Shown here in pieces: positions 1 through 64,000 of a DNA stretch of 64,000 nucleotides (within the stretch, counting starts at the first letter, position 1; each line of letters begins with the position of its first letter). The notes below the pieces were generated by a model. That model worked only from the letters and a program-made list of their open reading frames with translations. It searched no databases and was not told the origin of the DNA. Both the position numbers and the translations under genes were made by a program. The stretch lies in contig NZ_PDDM01000020.1 of assembly GCF_002914585.1 (NCBI RefSeq), forward strand, positions 1-64,000, in the 5' to 3' direction. This stretch comes from Pseudanabaena sp. BC1403 (GTDB taxonomy: Bacteria; Cyanobacteriota; Cyanobacteriia; Pseudanabaenales; Pseudanabaenaceae).

Positions 1-75
1 GAATTTAATTCTTCCCCCTTTTTAAGGGGGATTGAGGGGGATCTCTTAGAGCTTTTGACCGCAGAAAGTAATTCT
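1..75 (+). repeat. TTAAAAAGGGGG-type interspersed repeat, copy 1
   Basis: C-rich then G-rich arms around a TTTTTAAGGGGG core, followed by GATCTCTTAGAGCTTTTGAC. The same text recurs at 5876-5974 and 20691-20779. This copy is cut by the window start. It looks like a non-coding MITE-like element of a type common in cyanobacterial intergenic DNA. Confidence 0.75.
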
Positions 76-95
76 TAAATGGTTTCTTAAATACC

Positions 96-128
96 AAAGC
101 ACCAAATGGCTACGCCATTTGGTGCTTT
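96..128. terminator. Palindromic hairpin (15-bp stem, TAC loop)
   Basis: AAAGCACCAAATGGC and its reverse complement are separated by three bases, and A and T tracts flank the stem. It probably ends transcription of a gene lying left of the window. It belongs to the family of long near-perfect palindromes seen throughout. Confidence 0.6.
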
Positions 129-215
129 TAAAACCCTTACTGGGTTTGGTTTTTAATTCACAACTAAAAGTACTAGAATCAACTTAGTTAGATCGTCAAA
201 CTAAGTTAAAGCCTA

Positions 216-2876
216 ATGACTAATGCCAACCTGCCCCGCCGTGAAAGTTTAGTCAATCGCTTGATTTTTGGGCTGACCACTAGTATTTCACTACTAGCCA
301 CAGCCACATTGATCTTGTTGCTGCATATCCAACAAGGCACACCTGAACTAGAATCCTTTACTACATGGCTAGCGATCGTGATTCTATCAACGGGATTGGG
401 TTCTGGGCTATTTGTCGCTCTCTCGATTGTGCGGAGCATACAGCCGCCACTGACAGAGCTAGCTGAAACTGCCGAAGAAATAACTACTGGCAATTTGTCA
501 GCGCGATCGCAATTAAATCGAGCTGATGAAATTGGGGAATTTGCCAAGGTATTTAATCGTATGGCGGCGCATCTCGAAAGCAAAACCGCCACCTTAGAAG
601 CCCGTGATATTCAGTTTGCGCTACAGTCCCTCGATCGCGTTTTAGTCAACACTACCGATCAATACAAATTAATCAAGGCAAGTTTAGAAGAAATTTGTAA
701 ACTTACGGGCGCACAACTCGGTAGCATTTACCTTTGGGAAATGCCAACCTCACGTCCTGACGGATGTCTAATATTAGCTGCCGAATGGGGCTATAAAACT
801 AGTCAAGCATTAACGGAAATCACCCTTGGCGAAGGCATTGTTGGTCAAGCTGGACAACTACAAGAAGCGATTATTTGGGAAGGCGATCGCCTCAAAGGAC
901 AAACTCTGGTTTATCGGACTCCTGTGGGAGATTTATTACCTCAAAGCCTCTCGGCTTACCCTCTGATGCTCAGAAGCAGTCTTGTGGGAGTGCTGTTTTT
1001 GGGAAGTCTTACCCCGCTTTCAGATCGTGGGTGCAATATTCTTCAATCCATTGGTCGTCGCCTTGCTACAGCAATTAGCAATGCCCAGAGTATTGAAACG
1101 ATCGCGCGTCAGCGTGAGGAACTAACTACTGTTTTTGAGCAGCTTGCCGATGGCGTATTACTAAGCGATCCAGCAGGACGGATTCTCAAAATCAATTCCG
1201 CAGGGCGTAAAATCCTCAGCTTTAATGCCGTAAATGCAGGTGTAGCCGCATCACCAGTAATTGCGAAATCCATGGAAGAGATTGTTAAACAGTTTGACAT
1301 CAGACATCAGGATGGCGAACCTGTGGACTTAGCCAATCTGGTGGTTTTTCGCGCCATGTCCACAGGGGAAGTTGTGGAAGATCAAGTGGTTTTACGTCCG
1401 CCTGAGGGCAATGAAATCATTCTCAGTACTAAAGCTGCACCGTTGGTTGGTACTGAATCAGAACTGATTGGCAGTGTGATGATTTTACGAGATGTCACGG
1501 AGCAGCGTTATCGCGATAAGGTGCTGCAAGAGACAAATAAAATCATGATCGAGCAGCAAAAGCGAATGAGTATTTTGCAACGTCTCACTAACTTAATTAA
1601 CCAGCAGTTGCAAGATCTTGATGTTCTCTTGGAGTCAGTGGTGGAGGCAACTTGTGATGCGATTATGTGGGCAGATATATGTGTGATTGCTCTCTACAAT
1701 CCTAAAGAGAATCGACTAACGCTATCAGCCGCAAAAGGCTTGCCAGAGAATTTCCCACTGCAAGAATCCTTTGCTTTGGAGGCTCAAAATCTGATTGCAC
1801 AGGTATTTAAAGAAGGAATTCCCATCGAGATTAAGGCAGGGGAATCACATCTCATTGAGGATCTACCAGTTAAGAGTGCTTTGTGTGTGCCCATTGAGTC
1901 TAGTCGTTCTGGACGCTTGGGAGTATTAGCGATCGGGCATGTCCAGTTAGAGCGAGCCAGTTCCCGTGAAGATTTGAATCTATTGGCTTCTTTTGGAGTG
2001 CAAGCTGCGATCGCGATCGGCAATGCTCAATTAATTAACCAAATCGAAGCTCAAAATGCTCAATTATTGGAAGCAACCCAGCTTAAGAGTCAGTTCTTGG
2101 CGAATATGAGTCATGAACTACGCACACCGATGAACGCGATTATTGGGTTTTCTCAAGTGCTATTGCGTCAACGCCTTGACACGCTCTCATCAAGCCAAGT
2201 TGACATGGTGGAGAGAATCCTACGCAATGGCAAAAATCTACTGGATTTGATTAACGATATTCTCGACCTGTCAAAAATTGAAGCAGGTAAGATGGAAGCT
2301 CATCCAGAAATTTTTAACCTTGACGAATTAATTCACCATACCTGTGAAAGCCTACAACCACTAGCCACCATCAAATCTCTCAATTTTATATTTGAAAATC
2401 ATATTGGTACTTGTGCGATCTATCATGACTCGATTCGGATAAAGCAGGTGATTACCAACTTAGTTTCTAATGCGATTAAATTCACGGATGATGGCGAAGT
2501 TTGTGTGGAGCTAACATATGCGAAAATACCAAATACAGGTATAGAAATGTCTGCATCTGAGATAACTACAGATTCCATTAATCCATCTAGCGAAGAAGTG
2601 CAGATTTCTCCTTTCGCAACATCAAATATTCTCATCTCTGTGCGCGACACAGGTATTGGTATTGAGCCTGAGTTCCAGCGCACAATTTTTGAACAATTCC
2701 GTCAAGTCGATCAATCCTCCACAAGAAAACATGGCGGAACTGGGCTAGGTTTAGCGATTACCGAGCAGCTTGTTTTGTTAATGGGTGGCACAATTTCTGT
2801 AGAAAGTGTAGTTAATCAAGGCTCAACATTTACAGTCGAATTACCTCCACGATTAAAAGACATAGAAATTACATAG
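216..2876 (+). CDS. Membrane sensor histidine kinase (HAMP-GAF-PAS-GAF-HisKA-HATPase)
   Basis: An 886-residue two-component sensor that should autophosphorylate on histidine and pass phosphate to an unlinked response regulator. Two membrane segments lie near residues 15-37 and 48-70 with only a short external loop, so the signal is probably sensed in the cytoplasm or the membrane. A HAMP linker follows (about 70-120), then a GAF domain (about 145-295), a PAS region (about 300-430) and a second GAF (about 460-605). The phospho-acceptor is His633 in SHELRTP. The ATPase lobe has the N box NLVSNAIKFT (about 749), DTGIGI (about 811) and GTGLGL (about 841). No receiver domain is present and no regulator gene is adjacent, so it is an orphan kinase. 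The GAFs lack an obvious bilin-binding Cys-His motif, so phytochrome function is unlikely. The ligand is unknown. Confidence 0.9.
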   Translation: MTNANLPRRESLVNRLIFGLTTSISLLATATLILLLHIQQGTPELESFTTWLAIVILSTGLGSGLFVALSIVRSIQPPLTELAETAEEITTGNLSARSQLNRADEIGEFAKVFNRMAAHLESKTATLEARDIQFALQSLDRVLVNTTDQYKLIKASLEEICKLTGAQLGSIYLWEMPTSRPDGCLILAAEWGYKTSQALTEITLGEGIVGQAGQLQEAIIWEGDRLKGQTLVYRTPVGDLLPQSLSAYPLMLRSSLVGVLFLGSLTPLSDRGCNILQSIGRRLATAISNAQSIETIARQREELTTVFEQLADGVLLSDPAGRILKINSAGRKILSFNAVNAGVAASPVIAKSMEEIVKQFDIRHQDGEPVDLANLVVFRAMSTGEVVEDQVVLRPPEGNEIILSTKAAPLVGTESELIGSVMILRDVTEQRYRDKVLQETNKIMIEQQKRMSILQRLTNLINQQLQDLDVLLESVVEATCDAIMWADICVIALYNPKENRLTLSAAKGLPENFPLQESFALEAQNLIAQVFKEGIPIEIKAGESHLIEDLPVKSALCVPIESSRSGRLGVLAIGHVQLERASSREDLNLLASFGVQAAIAIGNAQLINQIEAQNAQLLEATQLKSQFLANMSHELRTPMNAIIGFSQVLLRQRLDTLSSSQVDMVERILRNGKNLLDLINDILDLSKIEAGKMEAHPEIFNLDELIHHTCESLQPLATIKSLNFIFENHIGTCAIYHDSIRIKQVITNLVSNAIKFTDDGEVCVELTYAKIPNTGIEMSASEITTDSINPSSEEVQISPFATSNILISVRDTGIGIEPEFQRTIFEQFRQVDQSSTRKHGGTGLGLAITEQLVLLMGGTISVESVVNQGSTFTVELPPRLKDIEIT

Positions 2877-3012
2877 TAAAAATCAAGGCAATTCATTATT
2901 GCTTCATTATCAGTTCATAGTTCGCTCATTATCAGTTCATAGTTCATTCATTATCTGTAATCTAGCTTCAGTAAGGCTTTTACTGCTTTTTATTTACTCT
3001 CAAATGCATAAT

Positions 3013-3060
3013 AATTCTCTCTCTATGATTTACAATGGAATCTAAATCATAGAGAGAATT
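3013..3060. promoter_or_regulatory. Perfect 15-bp inverted repeat before the TMEM165-type gene
   Basis: TCTCTCTATGATTTA and its exact reverse complement are separated by 10 bases and end just before the TTG start at 3067. It could be an operator or a 5' leader hairpin. A similar ATCTATGATTT palindrome lies at 48063-48102. No known riboswitch consensus was recognised here. Confidence 0.4.
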
Positions 3061-3066
3061 AAGAGA

Positions 3067-3705
3067 TTGCTGCAAGCTTTTACAGCCAGTTTATTGCTAA
3101 TTACGATTTCGGAATTAGGGGATAAAACTTTTTTTATCGCTGTGATTTTATCGATGCGCTACAACCACCGCATCGTGTTTTCGTCAGTGCTAGCTGCACT
3201 GGCTTTGATGACAGTATTATCGGTTCTGCTAGGACAAGCTGTCTCGCTATTACCAAAGGTTTATACTCACTATGGAGCGATCGCCTTATTTTTGATTTTC
3301 GGTGTCAAGCTAATTGTCGATGCAGTACGAATGTCTCCTAATTCAACTGAGGAAGTCGTAAAGGAAGCCGAGGAAACTGTTGCAGGACAAACCCCACAAA
3401 CTTCTATTCCCGTTTTTGGCAAGATTTTAGCGCGTTATCCACAAATCGGCGTTTGGGTACAGGCTTTTGTGATGACTTTCTTGGCAGAATGGGGCGATCG
3501 CACGCAAATTAGTACGATCGCGTTAGCGGCGGCAAATGATCCGATTTTTGTAACCCTTGGGGCAATTTTGGGACATGGAATCTGCACAGTGATCGCCGTG
3601 ATTGGCGGTCGTTTAGTGGCGGGGAGGATCTCTGAACGGGTAATTACAGGAATTGGCGGCGTTCTGTTTCTAGTTTTTGGGGTAACTGCTTTCTTTCAAG
3701 CTTAA
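3067..3705 (+). CDS. TMEM165/GDT1 (UPF0016) family cation transporter
   Basis: A 212-residue integral membrane protein with the two signature motifs of the family, ELGDKT near residue 17 and EWGDRT near 141, each in one half of an inverted-repeat fold with about six membrane helices and a hydrophilic linker (about 95-120). Cyanobacterial and plant members move Mn2+ (also Ca2+) out of the cytoplasm or into the thylakoid lumen to supply photosystem II. The specific ion here is inferred. The start used is TTG; no in-frame ATG precedes the first motif. Full length appears close to the family norm. A perfect inverted repeat sits immediately upstream and may control it. A bidirectional terminator follows and separates it from convergent gcvH. 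Confidence 0.85.
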   Translation: MLQAFTASLLLITISELGDKTFFIAVILSMRYNHRIVFSSVLAALALMTVLSVLLGQAVSLLPKVYTHYGAIALFLIFGVKLIVDAVRMSPNSTEEVVKEAEETVAGQTPQTSIPVFGKILARYPQIGVWVQAFVMTFLAEWGDRTQISTIALAAANDPIFVTLGAILGHGICTVIAVIGGRLVAGRISERVITGIGGVLFLVFGVTAFFQA

Positions 3706-3735
3706 AAAAAATCGGCACTGAGTGCCGATTTTTTC
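3704..3735. terminator. Bidirectional intrinsic terminator
   Basis: ATCGGCACT and AGTGCCGAT form a stem flanked by A7 and T6 tracts, between the convergent TMEM165-type gene and gcvH. Each gene gets a poly-U tail on its own strand. Confidence 0.85.
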
Positions 3736-4121
3736 TAGCTTCCTTCTACCTTACTGCGATATTCACTAGCCGACATAGTGCCAGCTAGTTCGCCTGCATC
3801 TTCGATATTTACTTTGAGCAACCATGATGCGCCATAAGGATCATTACCAATGATTTCAGGGTCATCGACTAGAGATGTATTAGATTCCATTACTGTACCA
3901 GTTACGGGTGAATAGATATCTTCTACCGCTTTGACCGACTCAATTGTGCCGAAGGTTTGACCTTTTTCTACCCTTGTCCCCACTTCAGGAAGATCGAGAA
4001 ACACAATATCACCGAGTTGATCGATCGCAAAAGCCGTAATTCCTACTGTGGCGGTGTCATCTTCCAGCCGAATATATTCGTGGGAGTTAGTGTATTTCAA
4101 GTCATCAGGATATTCAAACAT
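3735..4121 (-). CDS. gcvH: Glycine cleavage system H protein
   Basis: A 128-residue lipoyl carrier that shuttles the aminomethyl group between the P, T and L proteins in glycine decarboxylation, which in cyanobacteria recycles photorespiratory glycine. The lipoylation site is Lys64 in ESVKAVED, and the flanking [12 protein letters not shown] and [13 protein letters not shown] segments are typical of the family. Length and start ([10 protein letters not shown]) match the family. gcvP and gcvT are not in the window. The gene follows terC on the same strand, but a hairpin at 4164-4190 separates them, so it is probably transcribed alone. Confidence 0.95.
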
Positions 4122-4163
4122 CTGGCTATTTTCCCTTTTTCTATCTTGATTATTGTAGACAAA

Positions 4164-4190
4164 AGAGAGGAGCGCTTTGCGCTCCTCTCT
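4164..4190. terminator. Palindromic terminator after terC
   Basis: AGAGAGGAGCGC, a TTT loop and the exact reverse complement, directly downstream of terC on the minus strand. It is one of the window's GC-core palindromes. Confidence 0.7.
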
Positions 4191-4195
4191 ATAAA

Positions 4196-4915
4196 TTATT
4201 TGGTTTGCTCTGCGATCGCCTCAATTTCATCGACTGGCTCACGTTTAGAAAATCCCCAGATAAAAACTAGTCCGATGCAAGTCAGCATCAACCACTCGGG
4301 AGGAACTAAGCTATCAGAAAATACTTTGATAAATAGACGTAAACCTACAAGTAACACGATCAAATAGCCTGCCGATTCAAGGTGTGTAAATTCTGCTAAC
4401 CACTTGATAAATAGTCCTGCTAGAAAGCGTAATGTGATAATTCCCGCGACACCACCAATCAGCACTAGCCAAGTCTCTTGAGCGACTGCCACTGCTGCGG
4501 TCACACTATCAAGGGAAAAAGCCAAGTCTGTTAATGAGACCAGAGCGACAACTTGCCATAATTTATCTGCCATCCGCACTGGATGCTGTGCATCATGACC
4601 TGCTTGGGACTTTTCCAAGAAAAATTTTCCTGATAGCCACAGCAGATATACCGAGCCAGCTAGTTCAAATTGCCAATATTTAATTACCCATGTTGCCGTA
4701 AAGATCAATACCACCCGCAATACAAATGCCCCAATTAAGCCGTAACGTAGCGCCCATTCTTCTTGCTTAGGGTCTGGTAAACTACGCACGATCGCAGCAA
4801 GGGCGATCGCATTATCCGCAGACAGAATTGCCTCTAGCAGAATTAGTACTCCCAAAATTGGAATGACTTCGGGGCGAAATGACAAACCATTTGTCTCTAG
4901 AAACTGCTCGAACAT
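4196..4915 (-). CDS. TerC-family integral membrane protein
   Basis: A 239-residue polytopic protein with about seven hydrophobic segments and the conserved acidic membrane motifs [13 protein letters not shown] (residues about 28-40) and [14 protein letters not shown] (about 125-138) that define TerC. Family members are named for tellurite resistance but include Mn2+ exporters (MeeF/Alx type) and thylakoid-insertion factors in plants. The role in cyanobacteria is not settled. It lies only 490 bp from a second putative Mn transporter (TMEM165 type, opposite strand), which hints at metal homeostasis but proves nothing. The start [10 protein letters not shown] is the first ATG and gives the usual length. 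Confidence 0.85.
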
Positions 4916-4995
4916 TCAATACTATCCATAACAAAACATTAACAAATACTACAAGTATACAAAATCATCAGACCATCAACTATAACTGTCGTCAC

Positions 4996-5052
4996 ATAAA
5001 ACCTAAAAGAGTGTTGCGGCGCGAAGCGCCGCAACACTCTTTTAGGTTTTAT
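4996..5052. repeat. Perfect 27-bp palindrome with GAA loop
   Basis: Left arm ATAAAACCTAAAAGAGTG... continues to GCGGCGC, then GAA, then the exact reverse complement. It lies between the divergently placed terC and pentapeptide gene, so it does not sit at a gene 3' end. The loop is GCGAAGC, a sequence known to form an unusually stable DNA mini-hairpin. Confidence 0.8.
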
Positions 5053-5075
5053 TTCTTAACATGACTGGCGACAAC

Positions 5076-5120
5076 AACTAAAAGTAATGCAGATGCTTTG
5101 CACCTTCATTACTTTTAGTT
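5076..5120. repeat. Second palindrome, AACTAAAAGTAATG arms
   Basis: Exact 14-bp arms around a less symmetric core containing GATGCTTTGCACC, 24 bp after the previous palindrome. Same family, with a decayed centre. Confidence 0.6.
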
Positions 5121-5201
5121 TTTTGTTACATTTTGCGGTGTTGCATAGAGGGCGCGTATGATAATTATTAAAGAGGGATTGCCAAATTTAGGTACTTTTT
5201 T

Positions 5202-5864
5202 ATGAAGTCAACAGCCTTTACTCACTCCGTGACTGCGATCGCTAGCGCCTTTGTGGCTAGCTTTATGACAATGGGCATAGCCTCAAGCGTCCAAGCGCAA
5301 AATGCTGGACATCTCCAAGAACTTTTGGCTCATCGTACTTGTCAGCGATGCGAGCTAAGTGGCATTGCTGCCAATGGGGTCAATTTACGTGAATCATTCC
5401 TTGATGTTGCCGATCTGCGCAAAAGCTCTCTCTCTGGGGCAACTTTGGCTTTTAGCACCATGTATTATGCTGATTTTCGTGGCGCAGATCTCAGCAACTC
5501 CGATCTGCGAAATACTTTCTTGATTCATAGCGATTTGATTCAAGTAAATTTGTCTGGGGCAAATGCTCGTAATAGTCGCTGGAAATATGCTGATTTAACC
5601 GAAGCGAATTTGCAAAACTCTAACTTGATTGATATCGAGTTGGTTTATGCCAAGCTCAACGGCGCTAATCTAGCTAATGCCTCTTTGCGCAACGCAAGCT
5701 TATATGGTGCAGATTTGACTGGCGCAAATCTCAAGGGTGCGGATTTGTATCGTGCTGACCTCACCAATGCCAATGTAACCAATGTAGATCTAAGTCAAGC
5801 TAATCTTTGCCGTGCAACCATGCCCGACGGCAAAGTTTCGATGCAAGGCTGTATGCAGTTTTAA
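5202..5864 (+). CDS. Exported pentapeptide-repeat protein
   Basis: A 220-residue protein with an N-terminal signal peptide (hydrophobic residues about 10-30, cleavage likely after VQAQNA), so it is probably periplasmic or thylakoid-lumenal. Most of the rest is A(D/N)LxG/S pentapeptide repeats, such as ADLTGANLKGADLYRADL near residue 175, which fold into a right-handed beta-helix. A CQRC pair near residue 48 and two cysteines near the C terminus (NLCRATMP, QGCMQF) could form disulfides. Lumenal pentapeptide proteins are frequent in cyanobacteria and plants, but their function is mostly unknown. It is transcribed alone. Confidence 0.85.
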   Translation: MKSTAFTHSVTAIASAFVASFMTMGIASSVQAQNAGHLQELLAHRTCQRCELSGIAANGVNLRESFLDVADLRKSSLSGATLAFSTMYYADFRGADLSNSDLRNTFLIHSDLIQVNLSGANARNSRWKYADLTEANLQNSNLIDIELVYAKLNGANLANASLRNASLYGADLTGANLKGADLYRADLTNANVTNVDLSQANLCRATMPDGKVSMQGCMQF

Positions 5865-5875
5865 GGATTGCGCTA

Positions 5876-5974
5876 GATCCCCCAGCCCCCCTTAAAAAGG
5901 GGGGAGAATTAAATTCTTCCCCCTTTTTAAGGGGGATTGAGGGGGTTCTCTTGGAGCTTTTGACGTAGAAAGTA
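5876..5974 (+). repeat. TTAAAAAGGGGG-type interspersed repeat, copy 2
   Basis: The complete copy: GATCCCCCAGCC, CCCTTAAAAAGGGGGG, an AT-rich centre, CCCCCTTTTTAAGGGGG, then TTCTCTTGGAGCTTTTGACG. The two halves are complementary, so the element can fold into nested hairpins. It lies between two plus-strand genes. Confidence 0.8.
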
Positions 5975-5992
5975 CTTGTTAGAGAGTTTTTA

Positions 5993-7264
5993 ATGACGAT
6001 CGCATCACCATCAAATCAAGCGCCTGATCAAGTGCGTTGGCTCCAAGTATGGGGCTTAGCATCAGTTCAGGGAGCAATGACTCTAACTTGGATCGCTTAT
6101 GCGATCTATTTACCGCAGTTTATCGAACAGGTTTTTGGCTATCCAACCAGTCAAGCACAACAGTTTGCAGCGCTAATACTGGTAATCGAAAACGTGATCG
6201 CGGTAATTGTCGAGCCATTATTTGGTGGTCTGTCCGATCGCTGGCAGCGTTGGTATAGCACACGAATGCCCTTCATTGTTGCCACTGTGATTGCCTCGAC
6301 GGCTTTATTTATTGGATTACCCTGTGTTGCCATCTTTGGTGGAGCCAACGAAATTACGCGCATACTGTTACTCAGCCTAGCGATACTCTGGGCGATCGTC
6401 ATGGCATCTTTTCGGAGTCCAGTCATGTGCTTGCTTGGTATCTTTGCAGGGGCAACGAAATTACCACAGGCAGGCAGTGTTTTAACGCTAGTTGGTGGCT
6501 TTGTTGGGTCGATCAGACCTTTGGCGACGAAATTTATTTTGAGTCTGGGCGCACCTGCGACTTTTACGATCGCTTCAATTGTCCTGCTAGCAAGTGTGGC
6601 AGGATTGCGGAGTGCGATGATCTACATTCCTAAAAATCTCAATCCAGAATTAGAAAAATTAGAAAAAAATGAACCCTTACCAATCAGAGCTTGTTTGAGT
6701 AACTTAGCGATTGTCCTGTTGGTTGGTGCGGCGATCGGCTTAGGGCTGCGCTTGCTGATGAACGATGTGTTGCCACGGGCGATCAAAGCGGATGTTACAG
6801 GATTTACTGGTTTGTCTTTTGAGCTATTAATGGGAGCGGCACTGATTGCCCAAGGCTTGTTAGCTTTACTGACGGGTAGAGTCTCGAAGTTAATAGATAA
6901 CAAACGCCTAATGATTATTAGTTTGGGCTGTATTGCCGCAGGATTAGGATTGTTATCAGTTGGCTATGGTGCGATCGCTACGATTATCATCATTCTATTT
7001 ATGCTCACCTGCCTCAGTGCGGTCAACAATGGCATGATTGCTTTTGCTCTGACAATGGTTCCTAAATCCCTAAGTGGATTGACGGTGGGGATGTTCTTCG
7101 GAGGACTGTCGGGGGCGATCGCAGTTTTTGGTTATCTGGTTCCTAAACCTGCGGAGATGCTCTCAACGCCAAACGTGATTTTGTTAACGGCGATCGCCTT
7201 TCTTGCCGCAGGTGTGGGCATAGCATTAGGAGAGCGCATTACTGGCAAACTCGTTACTGATTAA
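5993..7264 (+). CDS. MFS transporter
   Basis: A 423-residue carrier with about 12 hydrophobic helices. The first loop contains FGGLSDRWQRWYSTRMPF (about 80-97), matching the loop 2-3 motif seen in GPH/SLC45-like and related MFS sugar carriers. No substrate can be read from sequence. The start ATG at 5993 follows a weak purine stretch. The last 39 bases overlap the 3' end of the convergent FAD oxidoreductase on the opposite strand, so the two coding regions share DNA and have no terminator between them. Confidence 0.85.
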   Translation: MTIASPSNQAPDQVRWLQVWGLASVQGAMTLTWIAYAIYLPQFIEQVFGYPTSQAQQFAALILVIENVIAVIVEPLFGGLSDRWQRWYSTRMPFIVATVIASTALFIGLPCVAIFGGANEITRILLLSLAILWAIVMASFRSPVMCLLGIFAGATKLPQAGSVLTLVGGFVGSIRPLATKFILSLGAPATFTIASIVLLASVAGLRSAMIYIPKNLNPELEKLEKNEPLPIRACLSNLAIVLLVGAAIGLGLRLLMNDVLPRAIKADVTGFTGLSFELLMGAALIAQGLLALLTGRVSKLIDNKRLMIISLGCIAAGLGLLSVGYGAIATIIIILFMLTCLSAVNNGMIAFALTMVPKSLSGLTVGMFFGGLSGAIAVFGYLVPKPAEMLSTPNVILLTAIAFLAAGVGIALGERITGKLVTD

Positions 7265-8386
7265 CTGCTGTGGCTTACCACGGGTTGCACCGATAATCCA
7301 ATTCCCTAAAGCAGGAACCATTTGACATAGGCTCACGCCCATATTCGCTAGAGGAGGCTGGACAAAGCAATTATGCATGATTCTGCCGAGTTGCAAGCGC
7401 GTTTGAAATTCCTTACGCCATGCGATCGCATATTGTTGTTTAAAGGTGACAGCCGTGATTTGACGTTCCAGAAATTGACTCACAAAAGGAACCGCGATTT
7501 CCGCTGACCGCAATGCCATCGCCATACCGTCACCACACAGCGGCGTAATCATCCCTGCTGTATCGCCAATCATGCAAATATCATTGTGAAAGTTCTCTTT
7601 CAGCTCAAAGCTAATCTGGCTTAATCCTTGCAATGAAGTTGAAACTCTTTGCATATGGCGAAAGCGATCTGCTAATACAGGATTTTGGGCTAAGGATTCA
7701 GGAATATCTAATTCTGGATGCGTTGGCTCCTTCATCACCCGTTCATGGGCAATCCAACAAACATTTATTTCCCCTGTTTCGATCTGCGATAATCCGCAAT
7801 AGCCGCTTGGGAAAGCATGTAATTCAATCACATCGGCTATATCTACACCTGTGAAATGTCCTTTGTAAGCAATCCAAGGCGATCGCTTTTGCACAAATGA
7901 CCGATTAAGACTGCGATCGAGCGATGAACGTTTACCAAATGCACCCAATACGATCCGTCCAGAGAATTCTCCTTTAGTCGTATTCACCGTAAATCCTTCT
8001 GAGAGATTTCCTGTAACGCCTGTAACCTTGATGTTATCGATACAAGTTACATTCACCGCTTGCGCCCGTTGAAATAGCATCAAGTCTAGTTGATAGCGGC
8101 TTAGTCCTAATGCTGTGCTAGGGAGCTTACTGCGAAATGATGCACCGTTAGCAGTGGTCAAGTAAGCCCGATGAATTGGCTGAGCACCAATTTTATGCAC
8201 CTGCTCTAGTATGCCCAGATGCTCAAATGCTGCGGTTACTTCAACGGATAGAAACTCGCCACAGAGTTTGTGCATTGGGTAATGACTTTGCTCTAGCAAA
8301 AGGACGCGGTAGCCAAGTTTTGCTAATTGAATGGCAGCGCTACAGCCCGACAGCCCTGCCCCGATCGCGATCGCATCGTAATTCAT
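7226..8386 (-). CDS. FAD-dependent oxidoreductase (geranylgeranyl reductase-like)
   Basis: A 386-residue flavoprotein with the N-terminal dinucleotide-binding motif GAGLSGCSAAIQLA (residues about 8-21), an RSAEIAVPFV region late in the chain and the GD motif DICMIGDTAGMITPLCGDGM (about 270-290) typical of the PHBH/geranylgeranyl-reductase group. The start MNYDAIAIG at 8386 is preferred; a reading frame upstream to 8536 only translates an interspersed repeat. The substrate is unknown; relatives reduce isoprenoid or polyketide-type substrates. The gene overlaps the convergent MFS gene by 39 bp. A methyltransferase is divergently placed across a repeat. Confidence 0.8.
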   Translation of the reverse strand: MNYDAIAIGAGLSGCSAAIQLAKLGYRVLLLEQSHYPMHKLCGEFLSVEVTAAFEHLGILEQVHKIGAQPIHRAYLTTANGASFRSKLPSTALGLSRYQLDLMLFQRAQAVNVTCIDNIKVTGVTGNLSEGFTVNTTKGEFSGRIVLGAFGKRSSLDRSLNRSFVQKRSPWIAYKGHFTGVDIADVIELHAFPSGYCGLSQIETGEINVCWIAHERVMKEPTHPELDIPESLAQNPVLADRFRHMQRVSTSLQGLSQISFELKENFHNDICMIGDTAGMITPLCGDGMAMALRSAEIAVPFVSQFLERQITAVTFKQQYAIAWRKEFQTRLQLGRIMHNCFVQPPLANMGVSLCQMVPALGNWIIGATRGKPQQLISNEFASNALS

Positions 8387-8432
8387 GTTTTGCCTTGACG
8401 GAGTTTCTCTATATATTGATGTTACGCGAATA

Positions 8433-8551
8433 AACCAAGAACTCAAGTTCTTAGCTAAAAGCGCAAGTCCACTGAAGTGGACTAAAGAATACTTTTCCGT
8501 AACCCGTTTCAACGGGTTTGAGCTTTTAGCCCGCACTTGAGTGCAGGGCTA
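8433..8551 (+). repeat. Four-hairpin interspersed element, copy 1
   Basis: In order: AAGAACTCAAGTTCTT, GTCCACTGAAGTGGAC, AACCCGTTTCAACGGGTT and GCACTTGAGTGC palindromes. GCTAAAAGC near the left and GCTTTTAGC near the right can pair to enclose the middle ones. A 31-bp stretch starting ATATTGATGTTACGCG occurs both before (8411) and after (8551) the element. Other copies are at 13165, 19475 and 40052, all in the same orientation. Confidence 0.85.
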
Positions 8552-8638
8552 TATTGATGTTACGCGAATAAACCAAGAACTTGAGTTGGGGTTGCGATAA
8601 AGTTAAGCAATGTGCAAACTGCTGTAGAGGCAAAAATA

Positions 8639-9502
8639 ATGGGTAAAGAAAAACGAGGTGATATTAGTAACAAAACTTGGACAGAAGTAGTAAAAGACTA
8701 CGCTGGCAAAGACTTAGGCGAAAGAAAAAATTGGTATGGCTCCGTCGCTGAAGCCTATAATCGTGTCAGACCCCGATATCCACAACCTGTAATTGAACGA
8801 GCAATACAGCTTGCTCAGTTGCCCCCAAAAGCCAAAATTTTAGAATTAGGTTGTGGTCCCGCGATCGCAACAGTGCCACTTGCTCAGCTTGGCTTTTCGC
8901 TATTGAGTCTGGAGCCAAATCGAGAAGCTTCAGACTTAGCGAAACTCAATTGTGCAGAATATCCTAATGTCGAAGTTCAAAATCTAGCCTTTGAAGAATG
9001 GGAATTAAAACGCGATTACTTTGATGCAGTTCTAGCCGCAACATCTTGGCATTGGATCGATCCTGCGATCGCCTATGTCAAATCGGCAGCAGCATTGAAA
9101 GCAAAAGGCTCACTCATTTTGTTATGGAATACTCCACCACAATTAGATCAAGAAACTTATCAATTAGTTGATGAGATTTATGAGGTCTTAGCACCTTCTA
9201 TCCCTCTATATCCCAGACATGAAGGCAGAGCCAATCATCAAGCAGATTTTATGAAGTTCAGTGAGATGATCAGTGATTCAGGATATTTTAAAAATGTCAA
9301 TTATGAATCTGCAATTTATCAAGTCAACTATAGCCTTGATGACTATCTACTACTTTTGAGTACGCTTTCGCCATATATTGCTCTAGCTGAAGAAGTCAGA
9401 ACTAGTCTATTTACAAAATTGAGAGAAGTCCTCCATAAAAATCATGGCGATCGCCTAAAGCTTTCTTTCATCTCCGCTTTTCACGTTGCCCATAAAATAT
9501 AA
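8639..9502 (+). CDS. Class I SAM-dependent methyltransferase
   Basis: A 287-residue enzyme of the small-molecule methyltransferase type (Methyltransf_11 like). Motif I is ILELGCGPAIATVPLA (about 68-83), followed by LSLEPNREA (acidic residue binding the SAM ribose) and ATSWHWIDP (post-II region). The start MGKEKRGD has GAGG about 9 bases upstream; a GTG at 8612 would add nine residues without a ribosome site. It ends three bases before the glycosyltransferase gene, so both are probably co-transcribed with the MSMEG_0570-type gene. The acceptor is unknown. Confidence 0.85.
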   Translation: MGKEKRGDISNKTWTEVVKDYAGKDLGERKNWYGSVAEAYNRVRPRYPQPVIERAIQLAQLPPKAKILELGCGPAIATVPLAQLGFSLLSLEPNREASDLAKLNCAEYPNVEVQNLAFEEWELKRDYFDAVLAATSWHWIDPAIAYVKSAAALKAKGSLILLWNTPPQLDQETYQLVDEIYEVLAPSIPLYPRHEGRANHQADFMKFSEMISDSGYFKNVNYESAIYQVNYSLDDYLLLLSTLSPYIALAEEVRTSLFTKLREVLHKNHGDRLKLSFISAFHVAHKI

Positions 9503-9505
9503 TCC

Positions 9506-10669
9506 ATGCCGCAGTTTTCTAAATTACGCATCGCTTTACTCACTTATTCCACAAAACCTAGAGGGAGCGTGATCCATACCCTAGAACTTGCGGAAGCATT
9601 GCAAGCTTTAGGACATCAAGTATGTATCTATGCATTAGATAAAGATGGCTCAGGATTTGAGCGCCATTTGTCCTGCGAATTTCAACCAATTCTTGCGCAA
9701 CCTGCATCACAGGAAATAGATCAACTAATTCAGCAACGCATTCAGGAATTTGTGGATTATTTGCAGAACTCGTCACTAGATTATGATATTTATCACGCTC
9801 AGGACTGCATCAGTGCCAATGCTTTGGCGATTTTGCGATCGCAAGGACTCATTCCCCACTTTGTGCGCACCATTCACCATATCGAAGATTACAATAGCCC
9901 TTACTTACAGGCTTGTCAGGATCGCTCAATTCGAGAAGCAGAGCTATGTTTATGCGTGAGTGAAGGCTGGCAAGCCCAAATTTATGAACATTACCAAATC
10001 CATGCGCCGCGAGTGATTAACGGTGTCAATTTGCAAAGATTTTCTAGCGATTGCAATGGTACAGAATCCCAAATCAGCCAAAAATTTGGTTTAAAATTGG
10101 GGTTAACAAATGCGCCGATTTATCTGACTGTGGGGGGGATTGAACCACGCAAGAATTCAATTAAGTTGATTCAAGCTTTTGCTCAGGTTCTAGCGGACTT
10201 TCCCAAGGCTCAGTTGGTGATTGCGGGAGGGGCAACATTATTTGACTATCAAGCCTATCGCGATCAATTTCTAGCGATCGCACAGGAACTAGATATTGCC
10301 AAATCCCTAATCATTACAGGAGTTCTCACTGATGCTGAATTACCTGCACTTTATCGTTGTGCTGATGCTTTTGTCTTTCCATCCGCCAAAGAGGGTTGGG
10401 GTTTGGTAATCATGGAAGCGATCGCATCGGGGCTACCAATCATCACTTCTAACTGTCCACCCTTTACCGAATTTTTATCTAATCAACAAGCTTTGCTGGT
10501 TAATCCTGACGATGTGGGTGCGATCGCTCAAGCAATGCGCTTAATTAGGCAATCTGATGTTAGTCAGGCTTTAGTGCAAGCTAGCCAGTCCATTTTGCCA
10601 AAATATACATGGGAAAATTCGGCACAGATGCATACAGCTCATTACAAAAAAATGCAAAAATTAGGTTAG
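9506..10669 (+). CDS. GT4 glycosyltransferase, MSMEG_0565 family
   Basis: A 387-residue GT-B enzyme. The N-terminal acceptor domain starts LRIALLTYSTKPRGSVIHTLELAEAL, the hallmark opening of the MSMEG_0565 family, and the C-terminal donor domain carries VGGIEPRKN (about 212) and the EX7E motif EGWGLVIMEAIASG (about 297). MSMEG_0565 proteins belong to the nitrogen-starvation (Nit1-type) cluster that also encodes nitrilase, radical SAM and MSMEG_0570 proteins. The next gene here is the MSMEG_0570 member, but the rest of the cluster is absent from the window. The last codons (K-L-G-stop) form the left arm of a hairpin at 10659-10697. Sugar and acceptor are unknown. Confidence 0.85.
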   Translation: MPQFSKLRIALLTYSTKPRGSVIHTLELAEALQALGHQVCIYALDKDGSGFERHLSCEFQPILAQPASQEIDQLIQQRIQEFVDYLQNSSLDYDIYHAQDCISANALAILRSQGLIPHFVRTIHHIEDYNSPYLQACQDRSIREAELCLCVSEGWQAQIYEHYQIHAPRVINGVNLQRFSSDCNGTESQISQKFGLKLGLTNAPIYLTVGGIEPRKNSIKLIQAFAQVLADFPKAQLVIAGGATLFDYQAYRDQFLAIAQELDIAKSLIITGVLTDAELPALYRCADAFVFPSAKEGWGLVIMEAIASGLPIITSNCPPFTEFLSNQQALLVNPDDVGAIAQAMRLIRQSDVSQALVQASQSILPKYTWENSAQMHTAHYKKMQKLG

Positions 10670-10697
10670 GCGACGCGAAGAGCCGCCTAACCTAATT
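10659..10697. terminator. Palindrome overlapping the glycosyltransferase stop codon
   Basis: AATTAGGTTAGGCG, an asymmetric core and CGCCTAACCTAATT. The arm begins inside the last codons of the upstream gene. It lies between two plus-strand genes 42 bp apart, so it may act as an attenuator rather than a complete terminator. Confidence 0.6.
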
Positions 10698-10711
10698 GTG
10701 ATGGAGCTTTT

Positions 10712-10999
10712 ATGCCTGAAGTTCGTTTTCAAATTGTTTGGCCAGATGAATCTCAAGATTCCTGCTATTCGCCATCTTTGATCGTCAAAGAATATTTCGC
10801 AGCAGATACCGAATACGACCTCGTGGATTTTGTTGAACGATCGCGTACTGCTCTAAATATTGCTAGCGATCGCGTTAAAGCCAAGTATGGATTTCCCTGT
10901 GGATTGGCTTTGGGACAGTTGCAAGAAATCGAGGCTAAGGCGGCGAAGTTCGCTCAGAACAAGCAACCCAAAGTGAAATTTATTAAATTTAACAATTAG
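10712..10999 (+). CDS. MSMEG_0570 family nitrogen-starvation response protein
   Basis: A 95-residue protein matching the MSMEG_0570 family along its full length: PEVRFQIVWPDES at the start, CYSPSLIVKEYF (about 18-29), then VERSRTALNIASDRVKAKYG (about 42-61). It is always found with the MSMEG_0565-0572 nitrogen-starvation cluster in other bacteria; its biochemical role is unknown. It lies 42 bp after the MSMEG_0565-type glycosyltransferase. The residual linkage of just these two members supports a functional pair. Confidence 0.85.
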   Translation: MPEVRFQIVWPDESQDSCYSPSLIVKEYFAADTEYDLVDFVERSRTALNIASDRVKAKYGFPCGLALGQLQEIEAKAAKFAQNKQPKVKFIKFNN

Positions 11000-11046
11000 G
11001 TTGCATTATGCACGGTATCTGATAAGATATAATTCCTAATAAATTT

Positions 11047-11138
11047 GGAGAGATGGCTGAGTGGACGAAAGCGGCAGATTGCTAATCTGTTGTACGGCAG
11101 GTAACTCCGTACCGAGGGTTCAAATCCCTCTCTCTCCG
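11047..11138 (+). tRNA. tRNA-Ser (GCU anticodon)
   Basis: Acceptor GGAGAGA pairs with TCTCTCC, the anticodon loop TTGCTAA gives GCT, a long variable arm (TACGGCAGGTAACTCCGTA) marks a class II tRNA, and the T arm is GAGGGTTCAAATCCCTC. The CCA end is not encoded. Confidence 0.97.
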
Positions 11139-11162
11139 TTCACAGGACTGTCATAGAGCGAT

Positions 11163-11396
11163 ATGGTTAATAACCCTTCAAAGGATGTAGTTGGCGAAGC
11201 TCCAGAAGTCGATCCTAGTAAATTTAGTGCGTCAGATGTTGCTGCGATCGCTGATCGTTTAGAACGTGATGACTATGCCAATGCTTTTGAGAGCTTAAGT
11301 GATTGGCATATTTTGCGAGCACTAGCTTTTAAAGGCTCAGAGCTAGCCGAGCCATACCGCCATTTGTTAGATGTTGAATCATTTGACGAATGTTAA
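11163..11396 (+). CDS. Small conserved-looking protein of unknown function
   Basis: A 77-residue acidic soluble protein just after tRNA-Ser. I do not recognise a named family. It is predicted mostly helical, with SASDVAAIADRLERDDYANAFESL (two short helices) and a C-terminal YRHLLDVESFDEC. There is no signal peptide or membrane segment. Composition matches the neighbouring cyanobacterial genes (it contains GCGATCGC), and a strong 27-bp palindromic terminator follows, so it is likely a real transcribed gene. Confidence 0.7.
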   Translation: MVNNPSKDVVGEAPEVDPSKFSASDVAAIADRLERDDYANAFESLSDWHILRALAFKGSELAEPYRHLLDVESFDEC

Positions 11397-11402
11397 ATAT
11401 CT

Positions 11403-11457
11403 AAAAAAAGCAAAATAAAAGGCGATGCTTAGCATCGCCTTTTATTTTGCTTTTTTT
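11403..11457. terminator. Perfect 27-bp palindromic terminator
   Basis: A7 GCAAAATAAAAGGCGATGCT, one central base, then the exact reverse complement ending in T7. It follows the 77-residue gene and works on either strand. Confidence 0.85.
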
Positions 11458-11466
11458 ACGCTACTC

Positions 11467-11541
11467 GTAGGGTGTGTTAGCGATAGCGCGACGCACCGTT
11501 TGTTTTTATTATGTGCGTTACGCTGACGCTAACACACCCTC
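11467..11541. repeat. GTAGGGTGTGTTAGCG palindromic repeat, copy 1
   Basis: GTAGGGTGTGTTAGCGatAGCG at the left and the complement CGCTgACGCTAACACACCCT at the right. A second copy lies at 41699-41771. Both are in intergenic DNA. It is a MITE-like cyanobacterial repeat. Confidence 0.75.
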
Positions 11542-11551
11542 CATTGAAAAT

Positions 11552-11578
11552 AAAAAAGTGCGCCTAGCGCACTTTTTT
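11552..11578. terminator. Terminator of the DUF3172 gene
   Basis: AAAAAAGTGCGC, CTA, GCGCACTTTTTT, abutting the stop codon of the minus-strand gene that ends at 11578. Confidence 0.75.
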
Positions 11579-12096
11579 TATGGTTGAGGGCTAGGACTCG
11601 GCGAGGCTGGTAGACCGTTAGTAAACTTTTCGGAAGCATTTTTGCTTTCGTAAATACAATCAACGGTGGGAGCTTTTTCTAGATCGCCTGTAAAGCCAAA
11701 GGTATTCATCCTGTCCTTACATTGACGAATATCTGATTCTTTAATCACATTTTTTTGTAAAAGCACGTTCCAGTTATTCGGCAAAACTACACATCCTGGG
11801 ACAGGTTCAGCTTGGCTGATGAAAACGTTAAAAGGGTTGAGTGTGACATAGACACGGCTACTCATCACCATTGCCGATGCGCCATAGTTATTACAAAAAT
11901 CACGGCTAGGGGCAAGGTTATCTAAACGAATCGCATCAACAGTACGCGGCGTAGGGTTGAGCGTAGACAGGGCAATACCAACACCAATACCGACCGCAAA
12001 AATCGCGCCTGCGATCGCCAGTTTGGTCGTTGTCCCGTTCGATCTTGGTTCAGTGGGAGGTGTATTCAGGGTTGAAGAATATCTACGTCTTGCCAT
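11578..12096 (-). CDS. DUF3172 domain protein, membrane-anchored
   Basis: A 172-residue protein with a short basic N terminus (MARRRYSS), one membrane helix (about 25-45, LAIAGAIFAVGIGVGIALS) and a soluble domain starting DAIRLDNLAPSRDFCNNYGASAMVMSSR that matches the cyanobacterial family DUF3172. Three cysteines (about 68, 101 and 126) are conserved-looking. A low-complexity tail (ASPSPSPQP) follows. Function is unknown. It is transcribed alone between its own terminator and the metF-like gene. Confidence 0.8.
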   Translation of the reverse strand: MARRRYSSTLNTPPTEPRSNGTTTKLAIAGAIFAVGIGVGIALSTLNPTPRTVDAIRLDNLAPSRDFCNNYGASAMVMSSRVYVTLNPFNVFISQAEPVPGCVVLPNNWNVLLQKNVIKESDIRQCKDRMNTFGFTGDLEKAPTVDCIYESKNASEKFTNGLPASPSPSPQP

Positions 12097-12176
12097 AGAT
12101 GTTAGGTAGGGTGATTCCTTAGATTAACCGAATGTGTTGAGATTTAGGAAGTTTTATAAAGTAAACCTCCCTAAAG

Positions 12177-13109
12177 TTAGATAATTGACACGCCTGCAAG
12201 GTCTAGAATCTCTGGAATCAAGTGTTCAGCTTTGATTGCCATGATATGAACGCCTTGGCAGATTTGCCGAGCTGTTTGGATTTGTTCGGCAGCGATCGCC
12301 ATGCCTTCCTTTAAGGGTGATTTAGCTTGGGCTAGGCGGTCAATGATATGGTCAGGTATTTGTACCCCTGGTACAAACTTATTTAGAAATACAGCATTTT
12401 TGGCGGATTTAATTAAAAATATTCCCGCCAGAATTGGCTTGTCGGATTGATTGGCGATTTGATTGACAAATTTATCGAGGCGATCAAAATCGGTAATTAA
12501 TTGACTTTGAAAAAATTGTGCCCCTGCATTAATCTTGCGCTCAAACCGCTTTTGTAAACCTGACCAACTGGGCGACTGCGGATCAACTGCGGCTCCTGCT
12601 AAAAAGTCTGTACCTTGATGAGGCAATGCTTTGCCGTTGGCATCAAATCCTTGATTAAGCTTTTGAATTAATTGTAATAATCGCACCGATTCATAGTCAA
12701 ACACCGATCGCGCATCGGGTGAATCTCCAGCTTTTACGGGATCGCCCGTGAGCGCAAGAATATTGGTAATTCCTAACGCTGCCGCCCCAAATAAATCTCC
12801 TTGCAATGCAATCCGATTGCGATCGCGACAGGCAAGTTGACAAACAGTTTCGAGCCCGATCTGCTGCTGGATCAAGACTGATGCAGCGACGGGACTCATG
12901 CTCATCACCGCCCGACTAGAATCAGTAATATTTACAGCATGAACTCGCCCTTTGAGCGATCGCGTTTGTGCGAGCATATGGGTGGGGTCGCTGCCCTTGG
13001 GTGGCGATACCTCAGCCGTAATTAGAAATTCCTTATTGGCGATCGCCTTACGAAACTTATGAAAGGGTCGTTCAACTATTGGCTGGGGCGAATCGATCAT
13101 GCGAAACAA
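12177..13109 (-). CDS. Methylenetetrahydrofolate reductase-like protein
   Basis: A 310-residue TIM-barrel protein of the MTHFR superfamily: FLITAEVSPPKGSD near residue 27 (catalytic Glu in EVSPP), VNITDSSRAVMS (about 60), ALTGDP (about 130) and GAQFFQSQLITDFD (about 195) for FAD/folate contacts. Canonical MetF makes 5-methyl-THF for methionine synthesis. This cyanobacterial form differs enough from E. coli MetF that the exact reaction is inferred. An alternative start, MIDSPQP at 13100, is equally plausible. Confidence 0.8.
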   Translation of the reverse strand: MFRMIDSPQPIVERPFHKFRKAIANKEFLITAEVSPPKGSDPTHMLAQTRSLKGRVHAVNITDSSRAVMSMSPVAASVLIQQQIGLETVCQLACRDRNRIALQGDLFGAAALGITNILALTGDPVKAGDSPDARSVFDYESVRLLQLIQKLNQGFDANGKALPHQGTDFLAGAAVDPQSPSWSGLQKRFERKINAGAQFFQSQLITDFDRLDKFVNQIANQSDKPILAGIFLIKSAKNAVFLNKFVPGVQIPDHIIDRLAQAKSPLKEGMAIAAEQIQTARQICQGVHIMAIKAEHLIPEILDLAGVSII

Positions 13110-13164
13110 AACTATTAGAAAATTTTAAGAATGACTGCATTTTAAACTATTGCGATCGCAAGCT

Positions 13165-13344
13165 AAGCCAAGAACTCAAGTTCTTGGCTAAAAGCGCAAG
13201 TCCACTGAAGTGGACTAAAGATTACTTCTACGCAATTAGTCGGGTGGGCAGTAATTAGTCGGGTGGGCAATGCCCATCTTGTTAATTTTATGCAACCCGT
13301 TTCAACGGGTTTGACCTTTTAGCCTGCACTTGAGTGCAAGGCTA
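13165..13344 (+). repeat. Four-hairpin interspersed element, copy 2 (with insertion)
   Basis: The same four palindromes as the copy at 8433, but with about 60 extra bases in the middle holding two direct copies of TTAGTCGGGTGGGCA. Part of that insert recurs inverted at about 19415, upstream of copy 3. Confidence 0.8.
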
Positions 13345-13347
13345 ATT

Positions 13348-15051
13348 TCATGCGAGTAATTGTTGAAATTCTGAAGTATCTCGAATTTTGGCAAAACTTT
13401 CATCGGTTTTAGCTTGTTCCTTTAGTTCCAAACTACTGTCATAAAGAATTGCTGATTTGAGATTGGCGATCGCTAAATCTAACTGGTTACGCTCGGCATA
13501 GCAGCAAGCTTTATTGTAAAAAGCTACAGAACGCTTAGGATCGATTCTGAGGATACGATCCAGAAAATCAATTGCTTCATCGAGTCGATTGAGTAAGCAA
13601 AGAATATAACTGTGGTAGTGAAGTGTATCTAATTCGCGCGGATCAATTTGCAGAGCGCGATCGCTACAGACAAGAGCATTCTCTAATCGATTTAATTTTA
13701 TTAAAATCTTGGATTGAGATACCCAAGCAGAGATATTTCTTCTATCTATTTCTGTGACTTTTTGATAGGTATGTAAAGCCTCTTGCCAAGATTCGCTGCT
13801 TGTGAAGATCTCGGCTTTGACATTCCAAAAATAGACTGTATCTGGCTTGATCTCGATACCGCGATCGCAAGCCTCCAATACTCGCTCGTCATCTTGCAAA
13901 TTATTTAATATCCATACTTTCAGTTGCCAAATATAAGCATTATGAGGATTGTCAAATAAAAGGCGATCGCATAAATCTAAAGCTTCTTCATTTCGACCAA
14001 GCTTGCCCAAGACGCGGATAGAGTTTTGCTGCACATCCAAGTCGTGAGGATGGGTGGAGAGGTATGCTTCCCAAATACTCCCTGCTGCTGCATAATCTTG
14101 GCGTTCATAAAGAATATCTGCCTTCAACAGCAAGGCTTTCTGGAAATCAGGCTGAATTGCGATCGCTTTTTCTACATCTTTCAAAGCTGCATCTAATTTT
14201 CTCGAACGCTGATGTGCTAAAGCGCTTTCATATAGAGCTTCATGTTTTTTAATCGTGAGCTTACGAATGACGATAAATATGACTAATATGGCTACAGCCA
14301 TAGGCGTAGATGCTTGTTGGAATAATGTAAATCCTGTTCTGATGTAGTTTGGATCAATATCGAACAATCCCGTAAGCTGCATAATCGATCGAGAGAACTG
14401 CCTACTGAATGTGGGCAAAAACCAAAATAAAGCCAGAAAAATCGCAAATCCATATTTTTTTACAGGCTCTAGTTTTGCCCGCCAAGACAGCGGCAACCAA
14501 GGCTCGATCGCGCCATACCCATCTAGAGAAGGAATGGGTAGAAGATTAAGAATTACCGAAAATACTTCCAAATAAATAAGTATTGACAAGCCAAAGATGA
14601 ACCAGTGCTTTGAGATTTCTGGCATGTACATATTAAAGAGAACGTCAGTAGATAATTGAGAAGCATATTTCAGTTGCATCAACTCATTAAGACTGACTGG
14701 AGATAGTTGACTAATACTAAATTTATAGATGGCTACTAGAATTAGCGCCGATACCAAGCTAGCAAATGGCCCCGCGATCGAAGTCAGGCTCAACCACATG
14801 CGGTTACGAATCTGACTAGAATTAATGTATACTGCCGCTCCTGGTAGTCCAATCCCTCCCATCAACAGAAAAATCATGGGCATAATCAGTGTCACCACAG
14901 GATCGACATATTTGAGTGGATTGAGTGTCAAATATCCTTTTGCTTTTACCGAAGTATCTCCCCCATAATAGGCTGCGATCGCATGTCCAAACTCATGCAA
15001 ACACAATGACAATATCCATCCCAGAAAAACAAATACGGCAATCTCAATCAT
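13348..15051 (-). CDS. M50-family membrane metallopeptidase with C-terminal TPR domain
   Basis: A 567-residue fusion. The N-terminal half is a site-2-protease-like zinc peptidase: HEFGH at residues 19-23 supplies two His ligands and the catalytic Glu, and NLLPIPSLDG (about 168-177) supplies the third ligand. About five to six membrane segments are visible up to residue 260. The C-terminal half (about 280-545) is a string of TPR units ending AKTDESFAKIRDTSEFQQLLA. Site-2 proteases release membrane-tethered factors; the TPR tail would face the cytoplasm and may recruit a substrate. The start MIEIAVFVFLG is the only sensible one, because the HEFGH motif must lie in the first helix. Confidence 0.85.
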   Translation of the reverse strand: MIEIAVFVFLGWILSLCLHEFGHAIAAYYGGDTSVKAKGYLTLNPLKYVDPVVTLIMPMIFLLMGGIGLPGAAVYINSSQIRNRMWLSLTSIAGPFASLVSALILVAIYKFSISQLSPVSLNELMQLKYASQLSTDVLFNMYMPEISKHWFIFGLSILIYLEVFSVILNLLPIPSLDGYGAIEPWLPLSWRAKLEPVKKYGFAIFLALFWFLPTFSRQFSRSIMQLTGLFDIDPNYIRTGFTLFQQASTPMAVAILVIFIVIRKLTIKKHEALYESALAHQRSRKLDAALKDVEKAIAIQPDFQKALLLKADILYERQDYAAAGSIWEAYLSTHPHDLDVQQNSIRVLGKLGRNEEALDLCDRLLFDNPHNAYIWQLKVWILNNLQDDERVLEACDRGIEIKPDTVYFWNVKAEIFTSSESWQEALHTYQKVTEIDRRNISAWVSQSKILIKLNRLENALVCSDRALQIDPRELDTLHYHSYILCLLNRLDEAIDFLDRILRIDPKRSVAFYNKACCYAERNQLDLAIANLKSAILYDSSLELKEQAKTDESFAKIRDTSEFQQLLA

Positions 15052-15104
15052 AGTTAAATTCTAATTTAAGGAGCAATTATTTGGGCAATACGACGGAGTG
15101 CAAT

Positions 15105-15869
15105 TTACCATTTAGAGGGATTATTGGGATGCAGTTGGTCAACCTGCCATAAATTTGGGTTTGTTTGGATATACTGGCGAATCTTTTGTAATGATGTTTC
15201 ATCGCGAATGATATGCTCGTGATAATTGCGCTGCCACACAGGAATTCCTGATGTATGACGAATCTGGTTAATGTGGCGAGCAGAGAATGTTTTAAATCCG
15301 CGAATAATTTCTGGGATTCCATGATTGTTCTCTGTTGCAAAATTCTTTGTAGGGGCGGTTTTTGCAGGAATTGAGATTGTGTAGGGGCGGGTTTTGCAGA
15401 TAGATCCTGCATTCAGCACAAAATTATCAGCTAAACCCGCCCCCACGGTATCGTATAAATCTTTGTTATTAAGTGCAGAATTATCTGTTAAACCGTTTGT
15501 AGGGGCGGGTTTTGGAAATGGATTTTGGTTCTCAAGGATGAAATTGTCTGCTAAACCCGCCCCTACAGAATTGTCGTGATCCAGAGAAATATCATTGTTA
15601 TCTATCAAAAATAGAATGCCGTGGACGTGGTTGGGCATTATGACAAATTCATCTAATTCCAATCTGGGATGGTATTTAGGTAAGTTTTGCCAATGGGTAT
15701 AGACGATTTTTCCATATTGATTTAACTGCATTTCTCCATCACTAATTGTTCCAAATAGGCATTCTCGTTGAAAAGTACAAATGGTGATGAAATAACTGCC
15801 TACAGATGAATAGTCGTATCCTTTGAGCCGAATAGAGCGACGATGGTGTTTTTCGCGATCGTATTTCAT
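15105..15869 (-). CDS. REP-associated tyrosine transposase (RAYT), with internal translated repeats
   Basis: A 254-residue Y1/HUH enzyme of the IS200/IS605-related RAYT group. It opens HHRRSIRLKGYDYSSVGSYF, the HUH histidines are in MPNHVHGI (His81, His83), and the C terminus holds VWQRNYHEHIIRDE and the probable catalytic-Tyr segment RQYIQTNPNLW. RAYTs are single-domesticated transposases that handle REP palindromes rather than themselves. Unusually, residues about 93-180 are translated GTAGGGGCGGGTTT repeats: VGAGLADNF occurs twice and KPAPT/KTAPT also recur, making the protein longer than typical relatives. Further copies of the repeat lie just upstream (15919-16188). Whether the enzyme stays active with this insert is unknown. 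Confidence 0.85.
   Translation of the reverse strand: MKYDREKHHRRSIRLKGYDYSSVGSYFITICTFQRECLFGTISDGEMQLNQYGKIVYTHWQNLPKYHPRLELDEFVIMPNHVHGILFLIDNNDISLDHDNSVGAGLADNFILENQNPFPKPAPTNGLTDNSALNNKDLYDTVGAGLADNFVLNAGSICKTRPYTISIPAKTAPTKNFATENNHGIPEIIRGFKTFSARHINQIRHTSGIPVWQRNYHEHIIRDETSLQKIRQYIQTNPNLWQVDQLHPNNPSKW
15381..15446. repeat. GTAGGGGCGGGTTT inverted-repeat element inside the RAYT gene
   Basis: GTAGGGGCGGGTTTTGCAGA at the left and CTAAACCCGCCCCCAC at the right, about 66 bp. It lies in the reading frame and is translated. Confidence 0.75.
15499..15566. repeat. Second in-frame GTAGGGGCGGGTTT element
   Basis: The same arms as the preceding element, about 68 bp, again translated. The spacing from the first and the loss of no stop codon suggest stepwise in-frame insertion. 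Confidence 0.75.
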
Positions 15870-15884
15870 GGCATTATCAAGATT

Positions 15885-16195
15885 GTGTAGGGACAGTTTT
15901 TGCAGATATCGAGATTGCGTAGGGGCGGGTTTCGCAGATAGATTTTGCTTTTAGTACAGAATTGTCAACTAAACCCGCCCCTACAATATTAACAATTAAA
16001 CCCGTCCCTACAATACGGTTCCAACATCATTCCGAAACCGTTGCGATCGCCCAAAATATTATTATCTGCAATCCCCAAATCCTCGGTAGGGACGGGGTTT
16101 TGCGGAAAGTGATATTGATTGCGTAGGGGCGGGATTTGTAGATAGATTTTGCTTTAAGCATAAAATTGCCAACTAAACCCGCCCCTACAGTCCCC
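15885..16195. repeat. Cluster of GTAGGGGCGGGTTT repeats upstream of RAYT
   Basis: Two full inverted-repeat elements at 15919-15984 and 16124-16188, and partial copies between (AAACCCGTCCCTAC near 15999, GTAGGGACGGGG near 16087). I see no gene in this stretch. It is the natural substrate cluster expected next to a RAYT. Confidence 0.75.
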
Positions 16196-16204
16196 ACAAC
16201 ACTT

Positions 16205-16318
16205 TTATTGTATCAAGGCTTGAAAGCGTGGATCGTGGCGGATATTGTCAAAATCTGATTCGGTCTTTGCTATTTCGCGACTTTCTTCAGGATTGAGTTG
16301 GATTGCTTTTTGGAGGTG
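16205..16318 (-). pseudogene. C-terminal remnant of a TPR protein
   Basis: The minus-strand frame reads HLQKAIQLNPEESREIAKTE then DFDNIRHDPRFQALIQ-stop, the usual end of cyanobacterial TPR proteins and similar to the tail of the M50-TPR gene (AKTDESFAKIRDTSEFQQLLA). A TAG stop precedes the first codon and no start exists. It lies 16 bp beyond the stop of the TPR gene at 16334, so it may be that gene's former C terminus, lost by a frameshift or rearrangement. Confidence 0.6.
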
Positions 16319-16333
16319 CTAATGTATAGGGTA

Positions 16334-17989
16334 TCAGGTTCGTCTTCTAACCCTTGTTCGTAGGATATAATCCCGTTCTCGAAATTCTCTTAGCATAGTT
16401 AATCGCCAAAAAAATTCGTCTTTGCCATAAGCTGCAAGTTCTCCTTCTGAAGTTCCTAAAATAAATTGAAGATGGTTTAGATAATAGTTATCGTTAGTTT
16501 TTATATCTTTAAATTGATTGTAAGCTTTAGAAGCTTCTTCGTATCTTCCCGATATACCTAGTGTAATAACTCGGTTGTACCATGTTTCTTGATCGTCAGG
16601 CTTGATTTCAAGAGCCTTATCGTAGAATTCGATTGCTTCTTCATATCTTCCTAAATTTCTTAATAAAACACCTTGTTTGAACAATATTTTGTAATCATCG
16701 GGTTTGATTTCAAGAGCTTTATCATAGGATTCGATTGCTTCTTCATATCTTCCTAAGTTAAATAGAGTATTGCTTCTATCACACAATACTTTGTAATCAT
16801 TGGGTTTAATTTCAAGAGCTTTATTATAGGATTCGATCGCTTCTTCGTATCTTCCTAAATGGAATAGTGCATTTCCTCGATTGTTCCATATTTGATGATT
16901 ATCAGTTTTGATGTCAAGAGCTTTGTCATAAAATATGATTGATTCTTCATGTCTTCCTAAGTTAAATAGCGCATTCCCTCGGCTATACAATACTTTGTGA
17001 TCTTTAGGACTGATAGCAAGAGCGCGGTCATAGGAGATAATTGCTTTCTCATTTTTGCCTAAATTTGCTAAAGCAATACCTCGATTCTGCCACGCCTCAT
17101 TATAGTCAGAGTTGATTGCTAAAGCACGATCATAAGCTCTGATAGCTTCCTGATATCTGCCTAAGTTAACTAGTGCATTACCTCGGCTATTACAAGCTTC
17201 GGGATAATCTGATCTGATAGAAAGAGCGTAGTCATAAGAGTTGATTGCCTCTTCGTATTCGTTTGCGGCAGCATGAATTAGTCCTTTTTCATACCATAGA
17301 CTAGATCTTTCTTTATAATCAAGGTCTTCTTCAAGATAGGATTTGATTTTTGCTAATTTAGCAATTCGTTGTTCGGGAAGTTGTTCGCAATATTCTTGAT
17401 AACTACCATCAAGATAAGCTAAATGATAAGATTCACGGCTTACTAATTCTCTTTCTGTAGGAAACTCATAGACATTAGACCGCCAGTCAAAAAAATCAGG
17501 AGCGCGGCGGATGAAATAGTTCAGAGCAAAATCGGGTAACAGGAATACAAAGCAGAGCTTAAAATTATCCCGAAACCTTTCGCGACTGAGATTCAAATGT
17601 CCTAGAATACGCGGTATTGATTCCCAATTCCCACCATAACCAGTCCCCTTACTGCGATCCAAAATCCCTAACTGTTCGCGATCTTCATATTGAAATAGCG
17701 ACTCTTCCAAACCACGAATAAATAGAACATCAAAACTTTGTTCTTCGGTTAGATTTTCGACTAAATGATAGAGATTTTCCGTATTAGCGTCTAGATTAAG
17801 CACTTCAATTCGTTTTTGTGGCAAATCCTCTTTAATGCGTTCCACAATCTCCTCACCCTTGATAGGCGTACAACGCACAAACAACAAACTAAAACCCACC
17901 CCACGCTGAATCGCTCGCCGCAGGGCTTTGTAGGATGTCTCAGCATCGGGATGAATATCTGGTTCGATCGCTACATCTGGAGAATTCAT
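16334..17989 (-). CDS. TPR-repeat protein with degenerate NTPase-like N-terminal domain
   Basis: A 551-residue protein. Residues about 20-210 look like a P-loop fold that has lost its nucleotide site: a GFSLLFVRCTPIKGEEI strand-loop-helix stands where a Walker A would be, and FDVLFIRGLEESLF resembles a Walker B strand, but no GK(S/T) is present. Residues about 230-500 are eight or so TPR units (repeated GRYEEAIESYDKALEIKP). It starts 17 bp after the AAA-type NTPase gene upstream on the same strand, so the two form an operon. I infer a complex in which the active ATPase partners an inactive one carrying a TPR sensor. Function is unknown; a signalling or defence role is possible. The near-identical TPR units may expand by slippage. 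Confidence 0.75.
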   Translation of the reverse strand: MNSPDVAIEPDIHPDAETSYKALRRAIQRGVGFSLLFVRCTPIKGEEIVERIKEDLPQKRIEVLNLDANTENLYHLVENLTEEQSFDVLFIRGLEESLFQYEDREQLGILDRSKGTGYGGNWESIPRILGHLNLSRERFRDNFKLCFVFLLPDFALNYFIRRAPDFFDWRSNVYEFPTERELVSRESYHLAYLDGSYQEYCEQLPEQRIAKLAKIKSYLEEDLDYKERSSLWYEKGLIHAAANEYEEAINSYDYALSIRSDYPEACNSRGNALVNLGRYQEAIRAYDRALAINSDYNEAWQNRGIALANLGKNEKAIISYDRALAISPKDHKVLYSRGNALFNLGRHEESIIFYDKALDIKTDNHQIWNNRGNALFHLGRYEEAIESYNKALEIKPNDYKVLCDRSNTLFNLGRYEEAIESYDKALEIKPDDYKILFKQGVLLRNLGRYEEAIEFYDKALEIKPDDQETWYNRVITLGISGRYEEASKAYNQFKDIKTNDNYYLNHLQFILGTSEGELAAYGKDEFFWRLTMLREFRERDYILRTRVRRRT

Positions 17990-18006
17990 ATACTTGTTTT
18001 ATGCTT

Positions 18007-19377
18007 TTATACTGGTAAATTCTTTAGCGCACTTTGAAACTGTTGAATCCCACGAATTAAAGGATGCACGTCATACCAAATCAGCAAATCCGCCTCACCA
18101 TCTTCATTCGCACCCAAAAAGGCATATTGCAAAATGCATCGACTAAACAGTAATTTGCGATAGATCACCGCTTCACCGCTCAAAATATTGTCCCGCGATA
18201 CCTGTGCTAATACTTTCCATTCCTTCTCATCTTCAACGGAGCGCCGATAGGTATCCCGCGTTCCCGTAATTGCCAGATCCACAGCCTCCTTCGTAAGCGG
18301 CAATTCGTCAATATAATCAAAAGCAGTTCGCACCAGCCGCAACAGATCGCGAACGTGACCACCACTCATCTCACACAACCGCAACAACACCGCCTCGCTC
18401 TCAAACACATCAGGAAAGAGCTTTGCCTCAGATGCATGACGATGAACTCGCTTGGCAATCAAATCCTGCAACTCCTGTCTACCTTCCTCATAGGGATTGC
18501 CATCAGGCGCATTGATCGAAGTAATCGGCAATACCGAAGGTTCGCGATCGTAGAGATTAGCCAGATCGTTCGCGCGAGAATAGGCGATAGAAATGGGAAT
18601 TGTATAAATTACATGACAGCCCAAACCCCTCAACTGCTCAGCGCGGTCAATAAATATCTCTTCATGATTGGTGCGTCCATCTTCACGCCGAATTGGTACG
18701 ACCCGATCCAAGTTATCCACAATCACCACTAGCTGTTCTTTGCCATCAGGGAGCTTTCTCTTTGCATCGGCAATAAACGCTTGCAATGTCTGTAGCAAAG
18801 TAACCGTATGAGCATTCAACTTATCGCGAATCTTTTGTCTTTCGCTAGGAATTGCTCGAATACTGGTAGATAGTTTGGCAAATAATTCTGATACATTGTT
18901 TGTTGCTTTTGCCCCAATTTCCAATTTCAGGTCATCAAACTTAATTTCTGTCAGAGCCAAATCAATTAAATCCTGCCAACGCGCCTCTAGCCAAGGCAAA
19001 AAGATGCGGCGATCAGCTTGCTTGAGATTTTCCAATAAATGCCGCGTACAAGCAATCAGAATATCCGTATACTGAGCATCTTCAGGATCGATATCTCCTT
19101 CATCCGCCGCAAAATAGACCACATGACACTTGCGTTCTTCTAAATATTTCTTTAACCGTAATAACTCAGTCGATTTTCCCGTACCGCGATGCCCTGCATA
19201 TAGTTGTGCCAGAGGCTTATTCTGGCTACGCTCGATTTTGCGCCCCAAGTCCCGCTCGATTTTGGCATTACCCCGCGCCTTCTGAAAATCCACATAGAGA
19301 TCTTGATCCTTCTCAGCATCTAGAGGCTGAAACGGGTCGAAAGCGTTATAAATCTGAGACAGCAGATCTTGAGACAT
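18007..19377 (-). CDS. AAA-type/STAND-like P-loop NTPase
   Basis: A 456-residue ATPase, first gene of a two-gene operon with the pseudo-NTPase/TPR protein. Walker A is GHRGTGKST (residues 62-70), and Walker B is VVIVDNLD (about 220) followed by DR, as in AAA_16/ORC-like NTPases. SGGHVRDLLRLVRTAF (about 345) fits the sensor-2/lid helix region. The N terminus NAFDPFQPLDAEKDQDLYVDF is typical of a conserved cyanobacterial group of unknown function. The C-terminal part is a winged-helix-like LLFSRCILQYAFLGANEDG, and no effector nuclease or protease domain is fused. No membrane segment is present. The substrate or trigger is unknown. Confidence 0.8.
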   Translation of the reverse strand: MSQDLLSQIYNAFDPFQPLDAEKDQDLYVDFQKARGNAKIERDLGRKIERSQNKPLAQLYAGHRGTGKSTELLRLKKYLEERKCHVVYFAADEGDIDPEDAQYTDILIACTRHLLENLKQADRRIFLPWLEARWQDLIDLALTEIKFDDLKLEIGAKATNNVSELFAKLSTSIRAIPSERQKIRDKLNAHTVTLLQTLQAFIADAKRKLPDGKEQLVVIVDNLDRVVPIRREDGRTNHEEIFIDRAEQLRGLGCHVIYTIPISIAYSRANDLANLYDREPSVLPITSINAPDGNPYEEGRQELQDLIAKRVHRHASEAKLFPDVFESEAVLLRLCEMSGGHVRDLLRLVRTAFDYIDELPLTKEAVDLAITGTRDTYRRSVEDEKEWKVLAQVSRDNILSGEAVIYRKLLFSRCILQYAFLGANEDGEADLLIWYDVHPLIRGIQQFQSALKNLPV

Positions 19378-19474
19378 GGGGGTAGATTGCGAGTGGATTT
19401 GACAGCATTATAGACCACCCGATTAATTACTGGGCAAGTCAACCATGCGATCGCAACTTTCAGCAATAGAACTA

Positions 19475-19593
19475 AACCAAGAACTCAAGTTCTTGGCTAA
19501 AAGCTAAAGTCCACTGAAGTGGACTAAAGAATACTTCTAATTAACCCGTTTCAACGGGTTTGAGCTTTTAGCCCGCACTTGAGTGCAGGGCTA
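19475..19593 (+). repeat. Four-hairpin interspersed element, copy 3
   Basis: All four palindromes (AAGAACTCAAGTTCTT, GTCCACTGAAGTGGAC, AACCCGTTTCAACGGGTT, GCACTTGAGTGC) are intact. It lies between the NTPase gene start and the purM 3' end. Confidence 0.85.
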
Positions 19594-19596
19594 CTG

Positions 19597-20628
19597 CTAA
19601 GCAAAAATCAGCGATCGCTCTGCTGCGATTACTTCACCGATGCGGTTCGTTACAAAACCTTGAGATTGAAAATAGGCGATCGCATCATCTGCTTTAACAG
19701 GATCAACGACTACCGCCATGCCAATACCCATATTAAAAGTATTAAACATATCTAGTTCGGGAACTTCTCCCTCAGACTGGAGCCACTGAAACAGAGCAGG
19801 AATTTGCCAACTATTGCGGACAATTTGTACTGCTTGACCTTCACCGAGGCAACGCGGCAAGTTTTCGGGTAAACCGCCGCCTGTAATGTGTGCTAGTCCG
19901 TGAATACCGAAATTGGCTTTGAGCGCCGCCAAAACTGGCTTCACATAAATCTGAGTAGGCGTGAGAAATATTTCAGCTAAAGTTAAGTCCTGCGTATCAA
20001 TTGAAATTTCTAACTTATCGCTCCAGCTATAGCCTTTGCTTTCGATAATCTTGCGAACAAGACTGTAGCCATTGCTATGCACACCCGAACTCGCTAAACC
20101 AATTACCACATCACCAATATTTACCTGAGTGCCATTAAGCATTTCTGACTTTTCGGCGATCGCTACACAAAAGCCCGCCGCGTCATACTCGCCCACACCA
20201 TAGAAACCTGGCATCTCCGCTGTTTCGCCACCGAGTAAAGCACAACCTGCCATCTGACAACCATCGGCAATGCCCTTAACCACTTCAGCGAGTTGATCGG
20301 GTTCGAGTTTGCCAGTGGCTAAATAATCTAAGAAAAATAATGGCTCTGCGCCAGAGGTCAGCACATCATTCACGCACATCGCCACGAGATCGATGCCGAT
20401 CGTGTCGTGTTTATTGGCTGCCTGAGCAATTTTTAGCTTTGTGCCAACACCGTCTGTACCTGAAACGAGAACGGGTTGCCGATAACCTGTGGGCAATTCA
20501 AAACAGCCCCCAAAACCACCAAGATCGCCTAGTACGCCTAGACGATGGGTTCGTGCAACAGAATCGCGAATTTTTTCAACGAAGGTACGACCTGCTTCGA
20601 TGTCTACACCCGCTTGACGATAATCCAA
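19597..20628 (-). CDS. purM: Phosphoribosylformylglycinamidine cyclo-ligase
   Basis: A 343-residue AIR synthetase, step five of purine synthesis, closing the imidazole ring with [15 protein letters not shown] at the start, [12 protein letters not shown] (about 59), [19 protein letters not shown] (about 84-102), [11 protein letters not shown] (about 138) and [13 protein letters not shown] (about 247) are the family signatures. Length is standard. It is transcribed alone, with a repeat on each side. Confidence 0.97.
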
Positions 20629-20690
20629 AACCTCTAACTCCCAATCTGTTCAATTAAATTTCTAGAAACCATTTAAGACTTGACTCCCAG

Positions 20691-20779
20691 AGATCCCCCC
20701 AGCCCCCCTTAAAAAGGCGGGAGAATAAAATTATCTTCTTCCCCCTTTTTAAGGAGGATTGAGGGGGATCTCTTAGAGA
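20691..20779 (+). repeat. TTAAAAAGGGGG-type interspersed repeat, copy 3
   Basis: AGATCCCCCCAGCC, CCCTTAAAAAGGCGGG, an AT centre, CCCCCTTTTTAAGGAGG, GATCTCTTAGAG. It lies between purM and proC. Confidence 0.8.
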
Positions 20780-20796
20780 TTTGAATCTTAAAAAAA

Positions 20797-21594
20797 CTAT
20801 TGCTTGCCCAATTCCTCAGCACGACGGGTTGCAGCAAGCACGGCTTCTATCATAGCGGAACGTAAGCCCGCTTTTTCTAACTGGGCGATCGCAGCAATGG
20901 TTGTACCTGCGGGACTAGTGACTTGATCCTTAAGCTGAGCAGGATGTAGCTTAGTTTCACTTAATAATTGCGCTGTGCCTAAAACTGTTTGGGTGGCAAG
21001 CTGCATCGCGATCGCTCTCGGCAATCCCGCCGCCACACCACCATCTGCCATTGATTCGATCATGAGCGCAACGTAAGCGGGACCAGAACCAGACAAACCT
21101 GTCACAGCATTCATCAGCGACTCGGCAACTTCAACAACCGTACCGACCGCCTCAAAAATTTTTCGCACAGCATCAAGCTGCGCTGAAGTTACTAAAGCAT
21201 TAGCAGCGATCGCGGTTACACCTGCACCTACCTGCGCTGGTGTATTTGGCATGGCTCGGATAATTGACTTAGAAGGAAACATCCCCTCTAACTGAGCCAA
21301 AGTTACACCAGCTAAAATTGACACAATACAAGGTGCAGGAGCATTCGCAAGACCAATTGCCGCCGCATTTAGCGACTGTGGCTTAACCGCTAGCAGCATA
21401 ATCTCTGCATCGGCAGCCACCAAATTATTTGGCGTAACTTGCACGCCATACTTTTTTTCTAAGAGCGCACGACGCTCTGGCATCGGGTCACTGACGCAGA
21501 CATCGGATGGCAGGTAAATATTACTAGCGACAAGGCGAGACAAAATTGCCTCACCCATTACACCGCCACCGATAATACTGAGTTGAGCTTTCAA
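20797..21594 (-). CDS. proC: Pyrroline-5-carboxylate reductase
   Basis: A 265-residue enzyme reducing P5C to proline with NAD(P)H. The Rossmann motif is IGGGVMGEAIL (about 7-17), then LAVKPQSL, AMPNTPAQVGAGVTAI (about 114) and the C-terminal GLSGSGPAYV plus DQVTSPAGTTIAA (about 225). Length is normal. It lies 22 bp after sepF on the same strand, so they are probably co-transcribed, an arrangement widespread in cyanobacteria. Confidence 0.96.
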   Translation of the reverse strand: MKAQLSIIGGGVMGEAILSRLVASNIYLPSDVCVSDPMPERRALLEKKYGVQVTPNNLVAADAEIMLLAVKPQSLNAAAIGLANAPAPCIVSILAGVTLAQLEGMFPSKSIIRAMPNTPAQVGAGVTAIAANALVTSAQLDAVRKIFEAVGTVVEVAESLMNAVTGLSGSGPAYVALMIESMADGGVAAGLPRAIAMQLATQTVLGTAQLLSETKLHPAQLKDQVTSPAGTTIAAIAQLEKAGLRSAMIEAVLAATRRAEELGKQ

Positions 21595-21616
21595 TGATTC
21601 ACCAATAACCTAGATC

Positions 21617-22201
21617 TTATTGAGCGAAACGGCTAACTGGAGCTTCAGAAGCCCAAGCTGGAGCAGGAGCTGCGGTAGGACGTACTACGCGAGGCTGAGG
21701 CATTGGTGCTTCGTTCAATACTGAAGATTGTGATGAAACTTGAACGCAGGAAGGTGCAAACAGGAAGATGCTATCGCCAATGCGTTCTTGATGACCATCA
21801 AGGGCATAAGTACCACCAGCAACAAAGTCAACTGCACGTTGAGCTTGATCGGGGTCCATCATCGTCAAGTTCAGCACAACTGATTTGCGTTCACGCAATG
21901 CTTGGATTGCTTGAGGCATTTCTTCAAAGCTGCGAGGCTCCATCACCATTACTTGGGACAAACCATTTGCAGCGCCAGGCATACCAATTACATTGCTCAT
22001 GTTTTCAGAAGTTGCTCTTAAAGCGGTGGGACGTTCACGGGTGCGGCGAGCTTGAGGCTCTTCAGGTTCTGGTGCGATCGCGCCATTATCTTCTTGATAA
22101 ATGTCTTGGTATTCACGGCCAGAAGCTTCATCGTACTCATATTCGTACTCTTGAGCTTCAGACAAACCAACAAAATCCTTGAGCTTAGTAAAAATTCCCA
22201 T
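21617..22201 (-). CDS. sepF: Cell division protein SepF (Cdv2)
   Basis: A 194-residue FtsZ-ring component. It has an N-terminal amphipathic membrane-binding helix ([13 protein letters not shown]), an acidic linker with [12 protein letters not shown], and the DUF552 core [20 protein letters not shown] through [25 protein letters not shown] (about 85-165). The C-terminal tail is low-complexity. In cyanobacteria SepF bundles FtsZ at the division site. A promoter probably lies in the 0.8-kb gap upstream. Confidence 0.92.
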
Positions 22202-23015
22202 CGTAATTAACTCCTAGTGTTTGCTCCTCAGTTTTGGCTTGGAAACCGAAACATCATACTTCTAGACTAGATGAGGAGTGCAATCTAATAAAGCAGTCTT
22301 AAACAATGTAAAGAGTTGCTTTGTCTAGTTGTGCTAAGTTGCCTTTTCTGTCCAAAACAGTATTGACAAAATATTTACTCGCAGACTGTAACCGATAACA
22401 GGCAAAAAAGCTAGATATGGTTATTAATTTTTTTTAATACGACAAAACACGACTTTTATTTGACAAAGCCTTGTAGCACATAGGGCTTAACTACTTAAGT
22501 AAACTAGTTACCTATGAAGAGTCCTTTTTGATATTTAACAAGTTTTTAATAATTAGGTAAACTTGTTTGCTACTAAGGACTTAGCTAAATCAATTTGTTT
22601 TTGCTAAGAGCGTCTATGTGAGTCTAAATGATGATAATTGCACAATGCGATATCACGATAAAAACTTAGTTTGACATTGTCTTTCTAATAGTTTTTCGTA
22701 TTAATAATCACAAAAGACAAAAAACATAACTTCAAAATGGTTAGACATATCTTGAGTCAATACTGATTTTGGAATATCAGTATTTTTATTCTCAATTAAA
22801 GTGCTCTAGGATACAGAAATTGCAGAAATTTATTGTACTGCCATCGGTATATTCAAGCTTTGATTGTCAGGATTAGTGAAACCCTCAATGTAAATGAGAA
22901 AAACTGTTTGGCTTAGAACGCTAAACTTATAACAGGTTTGTGCATATCTGGCAAGAAAATCTAATATTCGTTAAGGCTAGGTTTGTCAGCCCTAACGAAT
23001 TGCTTGCACCTAAAA
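22202..23015. other. Unusually long non-coding gap between sepF and pipY
   Basis: An 814-bp AT-rich stretch with no credible coding frame on either strand. The only clear structure is an inverted repeat near 22968-22998 (CGTTAAGGCT ... AGCCCTAACG), which suits a terminator for pipY. In many cyanobacteria pipX lies next to pipY; no pipX-like frame is found here. It may hold the sepF promoter and a long 5' leader. Confidence 0.5.
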
Positions 23016-23684
23016 TTATTGAGCAAAAATTTGGCTGCCAACGCGAATGATCGAAGCACCTGCTTTGACCGCGATCGCATAGTCAGCCGACATCCCCATT
23101 GATAGCTCCTGAATATTATTCCAACCAAGCGATCGCAGTTTTTCGGCTAAGTTTGCCGCGCGATGAAAGACTTCATAGGCTTGAGACTCGTCTAAGCCAA
23201 GTGGCAAGATTGTCATTAGTCCCACGATATTGAGATTTTGTAATTTTTCTAGCCTTGGTAAATCAGCTAAGAGTTCTGATTCTGACCAACCCGATTTGTG
23301 AGGGTCTTCGGCAAGCTTAACCTGTAATAAAAGCTTAGGCGATTTACCAAGTTCGATGATTAGGCGATCGCATTGCTCTGCGAGACTAAAACGATCAATA
23401 GAATGTATCCAGTCAAATTGCGCGATCGCAGCTCTTGCCTTGTTACTTTGCAAAGAACCAATCATGTGCCAAGTGATATCGGTTAAATCCGCTAATTCTT
23501 GTTGCTTAATTTTTGCATCCTGTACCCGTGATTCCGCAAAGTCGCGCACATCTGCGGCATAGGCTGCGCGTATCGCCTCAGTAGTCGTATATTTGCTGAC
23601 CGCAACGAGTTTTACCTGCGGCGGAATTTTGGCGCGAATTTGATTTAGGCGTTTTGCGATCGCATCAGAATTAACTTCAGACAT
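23016..23684 (-). CDS. YggS/PipY family PLP-binding protein
   Basis: A 222-residue PLP homeostasis protein. PLP binds Lys in LVAVSKYTT (about residue 30). Further marks are FAESRVQDAKIKQQ, WHMIGSLQSNKAR (about 72) and LSMGMSADYAIAVKAGASIIRVGSQIF at the C terminus. In cyanobacteria this protein is PipY, genetically linked to the nitrogen regulator PipX and to PLP and amino-acid balance. pipX is not adjacent here. The start ATG lies inside the left copy of a 65-bp direct repeat. Confidence 0.92.
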   Translation of the reverse strand: MSEVNSDAIAKRLNQIRAKIPPQVKLVAVSKYTTTEAIRAAYAADVRDFAESRVQDAKIKQQELADLTDITWHMIGSLQSNKARAAIAQFDWIHSIDRFSLAEQCDRLIIELGKSPKLLLQVKLAEDPHKSGWSESELLADLPRLEKLQNLNIVGLMTILPLGLDESQAYEVFHRAANLAEKLRSLGWNNIQELSMGMSADYAIAVKAGASIIRVGSQIFAQ

Positions 23685-23746
23685 GAAATGCTGCTGACAA
23701 TTTTGGAGTAAGGATTTCGTTAAATTACTATAGCCTGAATATTTCT
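23682..23746 (+). repeat. 65-bp direct repeat, left copy
   Basis: It runs from CATGAAATG (which holds the pipY start codon) to ACTATAGCCTGAATATTTCT. The right copy is 25481-25545, at a constant offset of 1799 bases with no gaps and about 80 percent identity by eye. Together they bracket the DUF433/DUF5615/DUF4393 genes. Confidence 0.8.
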
Positions 23747-23838
23747 GATCAGATTGTCCAGTAGTGAGTACGATTGCCTCATGGTGACTATGCTAGGATT
23801 GAGTTTAGCGTAGCAAAAAGTATCTCAATGAGTTAACT

Positions 23839-24123
23839 ATGCAAACAGTTGTTGATATTAGTACTCTAATTACACAAACTCATGGAATCTGTGGCGGTCG
23901 TCCCAGAATAGCGGGGACAAGAACAACTGTGCATACTATCGCAGTTGATTTTAACGCAGGTATGAAGGTAGAAGAAATTATTCAGCAAAGACCACATCTG
24001 AATCCAGCCCAGATATATGCTGCACTTGCTTATTATTACTCCAATAAAGAACTGATTGACTTAGAAATTTCTAATTACTATCAGGACTTTGCCTGTCTAG
24101 AAGCGAGTTACGCATATCAATGA
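23839..24123 (+). CDS. DUF433 antitoxin-like protein
   Basis: A 94-residue DUF433 protein: GGRPRIAGTRTTVHTIAVDF (about 19-38) and EEIIQQRPHLNPAQIYAALAYYY (about 49-71) are the family core, a small winged-helix DNA-binding fold. Members pair with DUF5615 PIN-like toxins and are taken as antitoxins. It overlaps the next gene by four bases (ATGA), so translation is coupled. It sits in a small island between 65-bp direct repeats. Confidence 0.85.
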   Translation: MQTVVDISTLITQTHGICGGRPRIAGTRTTVHTIAVDFNAGMKVEEIIQQRPHLNPAQIYAALAYYYSNKELIDLEISNYYQDFACLEASYAYQ

Positions 24124-24488
24124 GTCAAATCCACCTTTATTTTGATGAAGATGCTCTTCAAAGTGCCTTAGTATCAGCACTCAAAAATTCTAAGGTTGAT
24201 GTTGTAACTGTTGCTGATGCAGCAAGGTTTAGTTTCTCAGACGAAGAGCAATTAATATGGGCAAAAGAACAGAGCCGAGTCGTATATAGCTTTAATATGG
24301 GAGACTTTCAGAACCTCCATCATGTTTTTATAGCAAAAGGTATAGAGCATAGTGGAATTATTCTCGCTCCACAACAACGTTACTCAATTGGAGAGCAACT
24401 TCGTGGTCTGTTAAAGCTAATAAGTCAAAAGTCTGCTGAAGATATGGTAAACCAATTGATTTTTCTTAGTGCTTATATTAAGGTTTGA
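24120..24488 (+). CDS. DUF5615 PIN-like toxin
   Basis: A 122-residue PIN-fold nuclease-like protein. The acidic residues expected for metal binding are in YFDEDALQSALVSAL (Asp9, Glu10 region) and FNMGDFQNLHH (about 60, replacing the usual ND-DF). EEQLIWAKEQSRVVYSFN fits the central strand-helix. DUF5615 proteins are proposed RNase toxins of DUF433-linked type II modules. No activity is shown by sequence alone. Confidence 0.85.
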   Translation: MSQIHLYFDEDALQSALVSALKNSKVDVVTVADAARFSFSDEEQLIWAKEQSRVVYSFNMGDFQNLHHVFIAKGIEHSGIILAPQQRYSIGEQLRGLLKLISQKSAEDMVNQLIFLSAYIKV

Positions 24489-24637
24489 AACGAGGGAAAT
24501 AAGTACTTTTCTATAATTAGTAAATGATTTGCTGAATTAACCTTAAGCAAGGTTTGAAATATTCTGATAGAACTTTAGTCTTGAGAAACAATTAACAATT
24601 TAGGCTAGCTTAATTAAGCAACAAAGGTTATTGATAA

Positions 24638-25369
24638 ATGTCTGAAGAAATTAAAAGTGGATTGAGTTCTACAGTTGGAGGAATCGTTAAAGATGTCGTA
24701 TCCCCATCAGCCAAAATCATAGGTTCTTGGTTGGGAGATTCTTTGTCAGTTAATTACTCTCAATGGAGAGCAAAACAGGCCGCTAAAGTAGTAGAAGGGG
24801 CTGGAGAAATTCTTGCAGAATTAAACTTGAAGCCAACTATCTGTAAACCTAAAATATTGCTACCTTTGATAGAGCAAGCTTCTTTAGAAGAAGATGATGA
24901 TCTAACTAAAAAGTGGATGGGACTTCTGGCATCTGCTGTAATAGGTGATTCTATACATCCTAGTTATTCCAAAATACTTTCTGAAATTATTCAAAGCGAA
25001 GCTAAGATTATTGACTATTTATATTCTCTAGAAATGGATTTAGATAAACTTCAAGAAGACAAGACTCCTGAAGGTAGAAAAAGCAAGCGTAATTTTTTAA
25101 AACAGTTTTGGCTAAAAAAAATCCAAGAATTTGTTGGTTTTAACGATGAAGAATTTTATCTGTCAATAGATAATTTGTTAAGGATTCGGCTATGTTATCA
25201 TCCTGATGAAGAAGAAAGTTATGAAGTTGTAACTGAAACCTCTTTAGATGATGAGGAACTATCTGTAAACACTGAATCGATTACAAATATCTACGCTAAC
25301 ACTGAAGTTATTAGGCTCACAAGACTAGGAAAAAGCTTCGTAAAAGCTTGTCGTGGTTCTTCGTCTTGA
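24638..25369 (+). CDS. DUF4393 (Abi-alpha) family protein
   Basis: A 243-residue protein whose LPLIEQASLEEDDDLTKKWMGLLASAV segment (about 72-98) is the core signature of DUF4393, which Pfam links to abortive-infection alpha proteins. It has an N-terminal GIVKDVVSPSAKIIGSWLGDSL amphipathic region and a glutamate-rich C-terminal part. AT-rich codons and absence of GCGATCGC suggest transfer. It follows a toxin-antitoxin pair inside the 65-bp-repeat-bracketed island, which supports a phage-defence role by association. Confidence 0.7.
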   Translation: MSEEIKSGLSSTVGGIVKDVVSPSAKIIGSWLGDSLSVNYSQWRAKQAAKVVEGAGEILAELNLKPTICKPKILLPLIEQASLEEDDDLTKKWMGLLASAVIGDSIHPSYSKILSEIIQSEAKIIDYLYSLEMDLDKLQEDKTPEGRKSKRNFLKQFWLKKIQEFVGFNDEEFYLSIDNLLRIRLCYHPDEEESYEVVTETSLDDEELSVNTESITNIYANTEVIRLTRLGKSFVKACRGSSS

Positions 25370-25480
25370 CTTAATGAATAAACTTGCCGCGAGCGGACGA
25401 TGTATCAAATTCTTTTTTACTCGAATTTACTCACACCGCTAAATGGGATATTTCCCATGTTAGTTGAATAAATTGGTAAC

Positions 25481-25545
25481 CATGAAATGTAGTTAGTAAG
25501 TTTGGAGTGCGGATTTTGCTAAACTACTATAGCCTGAATATTTCT
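25481..25545 (+). repeat. 65-bp direct repeat, right copy
   Basis: Matches 23682-23746 without gaps. The best-conserved part is CTATAGCCTGAATATTTCT at the right end. It includes a vestigial CATGAAATG that corresponds to the pipY start region, so it derives from duplication of the pipY upstream DNA. It sits 28 bp before pheT and may supply part of its promoter. Confidence 0.8.
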
Positions 25546-25572
25546 TAATACTCTTTTCTCCAGAATTTCCCA

Positions 25573-27984
25573 ATGCGTATCTCTCTGAATTGGCTCCGTG
25601 AACTTGTAGACTGCGATCTCTCGCCGCAAGAGCTAGATGAAAAACTGACTATGGCAGGCTTTGAAGTCGAGTCAATAGAGGATCGCAGGACATGGGCTGA
25701 GGGAGTTGTGGTTGGACATATCCTTACGGCTGAGCGTCACCCTAATGCTGATAAATTACAGGTCTGTAAAGTAGATGTAGGTGCACCTGAGCCTTTACAA
25801 ATCGTCTGTGGCGCGGCAAATGCTAGACAGGGTTTGTTTGTACCTGTTGCCACAATTGGCACTTATTTACCGACGGTTGATTTGAAATTGCGCCCGACTA
25901 AGTTACGTGGCGAGCGTTCTGAGGGGATGATTTGTTCACTTTCAGAAATTGGGCTAGCTAAAGAATCAAGCGGTATCCATGAATTTCCTGAAGGCGTGAC
26001 CGTTGGGTCAGATGTGCGTCCATTGCTCGGACTTGATGATGCGATTCTTGATGTGACTTCAACAGCTAACCGTGCTGATGCACTGAGTATGGTGGGGATC
26101 GCCCGTGAAGTAGCAGCGCTACTTGGCAAAGAAGTGCGATTACCATTAGCAACTACAGATTTTCAGCCAAAAGCCGCGAATTGGGTAACGGTAGAAGATT
26201 CTAAATCTTGCCCTGCCTACATTGGGACATTGATTAAAGGCGTAAAAGTTGCACCTTCGCCCGAATGGTTAAAACGCCGCGTTGAAGCGGCGGGAATGCG
26301 CTCTATTAACAATATCGTCGATATTACCAACTACATTTTGCTGGAATGGGGACAGCCTCTCCATGCCTTTGATGCGGATACTTTGGCTGACGGTATCAAG
26401 ATTGGTGTGCGCTTTGCAAAGTCTGGTGAAAAGATCAAAACTCTTGACGATGCCGATCGCAGTCTTACTAGTCAAAATTTGTTGATTACATCAGGTGACA
26501 AACCGATCGCGATCGCAGGCGTGATGGGTGGCGCAGAAACTGAAGTTTCTGAAAAAACTATAAATATTGTTTTAGAGGCAGCTCTATTCACGCAAGTCAC
26601 CACAAGGCGATCGGCTCGTGCTCAAGGGCTACGCACCGAGGCATCGGCACGCTATGAACGCGGCGTTAATCAAGCTGCGATCGAATCTGCCTCGGCAAAA
26701 GCGGTGCAGATGATTATGGAGATGGCTGGTGGTGAAGTCGTAGAACAGAGCATCGTGGATGCACGTTCCAAGGAAGTTCGCATGATTGATTTGCGCTTGA
26801 CTAAGGTGTGGCAAGTCCTTGGAGAGGTCGATCGCGAAGATGATGACGCATTAGCTTTACTTTCTGAAGCTGAAGTCGAACAAACTCTCAAAGTACTGTC
26901 CTTTGAGCTGGTAAAGCAACCGATCGAAGAAGGCAGCTATGCTACATGGAAAGTAACCGTGCCTCCCTATCGTTATGCTGATATTGAGCGCGAAATCGAC
27001 TTGGTGGAAGAAATTGCGCGGATCTACGGCTACGATAAATTTGTGGAAACTTTACCTGCAAGAACTGAGTTTGGGTTCCTTTCCGCCGATCAAGAAGGTG
27101 GTCGGATGATTCGAGCCGCCTTTCGTGCTGTCGGCTTGAATGAAGTAATGCATATGTCCCTATGCAGTCCTGCTGAGTCTCATCAGGTGAAAATCAATAA
27201 TCCTGTAGCGATCGAATATGGCGCTTTGCGTGGTGATTTACTCACTAATTTGATTGAGTCATGTGCTTTCAATATTAATCAAGGCAATGGAATCCTGAAT
27301 GGATTTGAAATTGGTCGCGTGTTCTGGCTCGATGAAGCTGGCAGTGATGAAACCGATCGCATTGCAGGGATTTTCGGCGGCGACCCGACCGTCGGCACTT
27401 GGCAGCATGAATCCAAGCCTATGAATTTCTATGAAGCGAAAGGCTTGCTGGATTCTGTCTTCCATAATCTCTGCGTATCAGTCGAGTATCAACCCGATCA
27501 AAAAGATACAAGATTGCATCCAGGACGAACTGCATCGCTATGGATCTCAGGTGAACGCCTCGGTACATTCGGTCAGTTACATCCACAGCTACGCGCTGAG
27601 AGAGAACTCCCTGATGAAATTTATGCCTTCGAGCTAGATTTCTACACATTGCTTGATGCGATGATGAAGAAATCGATTCCTACATTCCATCCTTTCTCCA
27701 CTTACCCCAGCAGCGATCGCGATATTGCTTTCTTCGCACCATTGAAGTTCACAGTTGCTGATATTCAGCGATCGATTACCCATGTGGGCGGCGAGTTGCT
27801 AGATTCTGTAACTCTCTTCGATCAATATATTGGTAAAGGCGTTCCTGAAGGTTCTCGCAGTCTTGCCTTTAGACTAGTTTATCGAGCTAGCGATCGCACT
27901 CTAACTGATGCCGATATTAATCCCATTCATCAGAAAGTCCGTGACTTACTTGAAGAGAAGTTCCAAGCAACATTGAGAAGTTAG
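25573..27984 (+). CDS. pheT: Phenylalanine-tRNA ligase beta subunit
   Basis: An 803-residue subunit of the (alpha-beta)2 synthetase. The N-terminal tRNA-binding domain includes [15 protein letters not shown] (about 56-70), the B3/B4 editing domain spans about 205-385 ([23 protein letters not shown]), B5 about 405-490, the catalytic-like core [17 protein letters not shown] (about 475) and the ferredoxin-fold anticodon-binding domain starting [16 protein letters not shown] (about 702). Length is standard. pheS is elsewhere. A strong hairpin terminator follows at 28008. Confidence 0.97.
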
Positions 27985-28007
27985 TTGTTTGTTAAAACGA
28001 TTGGCTT

Positions 28008-28056
28008 AAATCAAAGAGCAAGGGCAATTTATGAATTGACCTTGCTCTTTGATTTT
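28008..28056. terminator. pheT terminator hairpin
   Basis: AAATCAAAGAGCAAGG and CCTTGCTCTTTGATTT, 16-base loop. It overlaps the last codons of the HsdR remnant on the other strand. Confidence 0.75.
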
Positions 28057-28287
28057 GTCTGTGGTCGATAAGACGTTTTACAAAGGGCGGCAATAATGCG
28101 ATCGCCTGTTTTGTCACCATGAGTAATCTCTAATTTCTCCCAGACTTTAGGTTGGGTAATTTGGATAAAGGCGAGTGCCTCATTAGGGGAAATGACATTT
28201 TCGCGATCAAATTCCTGAGAGAAATGACACTGATATCCAGATGCTAATAGAACATCTGCGATCGCATTTTTAAAGGCTTGTTCAGAG
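28029..28287 (-). pseudogene. N-terminal fragment of a type I restriction HsdR-like gene
   Basis: An open minus-strand frame starting SEQAFKNAIADVLLASGYQ and continuing EFDRENVISPNEALAFIQIT, then QPKVWEKLEITHGDKTGDRI and ALCKTSYRP-..., matching the N-terminal domain of type I restriction R subunits. The nearest ATG is followed at once by a stop (M-N-stop), and the frame ends after about 85 codons where the full protein would be about 1000. A 62-bp part of it (28225-28286) is repeated at 29208-29269. Confidence 0.7.
28225..28286. repeat. 62-bp direct repeat flanking HigBA, left copy
   Basis: Four mismatches by eye against 29208-29269, with a constant offset of 983 bases and no gaps. It covers the start of the HsdR-like coding remnant. 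Confidence 0.85.
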
Positions 28288-28310
28288 GTTCAATTCATGG
28301 CAATCTATGA

Positions 28311-28712
28311 TTATCCCTTGAAAAATACTGAAGGGGAGAGGTTAAAAAAGTTAGCTAGTTTTTCAATATGTTCTACTGTGAATTTACGCTTGCCATTGAG
28401 AATTGCTGACACAATGGATTCTGTTTTAAAAATTGGAACTAGGTCTTTTTGTTGAAGGTTAAACTCATGGATTAGTGCCTTGAGTAACTCAACGCCGCTT
28501 AAATCGGGGATGGATACATACTTTTCTTCGTATTCATAAATCAGCATTCCCAGAATATTGATGTAGTCTTGTTGTTCTGGTGTTATTTCGTCAGCATCGA
28601 CTATGCGATCGATCACTCCTTGGACTGCAAGTAAGTCCTTTTCTGATTTGATTGGTCGTGGTGGAAATGTTTGTAGAAGTTGGATGTAATTATTAGTTTC
28701 GGCTGTAATCAT
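28311..28712 (-). CDS. HigA-type antitoxin
   Basis: A 133-residue helix-turn-helix protein of the XRE type; the HTH is in HEFNLQQKDLVPIFKTESIVSAILNGKRKFTVEHIEKLANFF (about 85-125). The N-terminal acidic, helical part probably binds the toxin. It is the HigA class that follows its toxin. It lies 32 bp after the toxin gene on the same strand, as usual for higBA, and should repress the operon. Confidence 0.88.
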   Translation of the reverse strand: MITAETNNYIQLLQTFPPRPIKSEKDLLAVQGVIDRIVDADEITPEQQDYINILGMLIYEYEEKYVSIPDLSGVELLKALIHEFNLQQKDLVPIFKTESIVSAILNGKRKFTVEHIEKLANFFNLSPSVFFKG

Positions 28713-28744
28713 AGATTTTAATTTTTGGTTGATAGCTAATTGTT

Positions 28745-29047
28745 TTATTCGTACCAGTCATCTTTTTTCCAGTCGTTTCTGTCATATTCAGCATGAGTAA
28801 GAATATTGCGAATAAAAATCTTTTGGTACTTATAATCAATGAATGCGATTAAACGGTATTTATTTCCTCCGATATTAAAGACTGTCAGATTTTTTACTTG
28901 ATCGGCTGAGGCAAAAACTTCACGCACTTCGATAAAGTTTTGCCATTTGGCAGTAATAGCGATTTTATGCCAAAGAAGTAAACTCGGTTTTGAGTCTGGA
29001 TGCTTTTCCCAAAATTCAATAAGGCGCGATCGCGTGATGATGTGCAT
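28745..29047 (-). CDS. HigB-type toxin (RelE fold)
   Basis: A 100-residue mRNA interferase of the HigB family: LIEFWEKHPDSKPSLLLWHKIA at the N terminus, KNLTVFNIGGNKYRLIAFIDYKYQKIFIRNILTHAEYD (about 52-90) for the RelE core, with Lys/Arg/His residues suited to ribosome-dependent cleavage. The gene precedes its antitoxin. The module sits inside an HsdR-like relic between two 62-bp direct repeats. Confidence 0.9.
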   Translation of the reverse strand: MHIITRSRLIEFWEKHPDSKPSLLLWHKIAITAKWQNFIEVREVFASADQVKNLTVFNIGGNKYRLIAFIDYKYQKIFIRNILTHAEYDRNDWKKDDWYE

Positions 29048-29152
29048 AGATAAAATCTTAGCAAATTGCGAAGCTGGCTACAAGGGTGAGGATGTCAAAA
29101 TTTAGCAAAATCTAGAATAAGGAAAGACACTATTTTAGTTTTTCGCTAAAAA

Positions 29153-29362
29153 CTAAAATAAGCACCATTGTTGTTTTAGTTTTTTGAGATTGAGGTCTTT
29201 TGATTGATGACGCTGATATCCAGACGCTAATAAAACATCGGCGATCGCATTTTTAAAGGCTTGTTCAGAAATTCGTAATGTGGCAGCTACTTCCGAGTAT
29301 GCACAGTTTACCCGCTCTGATGAATATAGCGATCGATGTTCTACTTTAACGCATTGACACAT
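29153..29362 (-). pseudogene. Second HsdR-like N-terminal remnant
   Basis: A 69-codon frame whose centre SEQAFKNAIADVLLASGYQRHQ matches the remnant at 28029; the flanks do not. After YQRHQ it continues into KDLNLKKLKQQWCLF, unrelated to HsdR, and the first 31 codons show no family features. It may be translated but is best read as debris of the same restriction gene. Copy two of the 62-bp repeat (29208-29269) lies within it. Confidence 0.55.
29208..29269. repeat. 62-bp direct repeat flanking HigBA, right copy
   Basis: Near-identical to 28225-28286. The pair brackets the higBA genes. Confidence 0.85.
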
Positions 29363-29405
29363 TCTGTGAATCTCCTATGTCGATCCATTGACAGTAATTT
29401 TGAAC

Positions 29406-30143
29406 CTACCATTCCGTACTTCCTACAAATATGGTCTCTCCACTGCTGAGACTTGTATTTGCACAAGCATCAGCGATCGCCTTTGCAAAATCGGCAACGG
29501 TTGGTAATGTACCTGCTTGTTCGCGTCGTTCGTTGATAAATCCTCGATTTGCACGTTCCATTAGTTTTGGCGTGATTGTCCCTTCGATTAAATCTCCACT
29601 AACAACGACCAAACTAATTCCTTTATCAGTGAGTTGGGGAATGCGATCGCGCAGCGACTGTTCACCTGCGTATTTACTTGCAGCAACGTTTTCGTAGATG
29701 GCACTTACAGGCTTTTGTCCATAAAAATGCGCTAAGTGACTAGTCACAAACACAATTCGTCCACCATCTTTCATTAAGGGAACTGCTAGATCTGCCAATC
29801 GCTCTTGCGCCTTGAGGTTAAGATCCATCGCATAGTCTGTGGATTTATCCTTTTCCATACCACCACTGGCATTAAGTACTAATAAGTCCAATTTCGTCAA
29901 GTCAGTGGCAATGCTCTGCATCATTTTGCCAACCTGCTCTGCATTGGTGATGTCTGCTTGTGCAAGAATCGCACGACTCCCAGTTGTTATCACATTCGCT
30001 GCAATTTCTTCGGCTCGATGCGCTTTACTGCGGTAGTTGATGATGATATCGGCTCCCCGCTCAGCCAATTGTTGAGCAACAGCCGCACCAATGCCTCGCG
30101 ATGCACCAGTTACTAAAGCAATCTTTCCCCTTAAATCAAGCAC
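29406..30143 (-). CDS. SDR family oxidoreductase
   Basis: A 245-residue classical short-chain dehydrogenase. The cofactor motif is TGASRGIGAAVAQQLA (about 14-29), N-rich LVLNASGG (about 85) and the catalytic region VTSHLAHFYG followed by YENVAASKYAGE (Tyr and Lys spaced YxxxxxSK rather than the canonical YxxxK, so the active-site assignment is not fully typical). An Arg-rich loop (RSKAHRAEEI) after strand 2 suggests NADPH. The substrate is unknown. It is transcribed alone. Confidence 0.8.
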   Translation of the reverse strand: MLDLRGKIALVTGASRGIGAAVAQQLAERGADIIINYRSKAHRAEEIAANVITTGSRAILAQADITNAEQVGKMMQSIATDLTKLDLLVLNASGGMEKDKSTDYAMDLNLKAQERLADLAVPLMKDGGRIVFVTSHLAHFYGQKPVSAIYENVAASKYAGEQSLRDRIPQLTDKGISLVVVSGDLIEGTITPKLMERANRGFINERREQAGTLPTVADFAKAIADACANTSLSSGETIFVGSTEW

Positions 30144-30290
30144 GATGCGGCTTTACTCCTACGAATTTAAACTTTGTCTAGATTCAACGATAAAACAGTC
30201 GCTTACCAAAGTAAAGTAGAGCGAAATACACTCATGCTTTTGTATGATGCTAATTGATGAGATGTTCTCAAGGCTTTCTGGTCATTGGAT

Positions 30291-30728
30291 TTACGAGTTA
30301 ACGTACATTAGAAACGCACGAATTGTCATAAACCATAGGGCGATCGCAGAAATCAAATAGAGATAAAATCGCAGCATAATCAGATTGAATGTACAGTGGA
30401 CAAGGCTGTGCAAGGTGCGAAACCCAAAGAAAATCCATGCCGTATTGACATATATTGAATCTACCTGTTTGGTGATAAAGAGATAGAAGACAAGGGCATA
30501 AAAAATGATTGGAAGCTCAAATAAATTTTTGAGATTGTCTGATGGATTGGATACTGCTGGAGGAGATAACTGAGCGAGGACAACTGGTGTAAGCTCTTTG
30601 GGAGTTAGCTTTTTATTCACAATAAAATTGATGCGGCGAATATACATGTACACCCACACTAAAATTGTGAGGAGTATGGTTGCAAAGAAGGGACTGAAGA
30701 TAGCTTCCTGTGTCATTGTTTCGATCAT
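30291..30728 (-). CDS. MAPEG family membrane protein
   Basis: A 145-residue protein with four membrane helices and the MAPEG signature NPSDNLKNLFELPIIFYALV (about 61-80), where the ExP and N-x-x-E residues contact glutathione in eukaryotic members. Bacterial relatives are assumed to be glutathione-linked or lipid-linked, but few are tested. Start MIETMTQEA; MTQEAIFSP is an alternative. Divergent from the LuxR-type regulator 94 bp away, which could control it. Confidence 0.85.
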   Translation of the reverse strand: MIETMTQEAIFSPFFATILLTILVWVYMYIRRINFIVNKKLTPKELTPVVLAQLSPPAVSNPSDNLKNLFELPIIFYALVFYLFITKQVDSIYVNTAWIFFGFRTLHSLVHCTFNLIMLRFYLYLISAIALWFMTIRAFLMYVNS

Positions 30729-30822
30729 TTCAATCCGTTTGGGAGAACGAGAGTAATATTAAGTTGAGTGCATTAATTTCTCTAGACCTCGATCGGGTAC
30801 ACTTCGTTCAAAAGTTTGCGCT

Positions 30823-31485
30823 ATGACAAGTCCCTTAAAGCTGATCTTTGAATCAATCAACCAATCGCAGGAGCGACACAATTTGCGATCGCAGGTTGCA
30901 CCGACTATTGGTGAATATTTTGCAGCTACGCGATCGGCGATTTTTTTCTTTGACCAATTACATTTGGGCAATCGTGATTTTCAGAAAATATTGAATGTGG
31001 CGCTATCGGTCGAACATAATCCCATTGCCCGTTATCTCGTCGAGCGACATTCTCCTGTCCATGAAGGTTTAGTTGTAACACCCAAAGTCTGGTCATTAAT
31101 TTGCCCCCGACCCGATCATTGGCATGTTATGGCAGGTCCGATTGTCAATAGTGGTCAGTTAGTGGGCGTAGTCGGTTGCACTCGTGAGAAGGCAATGACT
31201 AGCTTTGATACGCAAAATTTAGCTGATTTGAGCGCGATCTGTTTGCATGTATCAGCTTGGATTGCAACGAATACATCTCAGCGTCAATCTCTGAGTAGCG
31301 ATCTCTTAACACCTCGCGAGTTACAAATTGCGGAACTGGTTGCTCTTGGTCGAACAAATGCCCAAATTGGGATTGAGCTTTGGATTACAGAAAATTCTGT
31401 AAAGCAAGCTTTAAAGCGAATGTTCCGTAAACTTGAGGTTTCATCACGAGCAGAGATGGTTGGACAACTTTCTACGAAGCAATAG
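30823..31485 (+). CDS. LuxR-family transcriptional regulator with GAF-like sensor
   Basis: A 220-residue regulator. Residues about 20-145 look like a GAF domain (FAATRSAIFFFDQ, VVGCTREKAMTSFDTQNLADL). The C terminus is a LuxR/GerE helix-turn-helix: LTPRELQIAELVALGRTNAQ then NSVKQALKRMFRKLEVSSRAEM (about 158-213). No receiver domain is present, so it probably senses a small molecule directly. Its stop codon lies in a CAATAGATTTT string identical to the palindrome at the end of the GPH symporter gene (55649), so a repeat seems to have set its 3' end. Confidence 0.85.
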   Translation: MTSPLKLIFESINQSQERHNLRSQVAPTIGEYFAATRSAIFFFDQLHLGNRDFQKILNVALSVEHNPIARYLVERHSPVHEGLVVTPKVWSLICPRPDHWHVMAGPIVNSGQLVGVVGCTREKAMTSFDTQNLADLSAICLHVSAWIATNTSQRQSLSSDLLTPRELQIAELVALGRTNAQIGIELWITENSVKQALKRMFRKLEVSSRAEMVGQLSTKQ

Positions 31486-31492
31486 ATTTTTA

Positions 31493-31515
31493 AAAGTGTT
31501 GCTTTGCAACACTTT
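31493..31515. terminator. Terminator hairpin of the LuxR-type gene
   Basis: AAAGTGTTGC, TTT, GCAACACTTT, eight bases after the stop codon. Its left flank CAATAGATTTT matches the palindrome at 55649-55703. Confidence 0.65.
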
Positions 31516-31686
31516 GAGGACTTACGCAAAAATGCCCTGAAAGTCTCATTTTACATTAGGGAAATTCATGAATTGCCCCTACATCTTGTTCTTTTACTCT
31601 TTTTAGTTTTATATCCTGAACAAAAATTACATTGCAATTACTATTAGAGTCAAAAAAGATTGGTATTGCTACTATTCAAGTTATAT

Positions 31687-31797
31687 AGCTGTAGCCAAGT
31701 GTGCATAGGACGTAAAACCCAAGAATTGATTGGCGGCGCGAAGCGCCGCCAATCAATTCTTGGGTTTTGATTTGTCCTAAGACAAGTGACTATAGCT
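31687..31797. repeat. AGCTGTAG-armed palindrome element, copy 1
   Basis: Core 31714-31768 is a 26-bp near-perfect stem (AAAACCCAAGAATTGATTGG to CCAATCAATTCTTGGG) with GCGAAGC loop. Outer arms AGCTGTAGCCAAGTG and CAAGTGACTATAGCT are also complementary. Outer arms recur at 33119, 33310 and 63531, while the inner stem differs. Confidence 0.75.
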
Positions 31798-31815
31798 GTA
31801 GCAAGGCATGTAATC

Positions 31816-31868
31816 AAAGCTAAAAAGAGAGTTGTGGTGCTTTGCACCGCAACTCTCTTTTTAGCTTT
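31816..31868. repeat. Palindrome with AAAGCTAAAAAGAGAG arms
   Basis: 25-bp arms with one G-T mismatch around a TTT loop, immediately after the preceding element in gene-free DNA. The whole interval 31516-32016 holds no gene that I can support. Confidence 0.7.
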
Positions 31869-32016
31869 ATGTCCAGAATTAAACCCCAAATCCAATAAGG
31901 GTTTTAATTCTTCTAAATAGCACGCCATTTGCAGAATTGGTATTACCGCAATTTTTGATTCTGGTTTGAGAACTAGGCGCTGTAGTTTGTTTCGGCAGAC
32001 TAAGTAAATTTTTGAT

Positions 32017-32988
<972 letters not shown>

Positions 32989-33118
32989 TTAATCTATAGA
33001 CTTTGATTAGAATTTTACAGTGATTTGGGATTAGGCAACAAATGGGGGACGAAGCATTGCGCTGAATGTCTTTACTACAGCAAATTATAAACTAGCGAAC
33101 CAATAAATTTTTTACATA

Positions 33119-33232
33119 TAGCTACAGTCACTTGTCTTAAGACAAATCAAACCACAAGAATTGATTGGCGGCACGAAGCGCCGCCAATCAATTCTTGTGG
33201 TTTATGTCCTAGTCCACTTGGCGACAGCTATA
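33119..33232. repeat. AGCTATAG-armed palindrome element, copy 2
   Basis: Core 33149-33203: AAACCACAAGAATTGATTGG... with GAA loop, 26-bp stem with one A/C mismatch. The outer arms TAGCTACAGTCACTTGTCTT and AGTCCACTTGGCGACAGCT are as in copy 1, but the inner stem has CCACAAG instead of CCCAAG on both sides. Confidence 0.75.
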
Positions 33233-33309
33233 AAGCCGCACATTACGTGGCTTTATGTAAAAAATCAGCTTAGTTTTATAGAAAATTTGCTGTAGGAATC
33301 CAACCATTA

Positions 33310-33430
33310 GCTATAGACACTTGTATCGCAATGTATAGAGATAGCTAGGACAAATCAAAACCCAAATTAATAAAGGCAGAGCTTTGCTCCGCCTTTATTA
33401 ATTTGGGTTTTATGTCCTAAGCAAAGCTTA
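33310..33430. repeat. AGCTATAG-armed palindrome element, copy 3
   Basis: Core 33357-33411: AAAACCCAAATTAATAAAGG arms with TTT loop, one mismatch. The flanks AGCTATAGACACTTGT, GGACAAATC and ATGTCCTAAGCAAAGC are shared with the other copies. Confidence 0.7.
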
Positions 33431-33700
33431 CATTACTATATCTGCAAAACCCTTCCCTACAGCCTAATTATAGATTTCTGTGGGAGTGCTTTAGGATCGT
33501 CTAGGGCGCGAAAATTCATGACACTAACCCAAAAACTTGCCACGCAGGGATAATTTGTCGATAAAACCTCTCTGCTTTTATCGTGTGAACGTGAATAAAT
33601 AGCGTTTTTTATAGTGCGGCGATCGCAGTATGGAAATATTTTCTCTGAGGTTGTAAAAAAATGTACGTTACTGTGTCATAATTGCAAAGCGTTAAAAAAC

Positions 33701-33772
33701 GCCCTCATGGCTCAGGGGTAGAGCATTCCCTTGGTAAGGGAAAGGTCACGGGTTCAAATCCCGTTGAGGGCT
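33701..33772 (+). tRNA. tRNA-Thr (GGU anticodon)
   Basis: Acceptor GCCCTCA pairs with TGAGGGC, anticodon stem-loop TTCCCTTGGTAAGGGAA gives GGT, and the T arm is CGGGTTCAAATCCCG. Total 72 nt, CCA not encoded. Accessory-looking DNA begins immediately after it. Confidence 0.97.
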
Positions 33773-33931
33773 TATTCAGAGACCATCGGTATAATCAGAA
33801 TAATCTCATCGAAGCATCTCAAAAGATGGCTGAAAGATGTACAGATGAACGATTAAACCGATTTGCGGTCAAAAATCTGACAAAGATCGATTTCGTAGAC
33901 TTTAGCTTAGCAGTCAGCCTGATAAAGCAGC

Positions 33932-33971
33932 GTCGTTCGTTTAATTATTTGGTCGTTCGTTTAATTATTTG
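33932..33971 (+). repeat. Perfect 20-bp tandem duplication
   Basis: GTCGTTCGTTTAATTATTTG occurs twice head to tail, 160 bp after tRNA-Thr, in DNA with no supported gene. Confidence 0.85.
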
Positions 33972-34028
33972 TATGGCAAGCTCAAACTAGTAAATCAATA
34001 AATATGATGAATATGCTGTGATGAATGC

Positions 34029-34402
34029 CTAGTTATTCATCTCTCTGATAAATACATCATAAAGAACGTTACCATCCGCAGTAAATCTTATCGCTGGCAA
34101 ATTTCTAAATAAAAGAAATGCTCTTCCGAAATCTACTTCAATTTTATCGGTGGATAGTTTGAGCGGCTTCTTCATAATTCCTTGTTGGTAAACACCTATA
34201 AATAGCGCACCCTCAGCAATAACATCTAATTTGACATTATCCTCATCAATTTCTATCTGTCCATGATTCCAATGAAAAAGAACTTTCGTAGATACAGTTC
34301 TAGTTTTATTGTTAATCCAATTTTGGATATCTCTCTCTTTATATAAACAATCAAAATTGCCAAATACAGTTGCTTTTTCGGTAATTTTAGTAGGTATCTA
34401 TG
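34029..34402 (-). pseudogene. Open frame without a start, probably frameshifted gene
   Basis: The minus-strand frame reads PTKITEKATVFGNFDCLYKE through DGNVLYDVFIREMNN-stop, about 125 codons, with plausible beta-rich protein composition but no ATG, GTG or TTG near its left end and a TAG just before it. One frame over, an ATG at about 34412 reads MDIDTY-stop and joins this frame if one base is gained or lost in the ACTAAAA run. It follows the HD-like gene by a few bases. I recognise no family. Confidence 0.45.
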
Positions 34403-34421
34403 TCCATCTACATTTAATTAA

Positions 34422-34988
34422 CTACTGATTATTTTGCTCCACTTGCTCTACTATTTCTGTATACATTTCTTGACTAACAGACAATCGGTTAAGCCAACTA
34501 TCAAAATATTGAAGTCCATGCTCAGAAGCCTTTTGATAAGAAGGTCGATCGTGCTTCAAATACATATATTTCATAAAATCTTTTTTGTTTTGAATTTTGT
34601 CGGCTACTAACATCTTATGAACTTTGTCGAGTGGGCCAATTTCGATGGAGTCGAAGCTTTTGATTTTATTTTTGATCTTATAACTACTAGTAACTCGCCG
34701 ATACTCCATTCCTAGAATTATGGCGCGAGGAGAGATAAAGGAAAGTTCATCTGAATCATCAGAAAGTAACTGAGATAGTGATTTGTCATTTTGGAAAATT
34801 GGATGGAGACAAAATGCTTCCATCAAGTCTTCGTTGTTGCCGTAAATCAACTGAAGAATAAAAGCACCTTCTTGAATATGGTTCATGTAGCTAACGCCAC
34901 TTCGCCGCGCGACCTTACCTTTATATTTTTGCTGAATCAGCTTATAAAAAGGGTTATTCGCAATTGAATCAAGAAAATCATGTCTCAT
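34422..34988 (-). CDS. Putative HD-domain-like protein of unknown function
   Basis: A 188-residue protein beginning MRHDFLDSIANNPF; nine extra residues upstream (MIIFIIIYP) look like untranslated leader. SGVSYMNHIQEGAFILQLIY and EDLMEAFCLHPIFQND (about 34-70) resemble the spaced histidines of HD/RelA-type phosphohydrolases, as in some phage-encoded hypothetical proteins, but a contiguous HD pair is not visible. AT-rich, no GCGATCGC, near tRNA-Thr: probably acquired DNA. Function is unknown. Confidence 0.6.
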   Translation of the reverse strand: MRHDFLDSIANNPFYKLIQQKYKGKVARRSGVSYMNHIQEGAFILQLIYGNNEDLMEAFCLHPIFQNDKSLSQLLSDDSDELSFISPRAIILGMEYRRVTSSYKIKNKIKSFDSIEIGPLDKVHKMLVADKIQNKKDFMKYMYLKHDRPSYQKASEHGLQYFDSWLNRLSVSQEMYTEIVEQVEQNNQ

Positions 34989-35138
34989 AGGATAAATTAT
35001 GATGAATATTATCATGTAGTCCTAATATTAGCCTAAAGCAAACTCTGTATATTGCCGCACATAAGGTGCATGATAGGCATAGAGTTTGGAAGCATGTCAT
35101 AATCTTTCAATCCGCCGCAAAGTCGAGTATGGAGCGCT

Positions 35139-36671
35139 ATGAAAATTCTCATTGTCAATCCGCCACACCCATCAATAGGCAGTCGCATTCCACTTGAGCA
35201 GTTGCCACCACTAGGACTTCTGTGCGTGGGTGGGTCATTAATAGATGCTGGACATGATGTCACACTGCTCGATGCTGAAATTGGTCCCCTTTCGCATACT
35301 GAGATTGTTCGGCAAGTCGTTATGCACTGCCCACAGGTTCTTCTCATTGGACATTCTGGCTCGACATCGGCGCACCCAATTGTCGTCGATTTGACTCGGC
35401 ACTTTCGTGCAGAGTTACCGAACATCACAATCATTTATGGTGGTGTCTTCCCAACTTATCATTTTCGTGACATCCTCGCTCATGAACCACAGATCGACCT
35501 GATTATTCGTGGCGAAGGTGAGGCTACCGTAACCAAATTGATGGCAGCTATTGAATGTGCTAATCATCTCCCTCATGATTTTGTCAGCGTAGATGGTATC
35601 GCTTTCCGCCTTGATGACGGTCAGATTGTTGAGACACCGCCAGCTCCTATGATTGAAGACCTCGATGCCTATCGCGTTGGCTGGGAATTGATTGATCTCA
35701 AAAAATATAGTTACTATGGCGGAAAGCAAGCTGTTGTTATGCAGTTCTCGCGGGGATGTCCACATCTATGCAACTACTGTGGTCAGCGCGGCTTCTGGGC
35801 GCGTTGGCGGCATCGCGACCCACAGAAATTCGCCAAAGAGATTGCTTGGCTCCATCGTACACACGGAGTGGAGCTAATTAACTTAGCTGACGAAAATCCA
35901 ACTGTGAACAAGGCGATCTGGCGAGAACTTTGCGAGGCAATCATCGCCGAGAATATCAATGTGACTATTATCGGCTCAACTCGTGCGGATGATATTGTTC
36001 GAGATGCGGATATCCTACACCTGTATCGCAAAGCTGGTGTTGAGAGGTTTCTTATGGGGATGGAGAACACCGATGAGGCTACGCTCAAAAAAATTCGCAA
36101 GGGAGGAGCAACGCAGACCGATCGCGAGGCTATTCAACTGCTGCGAAAACATGGCATTCTGTCGCTCGCAACATGGGTAACTGACTTTGAGGAGGTGAAA
36201 GATTGGGATTTTATCCGCTCCCTGCGACAGTTGCTTTTGTATGATCCAGACCAGATTATGACGTTGTATGTCACACCACACAGATGGACAGGATACTACC
36301 GCATTGTATCTGGTCGCCGCATTATCCAACTAGATCAACGCAAGTGGGACTATAAACACCAAGTTCTACAGACACTACATATGCCACCTTGGCGCATTTT
36401 TCTATGGGTCAAGTTTATCGAAATTGTGCTGCAAACTCGCCCAAAGGCATTATGGAGATCGTTTCTCCAAAGCGATCGCGCGGCTCGACATGGGATGAAC
36501 TGGTTTACCCGTATGGGGAAGCGTGTTTTTTTACACGAGTGGTGGAGTTTTTTCTTTCGCGATCACCGTGTAAGTGATGGTCCCACACTGGATCAATTCT
36601 GGGGTGCGCCACAAGATCATCAAGAGATTCCGCTACGCATCCTTCGTCCTAACAACCAACACAAAATATGA
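35139..36671 (+). CDS. B12-binding radical SAM protein, BchE-like
   Basis: A 510-residue enzyme. The N-terminal cobalamin-binding half has YGGVFPTYHFRDIL and IIRGEGEATV (about 105-135). The radical SAM cluster is CPHLCNYC (CxxxCxxC, about residue 207), followed by GQRGFWARWRHRDP and LADENPTVNK (about 250), which closely resemble BchE, the oxygen-independent Mg-protoporphyrin monomethyl ester cyclase. The C terminus adds FRDHRVSDGPTLDQFWG. Cyanobacteria carry several BchE-like paralogues whose roles are mostly unproven, so the reaction is inferred. It is about 2.2 kb from por. The start ATG follows GGAGCGCT. Confidence 0.8.
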   Translation: MKILIVNPPHPSIGSRIPLEQLPPLGLLCVGGSLIDAGHDVTLLDAEIGPLSHTEIVRQVVMHCPQVLLIGHSGSTSAHPIVVDLTRHFRAELPNITIIYGGVFPTYHFRDILAHEPQIDLIIRGEGEATVTKLMAAIECANHLPHDFVSVDGIAFRLDDGQIVETPPAPMIEDLDAYRVGWELIDLKKYSYYGGKQAVVMQFSRGCPHLCNYCGQRGFWARWRHRDPQKFAKEIAWLHRTHGVELINLADENPTVNKAIWRELCEAIIAENINVTIIGSTRADDIVRDADILHLYRKAGVERFLMGMENTDEATLKKIRKGGATQTDREAIQLLRKHGILSLATWVTDFEEVKDWDFIRSLRQLLLYDPDQIMTLYVTPHRWTGYYRIVSGRRIIQLDQRKWDYKHQVLQTLHMPPWRIFLWVKFIEIVLQTRPKALWRSFLQSDRAARHGMNWFTRMGKRVFLHEWWSFFFRDHRVSDGPTLDQFWGAPQDHQEIPLRILRPNNQHKI

Positions 36672-36783
36672 GTTTGACCCAAAGCCCCTGTTTAGGCTAT
36701 CTTTTGAGTAGTACATATTTGTATATCAAACATGTACGAAATAGTCGCAACAGCAGTCATAAGGGCAAACAACCTTGCAATCC

Positions 36784-36957
36784 GAATGGTGGATCGCCAT
36801 TCTTGCATTTAGTCTAAGCGCGCATCACTGGCTTGCTCTTAACTGTGCGTCTCTCGCTACTAGTGTGTTATTACGGTTTGGCTTCCGAAAAGCTAACGAA
36901 CACACTAGTAGCGGAGCCGCTGGAGTTGAGCAATCCAGTCCTGAGAGGTTTACGAAG
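36784..36957 (+). ncRNA. Structured region upstream of the reverse transcriptase (candidate msr-msd)
   Basis: A GAATGG/CCATTC hairpin (36784-36802) is followed by a long two-tier stem. The outer arms ACTGGcTTGCTCttAACT (36827-36844) and AGTTGAGCAATCCAGT (36924-36939) pair with one mismatch and a two-base bulge. The inner perfect 14-bp stem GCTACTAGTGTGTT (36856-36869) pairs with 36899-36912. Position and size suit a retron non-coding RNA, but I could not fix a1/a2 repeats or a branching G. An attC-like recombination site is the main alternative. Confidence 0.4.
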
Positions 36958-37011
36958 GAGTAACCTGTTGACTGCTGAATGTGACTTTTTTACAGCGCAA
37001 AGCGCTGAATG

Positions 37012-37074
37012 AGAACCCAAATTTCTATTTAAAAATGTTGTAAAGCAGCATTTTTAAATAGAAATTTGGGTTCT
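37012..37074. repeat. 29-bp palindrome just before the reverse transcriptase gene
   Basis: AGAACCCAAATTTCTATTTA arms with one mismatch around TAAAG. It shares the ACCCAAA/TTTGGGT outer stem with other palindromes of the window. A short CAGCGCAAAGCGCTG hairpin precedes it at 36993. Confidence 0.75.
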
Positions 37075-37102
37075 GTTTAATCGCAACTTGCGGTAAATAA
37101 CT

Positions 37103-38539
37103 ATGACTAACCAACCCCGCACCCGTCAGGAACTTTACGATCGCATTAGGCGTAGCTCCAGAGATGAAGTAATTCTGGAGGAAATGATTCGTTTAGGATT
37201 TTGGCCAGCCGCAGGTGAAATGCCCAAGGATCCTGCCGATGAGATTCGGCGCAAGGGCGAGATCATGCGGGAGCTTGAGGATTTACGAGCGCAAAATCGC
37301 CAACTGCATAACGAAGAAGCACTCAAAAAAGAAGCTTTAGCCCAGAGATTAGCGGAGTCTAAACGCAAACAGCAAGAAACCAAAGAGCGGCGAGAGCGAG
37401 AGCGGCAAGAACGTTTAGAAATTTGGGAACTCAAGAAACAACAAGAAATTGTATTTCTAGGTGAAGGAGTTTCCGCAGGACTCAATAAAACCGAATGCGA
37501 TCGCGATCGCTTACAAAGCTACGGCTTACCAGAATATGGCACATCAGGAGAGATTGCTGCTGCCATGGGAATCAGCCTCGGTGAACTGCGGTTTTTAGCC
37601 TTTGCACGACGGGCTAGCAATATCTCTCACTACATCCGTTTCAAAATCGCTAAGAAAACAGGCGGCGAGCGGTTGATTTCTGCACCGATGCCAAGGCTCA
37701 AACGAGCGCAGACATGGATTCTCTATAACATTTTAGAGCAAGTAGATTTACATAAGGCGGCGCATGGATTTTGTCGTGGGAGATCGATTGTCACCAATGC
37801 CGAGCCACATGTGGGAGCCGATGTGGTTATTAATCTAGACTTACAAGATTTTTTTCCTTCTATCTCTTACAAGCGGGTCAAGGGATTGTTTATATCTTTA
37901 GGCTATTCTGAAGCTGCTGCCACGATATTTGGACTAATTTGTACTGATGCTGCTGTAGAGGCAGTAGAACTTGATGGCAAAACCTATTATGTGGCTTTAG
38001 GCGATCGCCATTTACCCCAAGGCGCACCCAGCAGCCCAGCTATTACCAATTTAATTTGTCGTCGCCTCGATCTGCGTCTTACTAAGATGGCAGCAAGTCT
38101 GGGTTTTGTGTATACCCGCTATGCTGATGATTTGACCTTCTCTGGTTCTGGTGAGAATTTGCGACAGATCTGTAATGTGCTGAAACGGACGGAAGCGATC
38201 TCAACTCATGAGGGATTCACCATCCATCCCCAAAAGACGAGAGTTCTCCATAAGTCTCAACATCAAGAAGTAACAGGGATTGTAGTCAATGAGAAGCTAA
38301 ATGTGGATAGAGAGACACTCAAACGTTTTCGGGCTACCTTGTTTCACATTGAGAAGGATGGATTAGCAGGAAAGCATTGGGGTAACTATCCTGATTTAAT
38401 TCAATCGATTGAAGGCTTTGCGAACTTTGTGGCTATGGTCAATCCTGAAAAGGGTGGCAAGCTCAAGGAGCAAGTCCAGCGCATTAAAGCCAAGTACAGA
38501 CCAAAACGTGTAAAGCGCATAAGACGAAAAAGTAACTAA
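37103..38539 (+). CDS. Retron-type reverse transcriptase with N-terminal coiled-coil extension
   Basis: A 478-residue RNA-directed DNA polymerase. Retron hallmarks are present: NAEPH (NAxxH) at 232-236, LDLQDFFPS for the first catalytic Asp (about 247), LPQGAPSSPAITNL (about 307), the catalytic YADD at 340-343 and VTG at 390-392. Residues about 40-140 are a highly charged coiled coil (ERRERERQERLE), then SGEIAAAMGISLGELRFLAF (about 150-170). No protease, nuclease or topoisomerase-primase domain is fused. A structured region lies upstream as expected for msr-msd. The gene ends 10 bp from the convergent WGR-propeller gene. Retrons are anti-phage systems with an RT, an ncRNA and an effector; the effector here is not obvious. 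Confidence 0.9.
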   Translation: MTNQPRTRQELYDRIRRSSRDEVILEEMIRLGFWPAAGEMPKDPADEIRRKGEIMRELEDLRAQNRQLHNEEALKKEALAQRLAESKRKQQETKERRERERQERLEIWELKKQQEIVFLGEGVSAGLNKTECDRDRLQSYGLPEYGTSGEIAAAMGISLGELRFLAFARRASNISHYIRFKIAKKTGGERLISAPMPRLKRAQTWILYNILEQVDLHKAAHGFCRGRSIVTNAEPHVGADVVINLDLQDFFPSISYKRVKGLFISLGYSEAAATIFGLICTDAAVEAVELDGKTYYVALGDRHLPQGAPSSPAITNLICRRLDLRLTKMAASLGFVYTRYADDLTFSGSGENLRQICNVLKRTEAISTHEGFTIHPQKTRVLHKSQHQEVTGIVVNEKLNVDRETLKRFRATLFHIEKDGLAGKHWGNYPDLIQSIEGFANFVAMVNPEKGGKLKEQVQRIKAKYRPKRVKRIRRKSN

Positions 38540-38549
38540 AAACCCTCTC

Positions 38550-40001
38550 TTAAACTAACCTTCTAATATCGCCAAAGGTACGATAAAAACTACCATTGGA
38601 AGATTCTCGGATTTCTTCAACCAGATAACGTGCGCCAGCTTCGCGAATATCTTTAGGAAATTGGACTTTCCAATTCTGATTGTAGCCGTCAGAGATAACG
38701 CGAATTCGCAATTTACTTCCATCTTGGAAACATTCCACTAATACGCCTTGACTACTATCAGAAGTGGTTTCTAAGGTTGCAGAAGGGAGAATATCCTCTA
38801 AAGTTGAAGCTTTGATATTGACTGTTTCGGTCACAGTGCCAGACTGAGCTGCTAGAATCGCTGCTTCACTGGCATCAATGCAAGCCAAAAAGCCCAAGTG
38901 CGTCACAATGTAGAGATGATCTTTAAAGAATTGCATAGACTGGGACGCGCCACAGCCAGAGTCTAGCTTCCAGAGGCGATCGCCTGCTTCATTAAAACAG
39001 TAGATCGCGCCATAGGTATCGCCTGCAAATACATACTTGCCATTCTCAGCCGTGGCACAGGAGCAGAGATAGGCATCGCAACGATAGACAGCCTCAACAT
39101 CACCTTTTTTGCTAAAGCGGTGGACATTTCCAGTAGTTGTCGAAGCAAAGATGCTGGACTCCTCTTGCCAACCAAAGCCCACCAAACCATTGACTCGATG
39201 CGACCAAATTTCTGTTCCATCCTCCCAGTCATACATCGTGACCCCATTGTTGTAGCCATGATATACCCCAATCTCATCACAACGCACCATCCAGCCGCGA
39301 TCGCCTGCGCTCTTTTTCGACCATTGCGACTCATCATCATGATTAATCACGGTCACATATCCCGCCGCATCGGAAACAGCGAGAATGCCATCTTTGACAT
39401 CAATCCAAAAGATATCCACATTATCGGCAATGGCGTAAGCCACACGCGGCAATTTGCCACTGAGATCATAGACATTGCCATCATCACAACCAGCATAAAG
39501 CCAATCATCATCAGCGAGAATACATTTCACTCCATCTGGAAGCTTGTATTGAATCTGGACTTTGCCATCATGGGTAATTGCGGAAATCTTACCTGCTTGA
39601 TTTCCGACGAAACAGAGATCGTCTTTGATATAAATCCCCAAGGCGCTTGCACCCGTGTCAAACCGCCATACCACAGGCGCTTGAATGATTGGCGATCGCC
39701 TTCCTTTTCTAGACTGGTTATAGCTCTCTGCGATCGCGCCTGAACGACGAGTGACAGATCTTTTCTGGCGTTCGCCCATGACGGCTAGCCCATAGCCTTT
39801 GCGTTTCTTTTCGTTAATTTTTTTAGTGGCATCAGCCAGAGCTTTCTCAGGTGTGGCAAAGGTTGAGACTTTAGTTTGTCCGCGATCGCCGATCCGACCA
39901 TAGCGGATGGTTACTTCTGAACCATTTACAGTTACTTCATAAAACTTATGAGAGCCACTATCTCCTTCGGATAGTTCCAAATAGGTTTTTTGTTCTGACA
40001 T
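38550..40001 (-). CDS. WGR-domain protein with beta-propeller, paralogue 1
   Basis: A 483-residue protein. The WGR domain (about 1-85, with FYEVTVNGSEVTIRYGRIGDRGQTKV) is a nucleic-acid-associated module found in PARPs and bacterial MolR-type proteins. A basic linker (RQKRSVTRRSG) follows, then PQQ/WD-like blade repeats (about 125-400; repeated GNVYDLSGK, YDWEDGTEIW, GAIYCFNEAGDRLWKL). A conserved tail ends SNGSFYRTFGDIRRLV. The start is MSEQKTYLEL. It is paralogous over its full length to the next gene. Function is unknown; a sensor or scaffold role is inferred. Convergent with the RT gene, 10 bp apart. Confidence 0.8.
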   Translation of the reverse strand: MSEQKTYLELSEGDSGSHKFYEVTVNGSEVTIRYGRIGDRGQTKVSTFATPEKALADATKKINEKKRKGYGLAVMGERQKRSVTRRSGAIAESYNQSRKGRRSPIIQAPVVWRFDTGASALGIYIKDDLCFVGNQAGKISAITHDGKVQIQYKLPDGVKCILADDDWLYAGCDDGNVYDLSGKLPRVAYAIADNVDIFWIDVKDGILAVSDAAGYVTVINHDDESQWSKKSAGDRGWMVRCDEIGVYHGYNNGVTMYDWEDGTEIWSHRVNGLVGFGWQEESSIFASTTTGNVHRFSKKGDVEAVYRCDAYLCSCATAENGKYVFAGDTYGAIYCFNEAGDRLWKLDSGCGASQSMQFFKDHLYIVTHLGFLACIDASEAAILAAQSGTVTETVNIKASTLEDILPSATLETTSDSSQGVLVECFQDGSKLRIRVISDGYNQNWKVQFPKDIREAGARYLVEEIRESSNGSFYRTFGDIRRLV

Positions 40002-40051
40002 AAGATATCTATCGGTAGTTTTATCTATTTTAAATAGGGCATACACAAATA

Positions 40052-40170
40052 AACCAAGAACTCAAGTTCTTGGCTAAAAGCTCAAGTCCACTGAAGTGGA
40101 CTATAGAATACTCTAAATTAACCCGTTCCAAAGGGTTTGAGCTTTTAGCCTGCACTTGAGTGCAGGGCTA
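40052..40170 (+). repeat. Four-hairpin interspersed element, copy 4
   Basis: The same order of palindromes. The third hairpin is altered to ACCCGTTCCAAAGGGT. It lies exactly between the two WGR paralogues. Confidence 0.85.
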
Positions 40171-40192
40171 ATTTAATGGATATTAGAAAGTT

Positions 40193-41617
40193 CTAAACTA
40201 ACTTTCTAATATCTCCAAAGGTACGATAAAAACTACCATTGGAAGATTCGCGAATTTCGTCAACGAGATAACGTGCGCCTGCTTCGCGAATGTCTTTGGG
40301 GAATTGCACCTTCCAAGTCTGGTCATAGCCATCAGAGATAACGCGAATTCTCAACTTGCTTCCTTCTTGGAAACATTCTAACAATACACCACGGCTACTA
40401 TCTGAAGTAGTTTCCAATGTCGTAGATGGTAAAATATCCTCTAATTTCGGAGACTTGATATTAACGGCTTGAGTGAATGTTCCTGCTTGAGCAGCTTGAA
40501 TTGCGGTTTCACTAGCATCAATACAAGCAAAAGAGCCGTCAGTTGTGACGATGTATAACCTCCCATTAAAGAACTGCATCGAATAAGCAGAGCCGCAACC
40601 AGTTCCCAATTTCCAGAGGCGATCGCCATCACGGTTGAAACAATAGATCGAAGAACAGTTATCACCAGCAAATACATACTCACCATCGCCTGCGGTCGCA
40701 CAGGAATAGATGGCAGCATCACATTGATAGGCAGTGCCGATTTCACCTTTTTTGGTGAAACTTTGGACTAACTTGTTATAAGTACCAACATAAATCATGG
40801 ACTCCTCTTGCCAACCGAATAGGACATCGCCTTGGGTGGGCTGATTCCAGATCACTTGTCCATCTTCCCAGTCATACATCGTTACGCCTTGACTATGCCC
40901 GTGATAGATGCCAATCTCATCGCAACGCACCATCCAGCCAGCAGTGCCACTGCTACGTTTTGTCCATTTCGATTCATCCTCATGATTGATGGTGGTAATA
41001 CCACCATCTCGATCTGACACCCCTAAAATGCCATCGCTAATATCTAGCCAAAAAATATCAACATCCCGTGCAATCTCATAGGCAACACGCGGCACTTTTC
41101 CACCCAAGTCATAGACCTTACCGTCATCACATCCTGCATATAGCCAATCGCGATCGCTAACAATACACTTTACGCCATCAGGTAGTTTGAACTGATTCGT
41201 AACTTGACCATCGTGAGTGAGAGTATAGATCCGCCCATCTTGATTACCAACCCAGTAACCCATTTCATCGACAGAGACACCAAAGGCAGATGCTCCAGTG
41301 GCAAACTTCCAGATGACTGGCGACTGTTTAGAGGATGATTTGGTACTGGTAATTTGTCGGCGAGTAACAGATCTTTTCTGGCGCTTGCCCATTACAGCTA
41401 GGGCATAACCTTTACGCTTCTTTTCGTTGATTTTTTTGGTGGCATCAGCCAGAGCTTTCTCAGGTGTATCAAAGGCAGAGACTTTGGTTTGTCCGCGATC
41501 GCCAATCCGACCATAGCGAATCGACACATTTGTATTATTCACAATTACTTCATAAAACTTGTGAGAACCACTATCTCCTTCCGATAGCTCTAAATATGTT
41601 GTTGTTTGTTCTGACAT
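40193..41617 (-). CDS. WGR-domain protein with beta-propeller, paralogue 2
   Basis: A 474-residue protein with the same architecture and long identical runs (for example RVISDGY, KFPKDIREAGARYL-like tail, YDWEDGQVIW). The WGR core is RYGRIGDRGQTKVSAF (about 32-47). The two are clearly a tandem duplication, with the repeat element at 40052 between them. The start is MSEQTTTYLEL at 41617; an upstream frame to 41728 runs through repeat DNA and is rejected. The propeller blades have diverged more than the WGR and tail segments, which suggests the binding face is under different selection. Confidence 0.8.
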   Translation of the reverse strand: MSEQTTTYLELSEGDSGSHKFYEVIVNNTNVSIRYGRIGDRGQTKVSAFDTPEKALADATKKINEKKRKGYALAVMGKRQKRSVTRRQITSTKSSSKQSPVIWKFATGASAFGVSVDEMGYWVGNQDGRIYTLTHDGQVTNQFKLPDGVKCIVSDRDWLYAGCDDGKVYDLGGKVPRVAYEIARDVDIFWLDISDGILGVSDRDGGITTINHEDESKWTKRSSGTAGWMVRCDEIGIYHGHSQGVTMYDWEDGQVIWNQPTQGDVLFGWQEESMIYVGTYNKLVQSFTKKGEIGTAYQCDAAIYSCATAGDGEYVFAGDNCSSIYCFNRDGDRLWKLGTGCGSAYSMQFFNGRLYIVTTDGSFACIDASETAIQAAQAGTFTQAVNIKSPKLEDILPSTTLETTSDSSRGVLLECFQEGSKLRIRVISDGYDQTWKVQFPKDIREAGARYLVDEIRESSNGSFYRTFGDIRKLV

Positions 41618-41698
41618 AAGAAATCCATTGGCAGTTTCATAAAATATAACTCTAGCAGCCTGTCGGGGAAACCCCAAATTGCTCGTAACTCTTAGCTC

Positions 41699-41771
41699 GT
41701 AGGGTGTGTTAGCGTCAGCGTAACGCACCCAATAACCGCAGGTGCGTTACGCTATCGCTAACACACCCTAC
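41699..41771. repeat. GTAGGGTGTGTTAGCG palindromic repeat, copy 2
   Basis: GTAGGGTGTGTTAGCGTCAG arm, GCGTAACGCACC inner arm, and complementary right half ending CTAACACACCCTAC. About 73 bp, similar to 11467-11541. Confidence 0.8.
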
Positions 41772-41870
41772 CAAAGAGTTGAAGCAGAGAGGTGCGGCAC
41801 ACCTCTCTGCTTCGTTTTGAGTCCATTTAGATATGGCATAATAGCGATATTGCGATATATTCCCGAAACG

Positions 41871-43490
41871 TTGAACCAATCCTACTTTCAGTCCGAACAT
41901 TTACTCTTTGACCCAGCCACACCAGATCACGATGCAGTAAATATTGTCTTTGCTTTTCCCAATACCTACACCGTGGGAATTACGAGCTTAGGCTATCAAG
42001 GCGTTTGGGCAAATTTAGCCACGCGATCGCAGATCAACGTGAGCCGATGGTTTACCGATGCCCATGAGGACTTACCACGGAAGATTGAAATATTAGGATT
42101 TTCGTTTTCATGGGAACTAGATTATGTCAATATTCTTGCCGCTTTAAAAAAATTTGATATTCCCATCGATACCTGCGATCGCAATGATGAGCATCCATTA
42201 ATATTTGGAGGAGGCCCAGTTCTCACCGCCAATCCAGAACCATTCGCAGCATGGTTTGATATTGTGCTACTTGGCGATGGTGAAGAATTAATTGGGAACT
42301 TCTTAAATGCTTATCACGAAGTTCGCCATGCTAGTCGCGAAGTAAAATTGCGCCATTTGGCAAAATTAGATGGAATTTACGTTCCGTTATTGTATGAAGT
42401 AACCTACGAATCCGATGATGGTGCGATCGCTTCAATTCAACCCATAGATTCTGAAATTCCTGCCACAATCCATAAACAAACCTACAAAGGGAACACTCTC
42501 TCTGCCTCTACAGTGGTTACAGAGAAAGCCGCATGGGAAAGTATCTTTATGGTGGAAGTGGTACGAAGCTGTCCTGAGATGTGTCGCTTCTGTTTAGCAA
42601 GTTATTTAACACTTCCCTTTAGAACCGCTAGTTTAGAGTCAAGTCTGATACCTGCGATCGCAAAAGGATTAGAGGTAACTAAACGCCTAGGCTTACTTGG
42701 TGCATCAATTACCCAACATCCTGAATTTGATACATTGCTCGATCATCTCGCCCAGCCTCAGTTTGATGATGTGCGGCTCAGCCTTGCCTCAGTCCGCACC
42801 AATACCCTAACGGAAAAATTAGCCCGAATCCTCTCTACTCGTGATAGTCGCTCTGTCACCATTGCGATCGAGAGTGGCTCTGAACGTTTGCGCGAAATCA
42901 TCAATAAGAAATTGCATAATGATGAAATCAAGCAAGCGGCGGTCAATGCTCAAGCTGGTGGATTGAAATCGTTAAAACTCTATGGCATGGCAGGCGTACC
43001 GATGGAAAATGATGACGATATCGACCAAACGATCGAGATGCTAATTTCTCTTCGTAAAATCGCGCCAAAGCTGAAGCTCACTTTTGGTTGCAGTACGTTT
43101 GTACCTAAGTCTCATACGCCTTGGCAATGGCAGGGCATCAGCACTACTGCCGAAAAGAAAATGCAGTATTTCCGCAAAAAACTATTACCTAAAGGAATTG
43201 ATTTTCGCCCTGAAAGTTATAAAGATTCGATTGTGCAAGGGCTAATTTCCAGAGGCGATCGCCGTCTAACCAAGTTATTGCGTCTAGCTTGTAGCTATAG
43301 TGATGGCGATGTTCCTAGTGATGGTTCCTATAAACGTGCTTTTAAGGAATTGCGTGGACAGTTACCGCCTCTAGCTTGGTATGTCCATGAAGATTGGGAT
43401 GTTAATCAAGTTCTACCTTGGCAACATCTTCGCAGCGCTTTGCCCGTAGAGACATTAATTAAACATCGCAAAACTTCTCTAGCTTTTTAA
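41871..43490 (+). CDS. B12-binding-type radical SAM protein
   Basis: A 539-residue protein of the cobalamin-dependent radical SAM superfamily: NIVFAFPNTYTVGITSLGYQ at the N terminus, GGGPVLTANPEPFAAWFDIV (about 107-126), and the cluster motif CPEMCRFC (CxxxCxxC, about 235) followed by LASYLTLPFR. A TTG at 41871 (MNQSYFQSEHLLFDP) is the most likely start, since the upstream frame translates the GTAGGGTGTG repeat. Conserved in cyanobacteria, substrate unknown. Not obviously linked to the retron or the cassette array. Confidence 0.8.
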   Translation: MNQSYFQSEHLLFDPATPDHDAVNIVFAFPNTYTVGITSLGYQGVWANLATRSQINVSRWFTDAHEDLPRKIEILGFSFSWELDYVNILAALKKFDIPIDTCDRNDEHPLIFGGGPVLTANPEPFAAWFDIVLLGDGEELIGNFLNAYHEVRHASREVKLRHLAKLDGIYVPLLYEVTYESDDGAIASIQPIDSEIPATIHKQTYKGNTLSASTVVTEKAAWESIFMVEVVRSCPEMCRFCLASYLTLPFRTASLESSLIPAIAKGLEVTKRLGLLGASITQHPEFDTLLDHLAQPQFDDVRLSLASVRTNTLTEKLARILSTRDSRSVTIAIESGSERLREIINKKLHNDEIKQAAVNAQAGGLKSLKLYGMAGVPMENDDDIDQTIEMLISLRKIAPKLKLTFGCSTFVPKSHTPWQWQGISTTAEKKMQYFRKKLLPKGIDFRPESYKDSIVQGLISRGDRRLTKLLRLACSYSDGDVPSDGSYKRAFKELRGQLPPLAWYVHEDWDVNQVLPWQHLRSALPVETLIKHRKTSLAF

Positions 43491-43552
43491 TAACCAAAAA
43501 GCGAATGACTGCCAAACAGATAAAGAAAACTTTTCTCATGCCTTCAGTTAAT

Positions 43553-43640
43553 GTCTAACGGCTAAATTGAGCGGCAAGCGATCGCCCCCTATTCAACACT
43601 TCAATATCTCAATATTGTCCGCTCCAATGATGTATTATGC
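43553..43640 (-). other. attC-like site 1 (integron cassette recombination site)
   Basis: On the minus strand it reads R'' GCATAAT, then ATTGGAGCGGAC, a variable centre, GCCGCTCAAT, and R' GTTAGAC. ATTGGAGCGG pairs with CCGCTCAAT except for one extra base, the extrahelical base expected of attC. R' is a perfect GTTRRRY core; R'' has its last base changed. Confidence 0.75.
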
Positions 43641-43727
43641 ATTAATAACTTGCCAATTGTTTATCTCTTGGGATCGCACATCCATGTTCGGGACTTAAGT
43701 AGAGAATAGATGCTATATGCTTACCTT

Positions 43728-43824
43728 GGCACTGGTCAGTTAATGAAGGATGGGTGCTGAAATGCCCATTTCATGGATACAAAAAAGACGCAAATATGTT
43801 GTCACGCTTTATCTGACCAGTGCC
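43728..43824. mobile_element. 97-bp element with 12-bp perfect terminal inverted repeats
   Basis: GGCACTGGTCAG at one end and CTGACCAGTGCC at the other, non-coding between. It lies in the cassette between the membrane-protein gene and attC site 1. A MITE is likely; the GGCACTG tip resembles IS6-family ends. No clear target duplication seen. Confidence 0.55.
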
Positions 43825-43908
43825 TTAGCTTTGCGATAGCCCCTTTTCAATCATAAATAGTAAAACAGTGAGCGCACTCATATTCCCCAACATAGAGCAA
43901 ACAAGGAA

Positions 43909-44310
43909 TTATAGAAGATTGCGTTTTTCTTCTTTAAGATACTTTTCTAATGCAACCCGCTCTTTATACCAACCAACCTGCAAAAATCTAATAATTCGAA
44001 TAATTGAGATAAATGAGAGAAATAAACAAAGAAACATAGGAAATAGCTCATTTGGGATCTTAGTTGAGAAATTCCAACTAAGAAGAAGAGTTAATAACAA
44101 TATAAAAAAATAATATAGAATGTCAGCTATGAAAATACCTTTCCAGTCTTCAAGAATTAATGCCTTGTTTTCAAGAGTATAAGTCAACTTAGTATCGAGA
44201 ATTTTATCTCTCATCTCATTCAAATACTTAGTAGTTTCTGTCGCAGGTTTAAAAAATGCCCATATAACAAGAAATATTGGCAAAAAGTTTTCAAGAGCAT
44301 CCATTTTCAT
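43909..44310 (-). CDS. Cassette-encoded small membrane protein, unknown function
   Basis: A 133-residue protein with an N-terminal hydrophobic stretch (about 10-22) and two further membrane helices (about 58-78 and 88-105), joined by a charged segment, and a basic C terminus (KEEKRNLL). I recognise no family. AT-rich, no GCGATCGC, unlike the host genes. It lies in the second cassette of the array: attC site 2 is 83 bp upstream and attC site 1 follows, all in minus orientation. A toxin or phage-defence role is possible but unsupported. Confidence 0.7.
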   Translation of the reverse strand: MKMDALENFLPIFLVIWAFFKPATETTKYLNEMRDKILDTKLTYTLENKALILEDWKGIFIADILYYFFILLLTLLLSWNFSTKIPNELFPMFLCLFLSFISIIRIIRFLQVGWYKERVALEKYLKEEKRNLL

Positions 44311-44392
44311 TTTTTTGACAGTGCCTCAAAAGTTAAAACTATAGACCTTGTAATTTTTAAACGCCTCAGTCCTTGCAGGTATATATGCCAGA

Positions 44393-44478
44393 GGCTAAAG
44401 GCTCGCTTGAGTGGCTGTAAACAATCTTAGCAATATACCAAGATATTTCAACAGTCCGATCCAAGCGAATAGTTAGAC
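44393..44478 (-). other. attC-like site 2
   Basis: Minus strand: R'' GTCTAAC (perfect RYYYAAC), TATT, CGCTTGGATCGGAC, variable centre, GCCACTCAAGCGA, GCC, R' TTTAGCC (core G changed). CGCTTGG pairs with CAAGCG leaving one unpaired base. It starts four bases after the stop codon of the gene ending at 44482, the usual place for attC. Confidence 0.7.
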
Positions 44479-44481
44479 CGC

Positions 44482-45090
44482 TTACCCGTTATTTTCACAA
44501 ATTTCTTTAGATAATAGTGTGCGAACCTTAGCATCAAAATCAGGATCATCTCTAGATAAATTCACAACCTGATAATCACCTAACTTTTCATCGAAGACGT
44601 AGTGTCCTGAAGAAGGATAGTCTGAACCTACCATTTTAAGTGCTTCAATCAAGTCAGCAATCGCAAGTTTGAATACTCTGTGTTTTCGGGTATGGTCTGA
44701 ACAAAATATAATTCCATCCAGTTCATTAGACTCCCCGAAGCACGGCACAAAGATGTAGCTGTGGATGAATTGATTACAAATATCTTTAAGCTTAATTGAC
44801 TCGCTTGACGGATTTTGAAGATCATAGAGTTCATTAATCCCGTCTCGATTAAATCGCGTCACAGGTAGCCCCATAGATTTAAAAGCCTGAAGCGATATCT
44901 TTGCCTCTATTACATAGTCTGACAACTTTTTAGCTTCAATAAGTTTTCGTATTGAGTAGAAAGCAAAAAATATCTCTTTCTCAAATAGAAAAAAAGACCG
45001 TTCTGTCCATCGTTTTTGATGAATGCGCTTAGACAACTTTAAGGCTGTCTTCAACAGATCTTCTTTCCAGTCACGAGACTCCCAAATCAT
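44482..45090 (-). CDS. Cassette-encoded conserved-looking protein, unknown function
   Basis: A 202-residue soluble protein. The N-terminal 70 residues are helical and basic (WKEDLLKTALKLSKRIHQKR, WTERSFFLFEKEIFFAFYSI); the middle has QFIHSYIFVPCFGESNELDG and SDHTRKHRVFKL; the C terminus is acidic. I do not recognise a named domain. Start codon lies 44 bp after the core of attC site 3 and the stop abuts attC site 2, exactly as in an integron gene cassette. AT-rich relative to host genes. Confidence 0.75.
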   Translation of the reverse strand: MIWESRDWKEDLLKTALKLSKRIHQKRWTERSFFLFEKEIFFAFYSIRKLIEAKKLSDYVIEAKISLQAFKSMGLPVTRFNRDGINELYDLQNPSSESIKLKDICNQFIHSYIFVPCFGESNELDGIIFCSDHTRKHRVFKLAIADLIEALKMVGSDYPSSGHYVFDEKLGDYQVVNLSRDDPDFDAKVRTLLSKEICENNG

Positions 45091-45133
45091 ATGCTAAGAC
45101 TATTTTTCTCTTGAAATACTTGGGATCTGAACA

Positions 45134-45218
45134 GTCTAACGGCTGAATTGAGCGGCAAGATATCTTTCGCTATCTACGAAAATACTACGCTTTTGTTCGC
45201 TCCAATGATGTGTTATAC
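45134..45218 (-). other. attC-like site 3
   Basis: Minus strand: R'' GTATAAC, CACATC, ATTGGAGCGAAC, variable centre, GCCGCTCAATTCAGCC, R' GTTAGAC (perfect). ATTGGAGCG pairs with CGCTCAAT with one extrahelical base. It is almost identical to site 1 in both arms but not in the centre, as true attC sites are. Confidence 0.8.
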
Positions 45219-45234
45219 CACGATCGCTTAACAA

Positions 45235-45338
45235 TTATTTGTCTTTGAGATCGCAAATAACTTCTCGGAACTCATCAACGAAGCGGACTACTTTTTACTG
45301 CCTAATCTTTGCTCGAAACGGATCGCTTTGACGGGCAT
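45235..45338 (-). pseudogene. Small cassette ORF with a one-base frameshift
   Basis: Minus strand: MPVKAIRFEQRLGSKK-stop in one frame and VVRFVDEFREVICDLKDK-stop in the next. One more A in the A5 run would give a continuous 34-residue protein ending 17 bp before attC site 3. It could be a decayed third cassette gene, or one needing slippage. No family recognised. Confidence 0.35.
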
Positions 45339-45589
45339 ATCGGTTTGGTATAACTACGTGTTTGAAGGAAAATTTCTGTCTAATCATCTAAATCGGTGTA
45401 TTTGACAGAAATACTCATGCATTATTTAGCTATATAAACCTGAACCACTCAATACAAAAATACGCAAGTTGAGCCACAACCACGCAAATTTTTAGATCTG
45501 ATCCCAGACTTAGTTAGAGAGATTGTTTTACTCTTTGGCTTTGGTTGCGATCGCCCCAACAATCTCTTTACTGCATGTAACCAAAACTT

Positions 45590-45648
45590 GATTTACCTAA
45601 AATAAAAGGGGTAGTGCTTTGCACTACCCCTTTTATTTTAGGTAAATC
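45590..45648. repeat. Perfect 28-bp palindrome with TTT loop
   Basis: GATTTACCTAAAATAAAAGG arm continuing to GTAGTGC, TTT, exact complement. It lies in gene-free DNA between the cassette array and the small gene at 45701. Confidence 0.8.
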
Positions 45649-45670
45649 GTCAAACGTCCCCCCCACAAAA

Positions 45671-45697
45671 TATAAGACCCGCAAAGCGAGTCTTATA
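45671..45697. terminator. Terminator of the small gene at 45701
   Basis: TATAAGACCCGC, AAA, GCGAGTCTTATA (one mismatch), four bases beyond the stop codon on the minus strand. Confidence 0.6.
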
Positions 45698-45700
45698 ACC

Positions 45701-45844
45701 TTAATAGCGACTAACGCGCCGAGAGTTATTTCTTACTGGTATAGGAATCAACTCAGGTTGGGGCTGATTTTGTCCCAAAAGGGATTCTAGAACGCGATTT
45801 AGAATTTCGCCGATCTCTTTCAGTGCTTTCTTGATCGCTTTCAC
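45701..45844 (-). CDS. Predicted 47-residue amphipathic small protein
   Basis: GTG start with AGGGAG nine bases upstream. The sequence begins MKAIKKALKEIGEILNRVLE, a strongly amphipathic helix, continues SLLGQNQPQPELIPIPV and ends RRVSRY, so it may bind a membrane or nucleic acid. It follows cinA by 33 bp and has its own terminator, so it may be a second gene of that transcript. No family recognised. Confidence 0.5.
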   Translation of the reverse strand: MKAIKKALKEIGEILNRVLESLLGQNQPQPELIPIPVRNNSRRVSRY

Positions 45845-45877
45845 TATAATTGGCTCCCTATCATCGTCTAGGTTTAT

Positions 45878-47137
45878 TTACTTAATCATAACAAATCTTT
45901 TCCTAAACAAATCTAAAGCTGACATTACAGTTGCCTTTCTAATCCAATTTCTTCCTCTAGAGGGACTAAAACGCAACTCGATCGCCTCGACTTTGCCATC
46001 TGGATGCGCGATCCCAACATAAATTAAGCCCACAGGTTTGGTCTCCGTGCCACCAGTTGGTCCCGCGATCCCTGTAATACTAATCCCCCAATCAGACTTG
46101 AGTTTTGCTTTGATCCCGATCGCCATTTGTTCAGCCACGATCGCACTAACCGCCCCATGCTGATCAAGAACTTGGCGATCGACATTAAGTAAATCAACTT
46201 TGACATCATTGCTATAACTAATTACACCACCAAGGAAATAACTAGAACTGCCTGAAACCTCGGTTAAAGCTTCACCTAACCATCCGCCTGTGCAAGATTC
46301 AGCAACTGTAAGAGTTTGCCCACACCCTTGTAAGAGGCTACCAGCAACACTCGCAAGGGTATCCTCATCAGTGCCATAGCAAAACTCACCCGTGAGTTCA
46401 CGAATCTCGGCTTCGACAGGAGCAATTAAGGCGATCGCCTCTTCTTGAGTATTAGCCCTTGCAGTAATTCGTAGTCTTGCTTGTCCGTAATTGGCATAAG
46501 GCGCAACAGTAGGATTCTTAAGATCAAAGAAGTGGTTAACCTTCGTTGCAAGAGCAGATTCAGCTATGCCCCAGTACAGCAAAACCTTAGAATGAAAAGT
46601 ACCTTGTCCATAGTTTCGGGATTGCAGCAATGGCGCAGCAGTCTGCTCCCACATGGGATGCATCTCGCTAGGCACACCAGGAAAAGTCAGGATCAATAAA
46701 TTGGGCTGCGGTTCCCAGATCATCCCTGGGGCAGTCCCAACGGGATTATGTAGTATTTCTGCACCCTTAGGTAGTAGCGCTTGTTTGCGATTATTAGGTG
46801 TGAGAGTCCGTCCAGTTTGCGCCGCCATCTGCTGGATGCGCTCCCAAATTTCGGGACGTTCTTCGAGGGGTGTGTTGAAAAAATTAGCGATCGCCTCAGT
46901 TGTCAAATCATCGGGTGTAGGACCAAGTCCACCAGTGGTAATAATCAAGTTAGAGCGACTCGCCGCAATTTCTAAAGCTTGGTGAATGCGATCGGGGTTG
47001 TCACCAACAACGGTTTGATAAAAATGTGGCACTCCCAACAAGGCAAGTTGCTGCGCTAAATACTGAGCATTACTATTGAGAATTTCGCCCAACAATAATT
47101 CTGTGCCAATGCAAAGGATCTCCGCGCCAACATTCAT
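45878..47137 (-). CDS. cinA: CinA-family nicotinamide-nucleotide amidase
   Basis: A 419-residue two-domain protein. The N-terminal MoaB/MogA-like domain begins AEILCIGTELLLGEILNSNA with TTGGLGPTPDDLTTEA (about 66-81); the C-terminal domain has TVAESCTGGWLGEALTEVSGSS (about 277-298) for deamidation of nicotinamide mononucleotide, which recycles NAD. Ends SALDLFRKRFV. Full length. Linked to competence in other bacteria only by name. Confidence 0.94.
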   Translation of the reverse strand: MNVGAEILCIGTELLLGEILNSNAQYLAQQLALLGVPHFYQTVVGDNPDRIHQALEIAASRSNLIITTGGLGPTPDDLTTEAIANFFNTPLEERPEIWERIQQMAAQTGRTLTPNNRKQALLPKGAEILHNPVGTAPGMIWEPQPNLLILTFPGVPSEMHPMWEQTAAPLLQSRNYGQGTFHSKVLLYWGIAESALATKVNHFFDLKNPTVAPYANYGQARLRITARANTQEEAIALIAPVEAEIRELTGEFCYGTDEDTLASVAGSLLQGCGQTLTVAESCTGGWLGEALTEVSGSSSYFLGGVISYSNDVKVDLLNVDRQVLDQHGAVSAIVAEQMAIGIKAKLKSDWGISITGIAGPTGGTETKPVGLIYVGIAHPDGKVEAIELRFSPSRGRNWIRKATVMSALDLFRKRFVMIK

Positions 47138-47161
47138 ATGCTTACTCTCTCAGTTTTATAC

Positions 47162-47195
47162 AAATAAAAGGGGTGCAACGCACCCCTTTTATTTT
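47162..47195. terminator. Palindromic terminator after khpA
   Basis: AAATAAAAGGGGTGC, AAC, GCACCCCTTTTATTT. It separates the rpsP-khpA pair from cinA. Confidence 0.75.
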
Positions 47196-47206
47196 AGTTA
47201 TTGATT

Positions 47207-47584
47207 TTAGTTATTGATTTCACGCCGCTTCGGTTTTTCGACATTGATTCGAGGACGCTCAACTTGTACTTGTTGTCGTTCGGGATCTGAATACTCTGCA
47301 TTTCGGTCTTGATAATCGTCAGAATTTGAGTTAGGGGTTGGGTCAAAAACTTCAAATCTGGCGCTATGTCCAGCTTCTTCAGCGGCAGTCATCACCACAG
47401 TCCGAACTGCTTGAATCGTCCGTCCCCCTTTACCAAAAATTCGCCCCCGATCTTCTGGATCGAAAGCAACTCTGATCCAGACGCGATCGCTTTTGCTATT
47501 TGACTCAAAATCTACCCGCAGCGCGTCTGGATGAGCTAATAATGGCTTCAGCAAAAAACTAATTAAGGCGTTATAGTCTGGCAC
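47207..47584 (-). CDS. KH-domain RNA-binding protein (KhpA/YlqC)
   Basis: A 125-residue protein. The KH core is RVDFESNSKSDRVWIRVAFD, then GRIFGKGGRTIQAVRTVVM (GxxG loop GKGG at about 52-55). A long acidic-basic C-terminal tail (about 85-125) extends beyond the usual 75-residue form. KhpA proteins bind RNA and affect division and translation in Gram-positives. Partner rpsP lies 38 bp upstream, the standard arrangement. Confidence 0.88.
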   Translation of the reverse strand: MPDYNALISFLLKPLLAHPDALRVDFESNSKSDRVWIRVAFDPEDRGRIFGKGGRTIQAVRTVVMTAAEEAGHSARFEVFDPTPNSNSDDYQDRNAEYSDPERQQVQVERPRINVEKPKRREINN

Positions 47585-47622
47585 AAGTTTAGATTTGCAC
47601 GAATTTAGAATTAATTCAAAAA

Positions 47623-47871
47623 TTAAGCAGTAACGAGATCGAATACTTTTGCTTTTTCGAGGATGCGACGTACTGTGTCAGTAGGTTGAGCGCCTTGCTT
47701 GATGCGAAGAACGATCGCAGGTACATCCAGTTGGGTTTCTTTGGTGCGTGGGTTATAGAAACCGAGTTCAGCAAGAGGACGACCATCGCGGCGGCTGGTG
47801 CTGTTTACGGCAACGATGCGATAGCTGGCTTCAAATTTCTTGCCAAATCGCTTTAATCTCAACTTCATCAT
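47623..47871 (-). CDS. rpsP: 30S ribosomal protein S16
   Basis: An 82-residue protein beginning [20 protein letters not shown], then [19 protein letters not shown] (about 24-42) and [18 protein letters not shown]. Alternative second ATG gives MKLRLKR. Ordinary length. First gene of the rpsP-khpA operon. Confidence 0.97.
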
Positions 47872-48062
47872 GGGTTTATGGCTCTAGTTTCTGGGTTTGA
47901 TCTAGTTCAATACTATTTGGATATTTTAGCAGGCTTATTAATATAGCATTATTTTAAGTACCTCAGCATAATTAAAAAACTAGAGTCAAAATCTGTACCG
48001 CCCGTGCAGCAGGCGGTACAGATTTTGGGATCTTATATTTAATTGAGCCTAGCTACTTAGGG

Positions 48063-48102
48063 TTTAAATCGTAGATAATATGATTGTCATCTATGATTTA
48101 AA
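48063..48102. promoter_or_regulatory. Inverted repeat before the 50-residue gene
   Basis: TTTAAATCGTAGAT and ATCTATGATTTAAA (13 of 14 paired) ending three bases before a GTG start. Operator or leader hairpin; similar to the palindrome at 3013-3060. Confidence 0.35.
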
Positions 48103-48105
48103 ACC

Positions 48106-48258
48106 GTGCCATTTTTTCGTCAATACATTGCACCGTTCATCATCTTTGCAATCTTTTTGTTTACTCTAGTATTGGTTAGCTCTCGCGCTTTCTTGCCAGA
48201 CGACATGGTTGCCCCAGCCCCCATCGGCGTACTTTCGGGCATATCTCTTATCTCCTAG
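48106..48258 (+). CDS. Predicted 50-residue single-pass membrane protein
   Basis: GTG start; MPFFRQYIAPFIIFAIFLFT then LVLVSSRAFLPDDMVAPAPI and GVLSGISLIS-stop. One membrane helix (about 8-24) and a short periplasmic or lumenal tail. It ends 12 bp before pyrB on the same strand, so they may be co-transcribed. No clear ribosome site. Family not recognised. Confidence 0.45.
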   Translation: MPFFRQYIAPFIIFAIFLFTLVLVSSRAFLPDDMVAPAPIGVLSGISLIS

Positions 48259-48270
48259 CTTTAAAGCATC

Positions 48271-49239
48271 ATGACTGAACTTACTTGGCAGCGACGACAT
48301 GTGATCTCGCTAGCCGATTTTACGCCGAACGATTATGAAACGGTCTTACAAACTGCCGTTAGCTTCTTAGAAGTTTTATCACGCCGCAATAAAAAAGTGC
48401 CAACCTTGCAGAGCAAAGTTGTCGCCAATTTGTTTTTTGAATCCTCGACTCGTACTCGCAATAGTTTTGAGCTTGCCGCCAAGCGACTCTCTGCCGACAC
48501 CTTAAATTTTGCTCCAGGAACATCGGCACTCACCAAGGGCGAAACAATCCTCGATACAGCAAGAACTTTTTTGGCGATGGGTACGGACATTATGGTGATT
48601 CGCCATCAATCGGCGGGTGTACCTTTAGCGATCGCCCGCGATATGGATGCCCTCAGTGGCAAAGTGGCAATTCTCAATGCTGGTGATGGCAAGCATGAAC
48701 ATCCATCTCAAGCATTGCTCGATCTGTTAACCCTCTGCATGTATCTCAATCCCAAGGCTCCCACGGCAAAAGATCTCAAGGGCAAAAAAGTCGCGATCGT
48801 TGGCGATATTTTGCATTCACGGGTAGCGCGATCGAATCTCTGGAGTTTGCTTACAAATGGCGCAGATGTACATCTCGCCGCACCACCAACATTATTGCCA
48901 CCAGAATTTGCCGAATATGGCGCAAAAATTCATTATTCCCTTGAGCCAGCTCTTGAGGATGCGGACTTTGTGATGACGTTGCGATTGCAAATGGAGCGCA
49001 TGGGGCAATTCTTAATTCCCAGTTTGAGAGAATATCATGCAAGGTATGGCATAACTCGCGATCGCCTAGCCAAATGTGCACCCAATGTCCAAGTTTTGCA
49101 CCCTGGCCCCGTTAATCGTGGTGTAGAGATTAGCTCTGACTTAATGGACGATCCGCGCTTGAGTCTGATCGATAAACAGGTAACTAATGGAGTCGCCATT
49201 AGGATGAGCTTATTGTATTTACTTGGCACAGCAATTTAA
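48271..49239 (+). CDS. pyrB: Aspartate carbamoyltransferase catalytic subunit
   Basis: A 322-residue enzyme joining carbamoyl phosphate and aspartate in pyrimidine synthesis. [19 protein letters not shown] (about 53-71) binds carbamoyl phosphate; [24 protein letters not shown] (about 143) and [12 protein letters not shown] (about 276) are typical. Length is normal. No pyrI is nearby, as usual in cyanobacteria. Confidence 0.97.
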
Positions 49240-49320
49240 ATTCTTGCAACAAGTAGGAATTCTTATTATTTGTAGGATGCGTTAGTGTAACGCATCAACA
49301 TCAGAAATATAGAGATAAAA

Positions 49321-50331
49321 ATGAGCTTTGTTTTTGCAGATTTGTTTGCTGGGATTGGGGGATTTAGAATTGCCCTAGAAAATCTTAATGGCAAATGTGT
49401 GTTTTCTTCTGAGTGGGATAAATATGCACAAATAACTTATGCAGCTAATTTTGGTGAAACACCTCATGGAGATATTACTAAAATTCATCCATCTACAATC
49501 CCAGATATTGACATCTTAACGGCTGGGTTTCCATGCCAACCATTTAGTTCAATTGGCAAACGTGAAGGCTTTGAACATCCTACACAAGGAACTTTATTTT
49601 ATGATGTGGTGAAGATTATAAAAGAGAAAAATCCTAAGGCTTTTATTTTAGAAAATGTTGAGGGTTTAGTAACTCATGATGGTGGAAAAACTTTAAGTAT
49701 TATATTAGAAACTTTATCTATATCTGTAAATGGACAATATCTTTTTCTATGTAAATCTGATGTTAGATACCATGTTTTTTGGTGCGTTTTAGATGCAAAA
49801 GATTATGGCGTACCACAAATACGGAAAAGAATATTTATAGTGGGAATATCTGAAGATATTTCTGCCGATATTCCTAACTTTAGTTTTCCAGTATCTATTC
49901 CGAATAAAAAATTTATTGGCTCTTATGTAGAAGAAAATGTAAGCGGCTATTCAATATCCAAACATTTGCAAAATTCATATTTGTTTAAACTCGATGATGG
50001 TAGACCAGAGTTAATTGACAAAAAATCTAAGATTCAGGTAAAAACCTTGTGTTCTACTTATCATAAGATTCAGAGACTAACTGGTACTTTTGTTAAAGAC
50101 GGAGAAACTGGGATTAGATTGCTTAGTGAAAATGAATGTAAAGCAATTATGGGATATCCCCAGAGTTTTATTATTCCTGTTTCAAGAACACAAATGTATA
50201 GACAGTTTGGCAACTCAGTTGTAGTGCCTGTTGTATATGAAGTTGCTAAAAGTTTAATTAATTGTTTAGCAAAATATACAGCCGTTAATAAAGAAGAGTT
50301 AGTCAAACAAGGGAGATTAATCAGTGTCTGA
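49321..50331 (+). CDS. DNA (cytosine-5) methyltransferase of a type II R-M system
   Basis: A 336-residue m5C methylase. Motif I is DLFAGIGGFRIALE (about 7-20), IV GFPCQPFSSIGKREGF with the catalytic Cys (about 71), VI ILENVEGL (about 116), VIII DYGVPQIRKRIFIVG (about 161), and X RQFGNSVVVPV (about 297). The target recognition domain is short. AT-rich, with no GCGATCGC, unlike flanking pyrB, so probably acquired. The stop overlaps the start of the HNH gene by eight bases. Confidence 0.93.
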   Translation: MSFVFADLFAGIGGFRIALENLNGKCVFSSEWDKYAQITYAANFGETPHGDITKIHPSTIPDIDILTAGFPCQPFSSIGKREGFEHPTQGTLFYDVVKIIKEKNPKAFILENVEGLVTHDGGKTLSIILETLSISVNGQYLFLCKSDVRYHVFWCVLDAKDYGVPQIRKRIFIVGISEDISADIPNFSFPVSIPNKKFIGSYVEENVSGYSISKHLQNSYLFKLDDGRPELIDKKSKIQVKTLCSTYHKIQRLTGTFVKDGETGIRLLSENECKAIMGYPQSFIIPVSRTQMYRQFGNSVVVPVVYEVAKSLINCLAKYTAVNKEELVKQGRLISV

Positions 50332-50932
50332 TATTCATCAAGAACCCACAGAAAAAAGCACGGTTCAACTTAATATCATTAAAGAATATTTTGAAATGTA
50401 TCCTGATGTTGAAATACATACTAAGGATGTTGTTGATTGGGTGAATTCAAAATATCTAGAGCGTACTGGGAAAATATTTAGAGACCCTGACAGAGGGATT
50501 AGATCTTTATACCAAAAAGGGTTTCTTCAAAAAATAGCAAAAGGAGTTTATAAGTACGATCCTAAATATGCCCAAAATAAACGCCAAGCAGATTTTACGA
50601 TCACGCAGAAAAATGAAATTTTGAAGCGTGATGGTTATAAGTGTGTAATTTGTGGCGCTGGTCGAGAGAATGGTGCAGAATTGCACGTTGATCATATTAA
50701 ACCAAAAGATATGGGAGGTTTAGCTACAATTGAAAACGGTCAAACTTTGTGTAGCCAGCATAATTTCCTCAAGAAAAATCTTAAGCAAACTGAGACAGGA
50801 AAAAAGATGTTTATTCGCTTGTATGAGCTTTCTAAGAAAGAGGGGAATCTGGAACTACAGAAATTTTGTATAGAAATTCTCCAGACTTTTGAGGATTTTA
50901 ATATTAACGGACATATCGAATGGGAAAAATAG
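50324..50932 (+). CDS. HNH endonuclease, likely restriction partner
   Basis: A 202-residue protein. The C-terminal half is an HNH nuclease: ILKRDGYKCVICGAG (about 104-118), LHVDHIKPKDMGG (about 126-138, HNH His-Asp-His), and LCSQHNFLKKN (about 146) with a CxxC...CxxH-like zinc arrangement. The N-terminal half (about 1-85) looks like a winged-helix DNA reader (IHTKDVVDWVNSKY, GIRSLYQKGFLQKIAKGVYKY). Translational overlap with the methylase marks a type II restriction-modification pair. Cleavage site unknown. Confidence 0.88.
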   Translation: MSDIHQEPTEKSTVQLNIIKEYFEMYPDVEIHTKDVVDWVNSKYLERTGKIFRDPDRGIRSLYQKGFLQKIAKGVYKYDPKYAQNKRQADFTITQKNEILKRDGYKCVICGAGRENGAELHVDHIKPKDMGGLATIENGQTLCSQHNFLKKNLKQTETGKKMFIRLYELSKKEGNLELQKFCIEILQTFEDFNINGHIEWEK

Positions 50933-50936
50933 TGTT

Positions 50937-51740
50937 ATGGCGCAAAAACTGATTTACGATCGCCATATGCCAAATACCACATCAAATATCAGAATTGTGT
51001 TAGTCGAGACTGCGGGGGCACGAAACCTTGGCTCAGTGGCAAGGGTGATGAAAAACTTTGGGTTGGCGGAGTTGTGGTTGGTGAATCCGCAATGCGATCG
51101 CTTTAGTGATGAAGCACAACACATGGCAGTCCATGCCCCAGAAATTTTAGAAAATGCAAGGATTGTTGATAGTGTGCCAGATGCATTAGTTGGCTGCCAT
51201 CGAGCGATCGCCACCGCAGGGCGCATCGACAAAGGTGAGATGAAAGTGACTGATCCCCATAAAGGTTTGACTTGGTTAATGCAAGCCGAAACTAGTGCGA
51301 TCGTCTTTGGTGCAGAGGATCGTGGCTTAAGCAATGCCGAAATCCAGCATTGCCAGCAAGTGATGCGAATTCCCGTCAATCCTGAATATCCTTCACTAAA
51401 TTTGGCACAGGCAGTTGGTATCTGTTGCTACCAACTGCAACTGATGCAAGAAAGTATTAGGGAAAATTCCCAATGTCATGAAAATTTGACTAGCCAAATC
51501 GCGCAAGATTTGATAGAGTCAGCACCCATAGACCTTGCTACACGCGCAGACCTAGAAGCTTGCTATCAGCAACTTGAAGCAGTATTACTGAAGATCGGCT
51601 ATGTTTATCCGCATACCGCCGTTCATCGATTGCGAAAGTTTCGGCACATCTTTGATCGAGCAAATCTGAGTCCATCAGAAGTTGCCATGCTGCGGGGAAT
51701 TTTGCGCCAAGTTAATTGGGCTACGGCTCATCTTGATTAA
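50937..51740 (+). CDS. TrmJ/SpoU-class RNA 2'-O-methyltransferase
   Basis: A 267-residue SPOUT enzyme: IRIVLVETAGARNLGSVARVMKNFGL (motif 1, about 16-40), AIVFGAEDRGLSNAEIQHC (motif 2, about 120) and IPVNPEYPSLNLAQAVGICCYQLQ (motif 3, about 142-165), as in TrmJ, which methylates nucleotide 32 of tRNAs. Start is ATG 50937 or 50967; a frame upstream to 50889 overlaps the HNH gene and is less likely. Host-like base use, so the R-M pair has been inserted before it. Confidence 0.88.
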   Translation: MAQKLIYDRHMPNTTSNIRIVLVETAGARNLGSVARVMKNFGLAELWLVNPQCDRFSDEAQHMAVHAPEILENARIVDSVPDALVGCHRAIATAGRIDKGEMKVTDPHKGLTWLMQAETSAIVFGAEDRGLSNAEIQHCQQVMRIPVNPEYPSLNLAQAVGICCYQLQLMQESIRENSQCHENLTSQIAQDLIESAPIDLATRADLEACYQQLEAVLLKIGYVYPHTAVHRLRKFRHIFDRANLSPSEVAMLRGILRQVNWATAHLD

Positions 51741-51741
51741 C

Positions 51742-51774
51742 TTTCAAATGATTTACGAAGTAAATCATTTGAAA
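51742..51774. terminator. Palindrome after the TrmJ-like gene
   Basis: TTTCAAATGATTTAC, GAA, GTAAATCATTTGAAA. Perfect 15-bp stem two bases after the stop codon. Confidence 0.75.
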
Positions 51775-51817
51775 ATAGATATGTAGAGACATTTTTGTAT
51801 CGGAGTTATAAATAGCA

Positions 51818-53404
51818 GTGGAACCCAGAAACTTTTCATCGCCTGACGCTACCGAAAAAAGTCGAGAAGCGCGTTTAAATAAGTTGCGTGAGCGTCGCGC
51901 CAAGGCTGTGACAAGCAATAGTGACTCTGTTCTTAGACCAATTAATTCTGAATCCAAAAGTCGTCTTGGGCGATCGCCTGAATCAATGCGAACACCCGAA
52001 CCAATGCGATCGCCTGAACCAATCATAGACAATCGATTTAACAATCGTTCAGATCGTAATTATGAAGGGCGACCTGAAAATAAGATAAAGCCATTGCCCA
52101 ACCGTCAAGGATTTGTCGAAGCTCGTACAGAGCAACGACTCGATCGCTCTGACAATAAAACTGAATTAAGACCACGCAAAAAAGCGAATGGGAGCAATAA
52201 TCGGGCGATCCCGATCAAGTCACCTATCAAGTCTCTTGGGTGGCAATTCTTGCGTCTCGCGATCGCAGGCATTGGACTAAGCGTGATCGCTGGGACAGCT
52301 ATCTCTTTCTGGCAAAATCAGCAATCTATTGCCGCAAAGACTACTGCGACAGAATTGGTAGTCAAAGATGATCCAAATAAATCTCAAGATCCTATTCCCC
52401 TTGATCTTAAAACTGAGGCAACGCCATTGCTGAGTAAGGTTAAAGACTTAGCAACTAAAGAAAAAGATCTTTCTATGCAAATGATGGTGGTTGATCTCGA
52501 CTCTGGTGCATATGCTCAAATTGGAGCAAATCAGCCGATCGCAGCGGCTAGTACAATTAAAGCCCCAATTTTGGTTGCTTTTTTTCAAGATGTGGATGCT
52601 GGGAAAATCAAGCTTGATGAGCAGCTAGAGATCACTGCCGATGTCAAGGTCGGGGAAGCAGGTGATTTCCAATTTTTACCAACAGGCACAAAAATCTCGG
52701 CTCTTGAAGTGGCAACACAAATGATTGTGATCAGTGATAACACTGCGACCAACATGATCATCAAACGTCTAGGTGGGTTTTCCGCTCTTAATCAACGCTT
52801 TAAATCTTGGGGACTAAATAACGTAGTGGTGAATAACCAACTGCCAGATCTAGAAGGCACAAATACAATTAGCACTCAAGATATGGTGTCGCTATTAGCG
52901 ATGCTGGATAAAGGTAAATTGATCGAGCCACGCAGTCGCGATCGCTTCATGGATATCATGCGCCGCCCAATTACAAATACTCTATTGCCCAAGGGTATTG
53001 GCGAAGAGGCAAGAATCATCCATAAAACGGGGGATATTGGCTCAGCCGTTGGAGATGCGGGCATTGTTGATATGCCTAATGGTAAGCGCTATGCGATCGC
53101 AGTGATGGTCAAGCGTCCAGACAATGATCAACGAGCCAATGAGTTAATCCGTCAGGTTTCACGCGCAACCTATGACTATTTTCTCGGTGGTGGCAGATTA
53201 CCCGCAAACAATAGTAATTCGGCTCCTAGCAATTCACCTGCGAATTCTACAGAGTCGGCTAGTCCTAGCAACAATGGTAGTAGCGTTATTGAAAATATTA
53301 CTATTCCTCTACCAAATGCCGCTCCTAATTCGTCTCCAACAAATACCCCAAGTACATCGCCCAGTTTGAACAACCCATCCGAGTTAACTCGCCAAAACCG
53401 ATAA
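51818..53404 (+). CDS. Membrane-anchored class A beta-lactamase-like serine hydrolase
   Basis: A 528-residue protein with a GTG start. A basic disordered N terminus (about 1-130, cytoplasmic) precedes one membrane helix (about 140-165, LGWQFLRLAIAGIGLSVIAG), so the rest faces the periplasm. The hydrolase domain has AASTIKAP with the catalytic Ser245 and Lys248, ISDNTATN (SDN motif, about 307) and HKTGDIG (KTG motif, about 403). A Ser/Asn/Pro-rich tail follows (about 460-528). The family includes beta-lactamases and muropeptide-related hydrolases; cyanobacterial members are often cell-wall proteins. Resistance function is unproven. The stop codon abuts a perfect palindrome. Confidence 0.85.
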   Translation: MEPRNFSSPDATEKSREARLNKLRERRAKAVTSNSDSVLRPINSESKSRLGRSPESMRTPEPMRSPEPIIDNRFNNRSDRNYEGRPENKIKPLPNRQGFVEARTEQRLDRSDNKTELRPRKKANGSNNRAIPIKSPIKSLGWQFLRLAIAGIGLSVIAGTAISFWQNQQSIAAKTTATELVVKDDPNKSQDPIPLDLKTEATPLLSKVKDLATKEKDLSMQMMVVDLDSGAYAQIGANQPIAAASTIKAPILVAFFQDVDAGKIKLDEQLEITADVKVGEAGDFQFLPTGTKISALEVATQMIVISDNTATNMIIKRLGGFSALNQRFKSWGLNNVVVNNQLPDLEGTNTISTQDMVSLLAMLDKGKLIEPRSRDRFMDIMRRPITNTLLPKGIGEEARIIHKTGDIGSAVGDAGIVDMPNGKRYAIAVMVKRPDNDQRANELIRQVSRATYDYFLGGGRLPANNSNSAPSNSPANSTESASPSNNGSSVIENITIPLPNAAPNSSPTNTPSTSPSLNNPSELTRQNR

Positions 53405-53459
53405 GCCTAAATAAAGTGAGAGTGCGCCCCGAAGGGGCGCACTCTCACTTTATTTAGGC
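53405..53459. terminator. Perfect 26-bp palindrome after the beta-lactamase-like gene
   Basis: GCCTAAATAAAGTGAGAGTG arm to GCGCCCC, GAA, exact complement. It starts on the base after the stop codon and precedes the convergent txlA-like gene, so it can serve both. Confidence 0.85.
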
Positions 53460-53476
53460 AAAGCATGTCTGTTTTT

Positions 53477-54037
53477 TTATGAATGGTCTCGTGGTTGAGA
53501 GATATCTGCGGCTTTAGGTTCAGAGACGGGCGAGGTACGATCGCTACTAATACTATTGTGAGGTAGAGGCTGTTGAGCGATCGCCGCTTCGATATTCTCC
53601 GCCATAATTGCGCGAGGAACTGCGCCAGTAGTATCGCCGATCGACTGATTAGCGCGATCTAAAAAAATAAATCTGGGAATACCATCAACGCGATATTTGG
53701 TTACCTCTGGCAACCATTTCGTGTTGTCCACATTTAACATCACAAAATTCATGCGATCGCGATATTCCTTTTCAAGAGACAGATTATCCGCCGCCATTGA
53801 CTGACAACTCGAACACCAATCCGCGTAAAACTCGATGGTGGTAGGCTTACCATTTGCCAAAGCCTCATCAATAGGGAGCGCCGCTGCTGCAACAGCATCT
53901 AATGATGTACTGCTTTGCTGAGCCTGAAACCCAAAAAATAGGGCTGTAGTCAGCAGGATCGCGGCGATCGCTACTAATAAATTTCGCAATTGATTAGAGC
54001 TAGCAGGCGTTGGACTAATTGGATTTTCTGGATTCAT
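53477..54037 (-). CDS. TxlA/HCF164-like membrane thioredoxin
   Basis: A 186-residue thioredoxin-like protein with an N-terminal membrane anchor (about 18-37) and the active site WCSSC (Cys75, Cys78) in EFYADWCSSCQSM. VDGIPRFIFLDRAN (about 114-127) holds the cis-Pro. In cyanobacteria and chloroplasts such proteins pass reducing power across the thylakoid membrane for cytochrome b6f assembly. The acidic tail after residue 155 is unstructured. Confidence 0.88.
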   Translation of the reverse strand: MNPENPISPTPASSNQLRNLLVAIAAILLTTALFFGFQAQQSSTSLDAVAAAALPIDEALANGKPTTIEFYADWCSSCQSMAADNLSLEKEYRDRMNFVMLNVDNTKWLPEVTKYRVDGIPRFIFLDRANQSIGDTTGAVPRAIMAENIEAAIAQQPLPHNSISSDRTSPVSEPKAADISQPRDHS

Positions 54038-54115
54038 AACGATAACTTACGAAAATTACTATTCCCATTATGCCGAGCAAGGTTTGCTCTATGCTAAAGC
54101 AATTCTAAAACCCAA

Positions 54116-54150
54116 CAGATAGTAGCGGCACGAAGTGCCGCTACTATCTG
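54116..54150. repeat. Perfect 16-bp palindrome with GAA loop
   Basis: CAGATAGTAGCGGCAC, GAA, GTGCCGCTACTATCTG. It lies between the divergent txlA-like and symporter genes, so not at a 3' end. Confidence 0.75.
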
Positions 54151-54175
54151 AAAACTGTAATTACACAATTAAGGT

Positions 54176-55657
54176 ATGAGTAATTCTGAGAATTCCTTTG
54201 ATTCATCCCAATATGACCTCACGCAAGCCAAACTAACTTTTAGTGAAAAGCTTGCCTATGGTGCGGGAGATCTTGGTACTTCGATCACCACCAATCTGCT
54301 CTCATTCTTTTTATTATTCTTTTTTACCAATGTCGCAGGACTCGATCCCGCCCTTGCAGGACTGGTGTTATTAATTGGCAAAGTTTTTGATGCGATTAAT
54401 GATCCGATTATCGGCGTACTTAGCGATCGCACCAAATCCAAAATGGGAAGACGATTGCCTTGGATGATCTACGCAGCGATTCCTTTTGGCTTGTCATTTT
54501 TGGCGCAATGGCTAGTACCTAGCACCGATAAGATGGTTCTCTTTTGGTATTACGTGATCGTAGGTATCGTGTTTAATACCTTCTTCACGGCGGTTAACCT
54601 TCCCTATACCGCCCTCACGCCTGAAATCACCCAAGATTACAACGAACGGACTAGTCTGAATACCTTTCGGTTTACCTTTTCGATTGGCGGCAGTATTCTT
54701 TCTCTCTTTATTGCCCAATTGATCTTTGCCTTCTTTAAAGATCCAGCCCGTCAAGCTGGCAGTTGTAATGCGGGCGGAATGCAATATATTGTGCTGGGTG
54801 CAGTCTGCGCAATTGTTTCTAGCGTCTCGATTTATTGGTGTGTTTGGGGAATTAAAAGAAGAGCGATCGCTAGCGATCGGCATCGACTCCATAATGAATC
54901 CCTTGATGCGGATACTGAAGAGTTAAGCTTCTTGGAGCAATTAAAAATCGTCTTCAGCAATCGCCCATTTTTATTCGTGATTGGAATTTACTTCTGCTCA
55001 TGGCTATCGTTACAGATCACGGCTTCGATCATTCCCTATTTCGTCGTGAATTGGATGAAGATGCAGGAGAGTGATTTTATTCTCGTGACGATCGCAGTTC
55101 AAGGTACAGCGCTGTTAATGTTGCCAGTATGGAGTGAAATCAGCAAAAGATTTGGCAAAAAAGCTGCCTATTTCATGGGTTCAGGAATCTGGATCATTGC
55201 GCAAGCAGGACTGTTTTTCTTGCAAGAAGGGCAAGTTGTGCTGCTGTATATCCTCGCGATTATGGCGGGTTGTGGCGTTTCCACAGCCTATCTCATTCCT
55301 TGGTCGATGATTCCTGATGTGACGGATCTTGATGAACTAGAAACAGGTCAGCGCCGCGAGGGTATTTTCTACGCCTTCATGGTACTGCTGCAAAAGTTTG
55401 GACTAGCAGGTGGTTTATTTCTGCTTGGGATTGGTCTGTCATGGGCAAAATTTCAAGAGAGTGTACCTTGTCAGCCTTTGCCAACTCAACCCGATTCAGC
55501 TCTATTTGCGATCAGAATTGCGATCGGTCCCTTACCAACAATCGCCTTGATTATTGGCTTAGGATTAGCATATTTCTATCCGATTACTCGTGAAGTGCAT
55601 ACAGAGATATTGATGCGTCTTGCTGAAAGAAGAAGACAACCAACCGAGCAACAATAG
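54176..55657 (+). CDS. GPH-family sugar:cation symporter (MelB-like)
   Basis: A 493-residue MFS carrier with 12 helices. SEKLAYGAGDLGTS near residue 22, IGVLSDRTKSKMGRRLPWM (about 80-98, the GPH loop 2-3 motif) and NLPYTALTPEITQDYNERT (about 140-158) are diagnostic. The IPDVTDLDELETGQRREGIFYA segment (about 380) is the conserved GPH loop. Cation is Na+ or H+, sugar unknown. The last codons Q-Q-stop are the first bases of the palindrome at 55649. Confidence 0.88.
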   Translation: MSNSENSFDSSQYDLTQAKLTFSEKLAYGAGDLGTSITTNLLSFFLLFFFTNVAGLDPALAGLVLLIGKVFDAINDPIIGVLSDRTKSKMGRRLPWMIYAAIPFGLSFLAQWLVPSTDKMVLFWYYVIVGIVFNTFFTAVNLPYTALTPEITQDYNERTSLNTFRFTFSIGGSILSLFIAQLIFAFFKDPARQAGSCNAGGMQYIVLGAVCAIVSSVSIYWCVWGIKRRAIASDRHRLHNESLDADTEELSFLEQLKIVFSNRPFLFVIGIYFCSWLSLQITASIIPYFVVNWMKMQESDFILVTIAVQGTALLMLPVWSEISKRFGKKAAYFMGSGIWIIAQAGLFFLQEGQVVLLYILAIMAGCGVSTAYLIPWSMIPDVTDLDELETGQRREGIFYAFMVLLQKFGLAGGLFLLGIGLSWAKFQESVPCQPLPTQPDSALFAIRIAIGPLPTIALIIGLGLAYFYPITREVHTEILMRLAERRRQPTEQQ

Positions 55658-55703
55658 ATTTTGAAAAGTGTTGCTCAGCAACACTTTTCAAAATCTATTG
55701 TTG
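55649..55703. terminator. Perfect 27-bp palindrome that contains the symporter stop codon
   Basis: CAACAATAGATTTTGAAAAG arm to GTGTTGCT, one central C, exact complement. The first nine bases code Gln-Gln-stop. CAATAGATTTT also ends the LuxR-type gene at 31485. Confidence 0.85.
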
Positions 55704-55728
55704 TTCAGCTTTGAGCGCAAATCATTTT

Positions 55729-57807
55729 TTAAGTTGCATATTCAGATTCGAGGAGATCGCTATCCCTCTCCATTTCCATTTCTAAAACTGAGGTGGATTG
55801 CTGCGCCTCTTGGAAATAAATAATGTCTTTGCGGGGATCGACTTCACCAGTTTTGATACGCAGATTATCACCAACTTGAATCTGACGTGTAATTCGCATG
55901 GGCAACTTCAAACCTAAATCTTCGATCAGGACAAGAGCCAGTTTTTCATTTTCGCGCAGCCAGTCCAGCATCAATGCTTCCCACACCACATCCTTGTTAC
56001 GGCGCAAATACTCTAAGCTCCAATAGCGCACCGACTGCTTCTCAACCTGATTAGCATCCCAAATCGCTGGATCGATCGCCTGCAAAATTGCCGTGAGCAT
56101 TTCCGCCGTAAAAGGCAAAGGCTCTTCGAGTAAGAAAGCTTTGATTTGCCAATGGGCGAGTAAATCGCTGTAACGACGGATCGGGGAAGTTACCTGTGCA
56201 TAGGCATCAAGTCCCAAACCTGAATGGCGCGAGGCATAAAGCCCTAAGGAACCCTTAGTCATACAGCGACAAATCGCAAATTCACGCACGGGGCCTGAAG
56301 GTAATTGCATCAATGTGTCGAGGGGTGGCAATTCTGGCTGCTCTTGGTAGCGATAGGGGATCGGAATATTATTAGTTTGCGCGAATTTGGCGGCAACCTC
56401 ACCTGCAAGGATCATCATTTCAGCAACCAGTTGACGTGAAAATGTATCCTCCATCAGTTCCAAGGTCAGGCGATTGCCATCTTTAGAATCAACCTTAACG
56501 CTGGTATCAGGCAAATGAATCTCGATCGCACCCTGCTCAACCCGCCATTTTTTGCGAAGACGGGCATAGGTGGCGAGCTGCTCAAGATCATCTTCCACGC
56601 CTAGTTGCAACATTTCTTCGACATCATCATAGGTGAGCCGATAGTTTGGCTTCACCAAACTCGCCACAATCTTGTAATTGGCGATCGCACCTACAGCATC
56701 AAGATCGACGGCAAAGGACATTGCATGACAGACTTTACTCTCAATTAAGCTCATTGGCCCAGTCGCTAAGTCCATCGGGAACATCGGGATCACGCCCGTG
56801 GGCAAATAAACACTCGTCCCGCGCTTACGAGCATCTTTGTCTAGAGGACTTTCAGGATCGAGCCATCTAGTCGGATCGGCAATATGAATCCAGATACGTT
56901 TACTGCCATCTGCTAGTGTCTCAATGCTCAGTCCATCATCAATTTCTGTGGTGCTGATATCGTCAATCGTATAAACATGGAGATGTGTGAGATCTTGCCG
57001 CAAATGCTGCATGTTATCGGGAATTGGAGCAGTAAAACATTCTTGGGCAGCAGCAATTAATTCATTCGCAAACCGAATCGGAATTTGGCTACGCAGTAAA
57101 TTTAGATTTTCATGTTCGCCCCAAATGCCGAGATCAACGAGCATTTGAAATGCTGACTGTTCATTCTTGGAACGCTTAGCAAAGCTCAATAGTTCTTGGG
57201 CAGTAGCTTTGTCTGAGGCTTCATCCCCATGAAGAGCGTAACGCTCTAAACAATCTAACCGACTGCGATCGCTAGTTGTCCATGCCACGACAGCACCTGA
57301 GAGTTTATCAGTGATCTTTTGCTGAAACTCTTCAATCAACTTAGCCCGTTGGGCAGCAGCTTCCGCTTGATGTTTTAGCTCTGAAACTTGAGAAAGCGAT
57401 CGCGGCTCAAAGAGATCACCTTTTTGCTTAAAATAAATTTTGTCATTACTGAGTAAGCAGTAGGAAGCGTAAGAAGTAACAGCCGATAATTCTGAGAACA
57501 GAAGATTAGCAAGATCGTTGGGGCTAGTTGCTTGGTTATCTTCAATCAAAATTTCCCATGCGACTTCGAGGCTAGAAGGATCAAGAAATTTTTCGATTTT
57601 TTGCAAAAATGATGGGATTTGCAGATGGTTGAAACTTGTACTTTCACCACTAGCTTTTACTATGTAATTAATCTCGCGTGGATGGATGGTGTGGGTATTG
57701 CCATTTTCATCGATTGCTTGAAAATGTTTTTTACCTTCAGGGCGATCAATTACGACAAGGCGGCGATCGCCATGCAATTTCACTTCGACTAGCGTACCTT
57801 TTTCCAA
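55729..57807 (-). CDS. RNB-domain 3'-5' exoribonuclease (RNase II/R family)
   Basis: A 692-residue nuclease. The catalytic RNB domain starts LHVYTIDDISTTEIDDGLSI (about 270-290, Asp residues binding Mg2+) and contains HIADPTRWLDPESPLDKDARKRGTSVYLP. GLDAYAQVTSPIRRYSDLLAHW (about 545) is the conserved RNA-clamping helix. The N-terminal region is shorter than in E. coli RNase R and shows no clear cold-shock domain; a C-terminal S1-like strand set (about 620-680) is plausible. Cyanobacteria have two such enzymes (one called Zam); which one this is cannot be decided here. Confidence 0.88.
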   Translation of the reverse strand: MEKGTLVEVKLHGDRRLVVIDRPEGKKHFQAIDENGNTHTIHPREINYIVKASGESTSFNHLQIPSFLQKIEKFLDPSSLEVAWEILIEDNQATSPNDLANLLFSELSAVTSYASYCLLSNDKIYFKQKGDLFEPRSLSQVSELKHQAEAAAQRAKLIEEFQQKITDKLSGAVVAWTTSDRSRLDCLERYALHGDEASDKATAQELLSFAKRSKNEQSAFQMLVDLGIWGEHENLNLLRSQIPIRFANELIAAAQECFTAPIPDNMQHLRQDLTHLHVYTIDDISTTEIDDGLSIETLADGSKRIWIHIADPTRWLDPESPLDKDARKRGTSVYLPTGVIPMFPMDLATGPMSLIESKVCHAMSFAVDLDAVGAIANYKIVASLVKPNYRLTYDDVEEMLQLGVEDDLEQLATYARLRKKWRVEQGAIEIHLPDTSVKVDSKDGNRLTLELMEDTFSRQLVAEMMILAGEVAAKFAQTNNIPIPYRYQEQPELPPLDTLMQLPSGPVREFAICRCMTKGSLGLYASRHSGLGLDAYAQVTSPIRRYSDLLAHWQIKAFLLEEPLPFTAEMLTAILQAIDPAIWDANQVEKQSVRYWSLEYLRRNKDVVWEALMLDWLRENEKLALVLIEDLGLKLPMRITRQIQVGDNLRIKTGEVDPRKDIIYFQEAQQSTSVLEMEMERDSDLLESEYAT

Positions 57808-57950
57808 AATTGCCCCTTGTCCACCAAAGCCAAAAATTTTCTTTAATATTCTACCGTTTTATACCAATTCTCGAAAGTACGGCTACACTTCCAAGAATTA
57901 AACATCAAACCCAGTAAGGTTTTTGGAATTCCCAATAGCTGTCGCCATAC

Positions 57951-58003
57951 AAACCCAAAAAACTAGAGGCAGCGCTAAGCGCTGCCTCTAGTTTTTTGGG
58001 TTT
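57951..58003. repeat. Perfect 26-bp palindrome, AAACCCAAAAAACTAG arms
   Basis: Arm to GAGGCAGCGCT, one central A, exact complement. It is preceded by AATAGCTGTCGCCATACA, resembling the outer arm of the AGCTATAG elements. Directly adjacent to the next palindrome. Confidence 0.8.
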
Positions 58004-58055
58004 AGTTAAACAAAGTAAAGGTGATGCCTAAGTATCGCCTTTACTTTGTTTAACT
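58004..58055. terminator. Palindrome overlapping the stop of the small exported protein
   Basis: AGTTAAACAAAGTAAAGG arms with a partly asymmetric centre. The right end CTTTGTTTAACT touches the TAG of the minus-strand gene ending at 58054. Confidence 0.65.
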
Positions 58056-58233
58056 AAACAATGTCGTATTGCATAGTGTCAGCGATCGCTCCGACAGCTG
58101 AAGCTGCGATCGCGGGCTGATAAGCACTAAATGCTTCTAACGTTGAATTTACTGGTTGTTTTGGAGCTGCAAGCATAGCAGTACCCAAAACCAGAAAGGC
58201 AATACTAGATTTAAGGCTAAAAATGCTATTCAT
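58054..58233 (-). CDS. Small predicted exported protein
   Basis: A 59-residue protein beginning MNSIFSLKSSIAFLVLGTAM with cleavage likely after MLAA, giving a mature chain of about 37 residues ending ADTMQYDIV. GGAGG lies nine bases before this ATG; an ATG six bases upstream is too close to it. Unknown function. It may be a small peptide or a lumenal subunit. Long upstream gap (58234-58565) holds no other gene. Confidence 0.6.
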   Translation of the reverse strand: MNSIFSLKSSIAFLVLGTAMLAAPKQPVNSTLEAFSAYQPAIAASAVGAIADTMQYDIV

Positions 58234-58565
58234 CTTCATATTCCTCCAACAATTTTGTCCCAACGAACGCAATGACTCAAATTTGCGTTTTTTTGTTTCC
58301 TATACAGTAGCTGAGCAGCATCTATAAACTTGTTTCACTACGACTAATTGAAAACAAACTTAGCCGCAAAAAATTACTGTAGTTACACTCATGATAATTG
58401 CTAAAACTAAATGAGCGTGTAATTTAGATATCAAGTTTGCAGTGATTATAGTCACATATGGCATTGCTGCTATAAAGTAAGCGCTATGAGACTATAAAGT
58501 AGTGCGAAACATTTCTTACTACTCTATGGGCTTTATCAAAAAGTGCAAAGCTCTAGATGGGTGAT

Positions 58566-59429
58566 TTAATTTTGTGGATAAAGTCTTTTGATAAAGCGAT
58601 TAATTTGAGCTTGAGCATGTGCCTTAGCCTGTGCAGAATTAGCAGTTGCAATTGTTGAAATATCAGTCCCTGTAGGATTTATGGCTGAATTAATTTGATC
58701 ATTATCAACAACTTCAGCCTCTTCTAATAACTGCTCAGCGATCGCGTCAGTGGGAATTTCCATCTGAGTTTCTGTAACTGTACGCTCGACAGAATTAGCA
58801 ACGACACTCTCAGAAGTTGCTGTGACACTTGTATGCACATAGGTCTCTGTGGTTGATCGCTCAACAATATTGTCAGAAATACCGTTGGAAATACCATTTG
58901 AAGCATTTACATTTGCCTGACTGAAGCCGATCCCATGTCCGAGATTATTGACTAGAGGTTTCGCCGATGAATAGGTATGTGTGAACGAATGATTTGTTGG
59001 TGGAGTGTAGTTATTGTTAATCTCTAATTCTTGAGCGATCGCAGGACTTGCCTCTTTCTCGATCGCACTTTGCTCTAACCCACTGATCAAAGAACAAGGC
59101 GGCACGATCGCCCCTTTCGCAATTACCGCACGCACGATCGAACTCGAAGCGCCAATACATGCACCTTCCCCAATTTTGCTAGTTCCATAAATCAGAACCC
59201 CAGCCCCTAAATTTGCTCCAGCTCCAATTTCCAGTACCCCGCCTTGGGCATGAAGCACAGCTCCCATACCAATACAAACACCCGCTGCGATCGTAATCTT
59301 TCCACCCTGATCCGCTTGAATTAATACGCCTGATGCGATCGCTGCCGTCTGATCGATTACTACATCACCACAAACGTAGGAGCGAAAATCTCCGATCGGT
59401 TCTAAAGGTGGTAAGTAGTTCGATGGCAT
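58566..59429 (-). CDS. ccmN: Carboxysome assembly protein CcmN
   Basis: A 287-residue adaptor. Residues about 1-125 are a hexapeptide-repeat left-handed beta-helix (VLIQADQGGKITIAAGVCIG, LGAGVLIYGTSKIGEGACIG). A long disordered linker (about 130-265) ends in an amphipathic encapsulation peptide, AHAQAQINRFIKRLYPQN, which binds the CcmK shell. CcmN links CcmM-RuBisCO condensates to the shell. Last gene of the ccm operon. The linker is long for the family. Confidence 0.93.
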   Translation of the reverse strand: MPSNYLPPLEPIGDFRSYVCGDVVIDQTAAIASGVLIQADQGGKITIAAGVCIGMGAVLHAQGGVLEIGAGANLGAGVLIYGTSKIGEGACIGASSSIVRAVIAKGAIVPPCSLISGLEQSAIEKEASPAIAQELEINNNYTPPTNHSFTHTYSSAKPLVNNLGHGIGFSQANVNASNGISNGISDNIVERSTTETYVHTSVTATSESVVANSVERTVTETQMEIPTDAIAEQLLEEAEVVDNDQINSAINPTGTDISTIATANSAQAKAHAQAQINRFIKRLYPQN

Positions 59430-59527
59430 TACTTTCTAAATTCTCTAATTCGCTGACTTCAGCAGCGCTTTACGCTAAATCAAAACCGAATATTTTAGCT
59501 AAAAGTATTGCAAAACAATACTTTCAA

Positions 59528-59564
59528 TACATAGAGAACCTCGCTTTGCGAGGTTCTCTATGTA
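59528..59564. repeat. Palindrome between ccmM and ccmN
   Basis: TACATAGAGAACCTCGC, TTT, GCGAGGTTCTCTATGTA, a perfect 17-bp stem three bases after the ccmM stop. It may lower ccmN expression relative to ccmM. Confidence 0.75.
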
Positions 59565-59566
59565 TG

Positions 59567-61615
59567 TTACTTAGCAGGACGATGGATGATGCCTTCAAAT
59601 ACGCGGCGCTTGGCTTTGGTGTCAATACCAAGCAAACGTACATACTCATCACCATGCTCAGCCAAACAAGCTTCCAAAGCACGAATTACTTCAGACTCAT
59701 TTGATGCTGCGATCGGTGAGCAGCTAAACCAAGAGCTAGTGCGGAAATGACGCTCATCGGCATGTTCAGTACCAATCCGATAGCCCTGAGACAAAAGTTG
59801 ACGAATACGCGACATCATATCAGCGCTAATCTTGCCAGCACTGCCACCACCATAAGAGCTATTGCTAGAGTTGCTGACTTTAACCGCAGTGCGGGTTGCG
59901 GTGATTGGTTGACCGCCTGGACGATGAACCAGCAATTCCACGACGCGACGTTTTGCTTTAACATCAACACCAACTAGGCGGACGTACTCATCACTGTATT
60001 CAGCAATATAATTTTCTAGAGCTGCGATCGCGGCTGGCGCTTGTTTAGCGGTAATGGCAGGCAGAGTCTGCCAAGAAGTTGTACGAAAATGACGCTCATC
60101 AGCATGTTCAACACTAATGCGGTGACCTTGTGCCAAAAGCTGACTTACTGTGATTGATAAGTCATTAGCAACACCCTTACCATTAGTGGCACGAGGGGCA
60201 CTATAGCTCGCTGCGCCATTTCCATTAGATTGAATATTCACAGCTTGGCTATCAGCACGTTGAATGATCACTTCAAGAACGCGGCGCTTTGCCTTAGGAT
60301 CGACCCCAACCAAGCGGACATACTCGCCTTCATGCTCAGCAAGAATGGTATTTAATGCAGCAATCACTGTAGATTCGTTGGATGCATCGATCGCAGGGCC
60401 AGTCATCCATGCTGCGGAACGGAAACGACGTGCATCAGCATACTCAGTACTGATGCGATAGCCTTGAGCAAGCAATTGTCGCACTTGACCTGAAATATCA
60501 GCACTGGCAGCACCATTCGAGGTTGCTTTGGATGCGCTATAGCCATTGCTAGATCCATTACTGGATGTTGCATTAGTGATTACAACAGGCTTATCACTGG
60601 GGCGCTGAATAATAGTTTCTGAAACACGGCGCTTTGCTTTGGGATCAACCGCAACTAAGCGGACATATTCGCCTTCATTTTCAACTAAAGCAGCTTGTAC
60701 AGCGTTAATTACTGTTGTAGCTTCAGATGTATGTGGAATAGCGTGAGATTGCCAAGATCCACTGCGGAAGTGACGTACATCTGCGTACTCAACTGCTACA
60801 TGGTAGCCCTGACCTAAAAGTTGTCGTATTTGCTGCGCTAAATCCCCATTCATAGGTTCGTTCCTCTGTGCGTTTGTATTTGTGCTTGTAAAATTTATCT
60901 TGGTCTGATTTGTCTGGTTAAAATCTTGCGTATTAAAATCTTGCGTATTAATTTGCGTATTAACACTAGCGCTTGGTTGTGGCGAGTTCTGTTGTTTTTG
61001 GCGAATCGGTGTAATGCAGGCAATATCAGCAGCACAGCGATAACCTTGCCGCAAGGACTCGTTGATACCGACAACATGACTCGCAAATTTTTGGTCTGAC
61101 TCCCGCACATTTGGTAGCAGATCGGCTTGTTGCTGCGTTGTAATCACTGCACCAGAAGGAACATATTTGCCCGCAGGAATTTCTACATCTTGGACAAGAG
61201 CATGTAAGGAAATAATGCAGCCGTCTCCGACTCGCGCATTAAATACGGTCGAGCGGAACCCGATAAAGCAATTATTGCCAACAAATGCTGGCCCATGGAT
61301 TAGAGCCATGTGCGTGATTGAGGTGCTATCACCAATCCAGACGGAATATTCTTTGCCGTCGTCGCCAACCACACGACCTTTTTCTAAACCATGGATAACT
61401 ACGCCATCTTGGACATTCGTACTATTACCAATATGAAAAGGATTCCCCTCATCGGCACGAATCGAGGTGCCAGGGGCAATCAAAACATTAGCGCCGATAT
61501 AAACGTCGCCAATCAGATTGGAAAAAGAATGAACGTAGGCGGATGGATCGATTTTGGGTTCTGCCAAACTCCTAGACCAAGGTGTAGGGGGGGCAGCAAA
61601 GCTACGAACTACCAT
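59567..61615 (-). CDS. ccmM: Carboxysome scaffold protein CcmM with four RuBisCO small-subunit-like domains
   Basis: A 682-residue protein. The N-terminal gamma-carbonic-anhydrase domain (about 1-205) has the hexapeptide repeats and His residues ([18 protein letters not shown]). Four SSUL domains follow (starting near residues 258, 372, 484 and 600), each with (R/H)FR(S/T)xSW and EYVRL, which crosslink RuBisCO. An internal ATG at 60853 ([15 protein letters not shown], residue 255) with GAGGAA eight bases upstream should give the short form of about 428 residues containing only the SSULs (M35/M58-type pair). Four repeats is more than the three of Synechococcus 7942. Confidence 0.95.
60853..60867 (-). 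promoter_or_regulatory. Internal ribosome binding site for the short CcmM form
   Basis: AGAGGAACG lies just upstream of the in-frame ATG at 60853, at the junction between the anhydrase domain linker and the first SSUL domain. Confidence 0.65.
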
Positions 61616-61815
61616 AGTGAAACTGCACTTTTAAGGTTTATCTATATCTTGATTGTCAAAAATCGAGAGTATAAGAACTTAAAAGCACTCCTCCAAATAA
61701 CAACTTAAGCTACGACATCGGAGAACTATTGTTTACTAGCGCTGATTGCCAAATACATTGGAGATGAATTATTTTAGCGATAAATAATTTATTAACAAAT
61801 AATTAATAAATGTCG

Positions 61816-62124
61816 CTATTGCATTCTCTCGCTGTATTTTTTGCTATAGAGAGTGCGATCGCTCAGGCTAACTGTGTCGATAATGGCGATTACTGCCGCA
61901 TCAATCGGACGGTTTTCGCTGTCTCGCACTTGTCTTGCGCCACTACCACGGGTAAATAGCACCCACTCATCTACGCCAGCACCAACTGTATCAGTGGCAA
62001 CTTCATAATCTGGGAGTAGCTGCCCTTGCAGATCAACAAGTTGCAAAAGCAGAAACTTAGTCCCAGACAAATTGGACTCTTTGTAGGTACTGACGACCGT
62101 ACCGTAAACTTTAGCGATTTGCAT
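61816..62124 (-). CDS. ccmL: Carboxysome shell vertex protein CcmL
   Basis: A 102-residue pentameric EutN/CcmL-fold protein that caps shell vertices: MQIAKVYGTVVSTYKESNL, then KFLLLQLVDLQGQLLPDYEV (about 24-43) and GAGVDEWVLFTRGSGARQV (about 48-66). Normal length. It precedes ccmM by about 200 bp on the same strand. Confidence 0.96.
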   Translation of the reverse strand: MQIAKVYGTVVSTYKESNLSGTKFLLLQLVDLQGQLLPDYEVATDTVGAGVDEWVLFTRGSGARQVRDSENRPIDAAVIAIIDTVSLSDRTLYSKKYSERMQ

Positions 62125-62227
62125 ATTGTTATAAGTACGTGGACAGATGCGAAAGCAAAAAAGTCAATCGCTAAACTAAATCGGCAACAAACCAAAGCGA
62201 AAGGCGATCGCGCTAGTTAAGTCCTAA

Positions 62228-62569
62228 CTATGGACGGTTCATAGGACGGATAGAGTTTACATTGTCACGGAACTGCTCAACTTCTTCGGTGTAGCGAATA
62301 GGTAGAACATACTCAAGGTTTTCGTGAGGACGCGCAATGATATGTGTGGAAAGTACTTGTCCGCCGTTTACACGCTTGACGGACTCAGTACCTGCTGCTA
62401 CTGAAGCTTGTACTTCGGATACATCGCCACGAACGATAACGGTGACACGACCACTACCGATCTTTTCGTATCCAACTAAGGTTACGCGAGCTGCCTTGAC
62501 CATGGCATCTGCTGCTTCTACAACGGCAGGGAAACCAAGGGTTTCAATCATTCCAACTGCGATCGCCAT
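62228..62569 (-). CDS. ccmK1: Carboxysome shell hexamer CcmK1
   Basis: A 113-residue BMC-domain protein: [40 protein letters not shown] (pore loop KIGSG about 36-40) and [26 protein letters not shown] and the C-terminal extension ([11 protein letters not shown]) match CcmK1 rather than CcmK2. It forms the major shell facets. It lies 103 bp after ccmL's upstream neighbour in the order K2-K1-L-M-N. Confidence 0.9.
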
Positions 62570-62684
62570 AATTCATGTTCTCCTAGAAAAATAAATAATG
62601 AAATTAATGAAAATTTAGTCTTTCGATACTTTTTTTTGAAAGTCTTTTTGAGACAATCGGATAAAGCAATCAGATATAGCAAGT

Positions 62685-62993
62685 CTAAAAAGCAAATTGT
62701 TCTACTTCTCGCGTATAGCGAATAGGTAGTACATATTCTAGGTTTTCGTGTGGTCGAGCAATGGTGTGAGTCGAAACAACTTCGCCCCCATTAACCCGAT
62801 TTGCACCTTCAACACCAGCAGCAATGGACGCTTTCACCTCAGAGATATCACCTCTGATAATGACAGTTACTCGTCCACTACCAATTTTCTCGTAACCCAC
62901 AAGGGTGACACGAGCAGCTTTGACCATGGCATCGGCCGCTTCTACAATTGCGGGAAAGCCTCTAGTCTCGATCATTCCAATAGCGATCGGCAT
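62685..62993 (-). CDS. ccmK2: Carboxysome shell hexamer CcmK2
   Basis: A 102-residue BMC protein, first gene of the K2-K1-L-M-N unit. [20 protein letters not shown] and the short C terminus (EVEQFAF) match CcmK2. The pore loop is the same KIGSG. Nearly identical over about 95 residues to the adjacent ccmK1, so a tandem duplication. The operon promoter should lie in the 640 bp upstream. Confidence 0.9.
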
Positions 62994-63032
62994 AATTTAA
63001 GCCAGTATCCTTACGAATCTCTAAAAAACTGA

Positions 63033-63672
63033 AGTTCTCGCGGTTGTATCTATCAAAAGATGTAGATGCACGAGCGCAACTATTGATCTTAGCTACGATC
63101 GGTTCGCTTGAAACATCAATTTTCAAATTTTTAATACGAAATAAAAATGAGATGACGCTTGGCGCACTTTTGAAGCTACTTTTTTGGGAGTAGCTTTTCG
63201 CAGCTAATTTACAGAATTTTTTTGACTTGTTGTTGCAATTATTTACTTAACATAGTTATTAAAAAAATAATATATAAGTATTTATTACTACAGACATAGC
63301 CTTTGTAAATCTGAATAATCAGAGAAACTGAATAATATTAATATATTCAACTCTATCTTTATATCTACGATAACGAGTGGCGGTACATTTGACAATATAA
63401 GCCGTCATGATAAATCTAAATAGTGGATATAATCTGGGCTTATTTCCTTGGCAAGGAATTATTTTGGGCTGAAAATTCTCTTTCTGTACTATTTTGCAAT
63501 CAAGGATCCAAAACTAAAACAAATATATCTGTAGCCAATTGTATTAAGACATATCAAAACCCAAAAGATGAGAGGCGGCGCGAAGCGCCGCCTCTCATCT
63601 TTTGGGTTTTATGTTCCTCAAAAGAATGACTACAGCTATAGCAATAAACCAATAATTTGTTTTTGGGAGTGG
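63033..63672. other. Upstream region of the ccm operon
   Basis: A 640-bp AT-rich stretch without a supported gene. It must hold the promoter of ccmK2-N and the terminator of the upstream BMC gene. The palindrome element at 63531-63645 fills the left part of the latter job. I could not place a regulator site with confidence. Confidence 0.5.
63531..63645. repeat. AGCTATAG-armed palindrome element, copy 4
   Basis: Core 63556-63610: AAAACCCAAAAGATGAGAGG arms with GGCGGCGC, GAA loop, perfect 26 bp. Outer arms GTAGCCAATTGTATTAAGAC and GACTACAGCTATAGC match copies at 31687, 33119 and 33310. Confidence 0.8.
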
Positions 63673-64000
63673 TTAGCGATCGCTGATCGAAATAGTCTCT
63701 ACTTCGGCAATCTCTAGATTAGGTAATTGGACTAATTCTCTTTCTTGTTCCTGTAAAGCGATCATCGGAATATTTACAGGTATCGGTGATTCGAGCCAAT
63801 ATTCTGATGTTGGTAAGGTTTCTTCAAGATCGTCAAGAGGGCGGGGAATAATCATCAAGGTATGAAACTCACCAATGCGCTCGGCTTCATACATGCCTGC
63901 TTCGATCGCGATCGCCACATCAGCGACATTACCGCGAATAATTGCTGTACATAGTCCTGCCCCGATCGTTTCATAGCCTGCTAGATGCACATCTGCTGAT
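63673..64000 (-). CDS. ccmO: CcmO-like tandem BMC shell protein (3' part only)
   Basis: The frame is open through the window edge; the visible 109 codons read SADVHLAGYETIGAG, then LCTAIIRGNVADVAIAIEAG and MIIPRPLDDLEETLPTSEYW, a BMC domain of the C-terminal CcmO type, plus an acidic tail (VQLPNLEIAEVETISISDR). The edge-proximal GTG (VHLAGYE) is not a start. Only the second domain is visible, so a single-domain CcmK-like protein cannot be fully excluded. ccmO upstream of ccmK2 is not the order of Synechococcus 7942, where it follows ccmN. Confidence 0.75.
   Translation of the reverse strand, partial: SADVHLAGYETIGAGLCTAIIRGNVADVAIAIEAGMYEAERIGEFHTLMIIPRPLDDLEETLPTSEYWLESPIPVNIPMIALQEQERELVQLPNLEIAEVETISISDR

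Follow-up and report, generated by a model that had tools for sequence, protein, structure and literature searches.

The 254-residue RAYT (REP-associated tyrosine transposase, of the TnpA-REP type of Y1 HUH enzymes) of Pseudanabaena sp. BC1403 is encoded by an uninterrupted open reading frame on the minus strand at 15105–15869 and contains an in-frame insert of 74 residues derived from REP repeats of the family that surrounds the gene. Positions refer to the window, that is, the whole stretch of 64,000 nt that was analysed (contig NZ_PDDM01000020.1). The reading that we prefer, with a probability of about 0.82, is frame-neutral, repeated self-insertion of the RAYT's own REP family into a tolerated, disordered linker. 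REP doublets of the surrounding family would have entered, on more than one occasion, the stretch that codes for the linker from beta3, which directly follows the HUH motif, to helix alphaC. Only insertions that together kept the frame and brought in no stop codon would have survived, since purifying selection acts on the core enzyme; the encoded residues would be a disordered linker, tolerated by the enzyme and almost free to drift in sequence. The evidence is computational and comprises the inserts, their kinship with dispersed repeats, their in-frame inheritance in three genomes, predicted disorder and relaxed constraint.

The gene product scored 26.9 bits against Pfam Y1_Tnp (cut-off 23) and matched NCBIfam REP_Tyr_transpos at E 2e-17, with 63.4 bits in two stretches, below the cut-off of 80. 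Two RAYTs of the genus that have no insert likewise fall slightly below this cut-off (77.9 and 78.5). A profile match to PDB 4er8, a TnpA-REP, was obtained at E 3.5e-7, and the predicted fold matched the ISDra2/IS608 transposases (best 1.9e-5) and 4er8 (1.7e-4). The rmsd of these fold matches is poor, since the disordered insert is included in the alignment. The protein has the HUH motif, His81-Val-His83 (15621–15629, minus strand), and the single tyrosine of the Y1 fold, Tyr233 (15171–15173, minus strand), which is presumed to be catalytic by the rule of the family; His81, His83 and Tyr233 are invariant in 78 aligned RAYTs including this one. GTAG REPs flank the gene on its 5' side. Because of the motif, the flanking REPs and the 4er8 match, the gene was assigned to the RAYTs despite its sub-cut-off NCBIfam score.

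The REP-derived insert covers residues 101–174 (15348–15569, minus strand) of the beta3–alphaC linker, with the HUH motif before it and the tyrosine helix after it, within a stretch of residues about 93–182 that has no predicted core structure; the initial annotation had traced residues about 93–180 to repeats, in good agreement with these limits. Doublet 1 (15499–15566, minus strand, 68 nt) reads VGAGLADNF...KPAPT, has arms complementary over 14 nt and is related to the repeat family at BLAST E 1.2e-9 (hairpin z −5.04). Doublet 2 (15381–15446, minus strand, 66 nt; BLAST E 8.4e-15, hairpin z −7.06) reads VGAGLADNF...KTRPY and has one foot GTGG instead of GTAG; its 3' arm is in a different frame from that of doublet 1 (TRPY versus PAPT). 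Of the two peptides reported beforehand as translated repeats, VGAGLADNF is thus present in both doublets and KPAPT in doublet 1 only. The segment between them (15449–15495, minus strand, residues about 126–140) resembles by eye about half a doublet and is probably a decayed remnant, clearest in the ortholog of genome G004 (see below). A single arm at 15349–15362 on the plus strand, with one mismatch to the 14-mer used as a search pattern, gives KTAPT when read on the minus strand. With doublets of 68 and 66 nt, it is the whole insert that keeps the frame, which runs intact through at least two full insertions, as had been proposed.

Upstream of the gene, where several more copies had been noted, two doublets and three single arms were found, up to position 16188, when as many as three mismatches to the 14-mer were allowed. 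The doublets, each of 66 nt and given no strand, lie at 15919–15984 (hairpin z −5.67) and 16123–16188 (z −4.79). The single arms lie at 15998–16011 (minus strand, one mismatch), 16086–16099 (plus strand, two mismatches) and, as a weak match directly upstream of the start codon, 15887–15900 (plus strand, three mismatches). All four doublets at the locus are strong single-strand hairpins (in round figures z −5.0, −7.1, −5.7 and −4.8), compared with z −1.25 and +0.15 for two other stretches of the RAYT gene. The exact 14-mer occurs at 11 sites in the 5.51-Mb genome, six of them at the RAYT locus, as against none for the same pattern read backwards, which rules out a chance origin of the repeats at this locus. 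At up to two mismatches, 74 sites stand against 49 for the control across the genome; isolated weak matches elsewhere therefore carry little meaning. The possibility that the insert is unrelated to the repeats was ruled out by the in-gene arms and by their BLAST kinship with dispersed copies. As in REPINs (GTAG REP doublets), the family is made up of palindromic units with a GTAG foot that stand in inverted pairs and are scattered through the genome.

Matches to the protein at 1e-10 were found in 18 of 26 Pseudanabaena genomes, and the long insert was found in three of the 26: BC1403 itself (G000) and two others, G004 and G014. Orthologs with the same insert in frame are thus present in two of the 25 other genomes of the genus (90% in G004, 86% in G014). 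The insert is collinear in all three, with a sole indel of 6 nt. The gene is syntenic in G004, with a MTHFR-like neighbour (94%) and a TPR gene (52%) in common, and in G014 it has one neighbour, on one side, in common. Among 24 distinct full-length RAYTs of the genus, the loop measures 91–93 aa in these three, 17 and 20 aa in two and 5–7 aa in 19; the comparison with RAYTs lacking the insert that the initial annotation had called for thus shows short loops in 19 of the 21 others. No ortholog without the insert was found in the genus genomes searched, so that the insertion event itself is unseen. In G004 the upstream doublet (L244:3454-3600) lies within the open frame of the RAYT gene, 307 codons from stop to stop, and a longer N-terminus is therefore possible in that genome.

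Of 38 genomes of the order, 10 contained the repeat element at E <= 1e-4. With both strands counted, G014 had at least 24 rows (37 candidates, of which 24 were scored), G000 had 10 and G004 had 7; seven further genomes of the genus, in which no insert-bearing RAYT was detected, had one to six rows each. The association of the inserted RAYT with the repeat family is therefore suggestive and not strict. Foot and stem of the family were found at three of the 24 RAYT loci of the genus, some of which stop at contig ends, and these three are the ones with the insert. Together with the relation of the doublets to dispersed copies, this supports the proposal that the RAYT was invaded by its own repeat family. 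An insert shared by all relatives and unrelated to intergenic repeats had been named as the contrary outcome; the insert found here is present in three of the 26 genus genomes and is repeat-related.

The 26 dispersed copies recovered from G014 have an average likeness of 0.904, compared with 0.82–0.86 in other genomes (two to five copies each). G014 has a single RAYT, and the expansion of the family beside it suggests that the inserted enzyme putatively works. The preferred reading supposes that the RAYT of the window would mobilise these REPs and may still be active with its insert; further Y1-type genes in G000 that could mobilise the repeats count against this. The two in-gene copies of G014 are 0.76 and 0.79 alike to the dispersed ones, values that rule them out as the source of the dispersed copies or as copies kept alike with them.

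Selection on the length and frame of the element, the second possibility raised in the initial annotation, is not supported as a property of the element, and selection for a length divisible by three was rejected: 29 distinct doublets measure 64–68 nt, and their lengths modulo 3 are 0, 1 and 2 in 14, 2 and 13 cases. The dispersed copies examined also lie nearly all outside open reading frames. Among 28 element loci, an ORF of more than 30 codons on both sides was found at four, all inside RAYT genes, and of 24 loci of G014 a single one had 20 or more codons of open frame to each side. Across many RAYTs, a bias in the frame of the REP foot (discussed below) leaves part of this second possibility open.

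The insert and the core of the gene evolve differently. Nei–Gojobori (NG86) dN/dS was calculated for 72–74 codons of insert and 173 codons of core in the three related genes, whose pairs are not independent, and was 0.69 in the insert and 0.20 in the core for G000–G004, 1.94 and 0.18 for G000–G014, and 1.00 and 0.39 for G004–G014. Changes at codon positions 1/2/3 numbered 7/5/7, 9/8/4 and 9/7/5 in the insert and 7/4/19, 13/5/24 and 10/7/17 in the core, for the pairs in the same order (Fisher p 0.086, 0.0066 and 0.089, again for non-independent pairs). In these three orthologs, and on small numbers, the frame of the insert is kept and its amino acids drift nearly freely; purifying selection on the transposase probably keeps the frame of the gene. 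In the AlphaFold model, block pLDDT is 38–61 across residues 91–180, 131 residues reach at least 90 and most of the core exceeds 90, and residues 94–184 have no assigned helix or strand. The structure modelling proposed in the initial annotation thus predicts a disordered insert between beta3 and alphaC, and predicted disorder and near-free drift favour its tolerant surface loop over a selected element. The linker presumably has no role of its own.

RAYT loops were surveyed more widely in the genus and the order, in 292 genomes sampled from the phylum, of which 46 matched at E <= 1e-40, and at 80 named loci. The named loci are the best 80 of 172 found with an insert-containing query and may favour long loops and the Val-Gly frame. 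Duplicate genes, broken genes and genes truncated at the end of a contig were removed, which left 72 of the 80 named loci; 165 unique full-length proteins remained, of which two without a recognised Trp motif were dropped, and 130 of the resulting 163 had loops of at least 16 aa. The DNA of 58 of these 130 long loops matched its own locus outside the gene at E < 1e-3, compared with 4 of 130 core segments of the same length (L143, L168, L191 and L194) and 8 of 130 loops set against the flank of another locus. By source, the flank-matched loops were 28 of 72 named (spread over 11 phyla), 2 of 5 from the genus and 28 of 53 from other cyanobacteria; at least one of the 58 matches (L091) adjoins a second RAYT gene, so that some may be gene copies.

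Foot frames were counted in 128 long loops, a set without the two orthologs of the RAYT of the window. The first base of GTAGGG falls at codon position 1/2/3 in 49/7/0 instances (4.3 in all expected by codon shuffling) and that of CCCTAC in 2/54/42 (5.0 expected), so the foot is read mostly as Val-Gly or as Pro-Thr/Pro-Leu. The absence of GTAGGG at position 3 is trivial, since TAG arises there. For position 1 against position 2, 45 REP units in loops are divided 40 to 5, and 45 noncoding units in flanks are stop-free in 42 and 36 in the two readings; stop codons alone therefore do not account for the bias. When one foot was counted per loop, the ratio was 50 to 7 overall; for the loops with a flank match it was 22 to 6 (p 0.012 versus 42:36). 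As the query for the named loci itself holds the insert, frames were recounted in loops found with an insert-free profile (53 long loops, from the sampled genomes of the phylum and from the remainder of the order), and the ratio in these other cyanobacteria was 17 to 2 (p 0.002).

The bias suggests more than plain tolerance and to this extent counts against the preferred reading. One alternative is that the amino-acid reading of the insert is itself selected, REPs being accepted only in frames that yield a linker rich in Gly, Ala and Pro. The strong bias of both feet in spite of nearly equal stop-free noncoding readings, and its persistence in the same direction with the insert-free profile, speak for it. 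The dN/dS of the insert near 1 speaks against it, as does window doublet 2, which has the rare TRPY reading, and a fixed target phase would also explain much of the bias. Shared ancestry inflates the foot-frame figures and may explain much of the bias: on a quick RAYT tree with good support on 40 of 160 inner branches, parsimony with equal costs of gain and loss gave 22 gains of the first frame and 7 of the second, and with cheaper losses the first, common frame needed 3–5 gains and 26–31 losses. On balance we regard selection of the reading as improbable, though it is the strongest of the alternatives.

The bias may thus come from a fixed target phase, from rejection at the protein level or from ancestry. 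The first foot lies 8–10 codons past HxH in many loops and 5–6 codons past it in ten, which fits a preferred insertion site. A tentative wider interpretation, to which we give rather low odds, is that REPs land in the RAYT linker again and again and are filtered there for a particular reading, the foot being found across phyla mostly in the Val-Gly and Pro-Thr/Pro-Leu frames; either they would enter in a fixed phase just after beta3, or the enzyme would reject the other reading. If so, the REP would be shaped both as a substrate and as a building block of its own transposase. Should the bias hold in a larger, tree-corrected sample, the choice between a fixed phase and a protein-level filter would become testable.

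Much less probable than selection of the reading is a working hairpin, in which the in-gene REP, as gene or mRNA, would be bound by the RAYT for autoregulation or as a substrate linked to the gene of its enzyme. The in-gene doublets do retain strong folding, REPs recur at the same linker across many RAYTs, and RAYTs bind single-stranded REPs according to PMC8266576. Nevertheless, the feet of doublet 2 are decaying (GTGG in the window, GATG in G014), doublet 1 has an arm mismatch in G004, the in-gene copies of G014 are not kept alike with its dispersed ones, and other RAYTs of the genus manage without an in-gene REP. That the gene is a decaying pseudogene, open by accident, would agree with its low scores against the general models Y1_Tnp and REP_Tyr_transpos and is scarcely credible in view of the core dN/dS of 0.18–0.39, the intact HUH motif and tyrosine and the frame that is open in three genomes.

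Frame-neutral self-insertion of REPs into a RAYT gene has been in print since 2018, and the present case is a clear new example and not a new kind. Subclass 2.4 of tnpA-REP genes, abundant in Cyanobacteria and Bacteroidetes, is described as containing REPs, generally between HuH and Y, that leave the frame undisrupted and that form a peripheral extension in the authors' model (Quentin et al., 2018; PMC6006769); as given there, it includes RAYT group 4 of Bertels et al. (2017). The RAYT of the window has in-frame REPs between HuH and Y and an extension of variable length between beta3 and alphaC, and its assignment to subclass 2.4 rests on these two features as described in that paper. It is likewise a cyanobacterial HUH-Y enzyme with flanking REPs, and no difference in kind from the published description was seen. 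What is added to that description is the comparison of three orthologs, the measured relaxation of constraint in the insert and the count of foot frames. Neither foot frame nor dN/dS was found in the portion of PMC6006769 consulted (the paper has 'reading frame' a single time and 'codon' 0 times), and a partial literature search found no other published account of REPs inside RAYT genes; the foot-frame bias may be the single new part of the findings. The case also offers a natural experiment, in which a transposase tolerates what is apparently its own substrate and three orthologs inherit the insert in frame while its amino acids drift.

The GTAG foot, the G+C-rich stem and the inverted pairs beside a RAYT recall REPINs and GTAG REP families (PMC3733652; see also PMC3116915); the present REP occurs both beside and within the RAYT, and the likeness to the cyanobacterial families GTAG-15 and GTAG-16 is one of description. 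Di Nocera et al. (2013; PMC3733652) treat GTAG REPs, including cyanobacterial families and intragenic REPs, and recognition and cleavage of REPs, with GTAG as a likely guide, is described in PMC8266576. PMC3733652 also covers Rickettsia palindromic elements and further REPs within genes, which are similar in being in-frame palindromic repeats in presumably tolerant places. However, the Rickettsia elements occur in many unrelated protein genes, unlike the present in-frame copies with a long ORF on either side, which were seen at one site at most apart from the RAYT.

There is also a practical aspect: the domain is interrupted by the insert, and a genus-wide search with PF01797 at 1e-5 listed none of the three inserted RAYTs (on contigs G000:C20, G004:C36 and G014:C1); as a RAYT finder in the genus, this model mixed in other Y1 genes and missed the inserted ones. 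G014 has no PF01797 hit at 1e-5 at all, and annotation with PF01797 may overlook inserted RAYT genes.

A second arm set, GTAGGGGCAGGTTT, is dispersed in G000, with 18 exact sites among the one-mismatch rows and many inverted pairs. No RAYT for the second, CAGG-stem repeats of this genome was found by a pattern search, their foot being present at 0 of 21 other RAYT loci of the genus. A second RAYT of G000 (L028:800-2300, contig C30) lies amid repeats of another stem, of the GGGGTAGAGCATT type, and has a 5-aa linker and no insert; flanking repeats by themselves therefore do not fill the loop.

In Oculatella sp. LEGE 06141 (L097:787-1408), an in-gene doublet of 72 nt is identical, in inverted orientation, to a doublet beside the gene and is a very recent insertion or conversion. 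An Elusimicrobia locus (L098:2754-3476) has arrays with a period of 66 nt (22 codons) both before the RAYT and in frame within its linker. In addition, the linkers of L105, L110 and L116 contain short in-frame tandem repeats (unit of 27 nt in L105:3276-3410), a pattern suggesting that they lengthened by slippage or recombination once the insert was in place.
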